From Rhodococcus sp. 105337 (GTDB lineage Bacteria > Actinomycetota > Actinomycetes > Mycobacteriales > Mycobacteriaceae), in contig NZ_JABAGQ010000004.1 in assembly GCF_012844225.1 (NCBI RefSeq), forward strand, positions 1 to 64,000: a stretch of 64,000 nt of DNA, in the 5' to 3' direction. Position 1 is the first letter of the stretch. Each line of letters starts with the position of its first letter. A program made the position numbers and the translations under genes. Below are positions 1-64,000 of this stretch, in pieces. The notes under the pieces were generated by a model that saw only the letters and a list, made by a program, of their open reading frames with translations, was not told the origin of the DNA and did not search any database.

Positions 1-216
1 CCTCGGCGAGGGAGCGACACGCCGCGGACCTGGCCGGATGCGCTCAGCCGATTCCCACCACTTCCCGGGACTTACCCACAGTTTGTGCAGAGTCAGGTCG
101 GGCACGCCTACGCCTCGACAACCGCGATCTACACCTCCGTCACCGACGACTACCGCAACCGCGTCCTGACCGCCGCGATCGACAAGTTCTACTTCACCCC
201 GCAGGAGCAGCAATGA
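1..216 (+). pseudogene. C-terminal remnant of a tyrosine recombinase/integrase
   Basis: The frame is open from base 1 to a TGA at 214-216. From about base 86 it encodes a typical C-terminal end of a phage-type tyrosine recombinase: FVQSQVGHAYASTTAIYT, with the box II Gly-His and the Tyr nucleophile in the TAIYT segment, followed by a short tail. The roughly 28 codons before that (bases 1-85) do not show the expected LRHxxATHL-type sequence in any of the three forward frames. The gene is therefore either cut by the window edge with a frameshift or rearrangement near base 80, or is a true fragment. The stop overlaps the ATG of the next gene by 4 bp (ATGA), which suggests translational coupling in an integrase operon. 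Recombinase origin is clear; intactness upstream cannot be judged. Confidence 0.6.
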
Positions 217-545
217 CGACGAAGACGATCACCTGGCGACTGCGCACCCTGATGGCAGAGCGCGGCATGTTCAAGACCACCGACCTGATCGAACCCCTCC
301 AGTCCGAGGGCGTTGCCCTGTCCCGAGAACAGGTGTTCCGCCTGGTGACCCAGACCCCGCAGCGACTGAACGTGGAGGTCCTCGCCGCCCTGTGCACGAT
401 CCTGGGCTGCACCCCCAATGATCTGCTCGTCCTCGAACAAGCCGGTCAGCAGCCAGCCGAAGCCACCGGCACCGGCGGCCCGATCGACAACATCGGCGAT
501 CTGCGCCCGGTCCCCGCCCACATCCACCGACCGAAGCACTCGTGA
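213..545 (+). CDS. XRE-family (Cro/CI-type) helix-turn-helix regulator
   Basis: A 110-residue protein. Residues about 5-70 form a Cro/CI-type helix-turn-helix domain: a short first helix ending in LMAERGMF, the segment LSREQVFRLV where the recognition helix would sit, and the LAALCTILGCTPNDLL ending that is typical of this family. The remaining 40 residues are Pro/Gly-rich and probably disordered. The ATG overlaps the stop of the preceding recombinase remnant and the stop overlaps the GTG of the next gene (GTGA at 542-545), so the three genes look like one translationally coupled unit. A likely role is control of the recombinase pair; the targets are not visible. The domain is well supported, the role is inferred. 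Confidence 0.8.
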   Translation: MTTKTITWRLRTLMAERGMFKTTDLIEPLQSEGVALSREQVFRLVTQTPQRLNVEVLAALCTILGCTPNDLLVLEQAGQQPAEATGTGGPIDNIGDLRPVPAHIHRPKHS

Positions 546-2519
546 CGATCCAGCGAGGAACCCCACAGCCGAACGGCGAATTCGGCCCCCGAGTCGCCGC
601 GGCCCTCACCGGCAAAGGAATACGTGCGCCCGAGCCGCTCGTGATCGCAGCCGCGGAACGGATCATCCCTGCACCCCGGCGCAACGGGGCACTGCGCTTG
701 CTGACCAGCGACACGTTCACCCCGTCCCGGATTCCCGCAGACACACCGACCGTGGTGCAGCAGTTGCTGGCGCATCTCGACCGCCACGACGTGACCGGTA
801 TCGGCTTGCCGATCTGTCCCGGCTGCCGCACCGCCAAGGTCGTCAAGATGCGGGACGAACAGGGGCGACGAATCTGCTACCGGTGTACCCAACTGTCGGC
901 CTACGGAGAGTGTCCCAGCTGTCTGCGGAGAAAGAAGCTCATCGCCACCGACCCGGAGGGAAGGCAGGTCTGCCAACGCTGCGGCCCCGACGGCGCACCG
1001 ACTTTCGAGTGCACCGCCTGCGCGAAGACGGTGACCGTCGCCAGCCGAGTCGACGGCCGGTGGCACTGCCTGAACTGCTACCCGAGACCGGCCCGGCGGT
1101 GTGTGTCGTGCGGACACGACAAGAAGATCGCCACCACGATCCTGACCGGCCCGCACTGCTTCGCCTGCCACAACCGTGTGCTGCGCAACCCCGCCCCCTG
1201 TCCCGGCTGCGACCGGATCCGTATCCTCGCCTTCCTCGACGACACCGCGACGGCGATCTGTGCAGGCTGCGCGGGTCAGCCGGCCCGGTACGCCTGTCGC
1301 CGCTGCGGCGGCGAGGAACACCACTACGGCAGGCTCTGCGCACACTGTGTCCTCGACGACCGCTGCACCGAACTACTCACCGGCCCCGACGGGACGATCA
1401 GCGAACCGATGCGCGCCCTACGCGAGCACTTGCTCACCCGGCCCCGGCCGGCGCAGATCATCACATGGCTGCGCCGCGGCCCGCACCTCGACCTTCTGGG
1501 CGAGATCGCCTCCGGACAAGCACCGTTGACTGCCGCGTCCTTCGTCCGGCCCGGCGGCGACAAGAGTCTCGACCATCTCTACGCCCTGCTGGTCGAGGCC
1601 GGAGCGATTCCCCGTGACCGGGCCACCGCCGACCTCCTCGAAGCCTGGACGGAGCGTGCCATCGCTGACGCTCCTGCCGGGCATCGCCGGTTGATGACCA
1701 CCTATGCCCGCTGGGTGTTGCTGCGTCGTGCCTCATCCGACCGTCGCACAGGAGATATCACCTCCGGTGCCGCCAAGCATGTCAAGGCCGCAACGCGCGG
1801 ACTGATCGCCTTTCTCACCTGGCTCGACGAGCACGACACCTCGCTCGACGCCGTCACCCAGGGGCAGGTCGAACAGTTCCTGACCGTTCGCTCCGCGCAA
1901 CGCTGGCTACCTCAGTTCCTCGGCTGGGCGCACGAGCGTGGTCTCGCGCCGCAGCTCGAAGTCCCCGTCCTCACCCCGGGCCTGCCTAACATCACCGCAT
2001 CCGAACGCGATCACGAACACACCATTGCCACGCTCCTCCGTGACGACACCATCGCCCTCGATGTCCGCGTCCCGTCCCTGCTCATCGCGGTCTACGGCGT
2101 CCCCGCGTCCAGGATTCTCGCACTCCGTCGTGGACAGCTCCGCGATACCGGCGAGGCGATCGACCTGTACGTCAGGGACCGGCCATTGCGGCTTCCCGGA
2201 CGACTTGGCGATCTGGCCCGCACACAACTCGCCCGGCATCCCGACGCCGGGCCGCAGGACTGGCTGTTCCCGGGCCGGCAGCCCGGCCGACCACGAAGCA
2301 CGCTCTATCTCACCCGGCAGCTGTGCATGCTCGGCACCAGCATCTCCGCGCTGCAAAAAAACTGCTCGTTTTCGTCTTGCGGGAGCCGTCCCCGCCAAGG
2401 TGCTGGCCGACATGCTCGGCTTCAGCGTCAACACCTTCGCGACCTACGCGCACCTCGCGGCCGGTAACCGCGGCGAGTATCCGAGTCTGCGACATCGCGA
2501 GAAACCCCGGGCCCGCTGA
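542..2519 (+). pseudogene. Six-zinc-ribbon protein with degenerate tyrosine-recombinase domain, frameshifted
   Basis: From the GTG at 542 the protein has about 90 N-terminal residues and then six consecutive CxxC...CxxC pairs at residues 92-115, 124-147, 157-179, 187-209, 220-243 and 252-269: 24 cysteines, the pattern of tandem zinc ribbons. After a linker, residues about 380-600 resemble an integrase SAM-like core-binding domain and catalytic domain (AVYGVPASRILALR at the box I position). The 542 frame continues to 2467 with nonsense after codon 605. The expected C-terminus (AKVLADMLGF then TFATYAHLA, with the Tyr) lies in the +1 frame and ends at 2519. Removing one A from the seven-A run at 2355-2361 gives a continuous 658-residue protein. 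The usual box II His and the Gly-His are replaced (ARFRLA, LGF), so even the intact protein may be a catalytically weak or accessory recombinase. Function unknown; DNA binding through the ribbons is inferred. Confidence 0.65.
2355..2361 (+). other. Seven-A homopolymer, site of the +1 frameshift
   Basis: Seven consecutive A residues in the codon context ctg caa aaa aac. The upstream recombinase frame and the downstream frame that carries the conserved C-terminus differ by exactly one base here. The site contains an A AAA AAC heptamer in the zero frame, but a -1 shift leads into an unrelated reading frame, so the heptamer does not explain the disruption. A one-base insertion, a sequencing error or transcriptional slippage on the A run would. 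Confidence 0.75.
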
Positions 2520-2532
2520 TCACGAACTACAC

Positions 2533-2550
2533 GCTCCGGAAGACCGGAGC
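2533..2550 (+). terminator. Hairpin after the recombinase operon
   Basis: Perfect 7-bp stem GCTCCGG/CCGGAGC with a 4-nt AAGA loop, 14 bp after the 2519 stop. It has no U-tract, as is common for actinobacterial terminators. It likely ends the recombinase transcript. Confidence 0.5.
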
Positions 2551-2646
2551 AGGTGCCACCGCACCAACTTCGCACGGTCTTTCACAGACCACTCTGAGGC
2601 CCGTGATGGGGTGGGCACACCCTGTGTCCTCTGATAGCTTCCCCGG

Positions 2647-3513
2647 GTGGACGACGAGAAGGAACGGCTCGGTCTTACCTGTCGACTCAGCGTCGAGCAA
2701 ACCGTTCACCTCTCGCGTTGGCTCCCCGATGCCCGACTACAGGCCGATCTGAGCTGGAACCTCACCGACACCGTTGTACTCGAGATCGCCAGCGGACTCG
2801 GCCGATTCATTGTCAAAGCAGCAGGCCCGGCCAATAGCCACATCGGCCGTGAGATCACCGCCTATCAGGGCGCGACCGCTTGCCTGGCGGAGAACGGGCG
2901 CGCTGCCCGCATGATCGAGCACGATCGGGCCGCGAACATCCTGGTCACCGAATACCTCGACGGCACCCTTGCCGCAGGAAGCGACGCCGAGTTCGACGCC
3001 GATGTTCATCACCAGGCAGGTGCACTTCTTCGCACCTTCCACGACCAAGCAGCGCGTTGCGACGACGATGCGGAAGCCCGCGCCACCGCGAAAGCTCTTG
3101 CCTGGCTCGATCAACCACACAGAATCGATCCACACACCGTGGACGGGCTGCGTCGGATCCTTGCGTCGTACGGCCCTCGGCCTGTGAAGGTCGTGCCTAC
3201 GCACGGTGACTGGTCGCCGAGGAACTGGCTCGTCGACCGCGGGATGGTCAAGGTCATCGACTTCGGGCGCTTCGATTTCCGCCCCGCGCTCAGCGATTTT
3301 TGCCGGCTCGCAGCGCGGCAGTGGCGCAAGAACACGGATCTGGAACAGGCCTTTCTCGACGGCTACGGCACCGACCCCCGAGATCTGGAACTCTGGGCGA
3401 TTTCCACCCTCCGTGAAGCGATCGGAACCGCGGTCTGGGCATATCAGGTCGGCGATGAACCGTTTGAGCATGAAGGCCACCGAATGGTCGCAGACGCATT
3501 GAGTCTGTTCTGA
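2647..3513 (+). CDS. Aminoglycoside phosphotransferase/choline-kinase-fold kinase
   Basis: A 288-residue protein of the APH/ChoK fold. The catalytic loop HGDWSPRNWL (from about residue 186) holds the Brenner-type Asp, and VIDFGRFDF (about residue 204) is the metal-binding DFG-like segment. An N-terminal lobe with FIVKAAGP probably carries the ATP-binding Lys. The GTG at 2647 gives the family's usual length. The gene stands alone between the recombinase hairpin and the ComB-like gene, downstream of a mobile-element remnant, so acquisition with that element is possible. The substrate cannot be read from sequence; the family includes antibiotic, choline, homoserine and sugar kinases, and resistance should not be assumed. 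Confidence 0.75.
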   Translation: MDDEKERLGLTCRLSVEQTVHLSRWLPDARLQADLSWNLTDTVVLEIASGLGRFIVKAAGPANSHIGREITAYQGATACLAENGRAARMIEHDRAANILVTEYLDGTLAAGSDAEFDADVHHQAGALLRTFHDQAARCDDDAEARATAKALAWLDQPHRIDPHTVDGLRRILASYGPRPVKVVPTHGDWSPRNWLVDRGMVKVIDFGRFDFRPALSDFCRLAARQWRKNTDLEQAFLDGYGTDPRDLELWAISTLREAIGTAVWAYQVGDEPFEHEGHRMVADALSLF

Positions 3514-3696
3514 CGAGGAATCCTTACTTTGCATGAGTCAGCGACCTGTCAGAACGCGTGCCGATGACGAGCACAGTCTCGTTCTCGTGTAAGCAGTAGA
3601 CACCGACAGGAGTCAGGTTTCGTCCAGGGCGGGCGTTCTTGATACCAGGTCAACCCTCCAGACTCACCCACAGACAGTCCGTGTCAAAGTAGGGGC

Positions 3697-4467
3697 GTGA
3701 ATCCCGCTCATCAGCAGTTGCGCAGCTCTGTCCGGTTCGAGTGGGGCCTGACCGGAACGTCTGCTCTGAGCGATTCACGTATTTCCGTGGTGGTGGACGT
3801 GTTGTCGTTCACCACCACCCTGTCGGTTGCTGCGGATCTTGGAATCGAGGTGCTGCCCTATCGGTGGCGGGACGACTCGGCCGCCGAGTACGCGGCCGTC
3901 CAGAATGCCGTCTTAGCCGTAGGCCGCAGCGAAGCGAGCCAAGGAGCGGTGAGCCTGTCACCGAATACCGTTCGTAGCGCTGTCGGGGTGCAGCGGTTGG
4001 TCTTGCCCTCACCCAACGGCTCATCGATCGCGCATTCGCTGGGTGCGTCGTCAGCGGCGTGCATCGGAGCGTGTGTGCGAAATGCTTCCGCGGTAGCCGA
4101 ATGGATCGCCGAGAACTGCCAGAACGGAACCGCCGTATCGGTGATTGCCGCTGGCGAGCGTTGGCCCGACGGGTCGCTGCGACCGTCTGTAGAAGACTTG
4201 TGGGGTGCGGGCGCTGTGCTGACGGAGTTGATGCGTCTACGACCAGATTTGACTGCATCCGTCGAGGCCGAGGTCGCGGCGGACGCGTGGCGCGCGGTCC
4301 GTGGCAGGTTCAGTTCTGCTCTGGAGGAGTGTGCATCCGGTCGCGAGTTGATCGGTGCAGGATATCGATCCGATGTCATGGTGGCCGCCGAGGTTGACGA
4401 AAGTACGGCTGTGCCCGTCCTTGACGGGGACCGCTTTATCAATCAAGTCTCCACGGGCAGGACTTGA
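3697..4467 (+). CDS. ComB-like 2-phosphosulfolactate phosphatase family protein
   Basis: A 256-residue protein matching the ComB fold family: the N-terminal VVDVLSFTTTL segment, the central LPSPNGSSIAHSL, and VIAAGERWPDGSLRPS followed by EDLWGAGAVLTEL. In methanogens ComB hydrolyses 2-phosphosulfolactate in coenzyme M synthesis. Actinobacteria lack that pathway, so here it is a phosphatase of unknown substrate. The GTG at 3697 gives the family length. Codon third positions look less GC-biased than in the core genes further right, consistent with an accessory origin. Preceding bases 3514-3696 hold no gene that I can support. Confidence 0.7.
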   Translation: MNPAHQQLRSSVRFEWGLTGTSALSDSRISVVVDVLSFTTTLSVAADLGIEVLPYRWRDDSAAEYAAVQNAVLAVGRSEASQGAVSLSPNTVRSAVGVQRLVLPSPNGSSIAHSLGASSAACIGACVRNASAVAEWIAENCQNGTAVSVIAAGERWPDGSLRPSVEDLWGAGAVLTELMRLRPDLTASVEAEVAADAWRAVRGRFSSALEECASGRELIGAGYRSDVMVAAEVDESTAVPVLDGDRFINQVSTGRT

Positions 4468-4632
4468 ATGCACTCGGCCGTGTCGTATGGTCCTAACGGG
4501 ATTCGGCCGGCATCTTCGTGCTCGATGCTGACTGTTTGCGTGACCCAACCTTCTATGATCACGATTTGCGTGTGTGGCCCAAAGGCCAGCTTCCTCCTTC
4601 TCAGAGACCGCTGGATAGTTCCTCCTCGGATA

Positions 4633-5517
4633 ATGGACTTCCACCAGCACGCGGTGTGCGACACCACCAACCCGAACGCCGCGATGCAGCAACCTGTCCT
4701 CGGCTACCCCACCGGCGGGATCTACGGCTACACCCATCCGTTCGGCGGCTACCAGGGTTCCCACGCCGAGTACATCCGAGTGCCCTTCGGCGACGTGAAC
4801 TGTTTTCCGGTGCCCGACGGTGTGAGCGACGAACAGGCCCTGTTTCTGTCCGACGCGGTGCCCACCGGCTACATGGGCGCCGACTTCTGCGACATCTCGC
4901 CGGGCGACACCGTCGCGGTGTGGGGTGCGGGAGCGGTCGGGCTCATGGCCGCCGCGAGCGCGAAGATCATGGGCGCCGAACGCGTGATCGTGCTCGACAG
5001 GTTCCGCGACCGGCTCGATCTCGCCGAGCAGAAGGTCGGCGCCGAAACGGTCGACTACACCGTCGCCGACAGCGTCTACGAAACGTTGCGTGAGCGCACC
5101 GGCGGTCGCGGGCCGGATGCGTGCATCGACGCGGTGGGCATGGAAGGGCACGGTACCGGCGTCGGCCAGGTCTACGACAAGGTGAAGCAGGCGTTGCGCA
5201 TGGAGTCCGACCGCGCGACTTCGCTGCGGGAGGCGATCCTGGCGTGCCGCAAGGGCGGTGTGGTCTCCGTCCTCGGCATCTACGGGCTGACCGACAAGTT
5301 CCCGATGGCCGCACTGACCAACAAGAGCCTCACTCTCCGCACGTCGCAGCAGCACGGCCAGCGCTACATGCCGCAGTTGTTCGAGCACGTGACGGAGGGC
5401 CGGCTCGATCCGAGTTGGCTCATGACCCACGACCTGCCGCTCAGCGAATCGGTGCGCGGCTACGAGATGTTCAAGAACAAGGAGGACAACTGCCTGCGGT
5501 CGGTGTTCCGCCCGTGA
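4633..5517 (+). pseudogene. Zinc-type alcohol/formaldehyde dehydrogenase, N-terminally truncated
   Basis: From CDTTNPNAAM (about 4654) onward the frame is a good match to the C-terminal two thirds of a glutathione-independent formaldehyde dehydrogenase-like MDR enzyme: GGYQGSHAEYIRVPFGD, the NAD-binding GAGAVG loop, GGRGPDACIDAVGME, then AILACRKGGVVSVLG. The first roughly 110 residues of the family, which include the catalytic zinc site (CGSD, GHE) and the structural-zinc cysteines, are absent. The open frame continues upstream to an ATG at 4468 but that sequence (many Cys and Ser, no MDR features) does not resemble the family. A junction lies near 4640-4655. The product could not be an active zinc dehydrogenase. 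A U-tract terminator follows at 5582. Confidence 0.75.
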
Positions 5518-5581
5518 GCATCGCGGTTCGACCCGAGGTTCCGCGCTTCGTCCGCGATTGAGGTCATCTTTGGTGGATCAG

Positions 5582-5603
5582 TGCCCGCATAGCGGGCAGT
5601 TTT
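5582..5603 (+). terminator. Rho-independent terminator with U-tract
   Basis: Stem TGCCCGC/GCGGGCA with an ATA loop, followed directly by GTTTTC. It lies 65 bp after the dehydrogenase fragment and would end transcription on the + strand. This is the only hairpin noticed in the window with a clear T run. Confidence 0.7.
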
Positions 5604-5697
5604 CAACCTGATCGGAGCTGACCCGCGACGACCGGAGACATCGCCCGCCGACACCACCAGGCCAAACACCGCCCAGCGCAACGCGCCGGTCCCGAGA

Positions 5698-6066
5698 TCA
5701 CCGCGAAATGTAGAGCCGCTCCATCGGTCTGGTGCCGTCGGACATCGTCCAGTCTGCGGGCCGCCGCTCGAGCAGTGTCCAGCCGGTGCGCTCGTACAGT
5801 GCGATCGCCGACGTGGACTGCTCGATGACGTCGAGCATCAGGACGCCCCGCTCGCGCGCCTTGTCCAGCAGACCTTCGCCGACGTGCGATCGCCTGGCCC
5901 CCGGCCGCACGAACAGCCGGGATACCCACAGAGCGTCCTCGCGCCCGACCAGAGCGAGGTGTCCGACGACCTGACCCGCCTGCTCTGCGATCCACGCGCT
6001 GTCGAGGTCCGCGGGGCTCAGCCACCCGACCGGGTCGTCGGGCCAACGATGCGGGTAGCCGTCCAC
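5698..6066 (-). CDS. GNAT-family N-acetyltransferase, start uncertain
   Basis: A 122-residue frame with the GNAT core: WIAEQAGQVVGHLAL (strands 2-3), VSRLFVRPGARRSHVGEGLL (strand 4 and the acetyl-CoA-binding R/Q-x-x-G-x-G/A-like loop), and IALYERTGWTLLERR. The GTG at 6066 begins inside the fold. Upstream in the same frame, codons for DDLAQCVESLSEVHTVDGYPH continue the expected N-terminal helix, but the frame meets a TAG at 6145-6147 before any ATG, GTG or TTG. Either an unusual CTG start is used or the true start has been lost. The substrate is unknown. Located in a stretch of broken genes. Confidence 0.6.
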   Translation of the reverse strand: MDGYPHRWPDDPVGWLSPADLDSAWIAEQAGQVVGHLALVGREDALWVSRLFVRPGARRSHVGEGLLDKARERGVLMLDVIEQSTSAIALYERTGWTLLERRPADWTMSDGTRPMERLYISR

Positions 6067-6149
6067 TGTGTGAACCTCGGACAGCGACTCGACGCACTGT
6101 GCGAGGTCGTCGGGCGGCGGGGCCGGATATTCACCCGCCGGACGCTACC

Positions 6150-6400
6150 GCTGTGAATCCCCCGCCGCGAATCACCCGCGAGCGGCGGCCGCGGACGGGC
6201 GCGCCGTCCTGCACCGCCGCGGACGCCGGACCGCGGCACTCGAGGAGATCGCCCCGGGCGAGCGGGCCCCCATTCTGCGCCGCTACCTCGACCTCGCCCC
6301 GGGTGCGCGGCCACACTTCCCGATCGACCGGCGCGCGACACCCGCCGAGTTCGCCGCCGTCGCCGACCGGTACCCGGTCTTCCGGATCCACACCCTCTAA
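6150..6400 (+). pseudogene. 3' fragment of a deazaflavin/nitroreductase-like gene
   Basis: On the + strand a frame ending in TAA at 6398-6400 encodes LEEIAPGERAPILRRYL, then APGARPHFPIDRR and [16 protein letters not shown] recognise this as the C-terminal end of small nitroreductase/quinone-reductase-like proteins in actinobacteria. No usable start or upstream flavin/F420-binding part is present; before about 6200 the frame is low-complexity Ala/Arg. It overlaps by 4 bp the 3' end of the convergent SDR gene (stop TAG at 6397-6399). Family assignment is from memory of the motif and moderate; the coding look of the last 60 codons is better supported. Confidence 0.4.
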
Positions 6401-7143
6401 CGCGGCAGTCGCCGCCAGATCGCCCGCGGCAGCAGCCGCATCCCGAAGAACACCGGACGCAGCAGGGCGGGCACCCACACCTCGCCGCGACCACGTCCCA
6501 GGGCGCGGACCACCGCGTCGGCGACCTGCGGTGGGGTGCTCGAGAACGGTGCCGGACTCATCCCCTCGGTCATCCGGCCGATCACGAATCCGGGCCGCAC
6601 CAGCAGCAACGACACTCCGCTGCCGTGCAGCGCGTCCGCCAGCCCGGAGGCGAACCCGTCGAGTCCTGCCTTCGCCGAGCCGTACACGTAGTTCGCGCGG
6701 CGCACCCGCACACCTGCCACCGACGAGAACACCACCATCCGGCCCGATCCCTGCGCGCGCAGCAGGTTCGCCAGCCGGGTCAGCAACGCGACCTGCGCCA
6801 CGTAGTCGGTGTGCACGATCGCCGCTGCGTGCGCGGCGTCGGTTTCGGCGCGGGCCTGGTCGCCGAGAATCCCGAACGTGAGTACCGCGAGATCGATCGG
6901 TCCGTGTGCGGCGACCAGGTCGTCGAGCACCTGCTGGTGGGTGCCGAGCGCATCAGCGTCGAATTCCGCGGTGTGCACGGCGGCGGCACCGGCGGCCAGT
7001 ACCGACTCCCGGGGTCCGGCCAGGTCGTCGGCGCGCCGCGCGGCGAGGATCACGGTGCGCCCCGGTGCGAGCCGGCGAGCCACCTCCACTCCGATCTCGC
7101 TGCGGCCCCCGAACACGACGACGGTTCCCTGTGCGCTGTTCAT
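6397..7143 (-). CDS. Short-chain dehydrogenase/reductase, DprE2-like (Rv2073c position)
   Basis: A 248-residue SDR. The N-terminal nucleotide-binding segment [18 protein letters not shown], the active-site Ser in MVVFSSVAG and the Tyr/Lys pair in [17 protein letters not shown] are present. The sequence around [10 protein letters not shown] and the C-terminal [12 protein letters not shown] resembles DprE2, the NADH-dependent 2-epimerase reductase step of decaprenylphosphoryl arabinose synthesis. In M. tuberculosis the gene beside the F420-dependent Rv2074 is another SDR, Rv2073c, and that is the better positional match. The ATG at 7141-7143 is chosen because the frame upstream of it lacks SDR features. 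Divergent from the PPOX gene with 88 bp between. Substrate unknown. Confidence 0.75.
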
Positions 7144-7231
7144 TCCGCCAGTGTCGCGGGAACGGGTCGCGCAGGTGTCGCCGGGTCCCTCGTTCCGCGG
7201 CGGCGGACCCCGGCCCTCTAGGCTTCCGGGC

Positions 7232-7627
7232 ATGGTTCACACCCCCGGCGCGCTCGGCGACCGTGCGCTGCAGTTCCTGTCCGAATACCACCTCGGCACC
7301 CTCACCACGCTGCGGTCCGACGGCACCCCGCACGTCGTCGCTGTCGGGTTCACCTGGGATCCCGACGCGCAGGTGGCGCGGGTGATCACCAACGCCGGGT
7401 CGCAGAAGGCCCGCAACGCCGCCCGCGGCGGCTACGGCGCGGTGTCGCAGGTCGACGGGGGCCGCTGGCTCACCCTGGAAGGTCCCGCGCGGGTCCGCGA
7501 CGACGCCGACGCCGTCGCCGAAGGGGTCGCCCGCTACGCCCGCCGGTACCGGCAGCCGCGGGAGAACCCGACCCGGGTCGTCGTGGAGATCGCCGTGGCC
7601 CGCGTGATGGGTTCGGTGCTGGACTGA
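7232..7627 (+). CDS. F420-dependent/PPOX-fold oxidoreductase (Rv2074-like)
   Basis: A 131-residue split-barrel protein of the pyridoxamine-5'-phosphate oxidase superfamily: [32 protein letters not shown] and [10 protein letters not shown] are the usual strands around the cofactor site. The closest family member known to me at this genomic position is Rv2074, an F420-dependent biliverdin reductase. The ATG at 7232 follows a GC-rich leader without a clear Shine-Dalgarno sequence. Divergent from the SDR, which is the same pairing as Rv2073c-Rv2074. It ends in a hairpin shared with the convergent peptidase. F420 rather than FMN use is inferred. Confidence 0.75.
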
Positions 7628-7642
7628 CCGGCGCGCCCGGTC
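7626..7642. terminator. Bidirectional hairpin between convergent genes
   Basis: Stem GACCGG/CCGGTC with a 5-nt CGCGC loop fills the 15-bp gap between the stop of the PPOX gene (TGA 7625-7627) and the peptidase stop at 7643-7645. It can serve both directions. Confidence 0.45.
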
Positions 7643-8773
7643 TCAGGCGGGCAGCACCGTCAGGCCGTGCGGCCGCAGGTTCACCGGCTCGCAGCCGTCT
7701 GCGGTGACCACCACGATGTCTTCGATGCGTGCCCCCCACTGCCCGCGGAAGTAGATGCCCGGTTCGATGCTGAAGGCCATGCCCGGCTCGAGCGTCTCGG
7801 TGTTGCCGCCGACGATGTACGGCTCTTCGTGGACCGACAGGCCGATGCCGTGCCCGGTCCGGTGCACGAACACCTCCCCCAGCCCTTCGGCGGCGAGCAG
7901 ATCGCGCGCGGCGGCGTCGACCGCTTCGGCGGTGACCCCGGGCCGCACCGCGTCGACCGCGGCCTGCTGCGCCGCTTCCAGCACCGCGATGCGGGCGGCG
8001 ATCGCCGGGTCGGGTTCGCCGATGCTGTAGGTGCGGGTCGAATCGGAGTTGTAGCCGGGCTCGACGGGACCGCCGATGTCGATGACCACGATGTCGCCGG
8101 GTTCGATGACCCGATCGGACACCTCGTGGTGCGGGTCGGCGCCGTGCGGGCCCGACCCGACGATCACGAAGGCCGCCTCGGTGTGCCCCTCCTCGAGGAT
8201 CGCGGCGCTGATATCGGCGGCGACCTGCGCTTCGGTGCGACCGGCCCGCAACCACTCCCCCATGCGGGCATGCACGCGGTCGATGGCGGCACCCGCGCGG
8301 CGCAACGCGTCGATCTCGTCGGCGTCCTTGAGCATCCGCAACTGCCGGATCACCGGGGTGGCCAGTACCGGGGTGCCGCCGAAGCGCGCGGCGAGCGGCA
8401 CCAGATGCAGCGCCGGCATCGCCTCGGCGACCGCGACCGCGGACGCACCCGGCAGCAACTCGGAGACCAGCGCATACGGGTCCTGTCCGTCGACCCAGTC
8501 GCGGACCGGCACGGCGAGTTCGGCGACGGCCGACTCGTTGAGGGATGCCAGCTCGAGGCGCGGCACCACCACGGTGGCGGCCGACCCGTCGGTGGGGATC
8601 ACCAGGCAGGTCAGGCGTTCGAACGACTCGGCGCGTGAACCCACCAGGTACCGCAGGTCCGGTCCCGGGGTGATCAGCAACGCGTCGAGCCCGGCGGCGG
8701 CCCCCAACTCGGCGGCGCGAGTCAGGCGTGTTCCGTAGCGGGCGGCGGGAAATCGGGAGTCGGCGGTGCTCAT
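7643..8773 (-). CDS. pepE: M24-family Xaa-Pro aminopeptidase (PepE/PepQ type)
   Basis: A 376-residue pita-bread metallopeptidase that removes N-terminal residues before proline or cleaves Xaa-Pro dipeptides. All five metal ligands can be placed: Asp in VVIDIGGPVE, Asp in YNSDSTRTYS, His in RTGHGIGLSVHE, Glu in SIEPGIYF and Glu in GARIEDIVV. The N-terminal creatinase-like domain (RYLVGSRAESFERL) is complete. The ATG at 8771-8773 is preferred to the upstream in-frame start at 8827, which would overlap the divergent exonuclease gene. Position next to the exonuclease matches Rv2089c (pepE). Confidence 0.85.
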   Translation of the reverse strand: MSTADSRFPAARYGTRLTRAAELGAAAGLDALLITPGPDLRYLVGSRAESFERLTCLVIPTDGSAATVVVPRLELASLNESAVAELAVPVRDWVDGQDPYALVSELLPGASAVAVAEAMPALHLVPLAARFGGTPVLATPVIRQLRMLKDADEIDALRRAGAAIDRVHARMGEWLRAGRTEAQVAADISAAILEEGHTEAAFVIVGSGPHGADPHHEVSDRVIEPGDIVVIDIGGPVEPGYNSDSTRTYSIGEPDPAIAARIAVLEAAQQAAVDAVRPGVTAEAVDAAARDLLAAEGLGEVFVHRTGHGIGLSVHEEPYIVGGNTETLEPGMAFSIEPGIYFRGQWGARIEDIVVVTADGCEPVNLRPHGLTVLPA

Positions 8774-8817
8774 GATCCCCAGCGTATCGGTCGCGCACGG
8801 ATGGCAGGATGTGGTCC

Positions 8818-9792
8818 GTGACCCCATCCGAGACGTCCCCGCCGCCGACCGCCCCGCAACCGGTGGTGCTGCTGCTCGACGGTGCCAGCCTGTGGTTCCG
8901 GGCCTTCCATGCGTTGCCCGAGTCGATGACCGCGCCGGACGGCACGCCCGTCAACGCGGTCCGGGGTTTCGTGGACATGGTCGCGTCGCTGATCCGGCGA
9001 CACCGGCCCAGCCGACTGGTGGTGTGCCTGGATCTGGATTGGCGCCCGGCGTTCCGGGTCGCCGCGGTGCCGAGCTACAAGGCGCACCGGGTCGCGGCCG
9101 GGTCCGACGGCACCGTCGAAGAGGTCCCGCCCGCGCTGCTTCCGCAGGTCCCGGTGATCCTGGACCTGCTCGCCGCCGCCGGAATCGCGACCGGCGGCGC
9201 CGCCGGATTCGAGGCCGACGACGTGCTCGGCACGCTCGCCGCGCAGGAACGCACCGACCCGGTGATCGTGGTCAGTGGTGACCGCGACCTGCTGCAGGTC
9301 GTCACCGACACACCGGTGCCGGTGCGGGTGCTGTACGTGGGCCGCGGACTGGCCAAGGCAGAACTGTTCGGTCCCGCCGAGGTCGCCGAGCGCTACGGCG
9401 TTCCCGCCGATCGCGCCGGCGTCGCCTACGCCGAACTGGCGGTGCTGCGCGGCGACCCGTCCGACGGGTTGCCCGGCGTCAAGGGCGTCGGCGAGAAGAC
9501 CGCCTCCGGATTGCTCATGCAGTACGGATCGCTCGCAGCGGTCCGCACGGCGGTCACCGACGAGACGTCCCGGCTCTCGCAGGGCATGCGCGCGAAACTC
9601 GCGGCAGCCGCCGACTACCTCGACGCCGCGTTGCCGGTGGTGCAGGTCGCCACCGACGCGCACGTGCAGATGTCGCGGCCCGACGTGTTGCCGACGGTGC
9701 CCGCCCACCCGGACCGGCTCGACGAACTGGCGCGCCGCTGGGGTGTGGAACGGCCGGTGACCTCGCTCGTCGCGGCGCTCGCCGGTCAGTGA
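8818..9792 (+). CDS. 5'-3' exonuclease (PolI N-domain/FEN family, Rv2090-like)
   Basis: A 324-residue stand-alone homologue of the DNA polymerase I 5' nuclease domain. Acidic metal-binding motifs are visible: [28 protein letters not shown] and [12 protein letters not shown], followed by the helix-hairpin-helix [18 protein letters not shown]. It would remove RNA primers or process flaps in replication and repair. The GTG at 8818 has GGCAGGA 9 bp upstream; an ATG at 8809 in the same frame is the alternative. It is divergent from the peptidase and its stop lies in a hairpin facing the DUF4333 gene. Position equals Rv2090. Confidence 0.85.
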
Positions 9793-9798
9793 CCGGCG
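9780..9798. terminator. Hairpin overlapping the exonuclease stop codon
   Basis: Stem CGCCGGT/ACCGGCG with a CAGTG loop. The TGA stop at 9790-9792 lies at the loop/3'-arm boundary. It can act for the exonuclease gene and for the convergent DUF4333 gene, whose stop is 9 bp further on. Confidence 0.45.
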
Positions 9799-9807
9799 GC
9801 GGCCCGG

Positions 9808-10626
9808 TCAGTTGGGGCGGCTGACCTCGTAGGTGCCCGCGTCGTCGGTGAAGGTCAAGGTCACCGAGCGGTACTGGCCGTCGACGGTGACGGTGCACGC
9901 GAAACTGTTGCCCGCCTCGACTTCCTGGCCGGTCGGGCAGGACACGTCGCCGACCTCGGTGGCACCGTACGACTCGGTGAGCACCTTCGCCACGCCCGCT
10001 TCGGCGGCTGCCGCATCGAGGGTGGTCTTGGCGCCGAGGGTCGCGACGGCGATCACCGCGCCGATGACGAGGACGAGCGCGACGACGCCACCGATGATCA
10101 GCGGCAGTTTCGATTTCTTCGGCGGCGGCGGGGTGGGCTGGCCCCACTGCTGCGCGCCGGCGGGCGGCGGTCCCCACTGTTGTCCGGGCTGCGGCGGCGG
10201 GGGCTGCTGGCCCCACTGCTGCGCCCCGCCGGGCGGTGGGCCCCAGCCGGGTGTCGCGGCCGGTCCGGGCTGCGGTGCGCCCCACCCCGGTTGTCCCGGC
10301 TGCGGTCCCCAGCCCTGCGGGCCGGGTTGCTGCGGAGACTGTTGCTGGGGCGCCGGTCCCCAGGGCTGCTGCGGCGGACCACCGGGCTGTCCCCACTGCC
10401 CGGCGGAAGAGCCGGGCTGGGCGCCACCCTGCTGCCACGGTGACGGGCCGGGATTCGGCTGGGCGGGGTGCTGCTGTCCCCAGTTACCGGGCGGGGGCGG
10501 CGGTGCCCAGGACTGTCCGCCGGGAGCGGCGTCCCACGCCCGGCCGGAAGCCGGGTTCGCCCACGGATCGGCCGGTCGGGACGGTTGCTGTCCGTCCGGG
10601 TCCTGCGGTTCGTTCGGCCCGGTCAT
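9808..10626 (-). CDS. DUF4333 membrane protein with long Pro/Gln/Gly-rich N-terminus (Rv2091c-like)
   Basis: A 272-residue protein in three parts. Residues 1 to about 170 are low-complexity, built from Pro, Gln, Gly and Trp (repeats such as QQWGQ, GWGPQPGQP and GPPPGGAQQW), probably cytoplasmic and disordered. A single transmembrane helix follows after a KKSK anchor (LPLIIGGVVALVLVIGAVIA). The C-terminal roughly 85 residues form a small DUF4333 domain with two cysteines (DVSCPTG, FACTV), expected outside the membrane. The ATG at 10624-10626 has GGAGG 5 bp upstream. It lies downstream of helY on the same strand, with a 131-bp gap. The position matches Rv2091c; function is unknown. Confidence 0.8.
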   Translation of the reverse strand: MTGPNEPQDPDGQQPSRPADPWANPASGRAWDAAPGGQSWAPPPPPGNWGQQHPAQPNPGPSPWQQGGAQPGSSAGQWGQPGGPPQQPWGPAPQQQSPQQPGPQGWGPQPGQPGWGAPQPGPAATPGWGPPPGGAQQWGQQPPPPQPGQQWGPPPAGAQQWGQPTPPPPKKSKLPLIIGGVVALVLVIGAVIAVATLGAKTTLDAAAAEAGVAKVLTESYGATEVGDVSCPTGQEVEAGNSFACTVTVDGQYRSVTLTFTDDAGTYEVSRPN

Positions 10627-10757
10627 CGTCGCCTCCAGCTGCCCTTCACGTGTTGTCTCACCGTAGCGCCACCGGACCACATGGCACCGGTACGGCAGCG
10701 CGTATCAAATCACACCAGCCGGACCGGTCGCGCCCCGGAGGGTCGCGGCGCGGACGC

Positions 10758-13514
10758 TCACGCCGCGGCCGGATCGATGGCGACCACGCCGCGCCGGATC
10801 GCCCCGACCGCCCGGCCCGCGGTCCGCACCAGTTCCGGGTCGTCGGCGCACGTCCGGACCTGGTCGAGGATGTCGATCAACTGCCGGCACCACCGCACGA
10901 AATCGCCCGGGGACAACTCCCGGCCTGCGACGTCGGCCGCGATCAGCGCCTCGGCGAGCGAACCGGAGTTCGCCCAGGTGTATGCGGCGGTGACGAACCC
11001 CAGGTCGGGTTCGCGGGTGGGCGGCAACCGGTGCCGCACCTCGTCGGCCCGCAACGTGTCGCACATCCGGATGGTCTCCACGAGCGCAGTGCGGATCGGC
11101 CCGGTCGGGCCACGCACCGTGACCACGTCGTCGGTGCGCGACTCGTAGATCACCGACGACGCCACCGCCGCCAGCTCGGCCGGGGACAGCCCCGCCCAGA
11201 TGCGGTGCCGCAGGCATTCCGCGACCAGCAGATCGGCCTCGGCGTACACCCGGGCGAGCCGGTCGCCGGCATCGGTGGTCTCCGGGTCGTCGCCGCCGGT
11301 GAGGTAGCCGCGTTCGGTCAGGAGCGCGACAATCCGTTCGAACGTGCGCGCCAGCGAATCGGTGGTCGCCTCGGCGCGGCGCCGCTGCTGCTCGGTTTCG
11401 CGCAGCAACCGGTGGTACCGCTCACCGAGCCGCGCCAGCGACTCGAGGTCGGGTTCGTCGCGCGCCGGGTGGCTGCGCAACCGGCGTCGCAACGCGTCGA
11501 TCTCCCGGTTGTGTCCCTTGGATTTGCCGCGCTTCGGGCGGCGCGGTGCCGACAACCCCTTGGACCGCAGCGCCGACGCGATATCGCGGCGACCGCGGCC
11601 GGTGCGATGGTCGATGTGCCGCGGCAGCCGGAGCCGTCCGAGCACTTCTGCCGGTGACGGGAAATCGCCCGCCGACAACCGTCCGGACCACCCGTCGGTG
11701 GTGACCACCGTCGGACGCGGGTCGGTGACGTCCTGATCGGGGATGACGACGACGGCGAGCCCGGTGCGTTTCCCGGCCGGCACGGTGATGATGTCGCCCG
11801 CGCGCAACCCGACGAGCGAGGCCACCGCCGCCTGCCGGCGGTCCTGCCGGCTGCGTCGTTCGTGCTCGCGCTCCGCGGCGGTCAGATCCGCGCGCAAGGT
11901 CAGGTAGTCGAGGATCTCGCTGTCGGCGCCGCCGAGTTCTTCGCGCAGCTTCGCCAGCGTCGCCTCGTTGCGTTCGATGCTGCGGGTCAGGCCGACCACC
12001 GATTTGTCCGCCTGGAACTGCGCAAACGACATCTCGAGCAGTGCCCGGGACCGGTCCACGCCGACCGCGTCGATGAGATTGACCGCCATGTTGTAGGACG
12101 GCTTGAACGAACTGCGCAGCGGGAAGGTGCGGGTGGAGGCGAGACCGGCGACCGTCGTCGGCTCGACACCGGGCTGCCACAACACCACGGCGTGCCCCTC
12201 GATGTCGATGCCGCGGCGTCCGGCACGGCCGGTGAGCTGGGTGTATTCACCAGGGGTCAGTTCGGCATGGGTTTCGCCGTTGAACTTGACGAGTTTTTCG
12301 AGCACCACGCTGCGGGCCGGCATGTTGATGCCCAGCGCGAGGGTTTCGGTGGCGAACACCGCGCGCACCAGGCCGCGGACGAACAACTCTTCGACGGTGT
12401 GCCGGAACGCGGGCAGCATGCCCGCGTGGTGCGCGGCGATACCGCGTTCGAGGGCGGTGCGCCACGTGCTGTAGCCGAGGACTTCGAGATCGGCGGCAGG
12501 CAATTCGCGGGTGTGCTCGTCGACGATCCGGCCGATCTCGGCGGCTTCCTCGTCGGTGGTCAGATGCAACCCGGACCGCAGGCATTGCAGCACGGCGGCG
12601 TCGCACCCGGCGCGGCTGAACACGAACGTGATCGCCGGCAGCAACCCGTCCCGGTCCAGCCGGGTGATGACGTCGGGGCGCGGCAGCGGACGGAAGTTGC
12701 GTGACCCGAAGCCGCGGCCTCCCCGACCCTGCCACCGATCCGCCCCGTCCGCGCTCAGCCGGCGGCGCACCGCCGCGAGCAGTTCGGGGTTGACGACGAT
12801 GCCGCGGCGGCGTTCACGCCTCGGCAGGTCGGCGGGTTCGGCGCTGGTGTCGAACAGGTCGTAGATCCGGGGTCCGACCATCATGTGCTGATGCAGCGGG
12901 ATGGGCCGCACCTCGTCCACGACGACGGTGGTGTCACCGCGCACGGTGGTCATCCAGTCGCCGAATTCCTCGGCGTTCGAGACGGTCGCGGACAGGCTCG
13001 CGAGCCGCACGTCCTCGGGCAGGTGCAGGATCACTTCCTCCCACACCGCGCCGCGGAACCGGTCGGCCAGGAAGTGCACCTCGTCCATCACCACATGCGT
13101 CAAACCGATCAGCGAGGTCGACGATGCGTAGATCATGTTGCGCAGCACCTCGGTGGTCATCACCACCACCGGCGCATCCGCGTTGATGGACTGGTCGCCG
13201 GTGAGCAATCCCACGGCGTCCCTACCGTGCCGGGCACACAGATCGGCGTACTTCTGGTTGCTCAGCGCCTTGATCGGAGTCGTGTAGAAGCATTTGCTGC
13301 CGGCCTGCAACGCCAGGTACACCGCGAACTCGCCGACCACGGTCTTCCCCGCGCCGGTCGGCGCGCACACCAGCACCGAATGGCCGTCCTCGAGTGCGCG
13401 GCAGGCGTCCTGCTGGAACGGGTCGAGGGGGAAGTCGAGGGACGCGGCGAAATCGGTGAGCCGGGGTCCGGGGCTCTGCGGGACGGCCGGTTCCACGTGC
13501 GGGTGCTCGCTCAC
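10758..13514 (-). CDS. helY: Ski2-like DEAD/DEAH-box RNA helicase HelY
   Basis: A 918-residue superfamily 2 helicase. Motif [11 protein letters not shown] (about residues 48-57), motif Ia [11 protein letters not shown], motif II MDEVHF, motif [11 protein letters not shown], the second RecA domain with [15 protein letters not shown] and motif [12 protein letters not shown] are all present. A long C-terminal half follows, including the rRNA-processing arm and DSHCT region typical of Ski2/Mtr4 proteins. It would remodel structured RNA. The GTG at 13514 overlaps the tatC stop by 4 bp (GTGA), so it is translated after tatC. The same order tatA-tatC-helY is found in mycobacteria. Confidence 0.92.
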
Positions 13515-14440
13515 AGAGTGTCCGAGAAGTCGGTCCGGGCCGGGCCGGACGGTTCGACCGGTGCCGGTGCCGGGATGGTGGAACTCTCGTCGTCGTCGAG
13601 TTCACCCCAGCCTTCCGCGCGGCGACGGCGCGCACGCCGCCGGTCGGTGATCCGGGAGATCTGGATGGCCACTTCGAGCAGCAATGTCAACGCCATCGCC
13701 AGGGCGATCATCGAGAACGGATCCTGGCCGGGGGTGGCGATCGCGGCGAACACGAACATCGCCATGATCAGGCCGCGGCGCCACGCCTTGAGCTTCTCGT
13801 ACGGCAGCACGCCCACCGCGTTGAGGGCGACGATCACCAGGGGAATCTCGAAGGACACCCCGAAGATCACCAGCAGATTGATGATGAAACCGAAGTATTC
13901 GGAACCGGAGAGGGCCGTGACCTGCACGTCGTTACCGACGGTGAGCAGGAACGACAAGGCGTGCGAGACCACCAGGTACGCGAGCACGGCGCCGGCGACG
14001 AACAGCACCGCCCCGGAGACGACGAACCCGATCGCGTACCGCCGCTCCTTGCTGTAGAGGCCGGGGGTGACGAACGCCCACAGCTGATAGAGCCAGACCG
14101 GGCAGGCCATCACGATGCCCGCGGTCATCGCGACCTTCAACCGCAACATGAATTGTTCGAACGGGCCGGTCGCGAGCAACCGGCAGGCCCCGTCGGTGCT
14201 CAGATCCGCGCGCGACGACGGCGGCAGCGCACAGTACGGTCCGCGCAGGATCTCACCGAGGCTGTCGAAGCCGAACACACCGCGGCTGTACCAGAGGAAC
14301 CCGAGGATGCTGGTGAGGAGCACCGCGGCGACCGCGATGAGCAGCCGCGTGCGCAGTTCGTACAGGTGCTCGACCAGCGACATCGTGCCGTCGGGGTTGG
14401 TCTTGCGCCGACTGCGGCGGGGATCGAACGGGATGCGCAC
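13511..14440 (-). CDS. tatC: Sec-independent translocase subunit TatC
   Basis: A 309-residue membrane protein with the TatC signature near the N-terminus ([15 protein letters not shown], containing the Glu needed for signal recognition) and six hydrophobic segments. It recognises twin-arginine signal peptides of folded proteins and recruits TatA. The C-terminal about 60 residues are charged ([20 protein letters not shown]) and probably cytoplasmic. The GTG start at 14438-14440 is used. It forms an operon with tatA upstream, separated by a hairpin, and with helY downstream by a 4-bp overlap. tatB is not here. Confidence 0.92.
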
Positions 14441-14510
14441 GGTGCGGTTCTCAGCTCCTGATAATGGCCGCCGGGGTTCGAAATCCGGGCCCCTCGGGAC
14501 CAGCGGAACC

Positions 14511-14532
14511 GGGACACCCGTGTGGGTGCCCC
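14511..14532. terminator. Hairpin between tatA and tatC
   Basis: Stem GGGACACCC/GGGTGCCCC (one A-C mismatch) with a GTGT loop, in the 108-bp gap between tatA and tatC. With no U-tract it may attenuate rather than end transcription, lowering tatC and helY relative to tatA, which fits the usual TatA excess. The effect is inferred. Confidence 0.4.
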
Positions 14533-14548
14533 GGAGGGGAGAGCACGG

Positions 14549-14836
14549 TCAGTAGGACCGCGGTTCGCTGTGAGGCGCGTTCTGCTGCTGCGGCGGAACG
14601 ACGGTGGGCTCCACCGGCTGCGGCTGCTGCTGCACCGGCGGCAGGGGCTGCTGGACCTGCGGCTGCTGCGGCGCGGCGGAACGCGCGTCGTCGTTCTGCA
14701 TTTCCTTGACTTCGCTCTTGAAGATTCGCAGCGAACGACCCAGACCGCGTGCGGCGTCGGGCAGCTTCTTCGAACCGAACAGGATCACCACGACCAACGC
14801 GACGATGGCCCAGTGCCACGGGCTCATTGCACCCAT
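14549..14836 (-). CDS. tatA: Sec-independent translocase subunit TatA
   Basis: A 95-residue protein: one N-terminal transmembrane helix ([14 protein letters not shown]), the Gly hinge and amphipathic helix [19 protein letters not shown], then a Gln/Pro-rich tail of about 45 residues. TatA multimers form the conduit for folded Tat substrates. The ATG at 14836 has GGAGG 6 bp upstream; an ATG three codons later is an alternative. First gene of the tatA-tatC-helY unit, downstream of pafC with a 122-bp gap. Confidence 0.92.
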
Positions 14837-14958
14837 TTACAACCTCCACAAATCGGCTGGTGTCGATGCTACCGGACCCGTACGGCCCGTTTTCGCGGGT
14901 GAACCGAATCCGCAGGGAGTTTGCGCAAGGTTCACACGAACGTTTCCTGCCGGCGCGT

Positions 14959-15939
14959 TCACGCGGGCCGTCCCGCGTCGTCGAGCGCCGCATACGCCTC
15001 GAGGGCCTCACCGGCGCGGGTCCGCACCGCGGACACCAACTCGGCGGGCGCGAGGACCGTCACGCCGCTGCCCAGGCCCACCAGCAGTCGCACCATCCAG
15101 TCCCGCGACGCATATCGCAGTACCGCCTCGCAGCTACCGTCCGGGAACACCTCCACGTCGGTGAGCGGGTAATAGTCCAGCAGCCACGTGTAGCCCGGTT
15201 CGAGACGCAGCCGGGCGGCGGGCAGTGCGGGGTCGCCCTCGAACAATTCCAGGTGCTCGTCGCCGCTCAGCGCCTGCTGCGGCGGCTGCGCCGCCTCGTC
15301 GAGCACCGTCGCCTCGTCGATGCGGTCGAAGCGGAACAGCCGCACTCCCTCGGCGGTGCGGCACCAGGCCTGCAGATACGTGTGCTCGTCGATCAGCACG
15401 ATGCGGATGGGGTCGACGACACGTTCGGACACGGTGTCGCGGGAGGCTGAATAGTAGGTCAGGTGCAGTGCCCGGCCGCGGCGCACCGCATCGCGCACCC
15501 GTCCCGCCACGGGATTCTCCGTGACCGCGGCACCGGCGCCGTCCGGGGTGTGCGCGGTCGCGGCGGTGCCGGCGGCCGCTTCGATCTTCGCGATCGCCGA
15601 TTGCGCCGCCGCGGGCTCCACCACACCGGGCATCTCCAGCAGCGACCGCAGCGCGACGAGCAGCGCGGTCGCCTCGGTGGAGGTCAACCGCAGCGGCCGG
15701 TCGATGCCGGCGGTGAACGTGACGACGATGCTGTCTTCGGAGAACGACAGGTCGATCAGGTCGCCGGGTCCGTACCCGGGCAGCCCGCACACCCAGAGCT
15801 GGTTGAGGTCGTCCATGATCTGTTTGGGGGTGACTCCCAGGTCGCGGGCGGCTTCGGCCGCACTGATCCCCGGGTGCGCCTGAAAGTAGGGCACCAGGTT
15901 CAGCAGCCGGGCCAACCGCCCGGACAGTCGTGCACTCAT
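14959..15939 (-). CDS. pafC: WYL-domain transcriptional regulator PafC
   Basis: A 326-residue protein with an N-terminal helix-turn-helix (GISAAEAARDLGVTPKQIMDDL) and a WYL domain (LHLTYYSASRDTVSERVVDPIRI; HTYLQAWCRTAEGVRLFRFDRI). In mycobacteria PafB and PafC act together to activate DNA-damage genes independently of LexA/RecA; the link with the proteasome is genetic rather than enzymatic. The ATG at 15937-15939 overlaps the pafB stop by 4 bp, so the two subunits are co-translated. The larger open frame upstream of this ATG is a shadow of pafB. Confidence 0.88.
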   Translation of the reverse strand: MSARLSGRLARLLNLVPYFQAHPGISAAEAARDLGVTPKQIMDDLNQLWVCGLPGYGPGDLIDLSFSEDSIVVTFTAGIDRPLRLTSTEATALLVALRSLLEMPGVVEPAAAQSAIAKIEAAAGTAATAHTPDGAGAAVTENPVAGRVRDAVRRGRALHLTYYSASRDTVSERVVDPIRIVLIDEHTYLQAWCRTAEGVRLFRFDRIDEATVLDEAAQPPQQALSGDEHLELFEGDPALPAARLRLEPGYTWLLDYYPLTDVEVFPDGSCEAVLRYASRDWMVRLLVGLGSGVTVLAPAELVSAVRTRAGEALEAYAALDDAGRPA

Positions 15940-16988
15940 GGCGCGTGGTCCCCCTCCGTGTCGTCCCCCGCTGTCTCGTCCCTCTCGGCGGCGGCCCCGT
16001 CGCCGACCACCCGTGCCAGGATGCGTTGCACTTCGGCCCGCAATTCCGCCGGTTCGAGCACCAGCGCGTCGGCGCCCTGCCCGGCGATGATCCGCCCGAT
16101 CCATTCCCAGGACCGCACCGGCACCTCGAGGACCGTGCCGTCGCGGGGGGCACTGCCGTCGTGGCCACCGATCTGCCGCTGCTCGATCTCGTCTCCGAGG
16201 CGGCGTAACTCGTAGGCCTTCCCGGCTGCCACCCACACCCGCGCGGAGCCGGAGATCTCCCCCTGGCTGGTGGTGGCGAGGACCCGGGCCCGCAGGTCGA
16301 TCCCCGCGGGGATCTGTACCGCTCCGGCCGGACCGATCGCGGTGACGTCGTCGCCGATGCGGGAGAGCCGGAATGTGCGCGGCGCATCGCGATCGCGGTC
16401 GTGGCCCACCAGATACCACCGGCCGTGCACCGTGACCACTCCCCACGGGTCGACGGTGCGGGTGGTCCACGGTTCGGTGGGCGAGCTGCGGTGCGAGAAC
16501 CGCACCGCGCGCCGCGCATCGATCGCGGCGAGCAGTTCCTGCAGTGCCGGTTCCGAGCCGCGGGCCCGCGCCGGGATCGGGGCGACCGTCCCCGGATCCA
16601 CGTCGACCTGCACCCCGGCGGCCCGCAGTTTCAGCAACGCGCCTTGCGCCGCCGAGGTCAGTTCGGGCGACTCCCACAACGCGGATGCCACCGCGACCGC
16701 GGCCGTTTCCTCACGGGTCAAGTCGATTTCGGGCAATTCGTACGCGTCGCGGTTGATGCGGTAGCCCTCGACGGTGGAGAACCGGGACGGCATCCCCGTT
16801 TCCAGGGGCACCCCGAGATCGCGCAGTTCGTTCTTGTCGCGCTCGAACATCCGGCTGAACGCCTCGTCGCTCGCGCACTCCGAGTATCCGGCCACCGACG
16901 TGCGGATCTTCTCCGCCGTCAGGAATTGCCGGGTGGACAGCAACGCGATGACCAGATTGACCAGCCGTTCGACTTTCGAGATCGCCAC
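15936..16988 (-). CDS. pafB: WYL-domain transcriptional regulator PafB
   Basis: A 350-residue partner of PafC. The N-terminus (KVERLVNLVIALLSTRQFLTAEKI) is a winged helix-turn-helix; the WYL region includes RAVRFSHRSS, EPWTTRTVDPWGVVTVHGRWYLVGHDRDR and FRLSRI. The GTG at 16986-16988 gives the family start. It sits 67 bp downstream of pafA on the same strand, and the pafA-pafB-pafC order is conserved in actinobacteria. The C-terminal Asp/Glu-rich tail is variable. Confidence 0.88.
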   Translation of the reverse strand: MAISKVERLVNLVIALLSTRQFLTAEKIRTSVAGYSECASDEAFSRMFERDKNELRDLGVPLETGMPSRFSTVEGYRINRDAYELPEIDLTREETAAVAVASALWESPELTSAAQGALLKLRAAGVQVDVDPGTVAPIPARARGSEPALQELLAAIDARRAVRFSHRSSPTEPWTTRTVDPWGVVTVHGRWYLVGHDRDRDAPRTFRLSRIGDDVTAIGPAGAVQIPAGIDLRARVLATTSQGEISGSARVWVAAGKAYELRRLGDEIEQRQIGGHDGSAPRDGTVLEVPVRSWEWIGRIIAGQGADALVLEPAELRAEVQRILARVVGDGAAAERDETAGDDTEGDHAP

Positions 16989-17055
16989 GGCCCAACCCTA
17001 ATGCCCCGTCGCCCCGGCGCCGCCCCGGAATCTCTCACCGGAGCGCGCAGAACCG

Positions 17056-18414
17056 TCACATCGACGCGATGAGCCGCTCGACCCGCTCGTCCACGGACCG
17101 GAACGGGTCTTTGCACAACACGGTGCGCTGCGCCTGATCGTTGAGCTTGAGATGCACCCAGTCGACGGTGAAGTCGCGGCCGGTGGCCTGCGCCGCGGCG
17201 ATGAAATCGCCGCGCAGTTTGGCCCGGGTGGTCTGCGGCGGGGTGTTGACCGCCGCCTCGACCGCCTCGTCGTCGGTGGCGCGTGCCGCCAGGCCCTTGC
17301 GTTGCAGCAGGTCGAAGACTCCGCGGCCGCGTTTGATGTCGTGATACGCCAGGTCCAGTTGCGCGATCTTGGGATCGGACAACTCCATGCTGTACCGGTC
17401 CTGGTAGCGCTGGAACAGTTTGCGCTTGATCACCCAGTCGACCTCGGTGTCGACCTTCGCGAAATCCTGCGTTTCGACGGCGTCGAGCACCCGTCCCCAC
17501 AGGTCGACGACCTGCGAGACGTACCGATCCGGTGTGCGGGTGTCGAGGTACTCCACCGCACGCGCGTGGTATTCCCGCTGGATGTCGAGGGCGCTGGCCT
17601 GCCGGCCACCGGCCAGCCGGACCGGTCGCCGGCCCGTCAGGTCGTGGCTGACCTCGCGGATCGCGCGGATCGGGTTGTCCAGCGCGAAATCGCGGAACTG
17701 CACCCCCGCCTCGATCATCTCCAGCACCAGCGCCGCGGACCCCACCTTGAGCATCGTGGTGGTTTCGGACATGTTCGAATCGCCCACGATCACGTGCAGG
17801 CGGCGGTACTTCTCGGCGTCCGCGTGCGGCTCGTCGCGGGTGTTGATGATGGGGCGGGACCGGGTCGTCGCCGACGACACCCCTTCCCAGATGTGCTCGG
17901 CGCGCTGCGACAGGCAGAACGTGGCGGCCTTCGGGGTCTGCAGCACCTTCCCGGCCCCGCAGATCAGCTGCCGGGTCACCAGGAAGGGCAGCAGCACGTC
18001 GGAGATGCGGGAGAACTCCCCCACCCTCGCGACCAGGAAGTTTTCGTGACAGCCGTAGGAGTTGCCCGCGGAGTCGGTGTTGTTCTTGAACAGGTAGATG
18101 TCGCCGCCGATGCCCTCTTCGGCGAGCCGCTGCTCGGCGTCGACGAGCAACTCTTCGAGCACCCGCTCCCCGGCATGGTCGTGTTCGACGAGCTGGAGCA
18201 GGTTGTCGCACTCGGCGGTGGCGTACTCCGGATGCGACCCGACATCGAGGTACAGCCGCGCACCGTTGCGCAGGAACACGTTGGAGCTGCGCCCCCAGGA
18301 CACGACCCGCCGGAACAGGTAGCGGGCCACCTCGTCCGGACTGAGCCTGCGGTGCCCGTGAAAGGTACACGTGACGCCGAACTCCGTCTCGATACCCATG
18401 ATTCGTCGCTGCAC
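17056..18414 (-). CDS. pafA: Pup-protein ligase PafA
   Basis: A 452-residue carboxylate-amine ligase of the glutamine-synthetase-like fold. It uses ATP to couple the C-terminal Glu of Pup to substrate lysines. The first strand carries the catalytic Glu (GIETEFGVT), and [35 protein letters not shown] and [13 protein letters not shown] are conserved nucleotide- and Pup-site segments. The GTG at 18412-18414 ([13 protein letters not shown]) gives exactly the 452-residue length of the M. tuberculosis enzyme; the 16 codons upstream of it are not conserved. Divergent from the PAP2 fusion with 62 bp between. Confidence 0.95.
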
Positions 18415-18476
18415 ACTTCGACAGTACCGCGCGGGTCCGACCACCATGGGTCGCAACGACATCTACGGTTCAACGT

Positions 18477-19961
18477 GTGACCCTTCGCGAGCGCCGCCGG
18501 TCCGCCGACCGGGCCCTGTTCCACCGCAGCGGAGCGCTGCGCGCCTCCCCCGCGGATCCGTTCTTCCGCGACCTGGGGCGCGCCGCGAACCACAGCGTGC
18601 TGTGGGTGGGGTGCGCCGCGGTGTGCGCGGCCGCCGGTGGCCGGGCCCGCCGCGGCGCCGTCCGGGGACTGTTGTCGGTCGCCGCGGCCAGCGGCCTCGC
18701 CAACGGCGTCCTCAAACCGCTGTTGCCGCGGCGGCGTCCCCCGGCGCGCACCGACCCGAAGTTCGCCCGCCGGATCGTGCCGACCCCGCGGTCCTCGTCG
18801 TTCCCGTCCGGGCACGCGGCATCGGCCGCGGCGTTCGCGACCGGGGTCGCCCTGGAATCGCCGGTCGCGGGTGCGGTGCTCGCCCCGGTCGCGGCGGCGG
18901 TCGCCTACTCCCGCGTGCACACGGGGGTGCACTGGCCCAGCGACGTGGTGGTCGGCGCCGCGGTCGGTGCGGCCGTGGCGTTGTCGACGCGCCGCTGGTG
19001 GGCGGTGCGCGACGACGAGCCCGCCGCGGTCCGCACCGTCGTCGCCGCGCCCGCCCTCGACGGCGGCGACGGCTTACTGCTGGTGGTCAATCCGGGTGCC
19101 GGGAGCAGCGACGAGACCGCGGCGTTGTTGCGGCAGGGACTTCCGCGCGCCGAGCAGATCGCGCTCGACACCGACACCGACCCGGCCGGTCAACTCGACA
19201 CACTCGTCGCCACCCACCGGCCCCGGGCCCTGGGAGTGTGCGGCGGCGACGGCACCGTCGCCGCGGTCGCGGCTGCGGCACGGGCACACGACCTGCCGTT
19301 GGCGGTCTTCGCCGGGGGCACCCTGAATCATTTCGCGCGGGATCTCGGCTCCGACGATCACGCCGCCACGATGCGGGCGGTGACCGGCGGGCACGCCATC
19401 GCGGTCGGACTCGGCGAGGTCACGGTCACGGGCGCGGCCGGCACCAGCACCCGCGTGTTCGTCAACACCGCCGGCATCGGTGGTTATCCCGACACCGTGC
19501 GGCTGCGGGAACGGTGGGAACCGCGCATCGGCAAGTGGCCGGCGGCGGCACTGGCGATGATCGACGTGTTGCGGACCGCGAAACCGATGCGGGGCCGGCT
19601 CGACGGCGCGCCGGCGGCCTGGTGGCTGCTGTTCGCCGGAAACGGCCGGTACACGCCCCGTGACCAGGTGCCGATGTCGCGGACGGCGCTCGATACGGGC
19701 ACCCTCGATGTCCGGTATCTGAGCGCGGATCGCCGCTGGTCGCGGGTGCGGCTGATCTACGCCGCGGCCACCGGCACACTCGGGGCGTCCCCGGTGTACC
19801 GGCAGTACGACACCGCCACCCTGACGGTGCGCGTCGACGGACCCGCCGTGGCATTGGCCACCGACGGAGAAGCGCCCGGCGACGGCACCGTCTTCGGTTT
19901 CCGGGCGCTACCGTCCGCGTTGCGGGTGTACCGGCCGCCGGCCGATCAGTCCGCGCTCTGA
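18477..19961 (+). CDS. PAP2 phosphatase/diacylglycerol-kinase fusion protein
   Basis: A 494-residue two-domain protein. Residues about 30-185 are a membrane PAP2 phosphatase with all three signature motifs: [16 protein letters not shown] and [16 protein letters not shown]. Residues about 200-490 are a lipid/sphingosine/diacylglycerol-kinase catalytic domain with [11 protein letters not shown] and the ATP-binding [11 protein letters not shown] and [14 protein letters not shown]. It could interconvert phosphorylated and free lipids (phosphatidic acid/diacylglycerol or prenyl phosphates); the direction and substrate are unknown. GTG start at 18477. It lies between pafA and prcA on the opposite strand, and its last 16 bp overlap the 3' end of prcA. 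Confidence 0.85.
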
Positions 19962-20746
19962 CTCGACGTGCCGTCCGGGCCGGAGTCGGACTCCCCCGCC
20001 CCGGACTCCCCTGCCCCGGACTCGCCGGTGCCGGATTCGGTACCGGCTGGCAGCAGTGCCTCGAGCGCGGCCCCGGAGATCCGGCGGAACGCTCGGCGTG
20101 GCCGCGCCCTCTCGAGCACCGCGACCTCGAGTTCGCCGCGGCCCAGAGCCCGCGGCGTCGCGTCGTTTCCGACCGGTTGCTGCAGGGCCCGCACCGCCAC
20201 GCCCACGGCGTCCTCGAGCGACATCCCGGGACGGTACGACGACCGCAACGCCGTGAGGATCGGTTCGGTGTTGCCCCCCATCACCACGAACTGCGGCTCG
20301 TCGACGATCGACCCGTCGTAGGTGATCCGGTACAGCTGCGACACCTCGTCCCCCTCGGCCCGAGCCACCTCCGCCACACAGATCTCCACCTCGAACGGCT
20401 TGGGCTGATCGGTGAAGATCGACCCGAGGGTCTGCGCGTAGGCGTTCGCGAGCGCCCGCCCCGTCACGTCCCGCCGGTCGTACGAATAGCCGCGCATGTC
20501 GGCGTGCATGATGCCGGACCGGCGCAGGCTTTCGAACTCGTTGTACTTGCCCACCGCGGCGAATCCCAGCCGGTCGTACAACTCGCTGATCTTGTGCAGC
20601 GCCTTCGACGGGTTCTCCGCGACGAACAGAACGCCCTCGGAGTAGATCAGCGCGATCACGCTGCGTCCCCGGGCGATGCCCTTGCGCGCGAGCTCCGAGC
20701 GATCGCGCATGATCTGCTCGGCGGACGCATAGTAGGGAAGCGTCAC
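19946..20746 (-). CDS. prcA: 20S proteasome alpha subunit PrcA
   Basis: A 266-residue alpha subunit. The N-terminus ([25 protein letters not shown]) is the gating segment and helix H0; [26 protein letters not shown] and the [21 protein letters not shown] core are conserved. Alpha rings gate entry to the PrcB chamber and dock Mpa through its C-terminus. The C-terminal about 30 residues are an acidic Ser/Gly/Glu tail encoded by a 15-bp tandem repeat. The GTG overlaps the prcB stop by 4 bp. The 3' end overlaps the convergent PAP2 gene. Confidence 0.93.
19987..20031 (-). repeat. 15-bp tandem repeat in the prcA 3' end
   Basis: Three consecutive units (+ strand CGGACTCCCCCGCCC at 19987, CGGACTCCCCTGCCC at 20002, CGGACTCGCCGGTGC at 20017) and a decayed fourth. 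In prcA they encode [14 protein letters not shown]. The repeat keeps the reading frame, so unit number can change tail length without breaking the gene. Confidence 0.8.
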
Positions 20747-21597
20747 AGGTCACCTCCAGCGGTACGTTCGGCCACGATCTCCCGGGCCAGCGCGGACAAC
20801 GTTTCCTCGGGCACCTCCACGGCGCCCGCCGCGGTGATCACCACCGCGGTCGGATAGATCCCGCGGGTGGTGTCCGGACCCCCGGTACCGGTGTCGTCGT
20901 CGGCCGCGTCGTACAACGCCTCCACCGCGTTGCGCAACGCCGCCGGCTCGTCTGCCTCCGCCCGGTACAGCTTCTTGAGCGAGGACCGGGCGAACAACGA
21001 GCCGGACCCCACCGCGTGGTACCCGGCACGTTCCTCGTACCGGCCGCCGACCACGTCGTACGACACGATCCGGCCGGCGCGCATCGCGTCGGTCGCATCC
21101 AGATCGAATCCGACGAGCAGCGGCACCACGGCCAGGCCCTGCATGGCCGCACCGAGGTTGCCGCGCACCATCGACGAGAGGCGGTTGGCCTTGCCGTCGA
21201 AGGTCAGCGGCACGCCCTCGATCTTCTCGTAATGCTCGAGTTCGACCGCGAACAGCCGCACCAATTCGACCGCCAGCCCGGCGGTACCGGCAATACCCGC
21301 CGCCGAGTACGAATCGGTGACGAACACCTTCTGCACGTCGCGGGAGGCGATCATGCTGCCCATGGTGGCCCGGCGATCCCCGGCGATCAGCACGCCACCG
21401 GCGAAGGTGAGCGCGACGATCGTGGTGCCGTGCGGTGCCATGTCCACCCGGTCAGCCGCTTCGAACCGGAACCGGTTCTCCGGCAGTAGCTCCGGAGCGT
21501 GGATCCGCAGGTGATCGGAAAAGGAGGACAGAGGTGACGCGAGGTGCAGCCGGGGCTGCACCTCGCGAGAAGAAAACGACGACCGGTCCGCTGTCAC
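20743..21597 (-). CDS. prcB: 20S proteasome beta subunit PrcB, with propeptide
   Basis: A 284-residue precursor. Autocleavage before the Thr in [15 protein letters not shown] would remove a 57-residue propeptide and expose the Thr58 nucleophile. Asp and Lys of the active site fall in [11 protein letters not shown] and [15 protein letters not shown]. The GTG at 21595-21597 overlaps the pup stop by 4 bp and gives a propeptide of normal length; the long frame upstream is out-of-frame antisense to pup. With pup and prcA it is one coupled operon. Confidence 0.93.
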
Positions 21598-21785
21598 TGG
21601 CCACCCTTCTGTACGTATGCCCGCACGAAGTCCTCGGCGTTCTCCTCGAGCACGTCGTCGATCTCGTCGAGAAGATCGTCTGTATCCGAAGCGAGCTTCT
21701 CGCGACGTTCCTGACCGGCACCGCCGTCGCCGACGCCCTCGTCGTCGTCTCCGCCGCCACCGCGTGTGGTCTGCTCTTGCGCCAT
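21594..21785 (-). CDS. pup: Prokaryotic ubiquitin-like protein Pup
   Basis: A 63-residue protein with a disordered Gly/Asp-rich N-terminus ([10 protein letters not shown]) and the conserved C-terminal half [20 protein letters not shown] that forms the Mpa-binding helix. It ends in Lys-Gly-Gly-Gln, so the Gln must be deamidated to Glu by Dop before PafA can use it. One residue shorter than the M. tuberculosis protein (64). It precedes prcB with a 4-bp overlap and follows dop on the same strand with a 154-bp gap that probably holds its promoter. Confidence 0.96.
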
Positions 21786-21939
21786 AGCCGCCGACCTCCT
21801 CCTGTATCCGTGCGATTCCCGTCACCGGTCGACGATCGGTGAGGCCACCGCTACTTCAGACCCCCACCCTACCGAGCCGCACCCCTCCGGGGCGACGACA
21901 CGACGAGGCTCGCGTGCGTACCGTCCCGGTGGGTCGCGG

Positions 21940-23433
21940 TCAGTGCGTGAGCTGATCGACCAGTTCGGCGGCCGACTGCGCATTGTCGAGCAGTTCCCCG
22001 ACGTGGGCGCGGCTGCCCCGCAACGGTTCGAGGGTGGGGATGCGGACCAGCGATTCCCCACCGAGATCGAAGATGACCGAATCCCAGCTCGCGGCGGCGA
22101 TGTCGGCGCCGAACCGGCGCAGGCACTCGCCGCGGAAGTAGGCCCGGGTGTCCGACGGCGGGGTGTGCACCGCGTCGAGCACCTGCTGTTCGGTGACGAG
22201 CCGCTGCATCGAACCCCGCGCGACGAGCCGGTTGTAGAGCCCCTTGTCGAGTCGCACGTCGGAGTACTGCAGGTCCACCATGTGCAGTCGCGGAGCCGAC
22301 CACGCCAGGTTCTCACGCTGCCGGAATCCCTCGAGCAACCGCAGCTTCGCCGGCCAGTCCAGCAGATCCGCGCACTCCATAGGGTCGCGTTCGAGCAGGT
22401 CCAGCACCATCGCCCATTTCTCGAGAATGTCGAGAATGCGCTTGTCGTCGGTGCCGTCGTGGAACCGCGCGGCCCGCTCGTGGTAGATCCGCTGCAGTGC
22501 CAGCCCGGTCAGTTCCCGGCCGTCCGTGAGCGCGACGGTCTTGCGCAGCGTCGGATCGTGACTGATGTGGTGCACGGCGGTCACCGGGCGAGCGAGCTGC
22601 AGGTCGCTCAGGTCCACGCCCGCTTCGATCAGGTCGAGCACCAGCGCCGTGGTGCCTACCTTGAGGTACGTCGACATCTCCGCGAGGTTGGCGTCGCCGA
22701 GGATCACGTGCAGGCGCCGGTACTTGTCGGCGTCGGCGTGCGGTTCGTCGCGGGTGTTGATGATGCCGCGCTTGAGGGTCGTCTCCAGACCCACTTCGAC
22801 CTCGATGTAATCGGAGCGCTGCGACAGCTGGAACCCGGCCTCGTCGCCGTTCTGGCCGATCCCGACCCGGCCCGACCCGCAGATCACCTGCCGGGAGGCG
22901 AAGAACGGGGTCAGGCCCGCCACGATCGACGAAAACGGGGTCTGCCGTGCCATCAGGTAGTTCTCGTGGGTGCCGTACGAGGCGCCCTTGCCGTCGACGT
23001 TGTTCTTGTACAGCTGCAGTTGCGGTGCGCCGGGCACGCTCGACGCATGCCGGGCGGCGGCTTCCATCACCCGCTCGCCGGCCTTGTCCCAGATCACCGC
23101 GTCGAGCGGGTCGGCCACTTCGGGCGCGGAATATTCGGGGTGGGCGTGGTCGACATACAGCCGGGCCCCGTTGGTGAGGATCATGTTCGCGGCACCGACC
23201 TCGTCGGCGTCGATCACCGGGGCGGGACCGTTGAACCGGCCCAGATCGAAGCCGCGGGCGTCGCGGAGGGGGGATTCCACCTCGTAGTCCCAGCGGGTGC
23301 GCTTGGCGCGTGGCACCCCTTCGGCGGCGGCATAGGCAAGCACCGCCTGGGTGGAGGTGAGAATCGGGTTCGCTGTGGGGTCGTGAGGCGAAGAGATCCC
23401 GTATTCGACCTCGATACCGATGATCCGCTGCAT
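21940..23433 (-). CDS. dop: Pup deamidase/depupylase Dop
   Basis: A 497-residue PafA homologue. The first strand is [12 protein letters not shown]; conserved segments include [36 protein letters not shown] and [18 protein letters not shown]. It hydrolyses the C-terminal Gln amide of Pup and cleaves Pup from conjugates. The ATG at 23431-23433 ([12 protein letters not shown]) is the family start; upstream codons in the frame are Pro/Arg/Ala-rich and unconserved. A strong hairpin separates it from mpa upstream, so dop-pup-prcB-prcA may have its own promoter. Confidence 0.94.
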
Positions 23434-23489
23434 AGCGTCGAGCCTAGGCGATGCGGGTGCGCGCGGCGTCGGGACGCCGATCCGATGGG

Positions 23490-23530
23490 CCGAGGGCCGG
23501 TGCCCGCGCGTGGCGGGCACCGGCCCTCGG
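23490..23530. terminator. Perfect 18-bp hairpin after mpa
   Basis: Arms CCGAGGGCCGGTGCCCGC and GCGGGCACCGGCCCTCGG pair over 18 bp without mismatch around a 5-nt GCGTG loop. It lies 25 bp past the mpa stop on the minus strand and 57 bp before the dop start. No U-tract. The strongest hairpin seen in the window; it should largely isolate mpa from dop-pup-prcBA. Confidence 0.75.
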
Positions 23531-23554
23531 TGCCGATCGGAACTCTCTGTGTTC

Positions 23555-25339
23555 CTACAGGTACTGACCGGTGTTCGACTCGGTGTCGATCGCCCGGCTG
23601 GCGCTGGCGTTCTTGCCGGTGACCAGCGTGCGGATGTAGACGATGCGTTCGCCCTTCTTGCCCGAGATCCGGGCCCAGTCGTCCGGGTTGGTGGTGTTGG
23701 GCAGGTCCTCGTTCTCCGCGAACTCGTCGACGATCGAGTCGAGCAGATGCTGCACCCGCAGACCCGGCGCGCCGGTCTCGAGCACCGACTTGATCGCGTA
23801 TTTCTTGCCGCGGTCGACGATGTTCTGGATCATCGCGCCGGAGTTGAAGTCCTTGAAGTACAGGACTTCCTTGTCGCCGTTGGCGTAGGTGACCTCGAGG
23901 AAGCGGTTCTCCTCCGACTCGGCGTACATGCGGTCGACGACCCGTTCGATCATCGCCCGGATGCACGCGGCGCGATCGCCGCCGAATTCGGCGATGTCGT
24001 CGGCGTGCACCGGCAGGGTCTCGGTGAGGTACTTGGAGAAGATGTCCAGTGCCGCTTCCGCGTCGGGCCGCTCGATCTTGATCTTCACGTCCAGCCGGCC
24101 GGGCCGCAGGATCGCCGGGTCGATCATGTCCTCGCGGTTGGACGCGCCGATGACGATGACGTTCTCGAGTCCTTCGACGCCGTCGATCTCGCTGAGCAAC
24201 TGCGGCACGACGGTGGTCTCCACATCGGAGGACACCCCCGAGCCGCGGGTACGGAAGATCGAATCCATCTCGTCGAAGAACACGATCACCGGAGTGCCCT
24301 CGGACGCCTTTTCCCGCGCCCGCTGGAAGATCATCCGGATGTGCCGCTCGGTTTCACCGACGAACTTGTTGAGCAGTTCGGGGCCCTTGATGTTGAGGAA
24401 GAAGGACTTGGCGTCCTTGGAATCCTCGCCGCGGGCCTCGGCGATCTTCTTCGCGAGAGAGTTCGCGACCGCCTTGGCGATCAGCGTCTTTCCGCAGCCG
24501 GGCGGCCCGTACAGCAGCACGCCCTTCGGGGGCCGCAGCGCGTACTCGTGGAACAGGTCCTTGTGCAGGAACGGCAGTTCCACCGCGTCGCGGATCTGCT
24601 CGATCTGCCGGCCCAGGCCACCGATGTCGCCGTAATCGACGTCCGGGACCTCCTCGAGCACCAGGTCTTCTACCTCGGCCTTCGGTACGCGTTCGAAGGC
24701 GTACCCGGCCTTGCTGTCGACCAGCAGGGAGTCGCCCGGCCGCAGCTTGAAGTTGTCCGGCCCGTCGGTCTCGTCGGTGTTCGAGGTGCTCGCCGGGTCG
24801 AGGGTGCGGGCCGCCGCGGCGGCCAGGGGCGCGGCCAGCCACACGACGCGTTCCTCGTCGGCGTGCCCGACCACCAGCGCGCGGCGCCCGTCGTCGAGCA
24901 GTTCGCGCAAGGTGGTGATCTCGCCGACGCGCTCGAACTCGCCTGCTTCGACGATGGTCAGAGCTTCGTTGAGCCGTACGGTCTGCCCGGGACGGAAGTC
25001 GTCGAGTTCGAGATTCGGCGACACCGCCACCCGCATCTTGCGGCCCGAGGTGAACACGTCGACGGTGTGGTCGTCGTAGGTCTCGAGCATCACTCCGTAG
25101 CCGCTGGGCGGCTGTCCGAGCCGGTCGACTTCCTCCCGCAGCGTGATCAACTGCTGGCGGGCGTCCTTGAGGGTCTCGAGCAGCTTGCCGTTGCGCACGG
25201 TGAGGGACTCGAGGCGGGCTTCGAGGTCGCGTACCCGATCGGACGGTTCGGCGAGCATGCGGCGCAGCGTGGCAACCTCCGCGCGCATCTCGTCGATCTC
25301 CCGTGCCGCCGCAACCGCATCCGGATTCTGTGAGTTCAT
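23555..25339 (-). CDS. mpa: Proteasome-associated AAA+ unfoldase Mpa/ARC
   Basis: A 594-residue AAA+ ATPase. Residues about 10-75 form the coiled coil that captures Pup; two OB-type subdomains follow; Walker A GPPGCGKT is near residue 277 and Walker [11 protein letters not shown] near 350, with sensor and arginine residues in [18 protein letters not shown]. The C-terminal GQYL has the penultimate Tyr needed to dock into the PrcA ring. The ATG at 25337-25339 is preceded by GGAGGGAG. Divergent from the LppK-like gene across 185 bp. Confidence 0.95.
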
Positions 25340-25467
25340 GAGCGACTCCCTCCATGTGGTTATTCCACGCTACCGGGCGTTGGCCGAATGTGTACGACGA
25401 CACGAAATCGTCGGGTACCGAACAGGTGTCGGTGTGCTCGACCGGCACCTCCCCGGCACCCGGTCAG

Positions 25468-25486
25468 CGCTGTTAGGCTAACCTAA
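25468..25486 (+). promoter_or_regulatory. IdeR/DtxR-like iron box upstream of the LppK-like gene
   Basis: The 19-mer agrees with the IdeR consensus TTAGGTTAGGCTAACCTAA at 15 of 19 positions; the right half (TTAGGCTAACCTAA, 25473-25486) is a full match over its last 14 positions, and the left four bases differ. It also contains a plausible -10 hexamer TAGGCT at 25474-25479, so a bound repressor would block the promoter. It lies 38 bp before the GTG of the lipoprotein gene and about 130 bp from the divergent mpa start. Confidence 0.5.
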
Positions 25487-25524
25487 CTATCTGTTTCGTC
25501 CCTTGTCCCGAAAGGACCCACTCC

Positions 25525-26013
25525 GTGACCACCCGAACCCTGTTGGCCGCCGCCGCGGTGGCCGCCGTGGCACTGCTGCCCGCCTGCTCCGACTCGTCGT
25601 CGGACACCACCACCACCGACAGCACAGCGACGAGCGCGACCACCACCGCCACCACGACGACTGCCACCGCGGCGGCCCCGGTCGACGCGGCGGTCCTGCA
25701 GCAGCCGGTGGACGTGTTCTTCGACCCCGCCGCGACCACCGACGACCGCGTCGCCGTCGTCGAGGACGGCGACGAGCACCGCGCCGAACTCGACCAGTTC
25801 ACGGGCGTGCTCGCCGGCTACCCGCTCACCGGCACCGTCGGCGAGGTCACCGTCGTCGACGACGACACCGTCACCGCGACCACCGAGGTCGCCGGGCCGC
25901 ACGGCGGCGCCCCGATGCCTCTGCAATTCAGCCGCACCGACGACGGGCGCTGGGTCCTCGACGACGACGCCGCCTGCTCGATCCTCGAAATGGGCCGGAT
26001 CACCTGCGCATAA
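25525..26013 (+). CDS. Secreted lipoprotein, LppK-like
   Basis: A 162-residue protein with a lipoprotein signal peptide: positively charged start, Ala/Leu/Val core and lipobox LLPAC with Cys21 as the lipidation site. A Thr/Ser/Asp-rich linker (about residues 22-50) follows, then a small NTF2/DUF-like domain with two Cys near the end (DDAACSILEM, GRITCA) that may form a disulphide. Position beside mpa matches Rv2116 (lppK). The possible IdeR box suggests iron control. Function unknown. GTG at 25525, GAAAGGA 9 bp upstream. Confidence 0.75.
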   Translation: MTTRTLLAAAAVAAVALLPACSDSSSDTTTTDSTATSATTTATTTTATAAAPVDAAVLQQPVDVFFDPAATTDDRVAVVEDGDEHRAELDQFTGVLAGYPLTGTVGEVTVVDDDTVTATTEVAGPHGGAPMPLQFSRTDDGRWVLDDDAACSILEMGRITCA

Positions 26014-26025
26014 TCGCGCCCCGGC

Positions 26026-26048
26026 CCGTCGGACTCCCGGCCCGACGG
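26026..26048. terminator. Hairpin between convergent lipoprotein and trmI genes
   Basis: Stem CCGTCGG/CCGACGG with a 9-nt loop, 12 bp after the lipoprotein stop and 16 bp before the trmI stop. Likely bidirectional. Confidence 0.4.
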
Positions 26049-26064
26049 ACTCGCAGCCGCTGGG

Positions 26065-26991
<927 letters not shown>

Positions 26992-27162
26992 CTAGCGTGC
27001 CAGGTCGCGCCCGGCGGCCGACCACGCCCCCCACCGACCACGCCCTCACCGGCGGCGGCGCACCCGGTGTGCGCCGCACGGCGCCGCGACTGCCATCATC
27101 GGATCCGGCGCCCGGTTCCCACCGGGCGCCGTGCCGTCCCATCCCCACAAGGAGTTCCCGCA

Positions 27163-27993
27163 GTGAGCGCCGCCTCGTACTACGTGCCCGTCCCCGTCCC
27201 CACCGATCCCGGGGCCGACCCCGACGTGAGCATCGAACGTTTCCGGCCCACCGAGCACACCGTGAGCACCTGGGGACCCGACCTGCAGCACGGCGCGCCG
27301 CCGTCCGCGTTGCTCGCCCGCGCGCTCGAACGGCACCGGCCGCGCCCCGGCACCCGGCTGACCCGCATCACCGTCGACCTGCTCGGTCCGGTTCCGCTCA
27401 CCGACCTCGAGGTGCGCACCCGGATCGACCGGCCGGGCCGCAAGATCGAACTGGTCGTCGCCGAACTGTGGGCCACCGCCCCCGACGGCACCGCCCGGGC
27501 GGTCGCGCGGGGCACCGGCTGGCGGCTCGAGACCGTCGACCTGCCCGACGTCGCTCGCACCTCGGAGCCGCCGCTGCCGCCGGTCGACACCGTTCCCGCG
27601 GGCTCGGTCGGTCACCCGGCGTGGTCGGGCGGATACATCTCTACCCTCGAGTGGCGGGTCGTCACCGAGTTCGGGGTGCCGGGCCCCTCCGCGGCGTGGG
27701 TGTGTGCCCCGCTGCCGCTGGTGGACGGCGAAACCCCCACCGGGCTGGACCGGCTGATGACCGTCGCCGACGTCGCCAACGGTGTCGGCTCCAAGCTCGA
27801 CCCCACCCGCTGGCTGTTCCTCAACACGGAACTGACCGTGCACCTGTTCCGCGCTCCCGACCCCACCTGGGTCGGGATCTCCGCCGAGACGTCCGTGGGT
27901 CCCGACGGCGTCGGTATGACCGCCGGGGTGCTCTACGACGAGGCCGGTGCACTCGGCCGCATCGCCCAGAACGTGCAGGTGCGGTCCCGCTGA
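27163..27993 (+). CDS. TesB-like double-hotdog thioesterase family protein
   Basis: A 276-residue protein with two hotdog halves: WGPDLQHGAPPSALLARAL (helix of the first hotdog), RITVDLLGPVPLTDLEVRTR, then TVADVANGVGSKLDP and WLFLNTELTVHLFRAP of the second. It resembles actinobacterial acyl-CoA thioesterase family proteins. The GTG at 27163 has AAGGAG 9 bp upstream; the long frame before it is antisense to trmI. The stop codon lies in the loop of a strong hairpin. The substrate is unknown. Confidence 0.8.
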   Translation: MSAASYYVPVPVPTDPGADPDVSIERFRPTEHTVSTWGPDLQHGAPPSALLARALERHRPRPGTRLTRITVDLLGPVPLTDLEVRTRIDRPGRKIELVVAELWATAPDGTARAVARGTGWRLETVDLPDVARTSEPPLPPVDTVPAGSVGHPAWSGGYISTLEWRVVTEFGVPGPSAAWVCAPLPLVDGETPTGLDRLMTVADVANGVGSKLDPTRWLFLNTELTVHLFRAPDPTWVGISAETSVGPDGVGMTAGVLYDEAGALGRIAQNVQVRSR

Positions 27994-28010
27994 TCGCGAG
28001 ACCGCACCTG
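27976..28010. terminator. 15-bp hairpin with the thioesterase stop codon in its loop
   Basis: Arms CAGGTGCGGTCCCGC and GCGAGACCGCACCTG pair with one mismatch around the loop TGATC, whose first three bases are the stop codon of the thioesterase gene. The 5' arm is coding sequence. It stands before the convergent hisG (stop at 28056) and can act both ways. Confidence 0.7.
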
Positions 28011-28055
28011 AGGTGAGAGACGGGATGTGCCCGCCGGTAGTTCTTCTCCGGAGAG

Positions 28056-28919
28056 CTATTCGGCGGCGCGCATCGCGCGGCACGACCGGATGTTCGACGC
28101 GAGGATGGCGTGCGCCCCGATCTCGGCGAGACGATCCATCACCGCGTTGTGGCCCTTGCGGGGCACCATGGCCCGCACCGCGACCGACGAGTCGTTCGCC
28201 AGCGGGGAGATCGTCGGGGACTCGAGTCCCGGCGTGACCTGCACCGCCTGCTCGAGCAGGTGCTTCGGGCAGTCGTAGTCGAGCATCACGTACTGCTGCG
28301 CGAAGACCACGCCTTCGAGCCGGGCGATGAGCTGATTGCGGGCCCGATCGGCACGATCGGAGCCTTCCCGCTCGATGAGCACACCTTCCGAATCGCACAG
28401 CGAGTCACCGAACGCCACGAGATCGTGCTGCCGCAGCGTGCGACCCGACCCGACCACGTCGGCGATCGCGTCGGCCACCCCGAGCTGGATGGAGATCTCC
28501 ACCGCCCCGTCGAGCCGGATCACGGTCGCGTCGAGACCACGGGACTCGAGGTCCCGGCGCACCAGATTCGGGTACGACGTGGCGATCCGCAGCCCGTGCA
28601 GGTCCTCGACCGCCCAGTCGCGGCCCTTGGGGCCGGCGTACCGGAACGAGGACCGCCCGAACCCGAGCGAGAGCCGCTCCGCGACGGGCGCACCCGAATC
28701 GAGGGCCAGGTCACGGCCGGTGATCCCCAGGTCCAGCTCACCGGACCCGACATAGATCGCGATGTCCTTCGGGCGCAGGAAAAAGAATTCGACGTCGTTG
28801 ACGGGATCGATGACTGTCAGATCCCGCGAATCGGTGCGGCGCCGGTACCCGGCCTCCTGCAGAATCTCGGCGGCAGACTCGGACAACGAGCCCTTGTTGG
28901 GAACTGCGACGCGCAGCAT
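28056..28919 (-). CDS. hisG: ATP phosphoribosyltransferase, long form, HisG
   Basis: A 287-residue long-form HisG catalysing the first step of histidine synthesis (ATP + PRPP). [19 protein letters not shown] is the N-terminal binding domain; [17 protein letters not shown] is the PRPP loop; the C-terminal regulatory domain ([43 protein letters not shown]) binds histidine for feedback inhibition. ATG at 28917-28919 with GAAAGGA upstream. Downstream of hisE on the same strand (87-bp gap), as in mycobacteria. Confidence 0.95.
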
Positions 28920-29006
28920 GACGAACGTCCTTTCGGAAAGGGAGGGAAGAATCGACGAGGTCCACGGGCACGGACGGCAGCCACCTCGAAGCGGCGGCGC
29001 CGGCCG

Positions 29007-29288
29007 TCACAGATGCTTGTAGACGTCCTCGAGCTTCAGACCGCGCCCCACCATCAGAACCTGCACCCAGTACAGCAACTGCGAGATCTCCTCGGAGAGC
29101 TCCTCATCGGACTGGTACTCGGCGGCGATCCATACCTCGCCGGCCTCCTCGATCACCTTCTTGCCCTGCGCGTGGACACCGGCGTCCAACGCGGCGACGG
29201 TGCCGGACCCCTCAGGACGGGTCACAGCACGTTCGGACAGCTCGGCGAACAGGGAATCGAAGGTCTTCACAGGGGTTGATTGTTTCAT
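29007..29288 (-). CDS. hisE: Phosphoribosyl-ATP pyrophosphatase HisE
   Basis: A 93-residue MazG-like all-alpha pyrophosphohydrolase, the second histidine step (PR-ATP to PR-AMP). Metal-binding acidic residues lie in [22 protein letters not shown] and [13 protein letters not shown]. The ATG at 29286-29288 gives the same N-terminal extension ([14 protein letters not shown]) as mycobacterial HisE. First gene of hisE-hisG. Confidence 0.93.
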
Positions 29289-29338
29289 GCCGCGCCGCTC
29301 CCCCCGAATTCAGGACACCACCGCGCCCGGCGCGCGGC

Positions 29339-30226
29339 TCACCACCCGAGGTTCCGGGCGCTGACGAACCGCCGCGTCGCCCCGCTGACCGGATCGGGGA
29401 ACTCGAGCGCACGTGCCAGCAACCGCAGCGGATCGGTGAAGTCGTCCGGGTCGCGGCGCCGGAACACCGGATAGAAGTTGTCCCCCACGATCGGGATCCC
29501 CAGCGCCGTCAGGTGCAGACGCAACTGGTGCGTGCGCCCGGTGCGGGGGTGCAGCCGGTACCGGGCCCGATCTCCGTGTCGCTCCAGCAGTTCGACTCGG
29601 GTCTCGGAGTTCGGGTCGGTGAAGCTCTGCACGGCGGTCAGCTCACCGTGCTGCTTGTCGATGCGGGTGCGCACGACCTGCGGGAATGCGAGCTCCGGCC
29701 GGAACCCGGCGACCGCCTCGTACTCTTTGACCACCAGGTGCCGCTCGAACAGTTCCTGGTAGGGCCGCCGCCAGCGCGGGTCGGTGGTGCACAGCAGCAC
29801 ACCGGCGGTCATCCGGTCGAGCCGGTGCACCGGCACCAGATGCGGCAGGTCCAGTTCCCGGCGCAGCCGCACGACCACCGTTTCCCGGATGTGGGTGCCC
29901 CGCGGGATGGTCGCCAGGAAGTGCGGTTTGTCCACCACCACCAGTCGGTCGTCGCGGTGCAGCACCTCCACCGGAAACGGCACCGGCACCTCCGGCGGCG
30001 GGTCGCGGTAGAAGTACACGAACCGGGTCGGCTGATAGCGGGTGCCGGCGTCCACCGGCCGGCCGTGCTCGTCGACGAGTTCACCGGCGCTCACGCGGGC
30101 CTGCCAGTCCTCCCCCGGGTGACGGGACTGCAGAAATTCGACGATGGTGGCCGCGTCCGTCTCGGCGGGCATACGCAGCCGGTCCGGGCCGAGACCGTCC
30201 CGCACCGGCAGCGGGGCTCCGCGCAC
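29339..30226 (-). CDS. RluA-family 23S rRNA/tRNA pseudouridine synthase
   Basis: A 295-residue protein. An S4-like N-terminal part (WQARVSAGELVDEHGRPVDAGTRYQP) is followed by the catalytic domain: LVVVDKPHFLATIP, the active-site HRLDRMTAGVLLCT with the Asp nucleophile, and RTGRTHQLRLHLTALGIPIVGD. The target uridine cannot be assigned. GTG start at 30226 keeps the conserved N-terminal sequence PLPVRDGLGPDRLR; an ATG 18 codons in is less likely. One base separates its start from the trhO stop. Confidence 0.88.
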   Translation of the reverse strand: MRGAPLPVRDGLGPDRLRMPAETDAATIVEFLQSRHPGEDWQARVSAGELVDEHGRPVDAGTRYQPTRFVYFYRDPPPEVPVPFPVEVLHRDDRLVVVDKPHFLATIPRGTHIRETVVVRLRRELDLPHLVPVHRLDRMTAGVLLCTTDPRWRRPYQELFERHLVVKEYEAVAGFRPELAFPQVVRTRIDKQHGELTAVQSFTDPNSETRVELLERHGDRARYRLHPRTGRTHQLRLHLTALGIPIVGDNFYPVFRRRDPDDFTDPLRLLARALEFPDPVSGATRRFVSARNLGW

Positions 30227-30227
30227 C

Positions 30228-31088
30228 TCAGGCCTCGACGGGGTCCGGTACGCACCCCGCGCAGACCAGCGTCAGGTCGCGGCCGTCGCGATCGGGGTGG
30301 TTGCGGTACCGCGACGTCGGCGTTCCGCACTCGGTGCACCGGCCCAACACGGTTGCGGCCGGGCTGAATTCGACGTTCATGCGGCCGTCGAACACGTACA
30401 GCGAACCTTCCCACAGCCCGTCGTCACCGAATGTCTCGCCGTAGCGCACGATTCCGCCGTCTAGCTGATACACCTCTTCGAAACCGCGGTTGCGCATCAA
30501 CGCCGACAACACCTCGCACCGCACCCCGCCGGTGCAGTAGGTCACCACCGGACGGGACTTGAGATGGTCGTAACGGCCGCTGTCGAGTTCGGCGACGAAA
30601 TCGCGGGTGGTCTCCACCTCGGGCACCACCGCATTCCGGAACCGGCCGATCTCCGCCTCGAACCGGTTGCGGCCGTCGAAGAACACCACCTCGTCGCCGC
30701 GCTCGGAGACCAACTCGTGCACGGCGCGTGGCGAGAGCGGGGTGCCGCCGCCCACCACACCGTGGTCGTCGACCTTCACCTCGTGGGGCACCCCGAACGT
30801 CACGATCTCCGGGCGCACCTTGACCGACAGGCGCGGGAAGTCGTGGCCGGTGCCGTCGGACCACTTGACGTCGGTGTCCTTGAACGCCGGATAGCCGCGC
30901 AGTCCGCGCACGTAGCGCTTCACCGCGGCGATGTCCCCACCGACGGTGCCGTTGATGCCGTGCTCGGAGATCAGGATCCGGCCCGTCAGCCCCAGCGACG
31001 ACGCGAGGGTGTGCTGCCACAACCGGATCGCCTCCGGGTCGGGCAGCGGCGTGAACGCGTAGAACAACACGATCTTGGGAATTGCCAT
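30228..31088 (-). CDS. trhO: tRNA uridine-34 hydroxylase TrhO (rhodanese family)
   Basis: A 286-residue YceA/TrhO protein. The N-terminal ferredoxin-like part contains [13 protein letters not shown] and [21 protein letters not shown]; the rhodanese domain has [15 protein letters not shown] and the catalytic Cys in [17 protein letters not shown]-terminal zinc-type segment ([18 protein letters not shown]) is present. It makes 5-hydroxyuridine at the tRNA wobble position using O2. Located in a same-strand run of closely packed genes (HAD, trhO, pseudouridine synthase). Confidence 0.92.
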
Positions 31089-31089
31089 G

Positions 31090-31806
31090 TCAGCGCGATC
31101 CCGACCCGTGGAACTCGCGCAGGTCCGCCACCGTCAGGCCCTCGAGCGTCGACCGGAACACCCGGCGCGGCGAGCCGGGCACCTCCACCAGCGACGGCAC
31201 CACCAACACCGCGCAGCCCGCGGCCTCGGCGGACGTCGCGCCGGTCGGGGAATCCTCGATGGCCAGGCACTGTGCCGGATCGAGCCCGAGCAACTCCGCG
31301 GCCCGCCGGTACGGCGCCGGGTCGGGTTTGCCCGCCGGCACCTCGTCACCGCACACCGTGTGGTCGAAGCGGTCCCGGCCGAGCGTCTCGAGCGCGACGT
31401 CGCACAACCGGCGGCCGGTGTTGGTCACCAGCACCTGGCCCAGTCCCGCCGCACGTACCGCATCGAGTGCCGCCTGCGCGCCGGGCCGCCACCGCAGACC
31501 CTGAGCGAACAACCCGGCCATGTACGCGTTGAGCCAGTCCTCGGCGGCGGTCTGCTCGTCGGGGGTCGGTTCGAGACCGAGACCGGCGAACGCTCGCCAT
31601 ACCGACAGGTCGAGCGGTCCGCCGATCGTCGCGCGCCGGGTCTCCTCACTCATCGGGCCACCGAGATGCAGCGACAACTCCCGCATCCCGATGTCCCACA
31701 ACTGCTCGGACTCGAGCAACGTGCCGTCCATGTCCCACAGCACCGCCTGCAGTCGGGTGGCCCCGATCGACGGTGCAGCGCAACCGGATTCGAGCTGATC
31801 AGACAT
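31090..31806 (-). CDS. HAD-superfamily phosphatase
   Basis: A 238-residue HAD subfamily IA hydrolase: motif [13 protein letters not shown], motif [11 protein letters not shown], motif [14 protein letters not shown] and motif [14 protein letters not shown]. The helical cap fits phosphoglycolate or sugar-phosphate phosphatases, but the substrate is unknown. The ATG at 31804-31806 overlaps the 3' end of metH by 8 bp; one base separates its stop from the trhO start. Co-transcription with metH is likely. Confidence 0.85.
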
Positions 31807-34800
31807 TGAAATACTTGGCCTCCGGGTGGTGCAGCACGAACGCGTCGGTGGACTGCTCGGGATGCAACTGCAATTCCTCCGACAATTCCACGCCGATACG
31901 TTCGGGCTCGAGCAACTCGACGAGCTTGATGCGATCCTCGAGATTCGGGCACGCGCCGTACCCGAACGCGAACCGGGCCCCGCGATAGGCGAGCTTGAAG
32001 TACTCGGCGATCTCGTCGGGATCCTCGTCGGCGGCGGTGCCGCCCCCGGCGAATGCCAGTTCCTGCCGGATCCGGCGATGCCAATACTCCGCCAGCGCCT
32101 CGGTGAGCTGCACGCCGATACCGTGCACCTCCAGATAGTCGCGGTACGCGTCCGCGGCGAACAACTCGTTCGCGAAGTCGGCGATCGGCTGCCCCATCGT
32201 CACCAGCTGGAACGGCCACACATCGACCTGCCCCGACGCGAGCGCATCTTCCCGGGACCGCACGAAGTCGGCGATGCACAGGAACCGGGACCGCTGTTGC
32301 CGCGGGAACGTGAACCGGAATCGCTCCGGCGCGTCCGGGCGGGGCTCGGTGAGTACCACCACGTCGTCACCCTCGGACACCGCCGGGAAGTAGCCGTACA
32401 CCACGGCGGCGTGCTGCAAGATCCCCTCGGTTGCCAACCGGTCCAGCCAGTACCGCAACCGCGGCCGGCCCTCGGTCTCCACCAACTCTTCGTAGCTCGG
32501 GCCGTCGCCGCCCCGTTGCCCACGCAGACCCCACTGTCCGAGGAAAAGCGCGCGCTCGTCGATCAGCGACGCATACTCGGCCAACGGGATGCCCTTGACC
32601 ACGCGGGTACCCCAGAACGGCGGGGTCGGCACCGGAAGATCCGCTGCGACATCGCTGCGCGCAGGCACCACCACCGGTGCCTCCGCCGCCTTGCGCTTCT
32701 CCGCGATCCTCTTGCTGCGCTCGTGCCGCTCCTTGCGCTCGGCGGCCTTCCGGGCAGCTTCCAGCGCCTCCGGGCTGTCGGGCGCCGGAGCCTCGCCGCG
32801 CTTGACGGCCATCACCTTGTCCATCAACGACAAGCCCTCGAACGCATCGCGCGCGTACGACACCTGACCCTCGTAGACCTCCGCGAGATCGTTCTCCACA
32901 TAGCTGCGGGTCAGTGCCGCGCCGCCGAGCATCACCGGGAACTGCTCGGCCACCCCGCGGGCATTGAGTTCCTGAAGGTTCTCCTTCATCACCACGGTCG
33001 ACTTCACCAGCAGACCGGACATCCCGATCACGTCGGCTCGCTTGTCGACCGCCGCATCGAGAATCGTGGCGATGGGCTGCTTGATCCCGAGGTTGACCAC
33101 CTCGTAGCCGTTGTTCGACAAGATGATGTCGACCAGGTTCTTGCCGATGTCGTGCACATCGCCCTTGACGGTCGCCAGCACGATCCGGCCCTTACCGTCG
33201 GCGCCGGTGGACTCCATGTGGGGTTCGAGGAACGCCACCGCCGTCTTCATCACCTCGGCGGACTGCAGCACGAACGGCAACTGCATCTGCCCCGACCCGA
33301 ACAGCTCACCGACCGTCTTCATCCCCGACAGCAACGTGTCGTTGATGATCGTCAGCGGCGGTGTCGTCGTCATCGCCTCCGTCAGATCGTCCTCGAGGCC
33401 GTTGCGCTCCCCGTCGACGATGCGCCGCTCGAGCCGTTCGAACAGCGGCAGCGCCGCCAGCTCCTGCGCGCGCGACTCCCGCGCCGACGCCGCCGACACA
33501 CCCTCGAACAGTTCCATCAGCTTCTGCAGGGGGTCGTATCCCTCGCGGCGACGGTCGTACACCAGATCCAGCGCGACCTGCCGCTGCTCCTCCGGGATGC
33601 GGGCCATCGGCAGGATCTTCGACGCATGCACGATCGCCGTATCCAGCCCCGCTTCGGTGCACTCGTTCAGGAACACCGAGTTGAGCACCTGCCGGGCCGC
33701 CGGATTCAAACCGAACGACACATTCGAGATGCCGAGCGTGAAGTGGATTTCGGGATGTCGCCGGTGCAGTTCGCGGATCGCGCTGATCGTCTCGATCGCG
33801 TCGCGGCGGACTTCCTCCTGCCCCGTCGAGATCGGGAAGGTCAACGCGTCGACGATGATGTCTTCCGGCGCGAGCCCCCAGTTCTCCGTCAGATCGGTGA
33901 TCAGGCGCTCCGCGATCCGCACCTTGTGTTCGGCGGTACGGGCCTGACCCTCCTCGTCGATCGTCAGCGCGACCACGGCCGCGCCGTGCGTGACGACGAG
34001 CTGCATGATCCGCTGGAACCGCGAGCCGGGGCCGTCGCCGTCCTCGTAGTTCACCGAGTTCACCGCGCACCGGCCACCGAGGTGCTCGAGACCGGCCTGG
34101 ATCACGTCCGGCTCCGTCGAGTCGATCATGATGGGCAACGTCGAGGCCGTCGCGAACCGGGACGCCAGTTCTGCCATGTCGGCGGCACCGTCGCGTCCCA
34201 CATAGTCGACGTTCAGGTCCAGCATGTGCGCGCCGTCGCGAATCTGGTCCTTCGCGATATCGAGGCACTTCTGCCAGTCCGCGGCGAGCATCGCCTCCCG
34301 GAACGCCTTCGACCCGTTGGTGTTCGTGCGCTCGCCGACCATCAGGATCGACGCGTCCTGCTCGAACGGCACCGCCGTGTAGAGCGACGACACACCCGGC
34401 TCCGGCACGGGCGTCCGCGGGGCGGGCGTCACCTCACGCACCGCCGCGGCCACCTGCCGGACATGCTCGGGAGTCGTGCCACAGCACCCGCCGACGAACG
34501 CGAGCCCGTAGTCGGCGACGAACCCGGCCAACGCCGACGCCAGTTCCTCCGGACCCAGCGGGTACTCGGCGCCGTTGGGCCCCAGCACCGGCAGCCCCGC
34601 GTTCGGCATCACCGACACCGGAATCCGTGCGTGCTGCGTCAGGTACCGCAGGTGTTCGCTCATCTCCGCCGGGCCGGTCGCGCAGTTCAGCCCGATCAGG
34701 TCGATGCCCAGCGGCTCGAGCGCCGTCAGCGCCGCACCGATCTCCGAACCGAGCAGCATCGTGCCCGTGGTCTCCACCGTGACATGGGTGACGATCGGCA

Positions 34801-35368
34801 GTCGCCGGCCCGCCTGCTCCATCGCCAGGCGGCTACCCACGATCGCGGCCTTCGCCTGCAACAGGTCCTGGCAGGTTTCCACCAGGATCGCATCGGCGCC
34901 GCCGTCGATCATGCCCAGAGCGGCCTCCGCGTAGGCATCCCGCAACACCGCGTAGGGCGCGTGCCCCAAGCTCGGCAGCTTGGTGCCCGGCCCCATCGAG
35001 CCGATCACCATCCGGGGCATCCCGTCGTCGCTCGGGCCCATCTCGTCGGCCACCTCACGGGCCAGACGGGTGCCACGTTCGGACAGGTCACGGATGCGGT
35101 CGGCGATGTCGTAGTCGGCGAGATTGGGCAGGTTGCAACCGAAGGTGTTCGTCGAGACCACATCTGCGCCGGCCTCGAAATACGCCCGATGGATCCCCCG
35201 GATCACATCGGGCCGAGACTCGTTGAGAATCTCGTTGCACCCCTCCAAACCGCGGAAATCGTCGAGCGAAAGATCCGCGGCCTGCAACATCGTGCCCATC
35301 GCCCCGTCTCCGATGACAACGCGCCGCTTCAACGCATCGAGCAAGACAGAGTGCAATGGGGTGGACAT
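31799..35368 (-). CDS. metH: Cobalamin-dependent methionine synthase MetH
   Basis: A 1189-residue, four-module enzyme transferring a methyl group from methyl-tetrahydrofolate to homocysteine. Homocysteine module: GDGAMGTMLQ, GLNCATGP and FVGGCCGTTPEH (zinc Cys). Folate module: VGERTNTNGSKAF and IDSTEPDVIQAGLEHLGG. Cobalamin module: the B12 His in GDVHDIGKNLVDIIL (about residue 736). SAM activation module at the C-terminus (FAFGYGACPNLEDR; ELQLHPEQSTDAFVLHHPEAK). The ATG at 35366-35368 is used; the frame before it is antisense to the PAC2 gene. No cobalamin riboswitch fits in the 51-bp divergent gap. Confidence 0.96.
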   Translation of the reverse strand: MSTPLHSVLLDALKRRVVIGDGAMGTMLQAADLSLDDFRGLEGCNEILNESRPDVIRGIHRAYFEAGADVVSTNTFGCNLPNLADYDIADRIRDLSERGTRLAREVADEMGPSDDGMPRMVIGSMGPGTKLPSLGHAPYAVLRDAYAEAALGMIDGGADAILVETCQDLLQAKAAIVGSRLAMEQAGRRLPIVTHVTVETTGTMLLGSEIGAALTALEPLGIDLIGLNCATGPAEMSEHLRYLTQHARIPVSVMPNAGLPVLGPNGAEYPLGPEELASALAGFVADYGLAFVGGCCGTTPEHVRQVAAAVREVTPAPRTPVPEPGVSSLYTAVPFEQDASILMVGERTNTNGSKAFREAMLAADWQKCLDIAKDQIRDGAHMLDLNVDYVGRDGAADMAELASRFATASTLPIMIDSTEPDVIQAGLEHLGGRCAVNSVNYEDGDGPGSRFQRIMQLVVTHGAAVVALTIDEEGQARTAEHKVRIAERLITDLTENWGLAPEDIIVDALTFPISTGQEEVRRDAIETISAIRELHRRHPEIHFTLGISNVSFGLNPAARQVLNSVFLNECTEAGLDTAIVHASKILPMARIPEEQRQVALDLVYDRRREGYDPLQKLMELFEGVSAASARESRAQELAALPLFERLERRIVDGERNGLEDDLTEAMTTTPPLTIINDTLLSGMKTVGELFGSGQMQLPFVLQSAEVMKTAVAFLEPHMESTGADGKGRIVLATVKGDVHDIGKNLVDIILSNNGYEVVNLGIKQPIATILDAAVDKRADVIGMSGLLVKSTVVMKENLQELNARGVAEQFPVMLGGAALTRSYVENDLAEVYEGQVSYARDAFEGLSLMDKVMAVKRGEAPAPDSPEALEAARKAAERKERHERSKRIAEKRKAAEAPVVVPARSDVAADLPVPTPPFWGTRVVKGIPLAEYASLIDERALFLGQWGLRGQRGGDGPSYEELVETEGRPRLRYWLDRLATEGILQHAAVVYGYFPAVSEGDDVVVLTEPRPDAPERFRFTFPRQQRSRFLCIADFVRSREDALASGQVDVWPFQLVTMGQPIADFANELFAADAYRDYLEVHGIGVQLTEALAEYWHRRIRQELAFAGGGTAADEDPDEIAEYFKLAYRGARFAFGYGACPNLEDRIKLVELLEPERIGVELSEELQLHPEQSTDAFVLHHPEAKYFNV

Positions 35369-35419
35369 GCCCACCAGACTAGTGGGCGGACGAACCGGCC
35401 CGGGTCGTAGGCTGGACGA

Positions 35420-36319
35420 GTGAATGCACGCGAGAACTCCGACACCCCGGACCAGGACGTACCCGTCCTCCGTGATCCGGTGCTCGTTGCCGCGTTCGAA
35501 GGATGGAACGACGCAGGCGACGCCGCCAGCGGAGCCGTCGAACACCTCGAACTGATCTGGGACGCCGAACCCTTCGCCGAACTGGACTCCGAGGACTACT
35601 ACGACTACCAGGTCAACCGTCCCCAGGTCCGGCTCGTCGACGGCGTCAGCCGCGAACTCGACTGGCCCGCCACCCGGCTGTCGGTCTGCGCACTGCCCGG
35701 CAGCGAGCGCGACATCGTGCTGCTGCGCGGCATCGAACCCAACATGCGCTGGCGCAGCTTCTGCGACGCCATCATCGAACTCATCGACGACATCGGCGTC
35801 CACACCGTCATCCTCCTCGGCGCCCTGCTCGCCGACACTCCCCACACCCGGCCCGTCCCGGTGACCGGCACCGCGTACAGCGCCGAAGCCGCCAAACGCT
35901 TCAACCTCGAAAAATCACGCTACGAAGGACCCACCGGGATCACCGGCGTCCTCCAGGACGCCTGCGTCCGCGCCGGCATCCCCGCCGTGTCCTTCTGGGC
36001 AGCGGTCCCCCACTACGTCTCGCACCCGCCCAACCCCAAAGCCACCGTCGAACTCCTCCGCCGGCTCGAAGACATCCTCGATGTCGAAGTTCCCCTCGGC
36101 GAACTGCCCGTCCTCGCCGAAGAATGGGAAGAGGCCGTCACCGAGATGACCGACGACGACGAAGACGTCGCCGACTACGTCCGCGGACTCGAAGAACGCG
36201 GCGACGCCGAAGCCGAATCCGACATCACCGACGACATCTCCAACATCGACGGCGATGCCATCGCCGCCGAATTCGAGCGCTACCTGCGTCGACGCGGTCC
36301 CGGCGGACTCGCCCAGTGA
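35420..36319 (+). CDS. PAC2-family (proteasome-assembly-chaperone-like) protein
   Basis: A 299-residue PAC2 protein: LVAAFEGWNDAGDAASGAVEHL at the N-terminus, PNMRWRSFCDAIIELIDDIGVHTVILLGALLADTPHTRP in the core, and WAAVPHYVSHPPNPKATVELL, then an acidic C-terminus (TDDDEDVADYVRGLEERGD). Eukaryotic PAC2 helps assemble 20S alpha rings; no such role is shown in actinobacteria, but the gene lies within about 10 kb of the proteasome genes, as Rv2125 does. GTG at 35420. Its stop overlaps the MFS start by 4 bp. Confidence 0.85.
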   Translation: MNARENSDTPDQDVPVLRDPVLVAAFEGWNDAGDAASGAVEHLELIWDAEPFAELDSEDYYDYQVNRPQVRLVDGVSRELDWPATRLSVCALPGSERDIVLLRGIEPNMRWRSFCDAIIELIDDIGVHTVILLGALLADTPHTRPVPVTGTAYSAEAAKRFNLEKSRYEGPTGITGVLQDACVRAGIPAVSFWAAVPHYVSHPPNPKATVELLRRLEDILDVEVPLGELPVLAEEWEEAVTEMTDDDEDVADYVRGLEERGDAEAESDITDDISNIDGDAIAAEFERYLRRRGPGGLAQ

Positions 36320-37482
36320 GCGCCCTGCGCGCGGCACTCCCGCGCGCGGCGCTCTACACAGGCGGCTTCCTCGGCCCGTTCGGCGGCAGCGTCGTCGTCT
36401 CGATGCTTCCCGAGATGGGCGCCGACCTGGGCGTCACGGCCGCCACCGCGGCCACCTCCGTGACCGCCTACCTCGGTGTCTTCGCCGCCGCCATGCTGTT
36501 CTCCGGCACCCTCGGTGCCCGCTGGGGCCGGGCCCGCACGGTCCGCCTCGCCTACCTCGCCTACGCGGTGGTGTCCGTCGCCGCCGCGCTCGCCCCCACT
36601 CTGACCGTGCTGCTCGGTGCCCGCATGCTCCAGGGCGCGGCCAACGCCTTCACCACACCGCTGCTGCTCGCGGCCCTCGCGTCCCTGACACCGCAGAATC
36701 GGCTCGGTCGCGCACTGGGTCTCTTCGGTGCCCTGCAAGCCGCCGGGCTGACCTTCGCGCCGCTCGTCGGCGGGCTCGCCGCCGAGATCGACTGGCGATG
36801 GGCCTTCGTGGTGCTCGCCGCCGCCGCACTGGCGCTCGCGTGCATCGGACTACCGGGCACCGTCGACGAGGACACCGCCGGCGAACCCGCCCGGCTTCGC
36901 GACGCGCTGCGTCCCCGCATCGTCCGCGTCGGCATCGTGGCGTTGCTCGGCTGGGGTGCGATCGGCGGACTCAACTTCCTCCTCGCCTTCCGCGCCGAGG
37001 ACGTGTTCGCCCTCACCCCGTCCGAGCGCGGCGCGCTGCTCACCGTCCTCGGGTTCGCCGGCATCCTCACCGCCCGGCGCGTCGGGATCCTCGTCGACCG
37101 GATCGGCGCGCGGCGCACCGTCCTCATCGGTGCCGTCGTCGGCGCAGTGCTGGTGGTCACCGTCGGTACGGTGACGAATCTCATGGTTGTCGCCGTCGCC
37201 TGGTTCCTCGCGGGCGTCGCCTCGCAATGCGTGCTCGTCGGCGTCAATGCCGCCGTCCTGGGCGATCCCGGAGCCAACCGCGGCGGCGCGGTGTCGGTGG
37301 TGCAGGCCTTCCGGTTCGGCGGTGGCGCGTTCGCTCCGCTGGCACTCACGCCCGTGTACTCGGCGGATCCGACCGCCGCGTTCCTCGTGCCCGCGGTGCT
37401 GCTCGCCGTCGTCACCCCGCTCGCGATGCCTGCGTCGCCGCGACCTGACAGTTCCGGCAAGGACGGGGTGAGGTCTTCCTGA
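36316..37482 (+). CDS. Major facilitator superfamily transporter
   Basis: A 388-residue MFS protein with about 12 hydrophobic segments, the loop 2-3 motif GTLGARWGRARTVRLAYLAY and a loop 8-9 counterpart VGILVDRIGARRTVLIG. It resembles drug/metabolite exporters rather than NarK nitrate transporters (no nitrate signature seen). GTG start at 36316 overlaps the PAC2 stop (GTGA). The gene ends 56 bp before nirB. Substrate unknown. Confidence 0.82.
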   Translation: MSALRAALPRAALYTGGFLGPFGGSVVVSMLPEMGADLGVTAATAATSVTAYLGVFAAAMLFSGTLGARWGRARTVRLAYLAYAVVSVAAALAPTLTVLLGARMLQGAANAFTTPLLLAALASLTPQNRLGRALGLFGALQAAGLTFAPLVGGLAAEIDWRWAFVVLAAAALALACIGLPGTVDEDTAGEPARLRDALRPRIVRVGIVALLGWGAIGGLNFLLAFRAEDVFALTPSERGALLTVLGFAGILTARRVGILVDRIGARRTVLIGAVVGAVLVVTVGTVTNLMVVAVAWFLAGVASQCVLVGVNAAVLGDPGANRGGAVSVVQAFRFGGGAFAPLALTPVYSADPTAAFLVPAVLLAVVTPLAMPASPRPDSSGKDGVRSS

Positions 37483-37538
37483 TCGGCATGTAACGCGCCG
37501 GCAGCCGATCCGTCACCGACGCGGCCGACCCTCGAAGC

Positions 37539-40049
37539 ATGACATCGACCCAGCCCCAACCGGAGACACCGCGTCGGCGGCTCCTCGTCGTGGGCAACGG
37601 CATGGCAGGTGCACGCACCGTCGAAGAGATCCTCGCGCGAGGTGGACGAGAGCTCTTCGACATCACCATGATCGGCGACGAGCCGTACGGCAACTACAAC
37701 CGGATCATGCTCTCGCACGTCCTGTCCGGCGAAGCGACCGCCGACGACGACGATCTCGTGCTCAATCCGATGAGCTGGTACCGGGAGCACGGCATCACCC
37801 TCTTCGCGGGCGACCGCGCGGTCCGCCTCGACCGGTTCGCCAAGACGGTCACCTGTGAATCCGGCCGGGTGGCGGGCTACGACGTGCTTGTCGTCGCCAC
37901 CGGATCGTCGACCTTCTTCCCCAACATGGACGGCCTGCGCGAAGCGGACGGCCGCCTCGGGCGCGGCGTGTTCGGTTTCCGCACCCTCGCCGATACCAAC
38001 GGCATGCTCCAGATGGCGGAGTCCCGCGACGACGTGTCGGCAGTGGTCGTCGGCGGCGGCCTGCTCGGCCTCGAGGCCGCGTACGGGTTACGCACCCAGG
38101 GACTCGAGGTGACGGTCGTGCATTCGCCCGGGCACCTGATGAACCAGCAACTCGACGAGCGCGGCGGCCGCGTCCTGCGCACCGAGATCGAGAAACTCGG
38201 GGTCACCGTGCACACGGGTACACGCACGATCGGCATCGAGCGCGACGGCCACGGCGAGGTGGTCGGGGTCCGGTTCTCCGACGACACCGTCGTCCCGGCG
38301 GACATGGTGGTCGTCGCGGCAGGTATCCGCCCCAACACCGAATTCGCGCGCACCGGAGGTCTTCTCGTCGAGCGCGGCCTGGTCGTCGACGATCAGTTGC
38401 GCTGCGACGGCGAATCGAGCGTGTACGCCGTCGGGGAATGCGTGCAGCACCGCGGCGAGGTGTACGGACTCGTCGCACCCGTGTGGGAGCAGGCCGTCGT
38501 GCTCGCCGAGCATCTCACCGGCACCGACCCGCACGCCGCGTACGAGGGCTCGCGGACCACCACCAAGCTCAAGGTCGCCGGTATCGACGTCGCCGCGATG
38601 GGCGTGAAGGGACCCGAACGCGAAGACGACGAGTTCGTGCAGTTCTACGACCCGCGCAGCGGTGTGTACAAGGCCGTCGTCGTGCGTGACGACCAACTGA
38701 TCGGCGCGATGCTGCTCGGCGACATCGGCCGGGCGTCGATGCTCGGACAGGCCTTCGACGGAATGATCGAGGTCCCCCAGGATCGCGCGGCCCTGCTGTT
38801 CGACATCGGAGAGCCCCAGGGCGCCGACGTGGCGGCAGATCTGCCCGACAGCACCCAGGTGTGCAACTGCAACGGCGTCACCAAGGGCGACATCGTGGCC
38901 TGTGTCCACGGCGGAGCGGCCAGCCTCGCGGACGTCTGCGCCACCACTCGGGCGGGCAAGGGCTGCGGGTCGTGCAAGGCGCTCGTGGGTGACATCGTCG
39001 CGTGCGCGGCCGGCGGCGCGCTCGCCGAGGACCCCGCCGCGAACTGGTATGTGCCGTGCATCCCGCTGACCAAACCCGACCTGATCGCCGCTATCCGCGA
39101 GCACGACCTGCGCGCGGTGTCGCAGGTGTTCGCGAAACTCGCGACCGGGGGCCGCGAGGACGCCTCCGCGAAGATGCCGCTGGCGTCGCTGTTGCGCACA
39201 CTGTGGGGCCCCGACTGGGTCGACGAGCGTGGCGCGCTCTATATCAACGACCGTGTGCACGCCAATATCCAGCGGGACGGCACATTTTCGGTGGTGCCTC
39301 AGATGAAGGGCGGGGTGACCACACCGGATCAGTTGCGCCGGATCGCCGATGTCGCCGACAAGTACCGGGTGCCCATGGTGAAGGTCACCGGTGGTCAGCG
39401 GATCGATCTCCTCGGCATCAAGAAGGAGGACCTGCCGAAGGTCTGGGCAGATCTCGATATGCCGTCGGGCTTCGCCTACGGCAAGAGTTTCCGCACTGTG
39501 AAAACCTGCGTGGGCAGCGATTTCTGCCGGTTCGGTCTGGGCGACTCCACGAATTTGGGTATCGCACTCGAGGAACGCTTCCAGGGGCTCGAGACACCGG
39601 CCAAGCTCAAATTGGCGGTGGCGGGGTGTCCCCGCAACTGTTCCGAGGCGCTGTGCAAGGACCTCGGGGTGGTCGCCGTCGGCGACGGGCGGTGGGAGAT
39701 CTACGTCGGCGGCGCCGCCGGTGCACACGTCCGCAAAGGTGACCTTCTCGCGACGGTGGGCTCCGCCGACGAGGTGCTTTCCGTGGCGGGACGGTTCATC
39801 CAGTACTACCGCGAGAACGCGCAGTGGCTCGAGCGGACCTACGCCTTCGTGCCGCGCATCGGTCTGGACCGACTACAGGACCTGCTGATTCGAGACGAGG
39901 AGAACTTGGTGTCCGGACTGGACGAACGCGTCGAGGTCGCCGTCGCCGGCTACCGTGATCCCTGGCTCGACCGTTCGGACCCCAAGTCTCCCGCGCAGTT
40001 TGCGCCGTCGCTGCCGTTGCTGGCCCTCCCCCAGGTCCCCGTTCGATGA
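37539..40049 (+). CDS. nirB: Assimilatory NADH-nitrite reductase large subunit NirB
   Basis: An 836-residue flavo-sirohaem protein reducing nitrite to ammonia. The N-terminal FAD/NAD domain has LLVVGNGMAGARTVEEIL and VVVGGGLLGLEAAYGL; a BFD-type [2Fe-2S] segment has CNCNGVTKGDI and CGSCKALV; the C-terminal sirohaem/[4Fe-4S] half has KTCVGSDFCRFGLGDS and AVAGCPRNCSEALCKD with the four cluster cysteines. Short C-terminal tail. Start ATG at 37539. Its stop overlaps nirD by 4 bp. Confidence 0.95.
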   Translation: MTSTQPQPETPRRRLLVVGNGMAGARTVEEILARGGRELFDITMIGDEPYGNYNRIMLSHVLSGEATADDDDLVLNPMSWYREHGITLFAGDRAVRLDRFAKTVTCESGRVAGYDVLVVATGSSTFFPNMDGLREADGRLGRGVFGFRTLADTNGMLQMAESRDDVSAVVVGGGLLGLEAAYGLRTQGLEVTVVHSPGHLMNQQLDERGGRVLRTEIEKLGVTVHTGTRTIGIERDGHGEVVGVRFSDDTVVPADMVVVAAGIRPNTEFARTGGLLVERGLVVDDQLRCDGESSVYAVGECVQHRGEVYGLVAPVWEQAVVLAEHLTGTDPHAAYEGSRTTTKLKVAGIDVAAMGVKGPEREDDEFVQFYDPRSGVYKAVVVRDDQLIGAMLLGDIGRASMLGQAFDGMIEVPQDRAALLFDIGEPQGADVAADLPDSTQVCNCNGVTKGDIVACVHGGAASLADVCATTRAGKGCGSCKALVGDIVACAAGGALAEDPAANWYVPCIPLTKPDLIAAIREHDLRAVSQVFAKLATGGREDASAKMPLASLLRTLWGPDWVDERGALYINDRVHANIQRDGTFSVVPQMKGGVTTPDQLRRIADVADKYRVPMVKVTGGQRIDLLGIKKEDLPKVWADLDMPSGFAYGKSFRTVKTCVGSDFCRFGLGDSTNLGIALEERFQGLETPAKLKLAVAGCPRNCSEALCKDLGVVAVGDGRWEIYVGGAAGAHVRKGDLLATVGSADEVLSVAGRFIQYYRENAQWLERTYAFVPRIGLDRLQDLLIRDEENLVSGLDERVEVAVAGYRDPWLDRSDPKSPAQFAPSLPLLALPQVPVR

Positions 40050-40387
40050 CCGCCGTGGACGACAGTGCCGTCGTCGGCCTCGGACCGGTCTCGGATCTCA
40101 CCCGCGGCGAGGGGCGCACCTATACGGTCGACGGCCGACAGATCGCCGTGTTCCTGTTGTCCGACGGTTCGGTCCGCGCGACCGACGCCGTGTGCCCGCA
40201 CAAGGGAGGGCCGTTGGCCGACGGGCAGATCGACCACACCGGCGTCGTGTGCCCGCTGCATCAGTACGCGTTCTCGTTCGACACGGGTGCGTGCGCCGCG
40301 CACGGGATCGGATCGGTACGCACCTACGCGGTGCAGGTGAGCGAAGGCCGAATCCTGCTGTCCTCGTCCTTCTCGGGATCGCAGTAA
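40046..40387 (+). CDS. nirD: Nitrite reductase small subunit NirD (Rieske type)
   Basis: A 113-residue Rieske-fold subunit. Unlike some NirD proteins it keeps all four [2Fe-2S] ligands: Cys-Pro-His in AVCPHKGGPL and Cys-Pro-Leu-His in VVCPLHQYAFS. It partners NirB; the 4-bp overlap ensures coupled translation. A hairpin follows the stop by 15 bp. Confidence 0.93.
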   Translation: MTAVDDSAVVGLGPVSDLTRGEGRTYTVDGRQIAVFLLSDGSVRATDAVCPHKGGPLADGQIDHTGVVCPLHQYAFSFDTGACAAHGIGSVRTYAVQVSEGRILLSSSFSGSQ

Positions 40388-40402
40388 CACTCCTGCTATC
40401 GT

Positions 40403-40420
40403 CCTTCCCCCGAGGGAAGG
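40403..40420 (+). terminator. Hairpin after nirBD
   Basis: Stem CCTTCCC/GGGAAGG with a CCGA loop. The 3' arm GGGAAGG also looks like a Shine-Dalgarno sequence for the GTG at 40430. It may terminate nirBD transcripts, or pair away the ribosome site of the next gene on read-through RNA. Confidence 0.5.
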
Positions 40421-40429
40421 GTGCCCACA

Positions 40430-40918
40430 GTGGGGTGTGTCGTCGTCGAACACGAGTCGGTCCTTCCCGCCGCGAGCCCCGCGGTCTGGGCCCGCATCAC
40501 AGATCCCGGCGGTATCAACGACGAACTCGCCCCCGTGCTGTCGATGCGCATGCCGCGTGCGGTCCGGGGCCAGTCCATCGACGAGGTGCCGGTCGGCGTG
40601 CGCCTGGGCCGTGCACCGCTCCTGCTCTTCGGGATACTGCCGGTCGAATTCGATGACCTCACCGTCGCTGCCGTCGAACCCGGTCGCCGGTTCCACGAGA
40701 AGTCCAGCATGGTGCTCCTGCGCCGATGGGAGCACGAACGCGAACTACAACCGCTGCCGTCCGGCGGAACCCGTGTCCACGATCGCCTCACCTTCGAGTT
40801 GCGCGCGCCCCTGTCGCGTGTACCGATCGTCGTCGCCGTGGCGCACCGCGTGATCGCGGGACTGTTCGCCCACCGGCATCGCAGGCTCGCCCGCTACTTC
40901 CACAGACCCCCGGCGTAG
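40430..40918 (+). CDS. SRPBCC/polyketide-cyclase-like protein
   Basis: A 162-residue protein with a START/SRPBCC-like pattern: an N-terminal strand and helix (LPAASPAVWARITDPGGI), a central hydrophobic strand pair, and VHDRLTFELRAPLSRVPIVVAVAHRVIAGLFAHRHRRLARYF as the long C-terminal helix. The family holds hydrophobic ligands; none can be named. The GTG at 40430 is preferred to one at 40421 because GGGAAGG lies at a proper distance. Follows nirBD, role there unclear. Confidence 0.65.
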   Translation: MGCVVVEHESVLPAASPAVWARITDPGGINDELAPVLSMRMPRAVRGQSIDEVPVGVRLGRAPLLLFGILPVEFDDLTVAAVEPGRRFHEKSSMVLLRRWEHERELQPLPSGGTRVHDRLTFELRAPLSRVPIVVAVAHRVIAGLFAHRHRRLARYFHRPPA

Positions 40919-40959
40919 CTGCGAGTCACGTGAAGTGTTGGTGACTGGCGGGATCGAGA

Positions 40960-41070
40960 CGAGTTGGTGGTGGAAATGGCGGATATTTCTGTTATTTGTA
41001 TATTCCGTCCGATCCAGAATATCTTCCAGGGTCGCGTCCTCCGCCGAACCCGCATTTCGGGTGCGCCCTA
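40960..41070. other. AT-rich intergenic patch
   Basis: In the 220-bp gap between the convergent SRPBCC and AraC genes this stretch is rich in A/T (tatttctgttatttgtatat) against a strongly GC-rich background. It contains an inverted repeat GATATT (40982-40987)/AATATC (41018-41023). No convincing gene: the short frames across it have no family features. Such patches can bind Lsr2-type silencers or mark an insertion scar. Confidence 0.5.
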
Positions 41071-41138
41071 CTCCCATGTCGTCGTCCTTCCCCGCCGCGA
41101 ATGCCGTTCCCCCGGAAAAGGATCAAGCTGCCTATCCT

Positions 41139-42152
41139 TCATCCACGCACTCCCCTGGCCCGCCGGCCCGGAGTCGTTCCCGTCCACCTCGTGAAAGCTA
41201 CCGTGAAGCTCGACGCGTCGGAATACCCCAAGCGGTGTGCCACCCGCTCGACCGACAGCCCCGCAGCGAGAAGTTCCTCGGCCACCGCGCTGTACGTCTC
41301 CGCCACGACCTCCCGGTACGACGTTCCTTCCTCCTCGAGCCTCCTCCGCAGCGTCCGCACGCTGAGCCCCAACTCCCCCGCGACACGCTGTTGCGTCGCA
41401 CCCGACGACGCGGCACGAAGCAGGATCTCACGGACCCGGAATGCGGTTCCACTGCGGAATCGCCGCCGCTGAAGGAGTTCTGCGCACTCTTCGAGCAGCA
41501 CCGCCGACGCGGCCGCGCTGGCGGTGGGCATCGGACGTTCCACCGCCGCCGCGTCCACCACGACCGTGTGCGGCCCGGATACAGACACCACCTCGTAGCC
41601 GTGTTCACGCACCATCGGTGCGATGCGACCGAACAGCGACTCGTTCACTTCGATCCGCCGCACCTCGACCGGGTTGCCCCACAACGCCGTCCAGTGCGCC
41701 AGGATTCCGGACAGGTCGCGTTCGAGAAGGAATCCCCGTACATCGCGCGGCACCTCACGATCGTCGAGCGAGAACCGCACCTCACCGTCGGCGTACGCCA
41801 ACGTTGCCCGCGAGAACGCGTACGAGAGGTCGAAGTAACGCGTTCCCACCTCGATCCCCTCCCGGACGGTCGCACAACTCATCAACGCGTACCCGTAGAT
41901 GCCGTGCACGGCGGCCTGATACGACGCACCGAGCGTGAACCCGCACCCTGGAGCATCGTCGAGTTCCGCCACCAGATTCCGGATCAGCGCCAGTTCCTGT
42001 TCGTCCGTGATCTCGCTCGTGGGATCCGAGAGTCCCTCGGCCGGTAGTCCGGTGCCGCGGAGAACCAGATGGGTGTCGATACCGCGTTCCCGGGCGAAGT
42101 CCACGAGAAGCCGTGCGCTGGTCGCGGCACGGCGAGGGACCAAGGTCGTCAC
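41139..42152 (-). CDS. AraC-family transcriptional regulator
   Basis: A 337-residue regulator. The N-terminal about 200 residues match the Arabinose_bd-type ligand domain of OruR/ArgR-like AraC proteins (LVLRGTGLPAEGLSDP, GFTLGASYQAAVHGIYGYALMSC). The C-terminal double HTH includes QQRVAGELGLSVRTLRRRLEEEG and VERVAHRLGYSDASSFTVAFTRWTGTTP. GTG start at 42150-42152. It is divergent from the SDR gene with 128 bp between, and probably controls it. Confidence 0.87.
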   Translation of the reverse strand: MTTLVPRRAATSARLLVDFARERGIDTHLVLRGTGLPAEGLSDPTSEITDEQELALIRNLVAELDDAPGCGFTLGASYQAAVHGIYGYALMSCATVREGIEVGTRYFDLSYAFSRATLAYADGEVRFSLDDREVPRDVRGFLLERDLSGILAHWTALWGNPVEVRRIEVNESLFGRIAPMVREHGYEVVSVSGPHTVVVDAAAVERPMPTASAAASAVLLEECAELLQRRRFRSGTAFRVREILLRAASSGATQQRVAGELGLSVRTLRRRLEEEGTSYREVVAETYSAVAEELLAAGLSVERVAHRLGYSDASSFTVAFTRWTGTTPGRRARGVRG

Positions 42153-42280
42153 GACGTGCCATCATCGGCCACGTGGCCGAAATTCACAAGAAACAGCCGC
42201 TTTCGGCATGGATCTGCGGCGATCCGCTTTCTAGCGTGAGCACACGGCAATACCCGCTCGAGAGTTAAGGACGGCAACAC

Positions 42281-43195
42281 ATGACCCGAGGTGCACAGGG
42301 CAAGCGCGTCGCGATCACCGGCGGCGCACGCGGTATCGGACGATCGACCGCGGAGGCCCTTCTCCGCGCCGGAGCACAGGTCGTCATCGGCGACATCGAT
42401 ACGGCCCTGGTGGAGGAAACGGCTGCCGCGCTGACCGCACGATTCGGTTCGACCGTCCTCGGGTTGCCACTCGACGTCACCGACCGCGGCTCGTTCGAGC
42501 AGTTTCTCGATCTCGCCGCAATCGAACTCGGCGGACTCGACGTCGTGGTCAACAACGCCGGCATCATGCCGACCGGACGGTTCCTCGACGAGTCCGACGC
42601 GGTGTCCGACCGCCAGATCGGCATCAACGTGCGGGGCGTGATCATCGGCTGCAAACTCGCGGCCGCGCGCTTCACCGAGCAGGGGCACGGTCACATCGTC
42701 AACCTCGGGTCCATCGTCGGCATCGAGGGCGCACCGGGGATCGCCGTGTACTCGGCCACCAAGCATGCGGTGATCGGTCTGGGCTCCGTGCTGCGGCAGG
42801 AACTCGCCGGTTCCGGCGTCACGGTCTCGACGATCGCGCCGGGATTCGTACGCACCGAACTGATCGCGGGCATCAAGCCCAACGCGTTGATCCAGCGCGT
42901 CGCGATGGTGGGTCCCGAGGATGTCGCCCAGGCGATCACCGCGGTGATCGGCTCGGGACGTCCGGGTCTGCGTTACGTGCCCCGGACCGCGGGCGGCATC
43001 CTCGCCGTCCTGCGTTTGATGCCGGAGGCGGCCCGGCACCGGATCTCCGGCGCGTTCGGACTGCAGTCCGTCGTTCTCGAATCGGACGAGAACGCCCGGG
43101 CCGCCTACCGGAATCGCACCGAGTCCACCCCCGCTGTCTCTCCCGTCGCCGGCAGTCCCGTCATCGAGAGTGAGACGCAGCGACCGGAGCGGTAA
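42281..43195 (+). CDS. Short-chain dehydrogenase/reductase
   Basis: A 304-residue classical SDR: cofactor loop TGGARGIGRSTAEAL, an Asp at the end of strand 2 (VVIGDID) that favours NAD over NADP, NNAGIMPTGRFLD, active-site Ser in NLGSIVGIEGAPG, and YSATKHAVIGL with the Tyr/Lys pair. A C-terminal extension of about 60 residues is proline/serine-rich. Probably regulated by the divergent AraC protein. Substrate unknown. Ends at a long hairpin shared with ribH2. Confidence 0.87.
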   Translation: MTRGAQGKRVAITGGARGIGRSTAEALLRAGAQVVIGDIDTALVEETAAALTARFGSTVLGLPLDVTDRGSFEQFLDLAAIELGGLDVVVNNAGIMPTGRFLDESDAVSDRQIGINVRGVIIGCKLAAARFTEQGHGHIVNLGSIVGIEGAPGIAVYSATKHAVIGLGSVLRQELAGSGVTVSTIAPGFVRTELIAGIKPNALIQRVAMVGPEDVAQAITAVIGSGRPGLRYVPRTAGGILAVLRLMPEAARHRISGAFGLQSVVLESDENARAAYRNRTESTPAVSPVAGSPVIESETQRPER

Positions 43196-43204
43196 ATGCC
43201 CGAC

Positions 43205-43242
43205 GCGTTGCCGGCCGCGGATCAGTCCGCGGTCGGCAACGC
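43205..43242. terminator. 17-bp hairpin with the ribH2 stop codon in its loop
   Basis: Arms GCGTTGCCGGCCGCGGA and TCCGCGGTCGGCAACGC pair over 17 bp with one G-T wobble around the loop TCAG. The loop's TCA is the minus-strand TGA stop of the lumazine synthase gene. It lies 9 bp after the SDR stop. Bidirectional termination is likely. Confidence 0.7.
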
Positions 43243-43683
43243 GCGCAGCGACGTGACGGTGGCATCGAGTGCGCGAGCCGCTTCGGCGCCCTTCGTCACG
43301 AAGTGGCGGGTGTAGTACGAGACGTGCTCGTCGTGCTCGTGGAAGTGATGCGGAGTGAGCACGACGGAGAACACCGGTACATCGGTGTCGAGCTGCACGC
43401 GCATCAAGCCGTCGATGACGGCGGTGGCCACGAAGTCGTGGCGGTAGATCCCGCCGTCGACGACCAGTCCCGCGGCGACGATGCCGGCGTACCGGCCGGT
43501 GCGCGCCAGACGTGCGGCGTGCAGGGGGATCTCGAACGCCCCGGGGACCTCGAAGTAGTCGATGTTCTCGGCGGACCATCCGAGCGAGACGATCTCGTCG
43601 GTGAACCCGGCCTTGGCCTGGTCGACGATGTTGCGATGCCATGTGGCCTGGATGAATGCGATCCGGCCGGCGCTGTCAGTCAT
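43222..43683 (-). CDS. ribH2: 6,7-dimethyl-8-ribityllumazine synthase, type II (RibH2)
   Basis: A 153-residue lumazine synthase catalysing the penultimate step of riboflavin synthesis. RIAFIQATWHRNIVDQA is the N-terminal strand and substrate loop; FEVPGAFEIPLHAARLA contacts the pyrimidine; GLVVDGGIYRHDFVATAVIDGL and LTPHHFHEHDEH (with the catalytic His region) are characteristic of the RibH2 type found in Brucella and some actinobacteria. ATG at 43681-43683. No other riboflavin gene is nearby. Confidence 0.85.
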   Translation of the reverse strand: MTDSAGRIAFIQATWHRNIVDQAKAGFTDEIVSLGWSAENIDYFEVPGAFEIPLHAARLARTGRYAGIVAAGLVVDGGIYRHDFVATAVIDGLMRVQLDTDVPVFSVVLTPHHFHEHDEHVSYYTRHFVTKGAEAARALDATVTSLRALPTAD

Positions 43684-43801
43684 GCGAAAGACGCTAGCGC
43701 ATGGATTGTTCGTCTTCGTCGAGGGCACCGGGTGGACCGCCGCATCGGAAATTCGAGAAAAAGCCTTTTCCGTCGTGCACAGAGTGACTACTGTGGTGGA
43801 T

Positions 43802-44878
43802 GTGACACAACTGGACTCCCCGACCACCGTCGAGAATCCGGCCGGGCCGCGCCCCGAACGCCACATCGACATCTACCGGCGCGCCGCCGCGGGTCTCGAA
43901 GCCTGCCTGCCGCTCGGATGGAGTCTGAGCGCCGACCGGTCCCGCTCCCCCGAGGCGCCCCGCCGGCTCCTCGTCACCGCACCCGACGGCGAGTCGGTGT
44001 CCTTCGCGGTCATACCTTCGCGCGGAGTGCTCAGCGGTGACGTCGCGCGCATCACGGCCGAATTGACCGAATCCGACCGGGGATTCGTCTGTGCCCACTA
44101 TTTGTCCGATCCGGTCCGTCGCCAGCTCGACCAGCACGGCATCTCCTATGCCGACGCCACCGGCAACCTCGCCCTCGTGGCGGCACGCCCGGCCATCTGG
44201 GTGCGTAACCGCGGCGCCGACGCCGATCCGTGGCGTGGCCCGGGCAGACCCTCCGGAGTCCTCACCGGTGAACCGTCCGATCGGGTGGTCCGCGCGCTGG
44301 CGGACCACGAGGGCGAGATCACCGTTCCCGAGCTGATCAAGCTGTCGGGAGCGTCGACCGGCGCCACCTACCGCGTCGTCGAGGTCCTGGTCGAACGCGA
44401 ACTCATCCGCCGCATTCCCCGCGGTGCCATCACCGAAGTGCGGTGGGAGCCGATGCTGCGTGCGTGGGCCGACGACCGGAAGGTCTGCCCGATCCGCCGT
44501 TTCGCGGCGCCGGACGGCGTGGCAGCAATCCGCAACCGGCTCGCCGAGCACGTCGATATCCCCTACGCGCTCACCGGAGTAGGAGCGACCGACTACGCCG
44601 AACCGGCGCTCCTCGAGGTCTACGCCGACGATCCGGACGAGTTCGCGGCCGTCCTCGGCCTGCGCCCGGTGGACCGGGGAGGCGACGTCGTCGTCGCGAT
44701 CCCCTGGTCGCCCGTCGTGTTCGATCGCATGGACCGTCGCGGAGGATTGCGGTACGTCGCACCGTCCCACGTCTACGCCGATCTGCTCGCCGGCCCGTTC
44801 CGCAATGCCGACGCGTCGGAGCACCTGGTCACGCAACTGACCGCCGACGACGCCCGGTGGCGGCGCCCGATCCGCTGA
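43802..44878 (+). CDS. Winged-helix protein resembling AbiEi-type antitoxins
   Basis: A 358-residue protein not confidently assigned. Residues about 95-140 (AHYLSDPVRRQLDQHGISYADATGNLAL) resemble the segment seen in proteins annotated as type IV toxin-antitoxin AbiEi-family antitoxins, and residues about 160-210 form a winged helix (DRVVRALADHEGEITVPELIKLSGASTGATYRVVEVLVERELIRR). The C-terminal part (PYALTGVGATDYAEPALLEVYADD) may be the AbiEi C-terminal domain. No AbiEii-like nucleotidyltransferase toxin is adjacent. Starts: GTG at 43802, or 43793/43796. Divergent from ribH2 across 118 bp. A hairpin with a GCAA tetraloop follows. Confidence 0.5.
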   Translation: MTQLDSPTTVENPAGPRPERHIDIYRRAAAGLEACLPLGWSLSADRSRSPEAPRRLLVTAPDGESVSFAVIPSRGVLSGDVARITAELTESDRGFVCAHYLSDPVRRQLDQHGISYADATGNLALVAARPAIWVRNRGADADPWRGPGRPSGVLTGEPSDRVVRALADHEGEITVPELIKLSGASTGATYRVVEVLVERELIRRIPRGAITEVRWEPMLRAWADDRKVCPIRRFAAPDGVAAIRNRLAEHVDIPYALTGVGATDYAEPALLEVYADDPDEFAAVLGLRPVDRGGDVVVAIPWSPVVFDRMDRRGGLRYVAPSHVYADLLAGPFRNADASEHLVTQLTADDARWRRPIR

Positions 44879-44902
44879 CGGCGGATCGCGCCCCTTCCAA
44901 TG

Positions 44903-44925
44903 CCTCCGGACGCAAGTCCGTGAGG
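44903..44925 (+). terminator. Hairpin with GCAA tetraloop after the winged-helix gene
   Basis: CCTCCGGAC, GCAA loop, GTCCGTGAGG: a 5-bp upper stem and a 4-bp lower stem separated by one bulged T. The GNRA-type loop makes it stable. It lies 24 bp after the stop at 44878. Confidence 0.5.
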
Positions 44926-45020
44926 TGTACGGTTCGGGGAGGGCGGCCCCCGGCGGACAGGTACCGCCCGGAGCCGTGAACCCGTTGACGACGACCCCGA
45001 CTGCAGGAGGTACGGACGAC

Positions 45021-45836
45021 ATGGAAACGGTGTCGACCGTGGGAGATCTGCCCCCGGCCCTCGGCTCTGAAGCATTGCGGCAGCGTTTGGAGGGCCGCCG
45101 GCCGGCAGTGTTCCTGGATTACGACGGCGTACTCACACCCATCGTTTCCCGCCCCGAGGACGCGGTCTGGGCCGACAGCATGCGCCGGACCGTGCTCGAT
45201 CTGGCGGACCGGTGCTCGGTGTGCATCGTCACCGGGCGCGACCGCCAGGTCGTGCAGCAACTGATGGGCGTCGACGACCTGATCGTCGCCGGAAGCCACG
45301 GGTTCGACATCTGGAGTCCCGAGCAGGGGCCGGTGGTGCACGAGGCGCTCACCGACTTCACGGACCTGATCGCGGAAACGACCGCCACCCTGCGTGAGAG
45401 GCTCCACGGTCTCGACGGTGTCACCATCGAAGCCAAACACGCGTCGGTCGCCGTGCACTACCGGCAGGCCGCACCGGATACCCGCGCCCGCGTCGACGAG
45501 ATCATCCACGAATTGCGCGACCGGAACAGCGATCGTCTGACTCTGGTCCCGGGGAAGATGGTCTACGAGTTCACCCCGGCGATCGACTGGAACAAGGGCA
45601 AAGCCGTCCTGCACCTCATCGACGTTCTCGGGCTCGACTCCGACGACATCGTTCCGCTCTATCTCGGCGACGACATCACCGACGAAAGCGCGTTCCGGGC
45701 CCTGCGCGGCCGGGGTATCGGCATCCTCGTGGGCCGTCCCGACGACCCGGAGATGGCGGGCCGCACCACGGCCGCCGATTTCGTGCTCGACTCGGTGCAG
45801 GACGTCGAGAAGTTCCTGACCGGCCTGGCCCGCTGA
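45021..45836 (+). CDS. otsB: Trehalose-6-phosphate phosphatase OtsB
   Basis: A 271-residue HAD phosphatase: motif I VFLDYDGVLTPIVSRPE, CIVTGRDRQVVQQL, GSHGFDIWSPE, and the C-terminal LYLGDDITDESAFRAL. It releases trehalose from trehalose-6-phosphate. The ATG at 45021 follows AGGAGG by 10 bp, a strong site that decides the start over earlier in-frame codons. First of three same-strand sugar genes. The partner synthase otsA is not in the window. Confidence 0.92.
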   Translation: METVSTVGDLPPALGSEALRQRLEGRRPAVFLDYDGVLTPIVSRPEDAVWADSMRRTVLDLADRCSVCIVTGRDRQVVQQLMGVDDLIVAGSHGFDIWSPEQGPVVHEALTDFTDLIAETTATLRERLHGLDGVTIEAKHASVAVHYRQAAPDTRARVDEIIHELRDRNSDRLTLVPGKMVYEFTPAIDWNKGKAVLHLIDVLGLDSDDIVPLYLGDDITDESAFRALRGRGIGILVGRPDDPEMAGRTTAADFVLDSVQDVEKFLTGLAR

Positions 45837-45871
45837 TCCGTCGCCCACCGCTACTCGCCCTGGAGGTAAGC

Positions 45872-48316
45872 GTGTCCGACCCGGAGTTCACTCTCGAATA
45901 CACCACCTTCGATGCGGACGAAGAAGGACTCCGCGAGGCGATGACGTCCACCGGCAACGGATACTTCTGCACGCGGGGCACGGCGGAGTGGGAGGACATG
46001 GGCGAAGTCCACTATCCCGGCACGTACTCCCACGGCTGCTACAACCGTGAGACCACCATCATGGGGGGTCGCCCCGTCCTCAACGAGGATCTGGTCAACC
46101 TCCCCAACTGGCTGGTGCTGAAAATGCGCATCGAGGGCGAAGACGCGATCCGGCTGTCGAACGTCGAAATCCTGTCGTACCGGCACATCTACGACATCCG
46201 CACCGCCACCGTGATGCGCAAGATCCGGTTCCGGGACCGGAAGGGCCGTGAAACCACCCTGCACAGCCGGCGCTTCGTGAGTATGGCGCACCGGCACCAG
46301 AGCGGCCTGTCCTGGACCATCACCCCCGAGAACTGGTCCGGCCGCATCGAATTGGTGTCGGCGCTCGACGGACGCATGACCAACCGAGCGGTCGCGCGCT
46401 ACCGCGAACTCGAGGGTCGCCACCTCGATCCGGTCTCCCCCCGAACCTTCAGCGCCGACACGATCGCCCTGAAGGTGCAGACACGGCAATCCGACATCTA
46501 CATCGCGCAGGCTGCCCGCACGCAGGTCTTCTACGAAGGCGAGCAGGACTGCCTCGACGTCGAGCGCGACCTGTACCAGATGGAGGACTACATCCAGCAG
46601 GTGCTGGCGTTCGATGTCACCCAGGGCACGCCCGTGCGGGTCGAGAAGCTCGTGGCGATGTTCACCGCCCGCGACGACGCGATCACCGAGCCCCTCGCCG
46701 CGGCCGGACGCCACGTGGTGCGGTATCCGGGCTTCGACGAGGCCTACGCCGAGCACGAGGCCGCATGGGACGAACTGTGGGACATCTGCGATATCCGGGT
46801 GCCCCGTGAACCCCGCGTCCAGATGTTGCTGCGGTTGCACGTCGCGCACGTGCTGCAGGTCTGTTCGCGGCACACCGCGCGGCACGATGCCGGCGTGCCG
46901 GCGCGCGGGCTCAACGGCGAGGCGTATCGCGGGCATGTGTTCTGGGACGAGTTGTACGTCTATCCGTTCCTCGACCTGCGCATGCCCGACGTGACACGAG
47001 GCCTGATCGGCTACCGGTACCGCCGGTTGGGTGAGGCCCAGGCCGCGGCGCGGGACGCCGGGTACGACGGTGCGATGTTCCCCTGGCAGAGCGGTAGCGA
47101 CGGCACCGAGGAAACCCAGACCGTTCACCTCAATCCCCTGTCGGGACAGTGGGATCCGGACCTGAGCCGCAACCAGCGCCATGTGAGCGCAGCGATTTTC
47201 TACAACGTGTGGCGGTACTACCAGGCGACCGACGACTTCGATTTCCTCGCCGATTTCGGCGCCGAGTTGATGCTCGAGATCGCACGGTTCTGGTCGTCCA
47301 TCGCCCGGTACAACCCCGAACGGGACCGCTACGAAATCCACGGCGTGATGGGGCCCGACGAATTTCACGAGCGATACCCGGATGTCGAGGCAGCGGGACT
47401 GAACAACAACGCCTACACCAACGTCATGGTCGCGTGGATCGCCGGAAAAGCACTCGACGTGCTCGAACGCCTGTCCGCGAGTCGCCAGACCGCGCTGCGC
47501 GCCCGCTTGCGCGTGACCGACGAGGAGTTGGAGACGTGGTCGGAGATGACCACCAAGATGTACGTGCCGTTCCACGACGGGGTGATCAGTCAGTTCGAGG
47601 GATACGAAGACCTCGAGGAACTCGACTGGGACCACTACCGGCAGAAGTACGGCAACATCCAGCGGATGGACCGCATCCTGCGGGCGGAGGGCAAGGACCC
47701 GAACCGGTACAAGGTCTCCAAGCAGGCCGACGCGGTGATGCTGTTCTTCCTGTTCGACTTCAACGAGTTGCAACCGTTGTTCGCGCGACTCGGCTACGAC
47801 GTCGACCGCGCACTCGCTGTGCGGACGGTCGAGTACTACGACCAGCGGACTTCACACGGGTCGACGCTGAGTTTCCTCACCTACGCCGGCGTGCTGGCGG
47901 CGTTCGATCCGGAGTCGTCGTGGGAGCGGTTCATGGTGGCGCTCGAGAGCGATGTGAGCGACCTGCAGGGCGGCACCACCAAAGAAGGCATCCACATGGG
48001 GGTGATGGCCGGAACGCTGGACCTGGTGCAGCGCTACTACGTCGGCGCCCGTATCTACGGCGGCGCGCTGATGTTCCGCCCTCGCCTGATGGACCGGCTC
48101 GACGGGGTGTCGTTCTCGATGCGGTATCGCGGCACTCCCCTGCGCGTGCGCATCGTGGGCGACAAGTTGACCGTCCTCGCCGAGGTCGAAGGTTTCCGGG
48201 TGCCGGTGCGGGTGGGCGTCGCCGACAACATCGTCGAACTCGGGGCGGGCGCGTCGCACGTGTTCCATATTCCGCCGGTGCCGGCGGCACCGGATCGCCA
48301 CGAGCTACCGGCCTGA
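45872..48316 (+). CDS. Glycoside hydrolase family 65 phosphorylase (trehalose/kojibiose-type)
   Basis: An 814-residue GH65 protein: N-terminal beta-sandwich (TFDADEEGLREAMTSTGNGYFCTRG), (alpha/alpha)6 barrel with GEAYRGHVFWDELYVYPFL, and the catalytic acid in IHGVMGPDEFHE; KQADAVMLFFLF and TSHGSTLSFLTYAG are typical phosphate/substrate-site segments. GH65 enzymes cleave alpha-glucosides such as trehalose, kojibiose or maltose with phosphate to give beta-glucose-1-phosphate. Between otsB and a beta-phosphoglucomutase-like gene, trehalose is the likely substrate. GTG start at 45872 with GGAGG upstream. Counterpart of Rv3401. Confidence 0.85.
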   Translation: MSDPEFTLEYTTFDADEEGLREAMTSTGNGYFCTRGTAEWEDMGEVHYPGTYSHGCYNRETTIMGGRPVLNEDLVNLPNWLVLKMRIEGEDAIRLSNVEILSYRHIYDIRTATVMRKIRFRDRKGRETTLHSRRFVSMAHRHQSGLSWTITPENWSGRIELVSALDGRMTNRAVARYRELEGRHLDPVSPRTFSADTIALKVQTRQSDIYIAQAARTQVFYEGEQDCLDVERDLYQMEDYIQQVLAFDVTQGTPVRVEKLVAMFTARDDAITEPLAAAGRHVVRYPGFDEAYAEHEAAWDELWDICDIRVPREPRVQMLLRLHVAHVLQVCSRHTARHDAGVPARGLNGEAYRGHVFWDELYVYPFLDLRMPDVTRGLIGYRYRRLGEAQAAARDAGYDGAMFPWQSGSDGTEETQTVHLNPLSGQWDPDLSRNQRHVSAAIFYNVWRYYQATDDFDFLADFGAELMLEIARFWSSIARYNPERDRYEIHGVMGPDEFHERYPDVEAAGLNNNAYTNVMVAWIAGKALDVLERLSASRQTALRARLRVTDEELETWSEMTTKMYVPFHDGVISQFEGYEDLEELDWDHYRQKYGNIQRMDRILRAEGKDPNRYKVSKQADAVMLFFLFDFNELQPLFARLGYDVDRALAVRTVEYYDQRTSHGSTLSFLTYAGVLAAFDPESSWERFMVALESDVSDLQGGTTKEGIHMGVMAGTLDLVQRYYVGARIYGGALMFRPRLMDRLDGVSFSMRYRGTPLRVRIVGDKLTVLAEVEGFRVPVRVGVADNIVELGAGASHVFHIPPVPAAPDRHELPA

Positions 48317-48335
48317 CCGGACGACGGGAGCGACG

Positions 48336-49142
48336 ATGAGCGAGCACGGACTGCGCGGCGCGATCTTCGATGTCGACGGGGTGCTCGTCGATTCACCCCA
48401 CGAGCACGCGTGGCGGGAGAGCCTCCGCGACCTGATGCTCGGCGAATGGGCTCCGATCCGGGACCGCAGTTCGTGGTCGGAAGACGCGTTCACTCCCCTG
48501 GTGTACCAGGAGGTGATGTCGGGCCGGCCGCGCATGGAGGGCGCCGGTGCCGCGTTGCGGTACTTCGGGATCCCGGATGACGACGAACACCTCCGCACCT
48601 ATGCGGATCGCAAGCAGGATCTGTTGATCCGCTTGATCGACGACGGCAGGTTCCGGGCGTACCCGGATGCCTTGCGGTTCGTGCTCGCGATGCGGGCCGC
48701 TGGGGTCCCACTCGCCGCGGCGTCGTCGTCGAAAAACGCGTTCCGGTTCCTGCGGGCCGTCCGGATGGACGTGTTCGCGCGGGATGAGGGTCTCGATACC
48801 GCCTCGATCGACGAGGGCGCCACGCTGAGCGACATGTTCGACGCAGACCTGTCCGGTCGCGATTTCGCCCGCGGGAAGCCGGATCCCGAAATATTTGTCA
48901 CTGCGGCCGCCGAACTCGGTGTCCCGGCGGAAGCATGTGTGGTCGTCGAAGACGCGGTGAGCGGAATCGAAGCCGCCGAAGCCGGACACATGCTCTCGAT
49001 CGGGGTCGCGCGCGCGGACGACGAGGTCGGCCTCGCCGAGGCCGGTGCCGACCTCGTGGTCACCTCGCTCGACCAGGTCGACATCGCCCGTCTCGTCCGC
49101 GGTGAGCCCGTCTTGCGGCGGCCGGAAACAGATCTCGCCTGA
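48336..49142 (+). CDS. Beta-phosphoglucomutase-like HAD protein
   Basis: A 268-residue HAD subfamily I protein: GAIFDVDGVLVDSPHEHAWRESL (with the mutase-type second Asp and the His/Arg that contacts sugar phosphate), PLAAASSSKNAFRFL, RGKPDPEIF and VVVEDAVSGIEAAEAG. Beta-phosphoglucomutases turn beta-glucose-1-phosphate, the GH65 product, into glucose-6-phosphate. Only 19 bp after the GH65 stop. Counterpart of Rv3400, but with gene order reversed relative to Rv3400-Rv3401. Confidence 0.85.
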   Translation: MSEHGLRGAIFDVDGVLVDSPHEHAWRESLRDLMLGEWAPIRDRSSWSEDAFTPLVYQEVMSGRPRMEGAGAALRYFGIPDDDEHLRTYADRKQDLLIRLIDDGRFRAYPDALRFVLAMRAAGVPLAAASSSKNAFRFLRAVRMDVFARDEGLDTASIDEGATLSDMFDADLSGRDFARGKPDPEIFVTAAAELGVPAEACVVVEDAVSGIEAAEAGHMLSIGVARADDEVGLAEAGADLVVTSLDQVDIARLVRGEPVLRRPETDLA

Positions 49143-49164
49143 ACGGGGCCCGCGGGACCGCGGC

Positions 49165-51588
49165 TCACGACGAGAATCGTGCGGCGTCCGTCCCGCGCCA
49201 TGTCCACTGGGTGACCTCCGGCATGTCTTCACCGTGGGTGCGGATGTAGCGGTGATGCTCGGCCAGCGTGTTCAGCAGGTGTTCGCGGGCGTGACCGGCG
49301 ATGGGACGGATGCGGTCCACCCGGTCGATGACGTCCTTCGCGAGATGGAATCGGTCGATCCGGTTGAGGACGCACATATCGAACGGTGTCGTGGTGGTGC
49401 CTTCCTCGATATAACCGCGCACGTGGATGTTGTCGTGGTTGGCGCGGCGGTAGGTGAGGCGGTGAACCAGCCACGGGTATCCGTGGTAGGCGAAGATGAC
49501 CGGCTTGTCGGTGGTGAACAGGGCATCGAAGTCGGCGGCGGGCAGACCGTGGGGATGTTCCCGGTCGTCTTGCAATCTCATGAGATCGACGACGTTGACG
49601 ACGCGGATCTTCAGGTCCGGGAAGTATCCGAGAAGAATGTCGACCGCCGCGAGCGTTTCCTTCGTGGGTACGTCTCCGGCGCATCCGAGAACCACATCCG
49701 GTTCCGCGCCGGCGTCGGTCGAAGCCCACTCCCAGATGCCGATTCCCTTGGTGCAGTGGGTGACGGCCGCATCCATGTCGAGGTACTGCAATTCCGGTTG
49801 CTTGCCCGCGACGATCACGTTGACGTACTGGCGGCTGCGGAGGCAATGATCGGCGACGGACAGCAGGGTGTTGGCGTCCGGCGGCAGATAGACCCTGATG
49901 ACTTCGGCTTTCTTGTTGACGACGTGGTCGATGAAGCCGGGGTCCTGATGGGAGAAGCCGTTGTGGTCCTGCCGCCACACATGTGAGGTCAGCAGGTAAT
50001 TGAGCGACGGGATCGGTTTGCGCCACTCGATGCGGTTGGTGGTGCGCAGCCACTTCGCGTGCTGGTTGAACATCGAATCCACGACGTGGACGAATGCCTC
50101 GTAGCAGGAGAAGAGCCCGTGCCGTCCCGTGAGCAGGTAGCCCTCGAGCCAGCCCTGGCACATGTGTTCGGAGAGCACTTCCATTACGCGTCCGTCGGGC
50201 GCGAGGTGGTCGTCTCCCGGCACCGTCCGGGCATTCCAGGTCCGGTCGGTGGCCTCGAGAACGGCGTTGAGCCGGTTCGAATTGTTCTCGTCCGGCGCGA
50301 ACATCCGGAAGGTGCTCGGATTGCGCACCATCACGTCGCGGAGGAAGTCGCCGAGCACCCGGGTCGCTTCGGCGGTCTCGTTTCCGGGTGTGCCGATGCG
50401 GACGGCGTAGTCGCGGAAATCGGGGCACGCGAGATCCCGCAGGATCGCGCCGCCGTTGGTGTGGGGGTTGGCGCTCATCCGCCGTGCGCCCGAAGGATGC
50501 AGGTCACGGATCTGCGGGACGGGAGCCCCGTTGTCGTCGAACAGTTCTCCCGGTCGATAGCTCCGCATCCACTCTTCGAGGATCATGCGGTGCCCGGCGT
50601 CGTTGCGGGCGTTGCCGAACGGCACCTGGTGCGCGCGCCAGCTGCCTTCGATCGGAGTGCCGTCGACCTCGGCGGGACCCGTCCACCCCTTGGGCGACTG
50701 CAGCACGATCATCGGCCATGCCGGACGCTCCGTATCGCCGGTCCGGCGCGCGCGCTCCTGGATCTCGTCGATACGGTTCAGTGCCCGGTCGAGTGCCGAC
50801 GCGAAGGCCCGGTGCATCTCGGCCGGGTCGGAGCCGGCCACCACGATCGGGTCGTGGCCGTAGCCGCGCAGCAGAGAGTCGAGTTCCCCGGGGTCGATGC
50901 GCGCAAGCACCGTGGGGTTGGCGATCTTGTAACCGTTGAGATGCAGGATCGGGAGGACGGCGCCGTCCCGGCGCGGGTCGACGAACTTGGTCGAGTGCCA
51001 ACTCGCGGCGAGCGGACCTGTTTCGGCCTCGCCGTCGCCGATCACCGCAGCGACGACCAGATCGGGATTGTCGAACGCAGCCCCGTAAGCGTGGGCGAGC
51101 GAGTACCCCAGTTCGCCGCCCTCGTGAATGGAACCCGGCGTTTCGGGGGCGACGTGGCTCGGAATGCCTCCGGGGAAGGAGAACTGCGTGAACAGGCGAG
51201 CCATCCCGGCCTCGTCCTGTGAGACCTCCGGATAACGCTCGCTGTAGGTGCCTTCGAGCCACCCCGCCGCGACCGGGCCCGGGCCACCGTGGCCGGGGCC
51301 CATCACGTAGATCATGTCGAGATCGCGGGCGGTGATGACCCGATTGAGGTGCGCATAGATGAAGTTGAGTCCGGGGGTGGTCCCCCAGTGCCCCAGCAGA
51401 CGGGGTTTGATGTGGTCGGGCCGGAGTGGTTCCCGCAGAAGCGGATTGTCCATGAGGTAGATCTGACCTACCGACAGATAATTCGCTGCGCGCCACCATG
51501 CGTCGAGGTCGTGGAACTCGGAGTCGACCGGAACTGCCGCCTCGCTGCCCGTCGCTGTTCGTGGTGACTCCGCTGTACGTGACTCCAT
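49165..51588 (-). CDS. xfp: Xylulose-5-phosphate/fructose-6-phosphate phosphoketolase
   Basis: An 807-residue thiamine-diphosphate enzyme splitting xylulose-5-P (or fructose-6-P) with phosphate to acetyl-P and glyceraldehyde-3-P (or erythrose-4-P). Family signatures: [70 protein letters not shown], the ThDP motif [17 protein letters not shown], and [24 protein letters not shown] at 51586-51588 with GAGGAG upstream. Convergent to the trehalose cassette with 22 bp between. The acetate kinase/phosphotransacetylase partners are not here. Confidence 0.93.
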
Positions 51589-51698
51589 TGCTCTCCTCGG
51601 TCGCCCGGCGGCAGATCGGTCCGTGCCCGGACCGGGTACCCGCCGGGTGCGCGCCTCACGCATGGGTGCGACGCGCCCCCGCGACGGCGTGCACCGAG

Positions 51699-52673
51699 TT
51701 ACTGCGCCGGCCCTGGGAGTCCGCCGGTCGCGGGGACGGAGCCGAAGCGTCCCGCCTGGAAATCCTCGAACGCGGCGATCACCTCCGCCTTCGTATTCAT
51801 CACGAAGGGCCCCGCCATCGCCACAGGTTCACGAATCGGCTTGCCGCCCAGAACGAACACCTCGAGCGTGTCGGTACGCGAGTCCTGCTCGTCGGCCGCG
51901 TCGATCGTCAGGGTGTCGCCGCGCCCGAAGACCACCGTCTGCCCGGAGTGGATCGGACGGCGGTCGGCACCGGCGGAGCCGTCTCCCGCCAGCACGTACG
52001 CCAGGGCATTGAACTCCGCATTCCACGGCACCGTCACGCGCGCACCGCGCGCCAGGCTCACGTGCAGCAGGGTGATCGGGGTGTGGGTGGAGCCCGGTCC
52101 GCGGTGCCCGTCGAGGTCGCCGGCGATCACCCGGATGAGCGCTCCACCGTCCGGTGAGGACAGCAAGGTGACGCGGTCACGGGAGATGTCCTGGTAGCGA
52201 GGCGCAACCAGTTTGTCTTCACGGGGCAGATTCACCCACAGCTGCACGCCGTGGAACAGGCCGCCGCTGGTCACCAGGCGCTCCGGTGGCGTTTCGATGT
52301 GCAGGATGCCGCCACCGGCCGTCATCCATTGGGTGTCACCGTTCGCGATGGTGCCTCCTCCCCCGTGCGAGTCCTGGTGCTCCATGGTTCCGTCGATCAT
52401 GTAGGTCACGGTTTCGAAGCCGCGGTGCGGATGCCACGGGGTACCTTTCGGTTCGCCGGGTGCGTAGTGCACCTCCCCCATCTGGTCCATGTGGATGAAG
52501 GGGTCGAGGTGCCGCATCTCGATGCCGGCGAAGGCGCGGTGGACGGGAAACCCGTCGCCCTCGAAGCCGCGAGGAGCGGTCGTCACCGACAGCACCGGTC
52601 GAGGCTGCGCAGTGGGCACCGGATCGGTGATGCGCGGAAGGGCAAGGATGTTGTCTACGGTCACGGCGGGCAT
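51699..52673 (-). CDS. Pirin-family protein
   Basis: A 324-residue bicupin. The metal-binding motif of the N-terminal cupin is [25 protein letters not shown] (two His, a further His and Glu); the C-terminal cupin has [19 protein letters not shown]. Pirins are iron-dependent and include quercetin dioxygenase activity; the substrate is unknown here. ATG at 52671-52673. The following 84 bp to the sigma-factor stop hold nothing that I recognise. Confidence 0.88.
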
Positions 52674-52757
52674 GTGGATCCTCCCTCGATGCGGAAATAA
52701 TTGATTTCTCAACTATCTTGCCCACCTCAACACCGCGGTGTCGATTTTGTTCCCCGG

Positions 52758-53948
52758 TCAGCGCGACAGGCCGGTGTTGAGCCGCGCGGCCTGCCGCACG
52801 AGGTGCTCGCGCTCGGCCAGGTTGGGCGCGGCGCGGGCGGCCTCGGCATACATCCGGGCCGCCGTTGCCGGGTCGCCGTCACGTTCGTGGAGATACGCGG
52901 CGACCGCCCGGTACCGGGGCAGCGAGTCGTCCAGTTCGGCGAGCGCCGCCAGCCCGGCACGCGGTCCGTCCGCCTCCCCGACCGCCACCGCCCGGTTGAG
53001 CCGGACGACAGGATTGCCGGTCAACCGCGTGAGTTCGTCGTACCACTCGACGATCTGCACCCAGTCGGTTTCCTCGGCGGTGGGAGTGTCGGCATGGAGA
53101 GCCGCGATCGCCGCCTGGGCCTGATACTCGCCGAGCCGGTCGCGGGCGAGTGCCGCCTGCAGGATGTCGATCCCCTCGGCTATCAACGTGGTGTCCCACC
53201 GGGTGCGGTCCTGCTCCGCAAGCGGGATCAGGCTGCCCTCCGCCGAGAGCCGGGCAGTGCGCCGCGCGTGATGCAGCAGCATCAAGGCGAGCAAACCCTG
53301 CACTTCGGGATGATCGATCACCGCTGCCAGTTGCCGCCCGAGCCGGATCGCTTCGCCGGCGAGATCGACGTCCCCCGAGTATCCCTCGTTGAACACCAGG
53401 TAGAGCACCCGAAGCACGGTGGCGACATCGCCGGGCCGGTCGAAACGCACGCCGGAGACCGTGCGTTTCGCCCTGCTGATGCGCTGTGCCATCGTCGCCT
53501 CGGGCACCAGATACGCCTGCGCGATCTGCCGCGTGGTCAGACCGCCCACCGCGCGCAAGGTCAGTGCGACCGCCGACGACGGAGTCAGCACCGGGTGAGC
53601 GCACAGGAAGTAGAGCGCGAGGGTGTCGTCCACCCCAGCCGGTGGCGCAGCGCTGCGCGCGTCCGATGCTCCACCACCGGAACCGCGTTCGGCCCTCTCG
53701 AGGTCATGGGCGACGAGCGCTTCACGCCGCCGACGTGCCACGTCTGCACGGGTCGCGTCGAGGAACCGCCGCCAGGCGACTGCGACGAGCCACCCCTTGG
53801 GGTCGTCGGGCGGATCGTCCGGCCACACCCTGAGGGCTTCGATCAGTGCGTCCTGGACGGCATCCTCGGCCGCCGCGAATTCTGCTCCGCGGCGGACGAG
53901 GATGCCGAGCACCACCGGAGTGAGGTGACGGAGTTCGGTGTCGTTCAC
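52758..53948 (-). CDS. ECF42-type RNA polymerase sigma factor with TPR-like extension
   Basis: A 396-residue sigma factor. Region 2 is AAAEDAVQDALIEALRVWPDD and GWLVAVAWRRFLDATR; region 4 is VGGLTTRQIAQAYLVPEATMAQRISRAKR. A C-terminal about 200-residue extension of helical repeats (LLALMLLHHARRTARL; WYDELTRLTGNPVVRLNRAVAVGE) is the ECF42 hallmark and is needed for activity in studied members. No anti-sigma gene is adjacent; ECF42 factors are instead linked to DGPF/YciI genes, as here. GTG at 53948. Confidence 0.88.
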   Translation of the reverse strand: MNDTELRHLTPVVLGILVRRGAEFAAAEDAVQDALIEALRVWPDDPPDDPKGWLVAVAWRRFLDATRADVARRRREALVAHDLERAERGSGGGASDARSAAPPAGVDDTLALYFLCAHPVLTPSSAVALTLRAVGGLTTRQIAQAYLVPEATMAQRISRAKRTVSGVRFDRPGDVATVLRVLYLVFNEGYSGDVDLAGEAIRLGRQLAAVIDHPEVQGLLALMLLHHARRTARLSAEGSLIPLAEQDRTRWDTTLIAEGIDILQAALARDRLGEYQAQAAIAALHADTPTAEETDWVQIVEWYDELTRLTGNPVVRLNRAVAVGEADGPRAGLAALAELDDSLPRYRAVAAYLHERDGDPATAARMYAEAARAAPNLAEREHLVRQAARLNTGLSR

Positions 53949-53970
53949 TTCGTTTTCGTCTACTGCGGGG

Positions 53971-54378
53971 TCACTCGGTGACGGTGGGTGGCGCCGTCAG
54001 GAACGGACGTACTTCGAGCCATTCGTGAATCGGCTTTCCTCCGGCGCCGGGGGCGGCGGAAAGGTCCCCGGCCAGAGCGAGAGCCCGCTCGTAGCTGTCC
54101 ACATCGATCACCATCCAGCCGGCGATGAGGTCCTTGGTCTCGGCGAACGGTCCGTCCGTGACGGGTGGGCGGCCCTCCCCGTCGTACCGGACAAAGGTGC
54201 CCTCCGGGGCGAGCGCCTGTCCGTCGACGAACTCGCCGGTCTGTTCGAGTCGTGCGGCGAAGTCGTTCATATACCGGATGTGGTCGGACACTTCGTCCGG
54301 TGTCCACTGATCCATCGGTACGTCGTTGACCGCCGCCGGAGCGCCGCGGTAGTGCTTGAGCAAGAGGTACTTGGCCAT
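53971..54378 (-). CDS. YciI/DGPF-domain protein paired with the ECF42 sigma factor
   Basis: A 135-residue ferredoxin-like YciI protein: KYLLLKHYRG at the N-terminus, RYDGEGRPPVTDGPFAETKDLIAGWMVIDV containing the name-giving DGPF motif, and the C-terminal WLEVRPFL. ATG at 54376-54378 with GGAGAAGA upstream. It precedes the sigma gene by 22 bp on the same strand. The biochemical role of DGPF proteins is not settled; they are typical ECF42 targets. Confidence 0.87.
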   Translation of the reverse strand: MAKYLLLKHYRGAPAAVNDVPMDQWTPDEVSDHIRYMNDFAARLEQTGEFVDGQALAPEGTFVRYDGEGRPPVTDGPFAETKDLIAGWMVIDVDSYERALALAGDLSAAPGAGGKPIHEWLEVRPFLTAPPTVTE

Positions 54379-54422
54379 CGTCTTCTCCTCGCGTCCGGTG
54401 TGACCCATTGTGGTCGCACTCA

Positions 54423-55415
54423 CTACGGAGACGGAGCAGGTGACGGATTCTCGACATCGCGGCGCGAACTTTCTTCGGGACGGGACCGCGACGTGGTCGT
54501 GGCGCGTGTGCGTACGGCGGTCGCGGCACACAGGATCACGACGAGTCCTCCGCCGACGACCGGCCAGGTGAGGTGTTCGTGCAGGATCAGCGCGGCCCAG
54601 CAGATGGTCATGACGGGCTGGGTGAGCTGGATCTGGCTGACCTGCGCCATGGGGCCGATCGCCAGTCCCCGGTACCACGCGAAGAAACCCAGGAACATGC
54701 TCACGATTCCCAGATACGCGAAAGCGCCCCATTCGGGGAGCGTGCCGGTGGGCATCCGATCCGCCATCGACAGCCCGGTGAGCGCAACGGTGAACGGTGT
54801 ACTCAGCACGAGCGCCCAGGAAATGGTCTGCCACGCACCGAGTTCGCGGGAGAGCAATCCGCCTTCGGCGTAGCCGACGGCAGCCGCGATCACGGCGCCG
54901 AAGAGCAGTACGTCGGCTCCCTCGAGACCGGCGAATCCGCCGGTCTGCAGGCTCGCGAACACGAGCGCGGCACCCGTCCCGATACCCGCGGTGACCCAGA
55001 ACGCGGCGGGCGGCCGCTCCCGTCCGCGCAGAACTGCTGCCACGGCGGTCGCGGCGGGCAGGATCGCCACCACCACGGCGCCGTGGCTCGCCGGCACGGT
55101 CGTCAGGGCGTACGACGTCAGGAAGGGGAAGCCGATGACCACCCCGCCCGCGACGGCGGTCAGCCGTATCCATTGGGAGCCGCGGGGGCGCACCTGACGG
55201 GTGAGCAGCAAGGCGATCGCGGCCAGCAGTCCGGCGACCACCGCACGGCCGGCGCCGACGAACAGCGGTGTCATCGCACCCTTCTCGACCACGAAGCGGG
55301 TCATCGGGAGCGTGAAGGAGAATGCGACCACTCCGAGCAGCCCCCACCGGAGTCCGTGCTCGGGTGACGATAACGCAAACCTGCCGGAAACGATAGCGCT
55401 ACTCTTGTGTCTCAT
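54423..55415 (-). CDS. EamA/DMT-superfamily transporter
   Basis: A 330-residue membrane protein with ten hydrophobic segments in two EamA repeats (FSFTLPMTRFVVEKGAMTPLFVGAGRA; AYLGIVSMFLGFFAWYRGLAIGPMAQVSQIQLTQP). EamA proteins export amino acids, nucleobases or other metabolites. The ATG at 55413-55415 overlaps the start codon of the divergent MocR gene by 2 bp; a GTG 8 codons further in (55391) would leave room for a promoter. Probably controlled by that regulator. The Arg/Ser-rich C-terminus is cytoplasmic. Confidence 0.82.
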   Translation of the reverse strand: MRHKSSAIVSGRFALSSPEHGLRWGLLGVVAFSFTLPMTRFVVEKGAMTPLFVGAGRAVVAGLLAAIALLLTRQVRPRGSQWIRLTAVAGGVVIGFPFLTSYALTTVPASHGAVVVAILPAATAVAAVLRGRERPPAAFWVTAGIGTGAALVFASLQTGGFAGLEGADVLLFGAVIAAAVGYAEGGLLSRELGAWQTISWALVLSTPFTVALTGLSMADRMPTGTLPEWGAFAYLGIVSMFLGFFAWYRGLAIGPMAQVSQIQLTQPVMTICWAALILHEHLTWPVVGGGLVVILCAATAVRTRATTTSRSRPEESSRRDVENPSPAPSP

Positions 55416-55424
55416 GAATGATAG
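55389..55424. promoter_or_regulatory. Candidate MocR operator: direct repeat AAYGATAG
   Basis: AACGATAG at 55389-55396 and AATGATAG at 55417-55424 are direct repeats 28 bp apart (start to start), covering both divergent start codons. A third, weaker ACGATAA is at 55367-55373. MocR regulators usually bind direct repeats, so this is a plausible operator. No experiment supports it. Confidence 0.4.
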
Positions 55425-56820
55425 TAGCAGTGCGCGGATCGTCGCCGGGCTCGAGCGCTGGATCGCCTCGGCGTCGCCCGGCGCGCAATTGCCGTCGACG
55501 CGGGCACTCGTCGAGCAGTACGGGGTGAGCCCGGTGACCGTGCAGAAAGCCCTCCGCGCGCTGCAGGCCACGGGCGCGGTGGAGAGCCGTCCGGGTGTCG
55601 GCACCTTCGTGCGCGCCGCCCGGATCGCGCATTCCACCGACTTCGGCTGGCAGACCGCGGCCTTGGGCACGCCCCAGCACCGCATTCCCCGCTTCTCCTC
55701 GGCCCTGCGCAGTGTCCCGAACGATGTGATCGCCCTGCACTCGGGCTACCCGGATCGAGAACTGCTCCCGGAGCGACTCGTTCGGGGTGCGTTCGGGCGT
55801 GCCGCACGCAGCGACGCCGCCATCGCCCGCCCACCCGCAGCGGGGATTCCGGAGCTTCAGGCGTGGTTTGCCGGCGAGCTCGGCGCGGCGACTCCGCTCG
55901 GGGTGGCTGCCCCGTCCGCGAGCGACGTCATCATCACTCCGGGAAGTCAGGGCGGCCTCGGCGCCGCGTTCCATGCCCTCGTCGGAACCGGGAACCCGCT
56001 GCTGGTGGAGTCCCCCACGTATTGGGGCGCGATGCTCGCGGCGGCCCGCGCCGGGGTCCGCCTCGTACCCGTCGCCGGTGGCCCCGCCGGTCCCGATCCC
56101 GACGAACTCGCCCGGGCGTTCGAGCGGACCGGCGCCCGGGCGTTCTATGCCCAGCCCAATTTCGCGAACCCGAGCGGCGCGCAATGGCCGCCGGCGCTGA
56201 CCGAGCGCGTCCTCGACCTGGTCCGGGACGCGGGCGCCTTCCTCATCGAAGACGATTGGGCGCACGACTTCGGGATCACCACCGACGCGCACCCGGTCGC
56301 CGCCCTCGACGACAGCGGGCATGTCGTCTACCTCCGGTCCCTGACCAAGAGTGTGTCGCCGTCCGTGCGTGTCGCTGCCGTCGTCGCCCGCGGACCGGCC
56401 CGCGACCGCATCCTCGCCGAGGTGCAGGCTCAGTCGATGTACGTCAGCGGGATGCTTCAGGCGGTGGCCTGGGATGTCGTCTCACAACCGGCCTGGCGTA
56501 CCCATCTTCGCGGGGTCCGGCACCAACTCGCGTCGCGCAGGGACCTTCTCGTCACGGCGGTGCGGGAGCACGCACCGTCCGCGCACATCGAGGCGGTGCC
56601 GCCCGGTGGCCTCCACCTGTGGGCGCGGCTTCCCGACGGTACCGACCTGCCCGCGCTCGTCCGCGACTGCGAAGCCAGGGGTGTCGTCGTGGCGCCGGGC
56701 GACGAGTGGTTTCCTGCCGAGCCCACCGCTCCGCACCTGCGGCTCAACTATTCCGGAGCGAACCCCGGATCGTTCCCCGACGCCGCCCGGGTCCTCGGCG
56801 ACGTGCTGGCGGGTCGCTAG
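55414..56820 (+). CDS. MocR-family PLP-dependent transcriptional regulator
   Basis: A 468-residue fusion of a GntR winged helix (AQLPSTRALVEQYGVSPVTVQKALRALQATGAVESRPGVGTFV) and an aminotransferase class I domain. Substrate/PLP segments: VIITPGSQGGLGAAFHALV, AFYAQPNFANPSGAQWP, EDDWAHDFG and the PLP Lys in YLRSLTKSVSPSVRVA. Such proteins sense amino acids or vitamin B6. Divergent from the EamA exporter. ATG at 55414. Confidence 0.88.
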   Translation: MNDSSSARIVAGLERWIASASPGAQLPSTRALVEQYGVSPVTVQKALRALQATGAVESRPGVGTFVRAARIAHSTDFGWQTAALGTPQHRIPRFSSALRSVPNDVIALHSGYPDRELLPERLVRGAFGRAARSDAAIARPPAAGIPELQAWFAGELGAATPLGVAAPSASDVIITPGSQGGLGAAFHALVGTGNPLLVESPTYWGAMLAAARAGVRLVPVAGGPAGPDPDELARAFERTGARAFYAQPNFANPSGAQWPPALTERVLDLVRDAGAFLIEDDWAHDFGITTDAHPVAALDDSGHVVYLRSLTKSVSPSVRVAAVVARGPARDRILAEVQAQSMYVSGMLQAVAWDVVSQPAWRTHLRGVRHQLASRRDLLVTAVREHAPSAHIEAVPPGGLHLWARLPDGTDLPALVRDCEARGVVVAPGDEWFPAEPTAPHLRLNYSGANPGSFPDAARVLGDVLAGR

Positions 56821-56865
56821 TCCCCCGGAGTGTGCGGCGGCTCGGTTGCGCAGAGAGCGGATCCG

Positions 56866-58026
56866 TCAGAGTCCGAGGTGCGTGACCGCGTTGCCCACCA
56901 GTCCGGCGTGGTGCCGGCTGTAGAGCGCGACCATGCGTTCGTCGGCGTGACCGGTCTGCGTCATGATCGTCTGCGTGGTCGCCCCGTTGCGGACCGCCTG
57001 GGTGACGAACCCGGCGCGGAGACTGTGCCCGCCGAGGGTCGCGACCAGATCGGGGCTGAACCCCGCCCGGAGCGCGCGGCGCTGGATCATCGAGTGCACC
57101 GACTGCCCGGTCAGCGCTCCCCCACCGAGCGACCCGGAGCGGTGGACGGGCCGGAACAACGGCCGGTCCGCATCCGTCGTGTCGACGGAAAAGCCGCGGC
57201 AGCAATGGTTGTCGACAGGAGCGGCGTCCGCGGCGAGGAGTTCGGCGACCGCGGCGCGGCCCCCGTCGTCCCACGCGTCGAGAACCTCCCGCCAGCGCCG
57301 GTACGCGCACACCGGGCAGGTGTGCGGATCGGACCCGTACGGCACGGTCACCGTGCGGCCCCGGGCTTCGCGGTCCGTCTTGGAGCGGCGCACCGTCACG
57401 TACAGCCCGTCGGCACGGTGCGGCACCACGTCCGAGACGGCGAGTGCGGACAGTTCGCTGCGGCGCAGCGCACCGGCGAGTCCGATGAGCAGCAGCGCCG
57501 AATCGCGCCGCTCGGCGGCACGGTCCGGCCATCCGCCCTCGCGCGCGGTGGTCCGCATGTCGGCGAGGATGCTGCGGATGTCGTCGGTGAGCAGCGGTGT
57601 CCGCCGGGCAGGCGGGGTGGCGCGCTCACGGCGAATGCCGCGCAACAGATCCCGCACGCTTTCGTGTTGCCCGGGTCGCGGGTGACCGGCGAGGGCGTGG
57701 AGTTTGTTGATCGTCGACACCCAGCGGGACAGGGTCGACGGTGCGTACGCCCAGCGGCCGTCGGGCCGGAGTTCGGCGGCTTTCTCGGTGAGAAACCAGC
57801 CCACTTGTTCGGGCGTGGCGGGCAGAGGTGCGTGCCCGGTGCTCTCACACCAGCGCGTGAAGATCGCCCAATCGCTCAGGTGCGCCGCGCGGGTGTTTCC
57901 GGACGCCGCCTTGTCCCGCAGGCGACGCATCGCGTCCGCGACTGTGTCCGGCACGGCCGGAGCCGACGACGCAGAAAGGTCGCCCGAGACGACGTCCGGG
58001 ACTGACCGCGGATCGAGTCCGGTCAC
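56866..58026 (-). CDS. Tyrosine recombinase/site-specific integrase, coupled to pepN
   Basis: A 386-residue integrase. Core-binding domain: GNTRAAHLSDWAIFTRWCES. Catalytic domain: LIGLAGALRRSELSAL with box I Arg, LYVTVRRSKTD with the beta-strand Lys, GHSLRAGFVTQAV with His-x-x-Arg, QTGHADERMVALYSRH with Gly-His and the Tyr nucleophile. All catalytic residues are present. GTG at 58026 overlaps the pepN stop by 4 bp, so it is translated after a housekeeping peptidase gene. No att repeats or phage genes are recognisable beside it. Confidence 0.85.
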   Translation of the reverse strand: MTGLDPRSVPDVVSGDLSASSAPAVPDTVADAMRRLRDKAASGNTRAAHLSDWAIFTRWCESTGHAPLPATPEQVGWFLTEKAAELRPDGRWAYAPSTLSRWVSTINKLHALAGHPRPGQHESVRDLLRGIRRERATPPARRTPLLTDDIRSILADMRTTAREGGWPDRAAERRDSALLLIGLAGALRRSELSALAVSDVVPHRADGLYVTVRRSKTDREARGRTVTVPYGSDPHTCPVCAYRRWREVLDAWDDGGRAAVAELLAADAAPVDNHCCRGFSVDTTDADRPLFRPVHRSGSLGGGALTGQSVHSMIQRRALRAGFSPDLVATLGGHSLRAGFVTQAVRNGATTQTIMTQTGHADERMVALYSRHHAGLVGNAVTHLGL

Positions 58027-60512
58027 GGGGTGTTGAGTTTCTGGACGCGCAGGTCCCGGGCCAGGTGGTCGCGCTGCTCGACGACCAGACGCCGCAACGC
58101 CGCCGGCGCATCGGAATTGGCGGCCAGCCAGGCGTCCACCGGGTCGAGGGTATCGGCGGGCGGGAAGAGCCCGACGACGATCCGGCGGGCGATTTCTATG
58201 CTCCGGTCGGCCCAGGTGTCGCGGAGCACCGCGAAGTAGTCGGCGTCGTACGGGGCCGTGAGGTCGCGCCGCGCACCCGCCCGGAAACCCCCGATGACGG
58301 CGTCGAGGTGATCGTTGGTGAGAGTGCGGTCCGCGAGGACCGACGCCCAGGCGTGGGCCTTCACGTCGGCGCGGGGTCGCGCGGCCTGGGCCTGCAGGTA
58401 GGCGGTGCGTCCGGTTGCGGTGTCGTCGAGGCGCAACTCCTCGGCGAGGTCGCTTTCGTCGGCGTTCCCGGTCGCGCTCAGCGCCGTCCACAGTGCCCAG
58501 CGCAGATCGGGGTCGAGCGCCAGCCCGGTCGGCGCCCCGCTGCCTTCGAGGATGCCGCGGATATCGGCGGCGCGATGGTCCGCGGTCTCGGCCGCCGCGG
58601 CCAGCGCCCGCGCGAAGGACAGCTGCGCCCCGCTCCCCGGTTCCGCAGCGAAAAGGCCCGCCCACACGGCCTCGAGCCAGTCGGCGCGCGCCGACGGCCG
58701 CTCGGCGGCCGGAAGGTAGTGCTCGATGGCGGCCGGTGCGTTCGCCAGGACCGATGCGAGCAGTGCCAGGTTCTCCTCGCTCGGCGAGAAGCGTTGTGCC
58801 ATCGACACGTACCGCGCCGCGGCGAGTTCTCCGTCGCGGGTGGCGTTCCACAGTGCCGACCACACCAGCCCGCGTGCGAGCGGGTCCCGGACCCGGTCGA
58901 GGGACTCGTCGACGGTGGCGAGCGAGTGCTCGTCGAGCCGGATCTTCGCGTAGGTGAGGTCGTCGTCGTTGAGCAGTGTCAGCGGTGCGTCGGGCAGATC
59001 GAGGCGGGTGCGGCTCTCGGCGACATCGAGTTCCCGGCGTTCGGTACGGACGAGGTCGCCGGCATCGTCGAAGTCGTAGATGCCGACCGCGAGACGGTGC
59101 GGGCGGGGTGTGGACTGCACGATCTCGCAGCGGTCGCCGGCCCGTTCCAGGCTCAGTGCGGTCACGCCGGTGGTCTGCAGCCAGTGCCGGGCCCATTCGG
59201 CCAGGTCGCGTCCGGACGCCGCGGACAGTTCGGACAGCAGGTCGCCGAGGGTGGTGTTGCCGAAGGCGTGTGCGTGGAAGTAGCGGCGGATGCCGTCGAA
59301 GAACGCGTCGCGGCCGACATACGCGACCAGCTGTTTCAGGACGCTGGCGCCCTTCGCGTAGGTGATGCCGTCGAAGTTGAGTTTGGCGGCTTCGAGATCG
59401 ACGATGTCGGCGACGATCGGGTGGGTGGTGGGCAGTTGGTCCTGCAGGTACGCCCACGCTTTGCGCCGGTTCGCGAACGAGACCCAGGCGTCACGGAACT
59501 CGGTCGCCTCGGCGCTGACCAGCGCTCCCATGTAGTCGGCGAAGGACTCCTTGAGCCACAGATCGTCCCACCATTTCATCGTGACGAGATCGCCGAACCA
59601 CATGTGCGCCATCTCGTGCAGGATCGTGTTGGCCCGACCTTGACGTTGCGCGTCGGTGGCCACCCCCCGGAACACATAGGCCTCGGTGAAGGTGACACAT
59701 CCCGGGTTCTCCATCGCGCCGAGGTTGTACTCGGGGACGAACACCTGGTCGTACTTGGTGAAGGGATACGGGAACTCGAAGTGATCGGCGTAGTAGTCCA
59801 TCCCCTGCGCGGTGATCTCGAGTATCTCGTCGGCGTCGAGATACTCGGCGAGGGAGGCGCGGCACAACACACCGAGCGGCACCTCGAGGTCGTCCCTGGT
59901 CCAGATCGCGTCGACGCGATGGTAGGGACCGGCGACGATCGCGGTGATGTACGTCGAGATCGGCAGGGTGGGCGCGAAGGTGACCGTCTGTGCGCCCTCG
60001 GTGGACCGCTGTCGCTCGGCGACCTGGTTGGAGAGCACCTGCCAGTGTTCGGGGGCGGCCACCACAAACGTGAACGGTGCCTTGAGATCCGGTTGTTCGA
60101 AGCACGCGAACACCCGGCGGGCGTCGGCCGGTTCGTACTGGGTGTAGAGGTAGGTTTCCCCGTCGACGGGGTCGACGAACCGGTGCAGGCCCTCCCCCGA
60201 GCGGCTGTATCGTCCGGTCGCCGCGACACTCACCACGTTGATTTCGCGCAGACCGCCGATGGTGATGCGCGCTCCGTCGTACACCACGGGGACGGATTCG
60301 CCGTTGACGGTGACGGACTCGACCGAGTCGCCGAGGAAATCGATCCAGGTCTCGTCGGTCGAGGACGTGAACTCGATCGTCGTCACCACCGGGAAGTTCG
60401 TGCGTTGCGGGTCCACCGCGCCGCGCAGGTCGAGTTCGACTTCGTACGAGTGCACGTCGACGGCACGGGCGCGTGCAGCGGTTTCGGATCGGGTCAGGTT
60501 CGCGGAACTCAC
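58023..60512 (-). CDS. pepN: Aminopeptidase N (M1 family)
   Basis: An 829-residue zinc aminopeptidase. Substrate N-terminus site GAMENPG; zinc site HEMAHMWFGDLVTMKWWDDLWLKESFADYMG (HExxH-x18-E); the catalytic Tyr region NFDGITYAKGASVLKQL. C-terminal ERAP1-like helical domain. Removes N-terminal residues from peptides, including proteasome products. The GTG at 60510-60512 (VSSANLTRSE) is preferred over the upstream start at 60593, which overlaps the ABC gene. 73 bp after the ABC transporter stop, same strand. Confidence 0.94.
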   Translation of the reverse strand: MSSANLTRSETAARARAVDVHSYEVELDLRGAVDPQRTNFPVVTTIEFTSSTDETWIDFLGDSVESVTVNGESVPVVYDGARITIGGLREINVVSVAATGRYSRSGEGLHRFVDPVDGETYLYTQYEPADARRVFACFEQPDLKAPFTFVVAAPEHWQVLSNQVAERQRSTEGAQTVTFAPTLPISTYITAIVAGPYHRVDAIWTRDDLEVPLGVLCRASLAEYLDADEILEITAQGMDYYADHFEFPYPFTKYDQVFVPEYNLGAMENPGCVTFTEAYVFRGVATDAQRQGRANTILHEMAHMWFGDLVTMKWWDDLWLKESFADYMGALVSAEATEFRDAWVSFANRRKAWAYLQDQLPTTHPIVADIVDLEAAKLNFDGITYAKGASVLKQLVAYVGRDAFFDGIRRYFHAHAFGNTTLGDLLSELSAASGRDLAEWARHWLQTTGVTALSLERAGDRCEIVQSTPRPHRLAVGIYDFDDAGDLVRTERRELDVAESRTRLDLPDAPLTLLNDDDLTYAKIRLDEHSLATVDESLDRVRDPLARGLVWSALWNATRDGELAAARYVSMAQRFSPSEENLALLASVLANAPAAIEHYLPAAERPSARADWLEAVWAGLFAAEPGSGAQLSFARALAAAAETADHRAADIRGILEGSGAPTGLALDPDLRWALWTALSATGNADESDLAEELRLDDTATGRTAYLQAQAARPRADVKAHAWASVLADRTLTNDHLDAVIGGFRAGARRDLTAPYDADYFAVLRDTWADRSIEIARRIVVGLFPPADTLDPVDAWLAANSDAPAALRRLVVEQRDHLARDLRVQKLNTP

Positions 60513-60585
60513 GGGCTCGATCCTGCCACTGTGACGCCGAATTCGTGGCGTCGGGCCGCGCGTCGGCGTTGTCGGGGTGCGGTCG

Positions 60586-62541
60586 TCACGCATGCTCGAC
60601 GGTCGACGCCGGCCCGGCGCCCACCGCCGAGTCCGCCGGGCCGGTGAACTGGCTGAGGTACAGCTCGTAGTACGCGCCGCGGGCGGCGAGCAACTCCTCG
60701 TGGTTGCCCTGCTCGACGATGCGCCCGTCCTCCATGACCACGATGACGTCGGCGTCGCGGATCGTCGACAACCGGTGCGCGATCACGAAACTCGTGCGAT
60801 CCGTGCGCAGGGTCGCCATCGCCTGCTGGATCAGCAGTTCGGTGCGGGTGTCCACGGAACTCGTCGCCTCGTCGAGGATGAGGACGACCGGCTTCGCGAG
60901 GAATGCGCGCGCGATGGTGATCAGCTGCCGTTCACCGGCGCTGACCCCGCCGCCTTCCTCGTCCAGCAGCGTGTCGTACCCGGCGGGCAGGGAACGCACG
61001 AAATGGTCGACGTGGCTCAGCTCGGCTGCTTCGCGCACTTGCTCCGGGGACGCGGACGGGTCGCCGTATGCGATGTTGTCGTAGATGGTGCCACCGAAGA
61101 GCCAGGAGTCCTGCAGGACCATCCCGGTGCGTTCTCGCAGGTCGTCACGGGTCATGGCGGTCGAATCCACACCGTCGACGCGGATCGTTCCCGAGTCGAC
61201 GTCGTAGAACCGCATGATGAGGTTGACCAGGGTCGTCTTGCCCGCACCGGTGGGGCCGACGATGGCCACCATGTGGCCGGGCTCGGCCACCAGCGACAAG
61301 TTCTCGATGAGCGGCTTGTCCGGCACATACCGGAACGACACGTCGTCGAATTCGATGCGCCCGTTGTCGGTCGACGGGCTCTGCGGCCGGGCGGGATCGG
61401 GGGTCTGCTCGTCGGCGTCGAGGATGTCGAAGATGCGTTCGGCGGAGGCGACTCCGCTCTGGAGGAGGTTGAACATCGCACCGATCTGGGTGAGCGGCTG
61501 AGTGAACTGGCGTGAGTACTGGATGAAGGCCTGCACCGACCCCAAGCTCAGTGACCCCGAGGCGACCTGTAGTCCGCCGACGACGGCGACCGCGACGAAA
61601 TTGAGGTTGCCCATGAACATGATGGCCGGTTGCACCAGGCCCGAGATGAACTGGGCCCGCCAGCTCGAGTTGTAGAGCTTGTCGTTGCGGGTGTCGAACT
61701 CCTGCTCGACCTCGGCCTGCAGTCCGAACACCTGCACGATGTCGTGACCGGTGAAGGCTTCCTCCACCTGGGCGTTGAGTTTTCCCGTAGAGGACCACTG
61801 CGCGGAAAAATGCGGTTTGGACCTGCGGGCGATCAGGGCCGTTGCTCCGAGCGCCAACGGGACGGTCACGAGCGCGATGAGTGCGAGCAGCGGCGAGATC
61901 CAGAACATCATGAACAGGATCGCGACGACGGTGAGGACCGAGTTGAGTGCCTGCGAGATGGTCTGTTGCAGGCTCTGGGACAGATTGTCGAGGTCGTTGG
62001 TGACGCGACTGAGCAGATCGCCGCGCGGCATGGTGTCGTAATAGCGCAACGGCAACCGGTGCAGCTTCGCTTCCACATCCGAGCGCAACCGCCGGATCGT
62101 GCCGACGACGACGATGTTGAGCAGATAGGCGCCGATCCACGACAGCAGCGCGGTGCCTAGATACAGCCCGAGCACGATCATCAGCACTCGACCGACGGCC
62201 GAAAAGTCGACGCCCACACCGGGGGTGAGGTCCATCGACGCCACCATGTCCGCGAAGGTGTCCTGCCCCTGCGCGCGAAGCCCGTCGACGGCCTCGTCCT
62301 TCGTGGCACCGGCCGGAAGCATCCGCCCGACCACGCCGTTGAAGATCAAGTCGGTGGCGTGCCCGAGAACCCGGGGCGCGATCGCGGACAGGATCACCGA
62401 TCCGACGGTGGCCAGCAGCACCGTGACCACGAAACCGCGGTAGGACACCAGCCGGTGCATCAACCGTTTCACCGACGGTCCGAACGACCGGGGCTTCTGG
62501 ATCGGTGCGGTGGCCGCGTGCCGTGCGGCGGGGCCCGTCAC
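60586..62541 (-). CDS. ABC exporter half, permease plus ATPase (consensus Walker B)
   Basis: A 651-residue half-transporter. N-terminal six-helix domain (about 30-350) with LPLRYYDTMPRGDLLSRVTND; ATPase domain with Walker A VGPTGAGKTTLV, Walker B VLILDEATSSVD (catalytic Glu present) and His-loop VIAHRLSTI. The signature is VSAGERQ instead of LSGGQ. GTG at 62541 overlaps the stop of the preceding half by 4 bp. Together they form a heterodimeric multidrug/lipid-type exporter. Confidence 0.9.
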   Translation of the reverse strand: MTGPAARHAATAPIQKPRSFGPSVKRLMHRLVSYRGFVVTVLLATVGSVILSAIAPRVLGHATDLIFNGVVGRMLPAGATKDEAVDGLRAQGQDTFADMVASMDLTPGVGVDFSAVGRVLMIVLGLYLGTALLSWIGAYLLNIVVVGTIRRLRSDVEAKLHRLPLRYYDTMPRGDLLSRVTNDLDNLSQSLQQTISQALNSVLTVVAILFMMFWISPLLALIALVTVPLALGATALIARRSKPHFSAQWSSTGKLNAQVEEAFTGHDIVQVFGLQAEVEQEFDTRNDKLYNSSWRAQFISGLVQPAIMFMGNLNFVAVAVVGGLQVASGSLSLGSVQAFIQYSRQFTQPLTQIGAMFNLLQSGVASAERIFDILDADEQTPDPARPQSPSTDNGRIEFDDVSFRYVPDKPLIENLSLVAEPGHMVAIVGPTGAGKTTLVNLIMRFYDVDSGTIRVDGVDSTAMTRDDLRERTGMVLQDSWLFGGTIYDNIAYGDPSASPEQVREAAELSHVDHFVRSLPAGYDTLLDEEGGGVSAGERQLITIARAFLAKPVVLILDEATSSVDTRTELLIQQAMATLRTDRTSFVIAHRLSTIRDADVIVVMEDGRIVEQGNHEELLAARGAYYELYLSQFTGPADSAVGAGPASTVEHA

Positions 62542-64000
62542 ACCTGCTCCTCGACCGCGAGCTGCGACCCGACGATCTCCGCGTAGGTCGGACAGGTCTC
62601 CACCAGCTCGTCGTGCCGGCCCAGTCCGACGATCCGTCCACGATCGAGTACCACGATCTGGTCGGCGTCGATGATGGTCGATACGCGCTGGGCAACGATG
62701 ATCACCGCAGCGGACATGGTGACCGGCCGCAGCGCGGACCGCAGGCGCGCGTCGGTCGACAGGTCGAGCGCGGAGAACGCGTCGTCGAACACGTAGACGG
62801 CGGGTCTTCGGACGAGCGCCCGGGCGATCGCCAGACGCTGGCGCTGCCCACCCGAGACCGTGGTGCCGCCCTGGGCCACGGGAGTGTCGAGGCCCAGCGG
62901 CATCGCACGGACGAACTCGTCGGCCTGCGCGATACGTAGCGCCTCCCAGATCTCCTCGTCCGTCGCATCACGCTTTCCGTGCCGCACATTCGAGGCGATG
63001 GTGCCGGAGAACAGGTACGCCCGTTGCGGGACCAATCCGATCACCGATCGCAGCGTGTCGGGATCGAGTCGCCTGACGTCGGTGCCGCCGACGAGCACCG
63101 ACCCGGCCGTCGCATCGATCAAGCGCGGCACCAGCCCCACCAGGGTGGTCTTCCCCGAGCCGGTCGACCCTACGACGGCCGTGGTCGTGCCGGGCGCGAC
63201 GAGGAAGGTGAGGTCGTGCAGTACCGGCTGGTCGGCACCCGGGTATCGGAACTCGGCGGCGCGAAAGTCGACGGTCGCCGGATCCGCGGCGAACCCGGCC
63301 GGGTCGGCCGGCCGCACCACCGACGTTTCGGTGGCGAGAACATCCCCGATCCGGTCCGCACAAACGGCCGCCCTCGGGGCCATCATCGCCAGGAACGACG
63401 CCATCATCACCGAGATCATGATCTGCACGACGTAGGTGATCATCGCGCTCAGCGCGCCGATCTCCACGCTCCCGTCGGACACGGCGTGGCCACCGAACCA
63501 GATGATCCCCACGGTCGTCACGTTGGTGATGAACATGACCGCCGGAAACATCAGTGCCATCATTCGTCCGACCCGTAGGGTCGCGTCGGCCAGTTTGTCG
63601 TTGGCGACCCCGAAGCGTTCCATCTCGTGGTGTTCCCGAACGAAGGCGCGCACGACCCGGATGCCCGTGATCTGTTCGCGCAGGACGCGATTCACGCTGT
63701 CGAGAAACGCCTGCATGGAGCGGAACCCGGGGATCGTCACCCGGATGATCAGGCTCATCGTCAGACCGAGGACGGGCACCGCCACCACCAGCAGCCAGGC
63801 CAGCCCCGGCGCGACGCGCATGCCCAGAACGATGCCGCCGATGCACATGATCGGCGCGGTGACCAGAACGAACGAACTCATCACCAGGAGAAGCTGGATC
63901 TGCTGAACGTCGTTGGTGTTCCTGGTGATCAACGACGGAGCGCCGAACGTGCCGACCTCCCGCGCGGAGAAGGTGTTCACCCGGTGCAGGAGATCGTGCC
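62538..64000 (-). CDS. ABC exporter half with degenerate ATPase site, 5' end outside the window
   Basis: The frame runs off the right edge; 487 residues are visible, starting HDLLHRVNTFSAREVG within the first transmembrane region. Walker A VGSTGSGKTTLV and signature VSGGQRQRLAIARAL are normal. Walker B VYVFDDAFSALD has Asp in place of the catalytic Glu, and the switch His is Gln (IIVAQRVSTI). It is the first gene of the exporter pair. The GTG at 63980 is internal, not the true start. Confidence 0.88.
   Translation of the reverse strand, partial: HDLLHRVNTFSAREVGTFGAPSLITRNTNDVQQIQLLLVMSSFVLVTAPIMCIGGIVLGMRVAPGLAWLLVVAVPVLGLTMSLIIRVTIPGFRSMQAFLDSVNRVLREQITGIRVVRAFVREHHEMERFGVANDKLADATLRVGRMMALMFPAVMFITNVTTVGIIWFGGHAVSDGSVEIGALSAMITYVVQIMISVMMASFLAMMAPRAAVCADRIGDVLATETSVVRPADPAGFAADPATVDFRAAEFRYPGADQPVLHDLTFLVAPGTTTAVVGSTGSGKTTLVGLVPRLIDATAGSVLVGGTDVRRLDPDTLRSVIGLVPQRAYLFSGTIASNVRHGKRDATDEEIWEALRIAQADEFVRAMPLGLDTPVAQGGTTVSGGQRQRLAIARALVRRPAVYVFDDAFSALDLSTDARLRSALRPVTMSAAVIIVAQRVSTIIDADQIVVLDRGRIVGLGRHDELVETCPTYAEIVGSQLAVEEQV

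Follow-up and report, generated by a model that had tools for sequence, protein, structure and literature searches.

The closest described relatives of the locus examined here are the XER modules, reported in 2018 from Arthrobacter plasmids as a putative new kind of integrative element (PMC6305408). Their core, namely a tyrosine recombinase, an XRE regulator and a second recombinase-like protein (PMC6305408), is also that of the three-gene set (the trio, genes 1 to 3) at the beginning of our window, by which we mean the whole 64,000-nt stretch of Rhodococcus sp. 105337 DNA analyzed. The XER module of plasmid pA2H2, which sits between umuD and umuC, is a direct homologue of this trio; two contigs of the Rhodococcus genome, C29 and C6, jointly hold all three genes, and the same profiles match pA2H2 and pA8H1. 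A preliminary description of this DNA knew of no characterized system with such an architecture, and for the core of the trio this has to be given up in light of the 2018 report. It stands for the zinc ribbons of gene 3 and its lost catalysis, neither of which we found described; the accessible text of the XER module paper, which names gene 3 ‘XerC’, does not describe them (PMC6305408). These two features and the neighborhood of dif are, as read from sequence, what appears to be new here, the core itself being known. XER modules further carry 4 or 14 passenger genes in the accessible text (PMC6305408), whereas the units of one genome discussed below (G534) consist of the trio only, without passengers, and homology within our Rhodococcus pair ends at the trio borders. 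A literature search that reached few subscription journals found nothing on zinc-ribbon tyrosine recombinases or on actinobacterial elements beside dif.

Strand-biased circularizing elements (IntA-Tfp-IntB-Srap) likewise have a coupled operon, in which Tfp has a recombinase fold without catalytic residues, but they possess two active recombinases and are reported from Gammaproteobacteria, and the accessible text on them mentions neither XRE nor zinc (PMC10214605). GInts (ginABCD) are similar in that they combine three integrase-like proteins with a small HLH protein, are site-specific and need all four genes (PMC5385486), and in that GinC is without catalytic residues (PMC10214605); they differ in the nature of the small protein and in that two of their recombinases are active, and zinc is not mentioned in the accessible text (PMC5385486). 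RIT elements and Tn554 are also small tyrosine-recombinase elements with several coupled genes, but, as tabulated in PMC10214605, RIT elements comprise three recombinases, and Tn554 encodes TnpA, TnpB and TnpC, with no counterpart of Tfp. Where these systems have two or three active recombinases per operon, the trio has one catalytic recombinase, an XRE regulator and a dead paralogue. The parallels for gene 3 are Tfp and GinC, recombinase-fold proteins reported to be without catalytic residues (PMC10214605).

The copy in Rhodococcus sp. 105337

The window corresponds to positions 1–64,000 of contig C29, starting from its first base, in a 4.46-Mb genome of 34 contigs (G000). It is of the same genus as R. 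coprophilus NBRC 100603, whose gene 3 product is 88% identical to the window protein. Trio homology with R. coprophilus begins at window position 78, a boundary good to a few bases, and positions 1–81 are probably one end of an insertion sequence by which the recombinase gene is interrupted; C6:1–78 would be the opposite end of that insertion sequence. The frame at 1–216 (plus strand) matches the family profile, but of the canonical recombinase C-terminus that the preliminary description had seen there, it is positions 82–216, which carry VGHAYASTTAIYT, contain the GH and the Tyr and end at 216, that belong to gene 1, bases 1 to ~77–81 being foreign to it. These are the last ~45 codons, and the rest of the gene lies at the start of contig C6 (~79–1052, minus strand). 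In the alignment with R. coprophilus (L025), C6 homology extends up to position 7973 and C29 homology starts from 7968, a 6-bp overlap resembling a target duplication, and ~77–78 bp at both contig ends lie outside the trio homology. After assembly, a gene interrupted by an insertion sequence would show such an overlap and such foreign contig ends, and an interruption of this kind is apparently the source of the split pattern; no further copy of the contig-end sequence was found among the loci fetched.

Gene 2 (213–545, plus strand) encodes a 110-aa XRE regulator of the HTH_26 family (Pfam E = 1.2e-15; PF13443, Cro/C1 HTH domain, 57.9 bits against a cut-off of 22), which overlaps each neighbor by 4 bases (213–216 and 542–545), just as had been described. 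Gene 3, on the same strand, had been presented as one product of 542–2519, and this proved incorrect. The zinc-ribbon pseudo-recombinase frame runs from 542 to 2467 (family profile E = 9.2e-254), with true coding up to a break at a seven-A run near 2355–2361, after which it is out of frame until the stop at 2467; the C-terminal tail continues in another frame (2349–2519, plus strand, stop at 2519; profile match 2349–2504). Homology with R. coprophilus stops at approximately 2500–2519, inside the last gene 3 codons, and this is the approximate right border of the shared unit. In R. coprophilus, gene 3 is a single 660-aa frame, and the record shows the recombinase gene as two frames that overlap. 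Because its recombinase is split between two contigs and its gene 3 is frameshifted, the window trio is read as a relic, and what the window itself offers is modest, namely one broken copy. No empty site was found for it.

The split recombinase is adjoined on C6 by a signal-peptidase-like gene (1182–2027). We considered lepB as the insertion target and rejected it, since another lepB-like gene adjoins rplS on contig C31 and the C6 gene is therefore a second one. The only dif match in this genome lies at C6 47868, ~47 kb from the relic along that contig. Beside the relic, the window holds a phosphotransferase-like gene (2647–3513) whose HGDWSPRNWL...IDFGR motif we take to be APH-like, which is no claim to a role in resistance; at 56911–57114 (minus strand), within an 874-aa open frame, there is another match to the phage-integrase family.

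Ribbons, fold and catalytic residues of gene 3

The window protein contains 28 Cys overall, 24 of which form 12 CxxC motifs at residues 92–269 of frame 542–2467 (nucleotides 815–1348, plus strand), in agreement with the six tandem zinc ribbons originally proposed. Paired CxxC motifs recur in the other unbroken relatives (5–18 motifs), giving a ribbon number of ~3–9 in the family, and none of the 12 Cys in the last three ribbons varies among the 24 aligned proteins. We regard the CxxC pairs as predicted zinc ribbons; Pfam returned zinc matches only, below cut-off, for gene 3 and also per family member, and NCBIfam and PHROGs returned no match for gene 3.

Downstream of the ribbons, positions 1673–2519 (plus strand) correspond to a catalytically degenerate tyrosine-recombinase-fold region with core-binding and catalytic-like domains. 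Both domains were recognized in a structure model of the R. coprophilus homologue (residues 378–660), which matches Cre, Xer and lambda Int and bears out the fold that had been predicted for the C-terminal part; among the 50 structural matches listed, nearly all were tyrosine recombinases or topoisomerase IB. Profile comparison did not establish the fold without the model (PDB profile of XerD, E = 0.078; hhalign probability 0.1, one option being without effect). The tail of window gene 3 has kept the Tyr and has neither the Gly-His nor the box II His, as was noted at the outset; in the canonical register there is no box I Arg either, and Gln stands at the box II Arg position. Across the family, the box I Arg occurs in 1/24 proteins at the chosen position and in 12/24 three residues further on, box II has its Arg in 22/23 and its His in 0/24, the GH His is found in 0/23 and the Tyr in 2/23, such that, as judged from the alignment, most of the catalytic set (Arg, HxxR, H/W, Tyr) is lost. 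The columns for catalytic Arg, Lys, HxxR, His and Tyr of gene 1 are kept in 21–22 of 22 partner recombinases, a set compiled without the window and R. coprophilus genes, both of which are split.

By scripted count, a recombinase and an XRE gene lie directly upstream of gene 3 in 50 of 55 gene-3 places, which were found with profiles from family members in the fetched loci, near-identical copies included. The exceptions are L022, L104 and the window, which stop at a record or contig end; L030, whose XRE match sits in the same long frame, a matter of frame calling; and L032 of Pseudarthrobacter plasmid pB, in which two further recombinase genes and a DUF6262 gene (1589–5345), a set that we take to be Tn554-like, separate the trio recombinase from the XRE gene. 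There are also two loci of one genus fetched by their dif site, L232 and L243, with partial gene-3 frames (profile span 445–790 and 328–720 of 798, respectively) and no recombinase or XRE gene upstream, and these fragments are probably relics. The homologues mostly keep their recombinase neighbors, and the order of recombinase, XRE gene and ribbon gene recurs in dozens of genomes, a recurrence for which the preliminary description had proposed a test; because of this recurrence the architecture is not due to chance. Using tblastn against 72,556 plasmid records, we found gene-3 relatives in 214 with the window protein and in 258 with a Streptomyces query, mostly from Streptomyces, Rhodococcus and Arthrobacter. 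Gene-3 matches, many of which are fragments, were present in 7/18 genomes of the genus, 53/201 sampled from the family and 25/396 sampled from the phylum. A phage or viral origin was rejected, since none of 50,697 phage records had a gene-3 match and IMG/VR scans gave one contig (L174/L177), where the trio comes after an integrase gene. The AATTGCATCAGACGGG motif was dropped as a handle in viral contigs, with the trio present in 1 of 9 stretches.

We consider it likely that the trio is the recombination module of a small Actinomycetota tyrosine-recombinase element in which gene 3 is most likely a non-cutting, DNA-reading subunit. Gene 1 would be the catalytic recombinase, and gene 2 would probably either repress the operon or serve as a directionality factor. 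Gene 3, a recombinase paralogue that has lost catalysis and bears zinc ribbons in tandem at its N-terminus, would most likely join gene 1 in the synaptic complex without cutting, and its ribbons and core-binding domain would most likely read the element ends, the target DNA or both. We infer that labor is divided in this way among the trio proteins and that gene 3 sets the target. The original idea that the ribbons provide recognition for a partner that is itself poorly catalytic has gained the recombinase fold and the loss of most catalytic residues in its favor; its DNA-reading half we infer.

It is rather unlikely that gene 3 is mainly a regulator, that is, a dead recombinase-fold repressor like MrpR of SPbeta with the XRE protein as co-regulator, and that gene 1 alone moves the element. 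The structural matches of the gene 3 model include MrpR and YopR, but Cre and Xer rank above them. Gene 3 also stays with gene 1 in the 55 places examined, although the search started from gene 3 and lone gene 1 copies would therefore have escaped notice, and GInts are reported to need all four genes (PMC5385486), the dead-fold member GinC among them (PMC10214605).

The neighborhood of dif

The XerCD site dif is where chromosomes that have become joined are separated in bacteria. The predicted actinobacterial dif of Frankia alni is given as CACGCCGATAATGCACATTATGTCAAGT (PMC3025954). We scored as dif-like any site that departed from the 17 fixed positions by no more than 3 substitutions and as three-ribbon any locus with 5–7 CxxC in gene 3; the loci had been picked by gene-3 matches before dif came into view. 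Of the 28 three-ribbon loci counted, 20 had a dif-like site at the trio's 5′ end (L032, L089, L090, L091, L096, L097, L100, L102, L107, L201–L206, L210, L211, L212, L217 and L218), with L089–L091 being three copies in one genome (G534) and with L032 and L096, which the main rule did not reach, counted from other dif scans. Such a site was found in 0/17 long types (L006, L017–L020, L027, L029, L030, L092, L093, L098, L103, L106, L174, L215, L216, and the window together with L024; 18 stretches). Each of the 20 positive loci contained exactly one such site (392 kb in all), and none was present in the 320 kb of long-type sequence, window included; a looser pattern gave 2 chance matches in 12 loci on both strands (446 kb of strand). 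The eight three-ribbon loci without a dif-like site were L095, L099, L105, L108, L208, L209, L213 and L214, of which L099 is a second trio of G483, located elsewhere. The three-ribbon count was made without L080, L094, L207 and L219 (short upstream sequence), L031 and L101 (broken proteins, and no dif-like site in a separate scan) and L104 (contig end), and the long-type scan without L021 and L022 (too little upstream sequence).

In G483, G531, G460, G577 and G305, a stricter dif pattern occurred once per genome, with the trio adjoining, and since it is single in each, the site beside the trio is probably the chromosomal dif. Viewed in reverse, 13 of 40 dif loci fetched had trio genes within ~1.5 kb; for one genus this was 8/28, one of the 8 (G512) having been found earlier, in a sample where 30 of 50 matches were made into loci, two of them already in the set. 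A chromosomal dif match was fetched without an adjoining trio from R. coprophilus, G008, G009, G091, G581 and the window genome; G009 has another dif-like site, on a contig of plasmid size, and there a trio adjoins it. By eye, 13 of 20 elements lie on the XerD side of dif and 7 on the XerC side, with the element end ~6–10 bp outside an intact dif, and in 10 of the 13 on the XerD side this end resembles CTGCRTATTGCATCAGATGAATC, 6 bp beyond the dif 28-mer.

Mobile DNA that uses dif as a landmark or entry point includes pdif-associated insertion sequences and IMEX, the enzymes of which differ from those of the trio; IMEX recombine inside dif via the host XerCD. The position beside dif might accordingly be owed to XerCD, with the elements being IMEX-like users of host recombinases or with dif simply carried along, which we regard as distinctly unlikely. 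A dif-like site abuts the element in 20/28 three-ribbon loci, the genus of G534 has arrays of dif-like sites in one orientation, and L201 and L240 share a 1,520-bp block, 99.7% identical, that extends through most of dif before similarity falls; because this block runs through dif, dif may travel with the element in that pair. XerCD crossover inside dif would go with a dif-like site at both ends, but in the fetched stretch of all 20 loci there is one site only. The element end is seen by eye ~6–10 bp outside an intact dif, and the elements retain a catalytic recombinase of their own.

Dif-like repeats in one orientation, spaced by ~0.5–10 kb, form arrays in G534, G503, G446, G462, G420, G477 and G491 (L166–L173, L184 and L185), with genes on either strand between them according to a crude gene finder and with up to 32 matches per genome, split-site halves included. 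L184 and L185 are 99.95% identical and differ by one ~525-bp cassette, inserted at a repeat core. These arrays look like an actinobacterial Xer/dif cassette system. The G534 trios (L089 5784, L090 10946 and L091 6090) interrupt such array repeats, all three at one shared position within the repeat, a few bases past the XerC arm.

One long type, which starts with (A)ACCCTCGGGAATTGCATCAGACGGG or a close variant, has its end at L018 988, L019 3779, L020 3748, L030 4365 and L174 4197, where by eye it directly follows the codon for the apparent catalytic Tyr in different phage-type integrase genes. We read the integrase gene as the target and not as part of the element. Upstream of the recombinase in L018, L019, L020, L174 and L027, there is a TTGCATYAGACGGG-like motif with an inverted, partly degenerate copy, and in pA2H2 the motif is a perfect palindrome of 15+7+15 bp; it is a possible candidate for the XRE operator.

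Mobility and implications

The two Rhodococcus copies share 92.6% identity in the C29 part and 96.8% in the C6 part, and their flanks are unrelated; homology ends 28 bp before the recombinase gene starts and, on the other side, in the final codons of gene 3. A precise empty site exists in Arthrobacter, where umuD and umuC are contiguous in pA58H3 and a 7.5-kb insertion comprising the trio and four further genes occupies their junction in pA2H2. G534 carries a 3.3-kb trio-only unit in three copies, 99.5% identical, at three chromosomal sites; at the two of these that were compared, congeners carry an unsplit repeat with a related left flank (78–85% identity), the right side being recognized through the repeat itself and not through a long flank. 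G004 and G008 share a 3.6-kb trio block that is 99.4% identical, with mostly different flanks. By such comparison the trio is shown to be a conserved mobile unit with precise insertion and preferred targets. That it is instead a fixed module of actinobacterial plasmids or islands, for example a resolution or stability system and no element itself, is very improbable: many copies are plasmid-borne and dimer resolution would suit the dif association, but this is at odds with the precise empty site of pA58H3 against pA2H2, the three dispersed chromosomal copies of G534 and the differing flanks of G000 and R. coprophilus.

Several other candidates were set aside. L096 and L097 were rejected as an empty-site pair, as their differences resemble insertion sequences, and the three G534 loci contained no tRNA gene that could be the target. 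The palindromic repeats of G534 were dropped as trio-made sites, given that G446, G503, G462 and G420 carry them yet fall outside the 53 matched genomes. Near the right end of the larger XER module, in pA8H1 (L029 15548–18241), there is another trio, truncated and oppositely oriented.

More tentatively, the trio may represent an Actinomycetota family of minimal tyrosine-recombinase transposons that homes on the DNA of other tyrosine recombinases. Its three-ribbon members would lie beside dif with constant spacing, and one or more long types would insert directly behind the codon for the catalytic Tyr in integrase genes. Gene 3 could then be an exchangeable target selector, its ribbon number following the target class, for a single catalytic subunit.

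Relatives of the trio turn up in roughly one in four genomes sampled from one family (53/201), and an annotation that now reads ‘site-specific integrase’, ‘helix-turn-helix regulator’ and ‘hypothetical protein’ would be explained. If the proposed mechanism is true, the trio would be a clear case in which an active recombinase shares the labor with a dead paralogue that reads DNA, and its elements would settle beside dif, where cell-cycle control of XerCD could matter.
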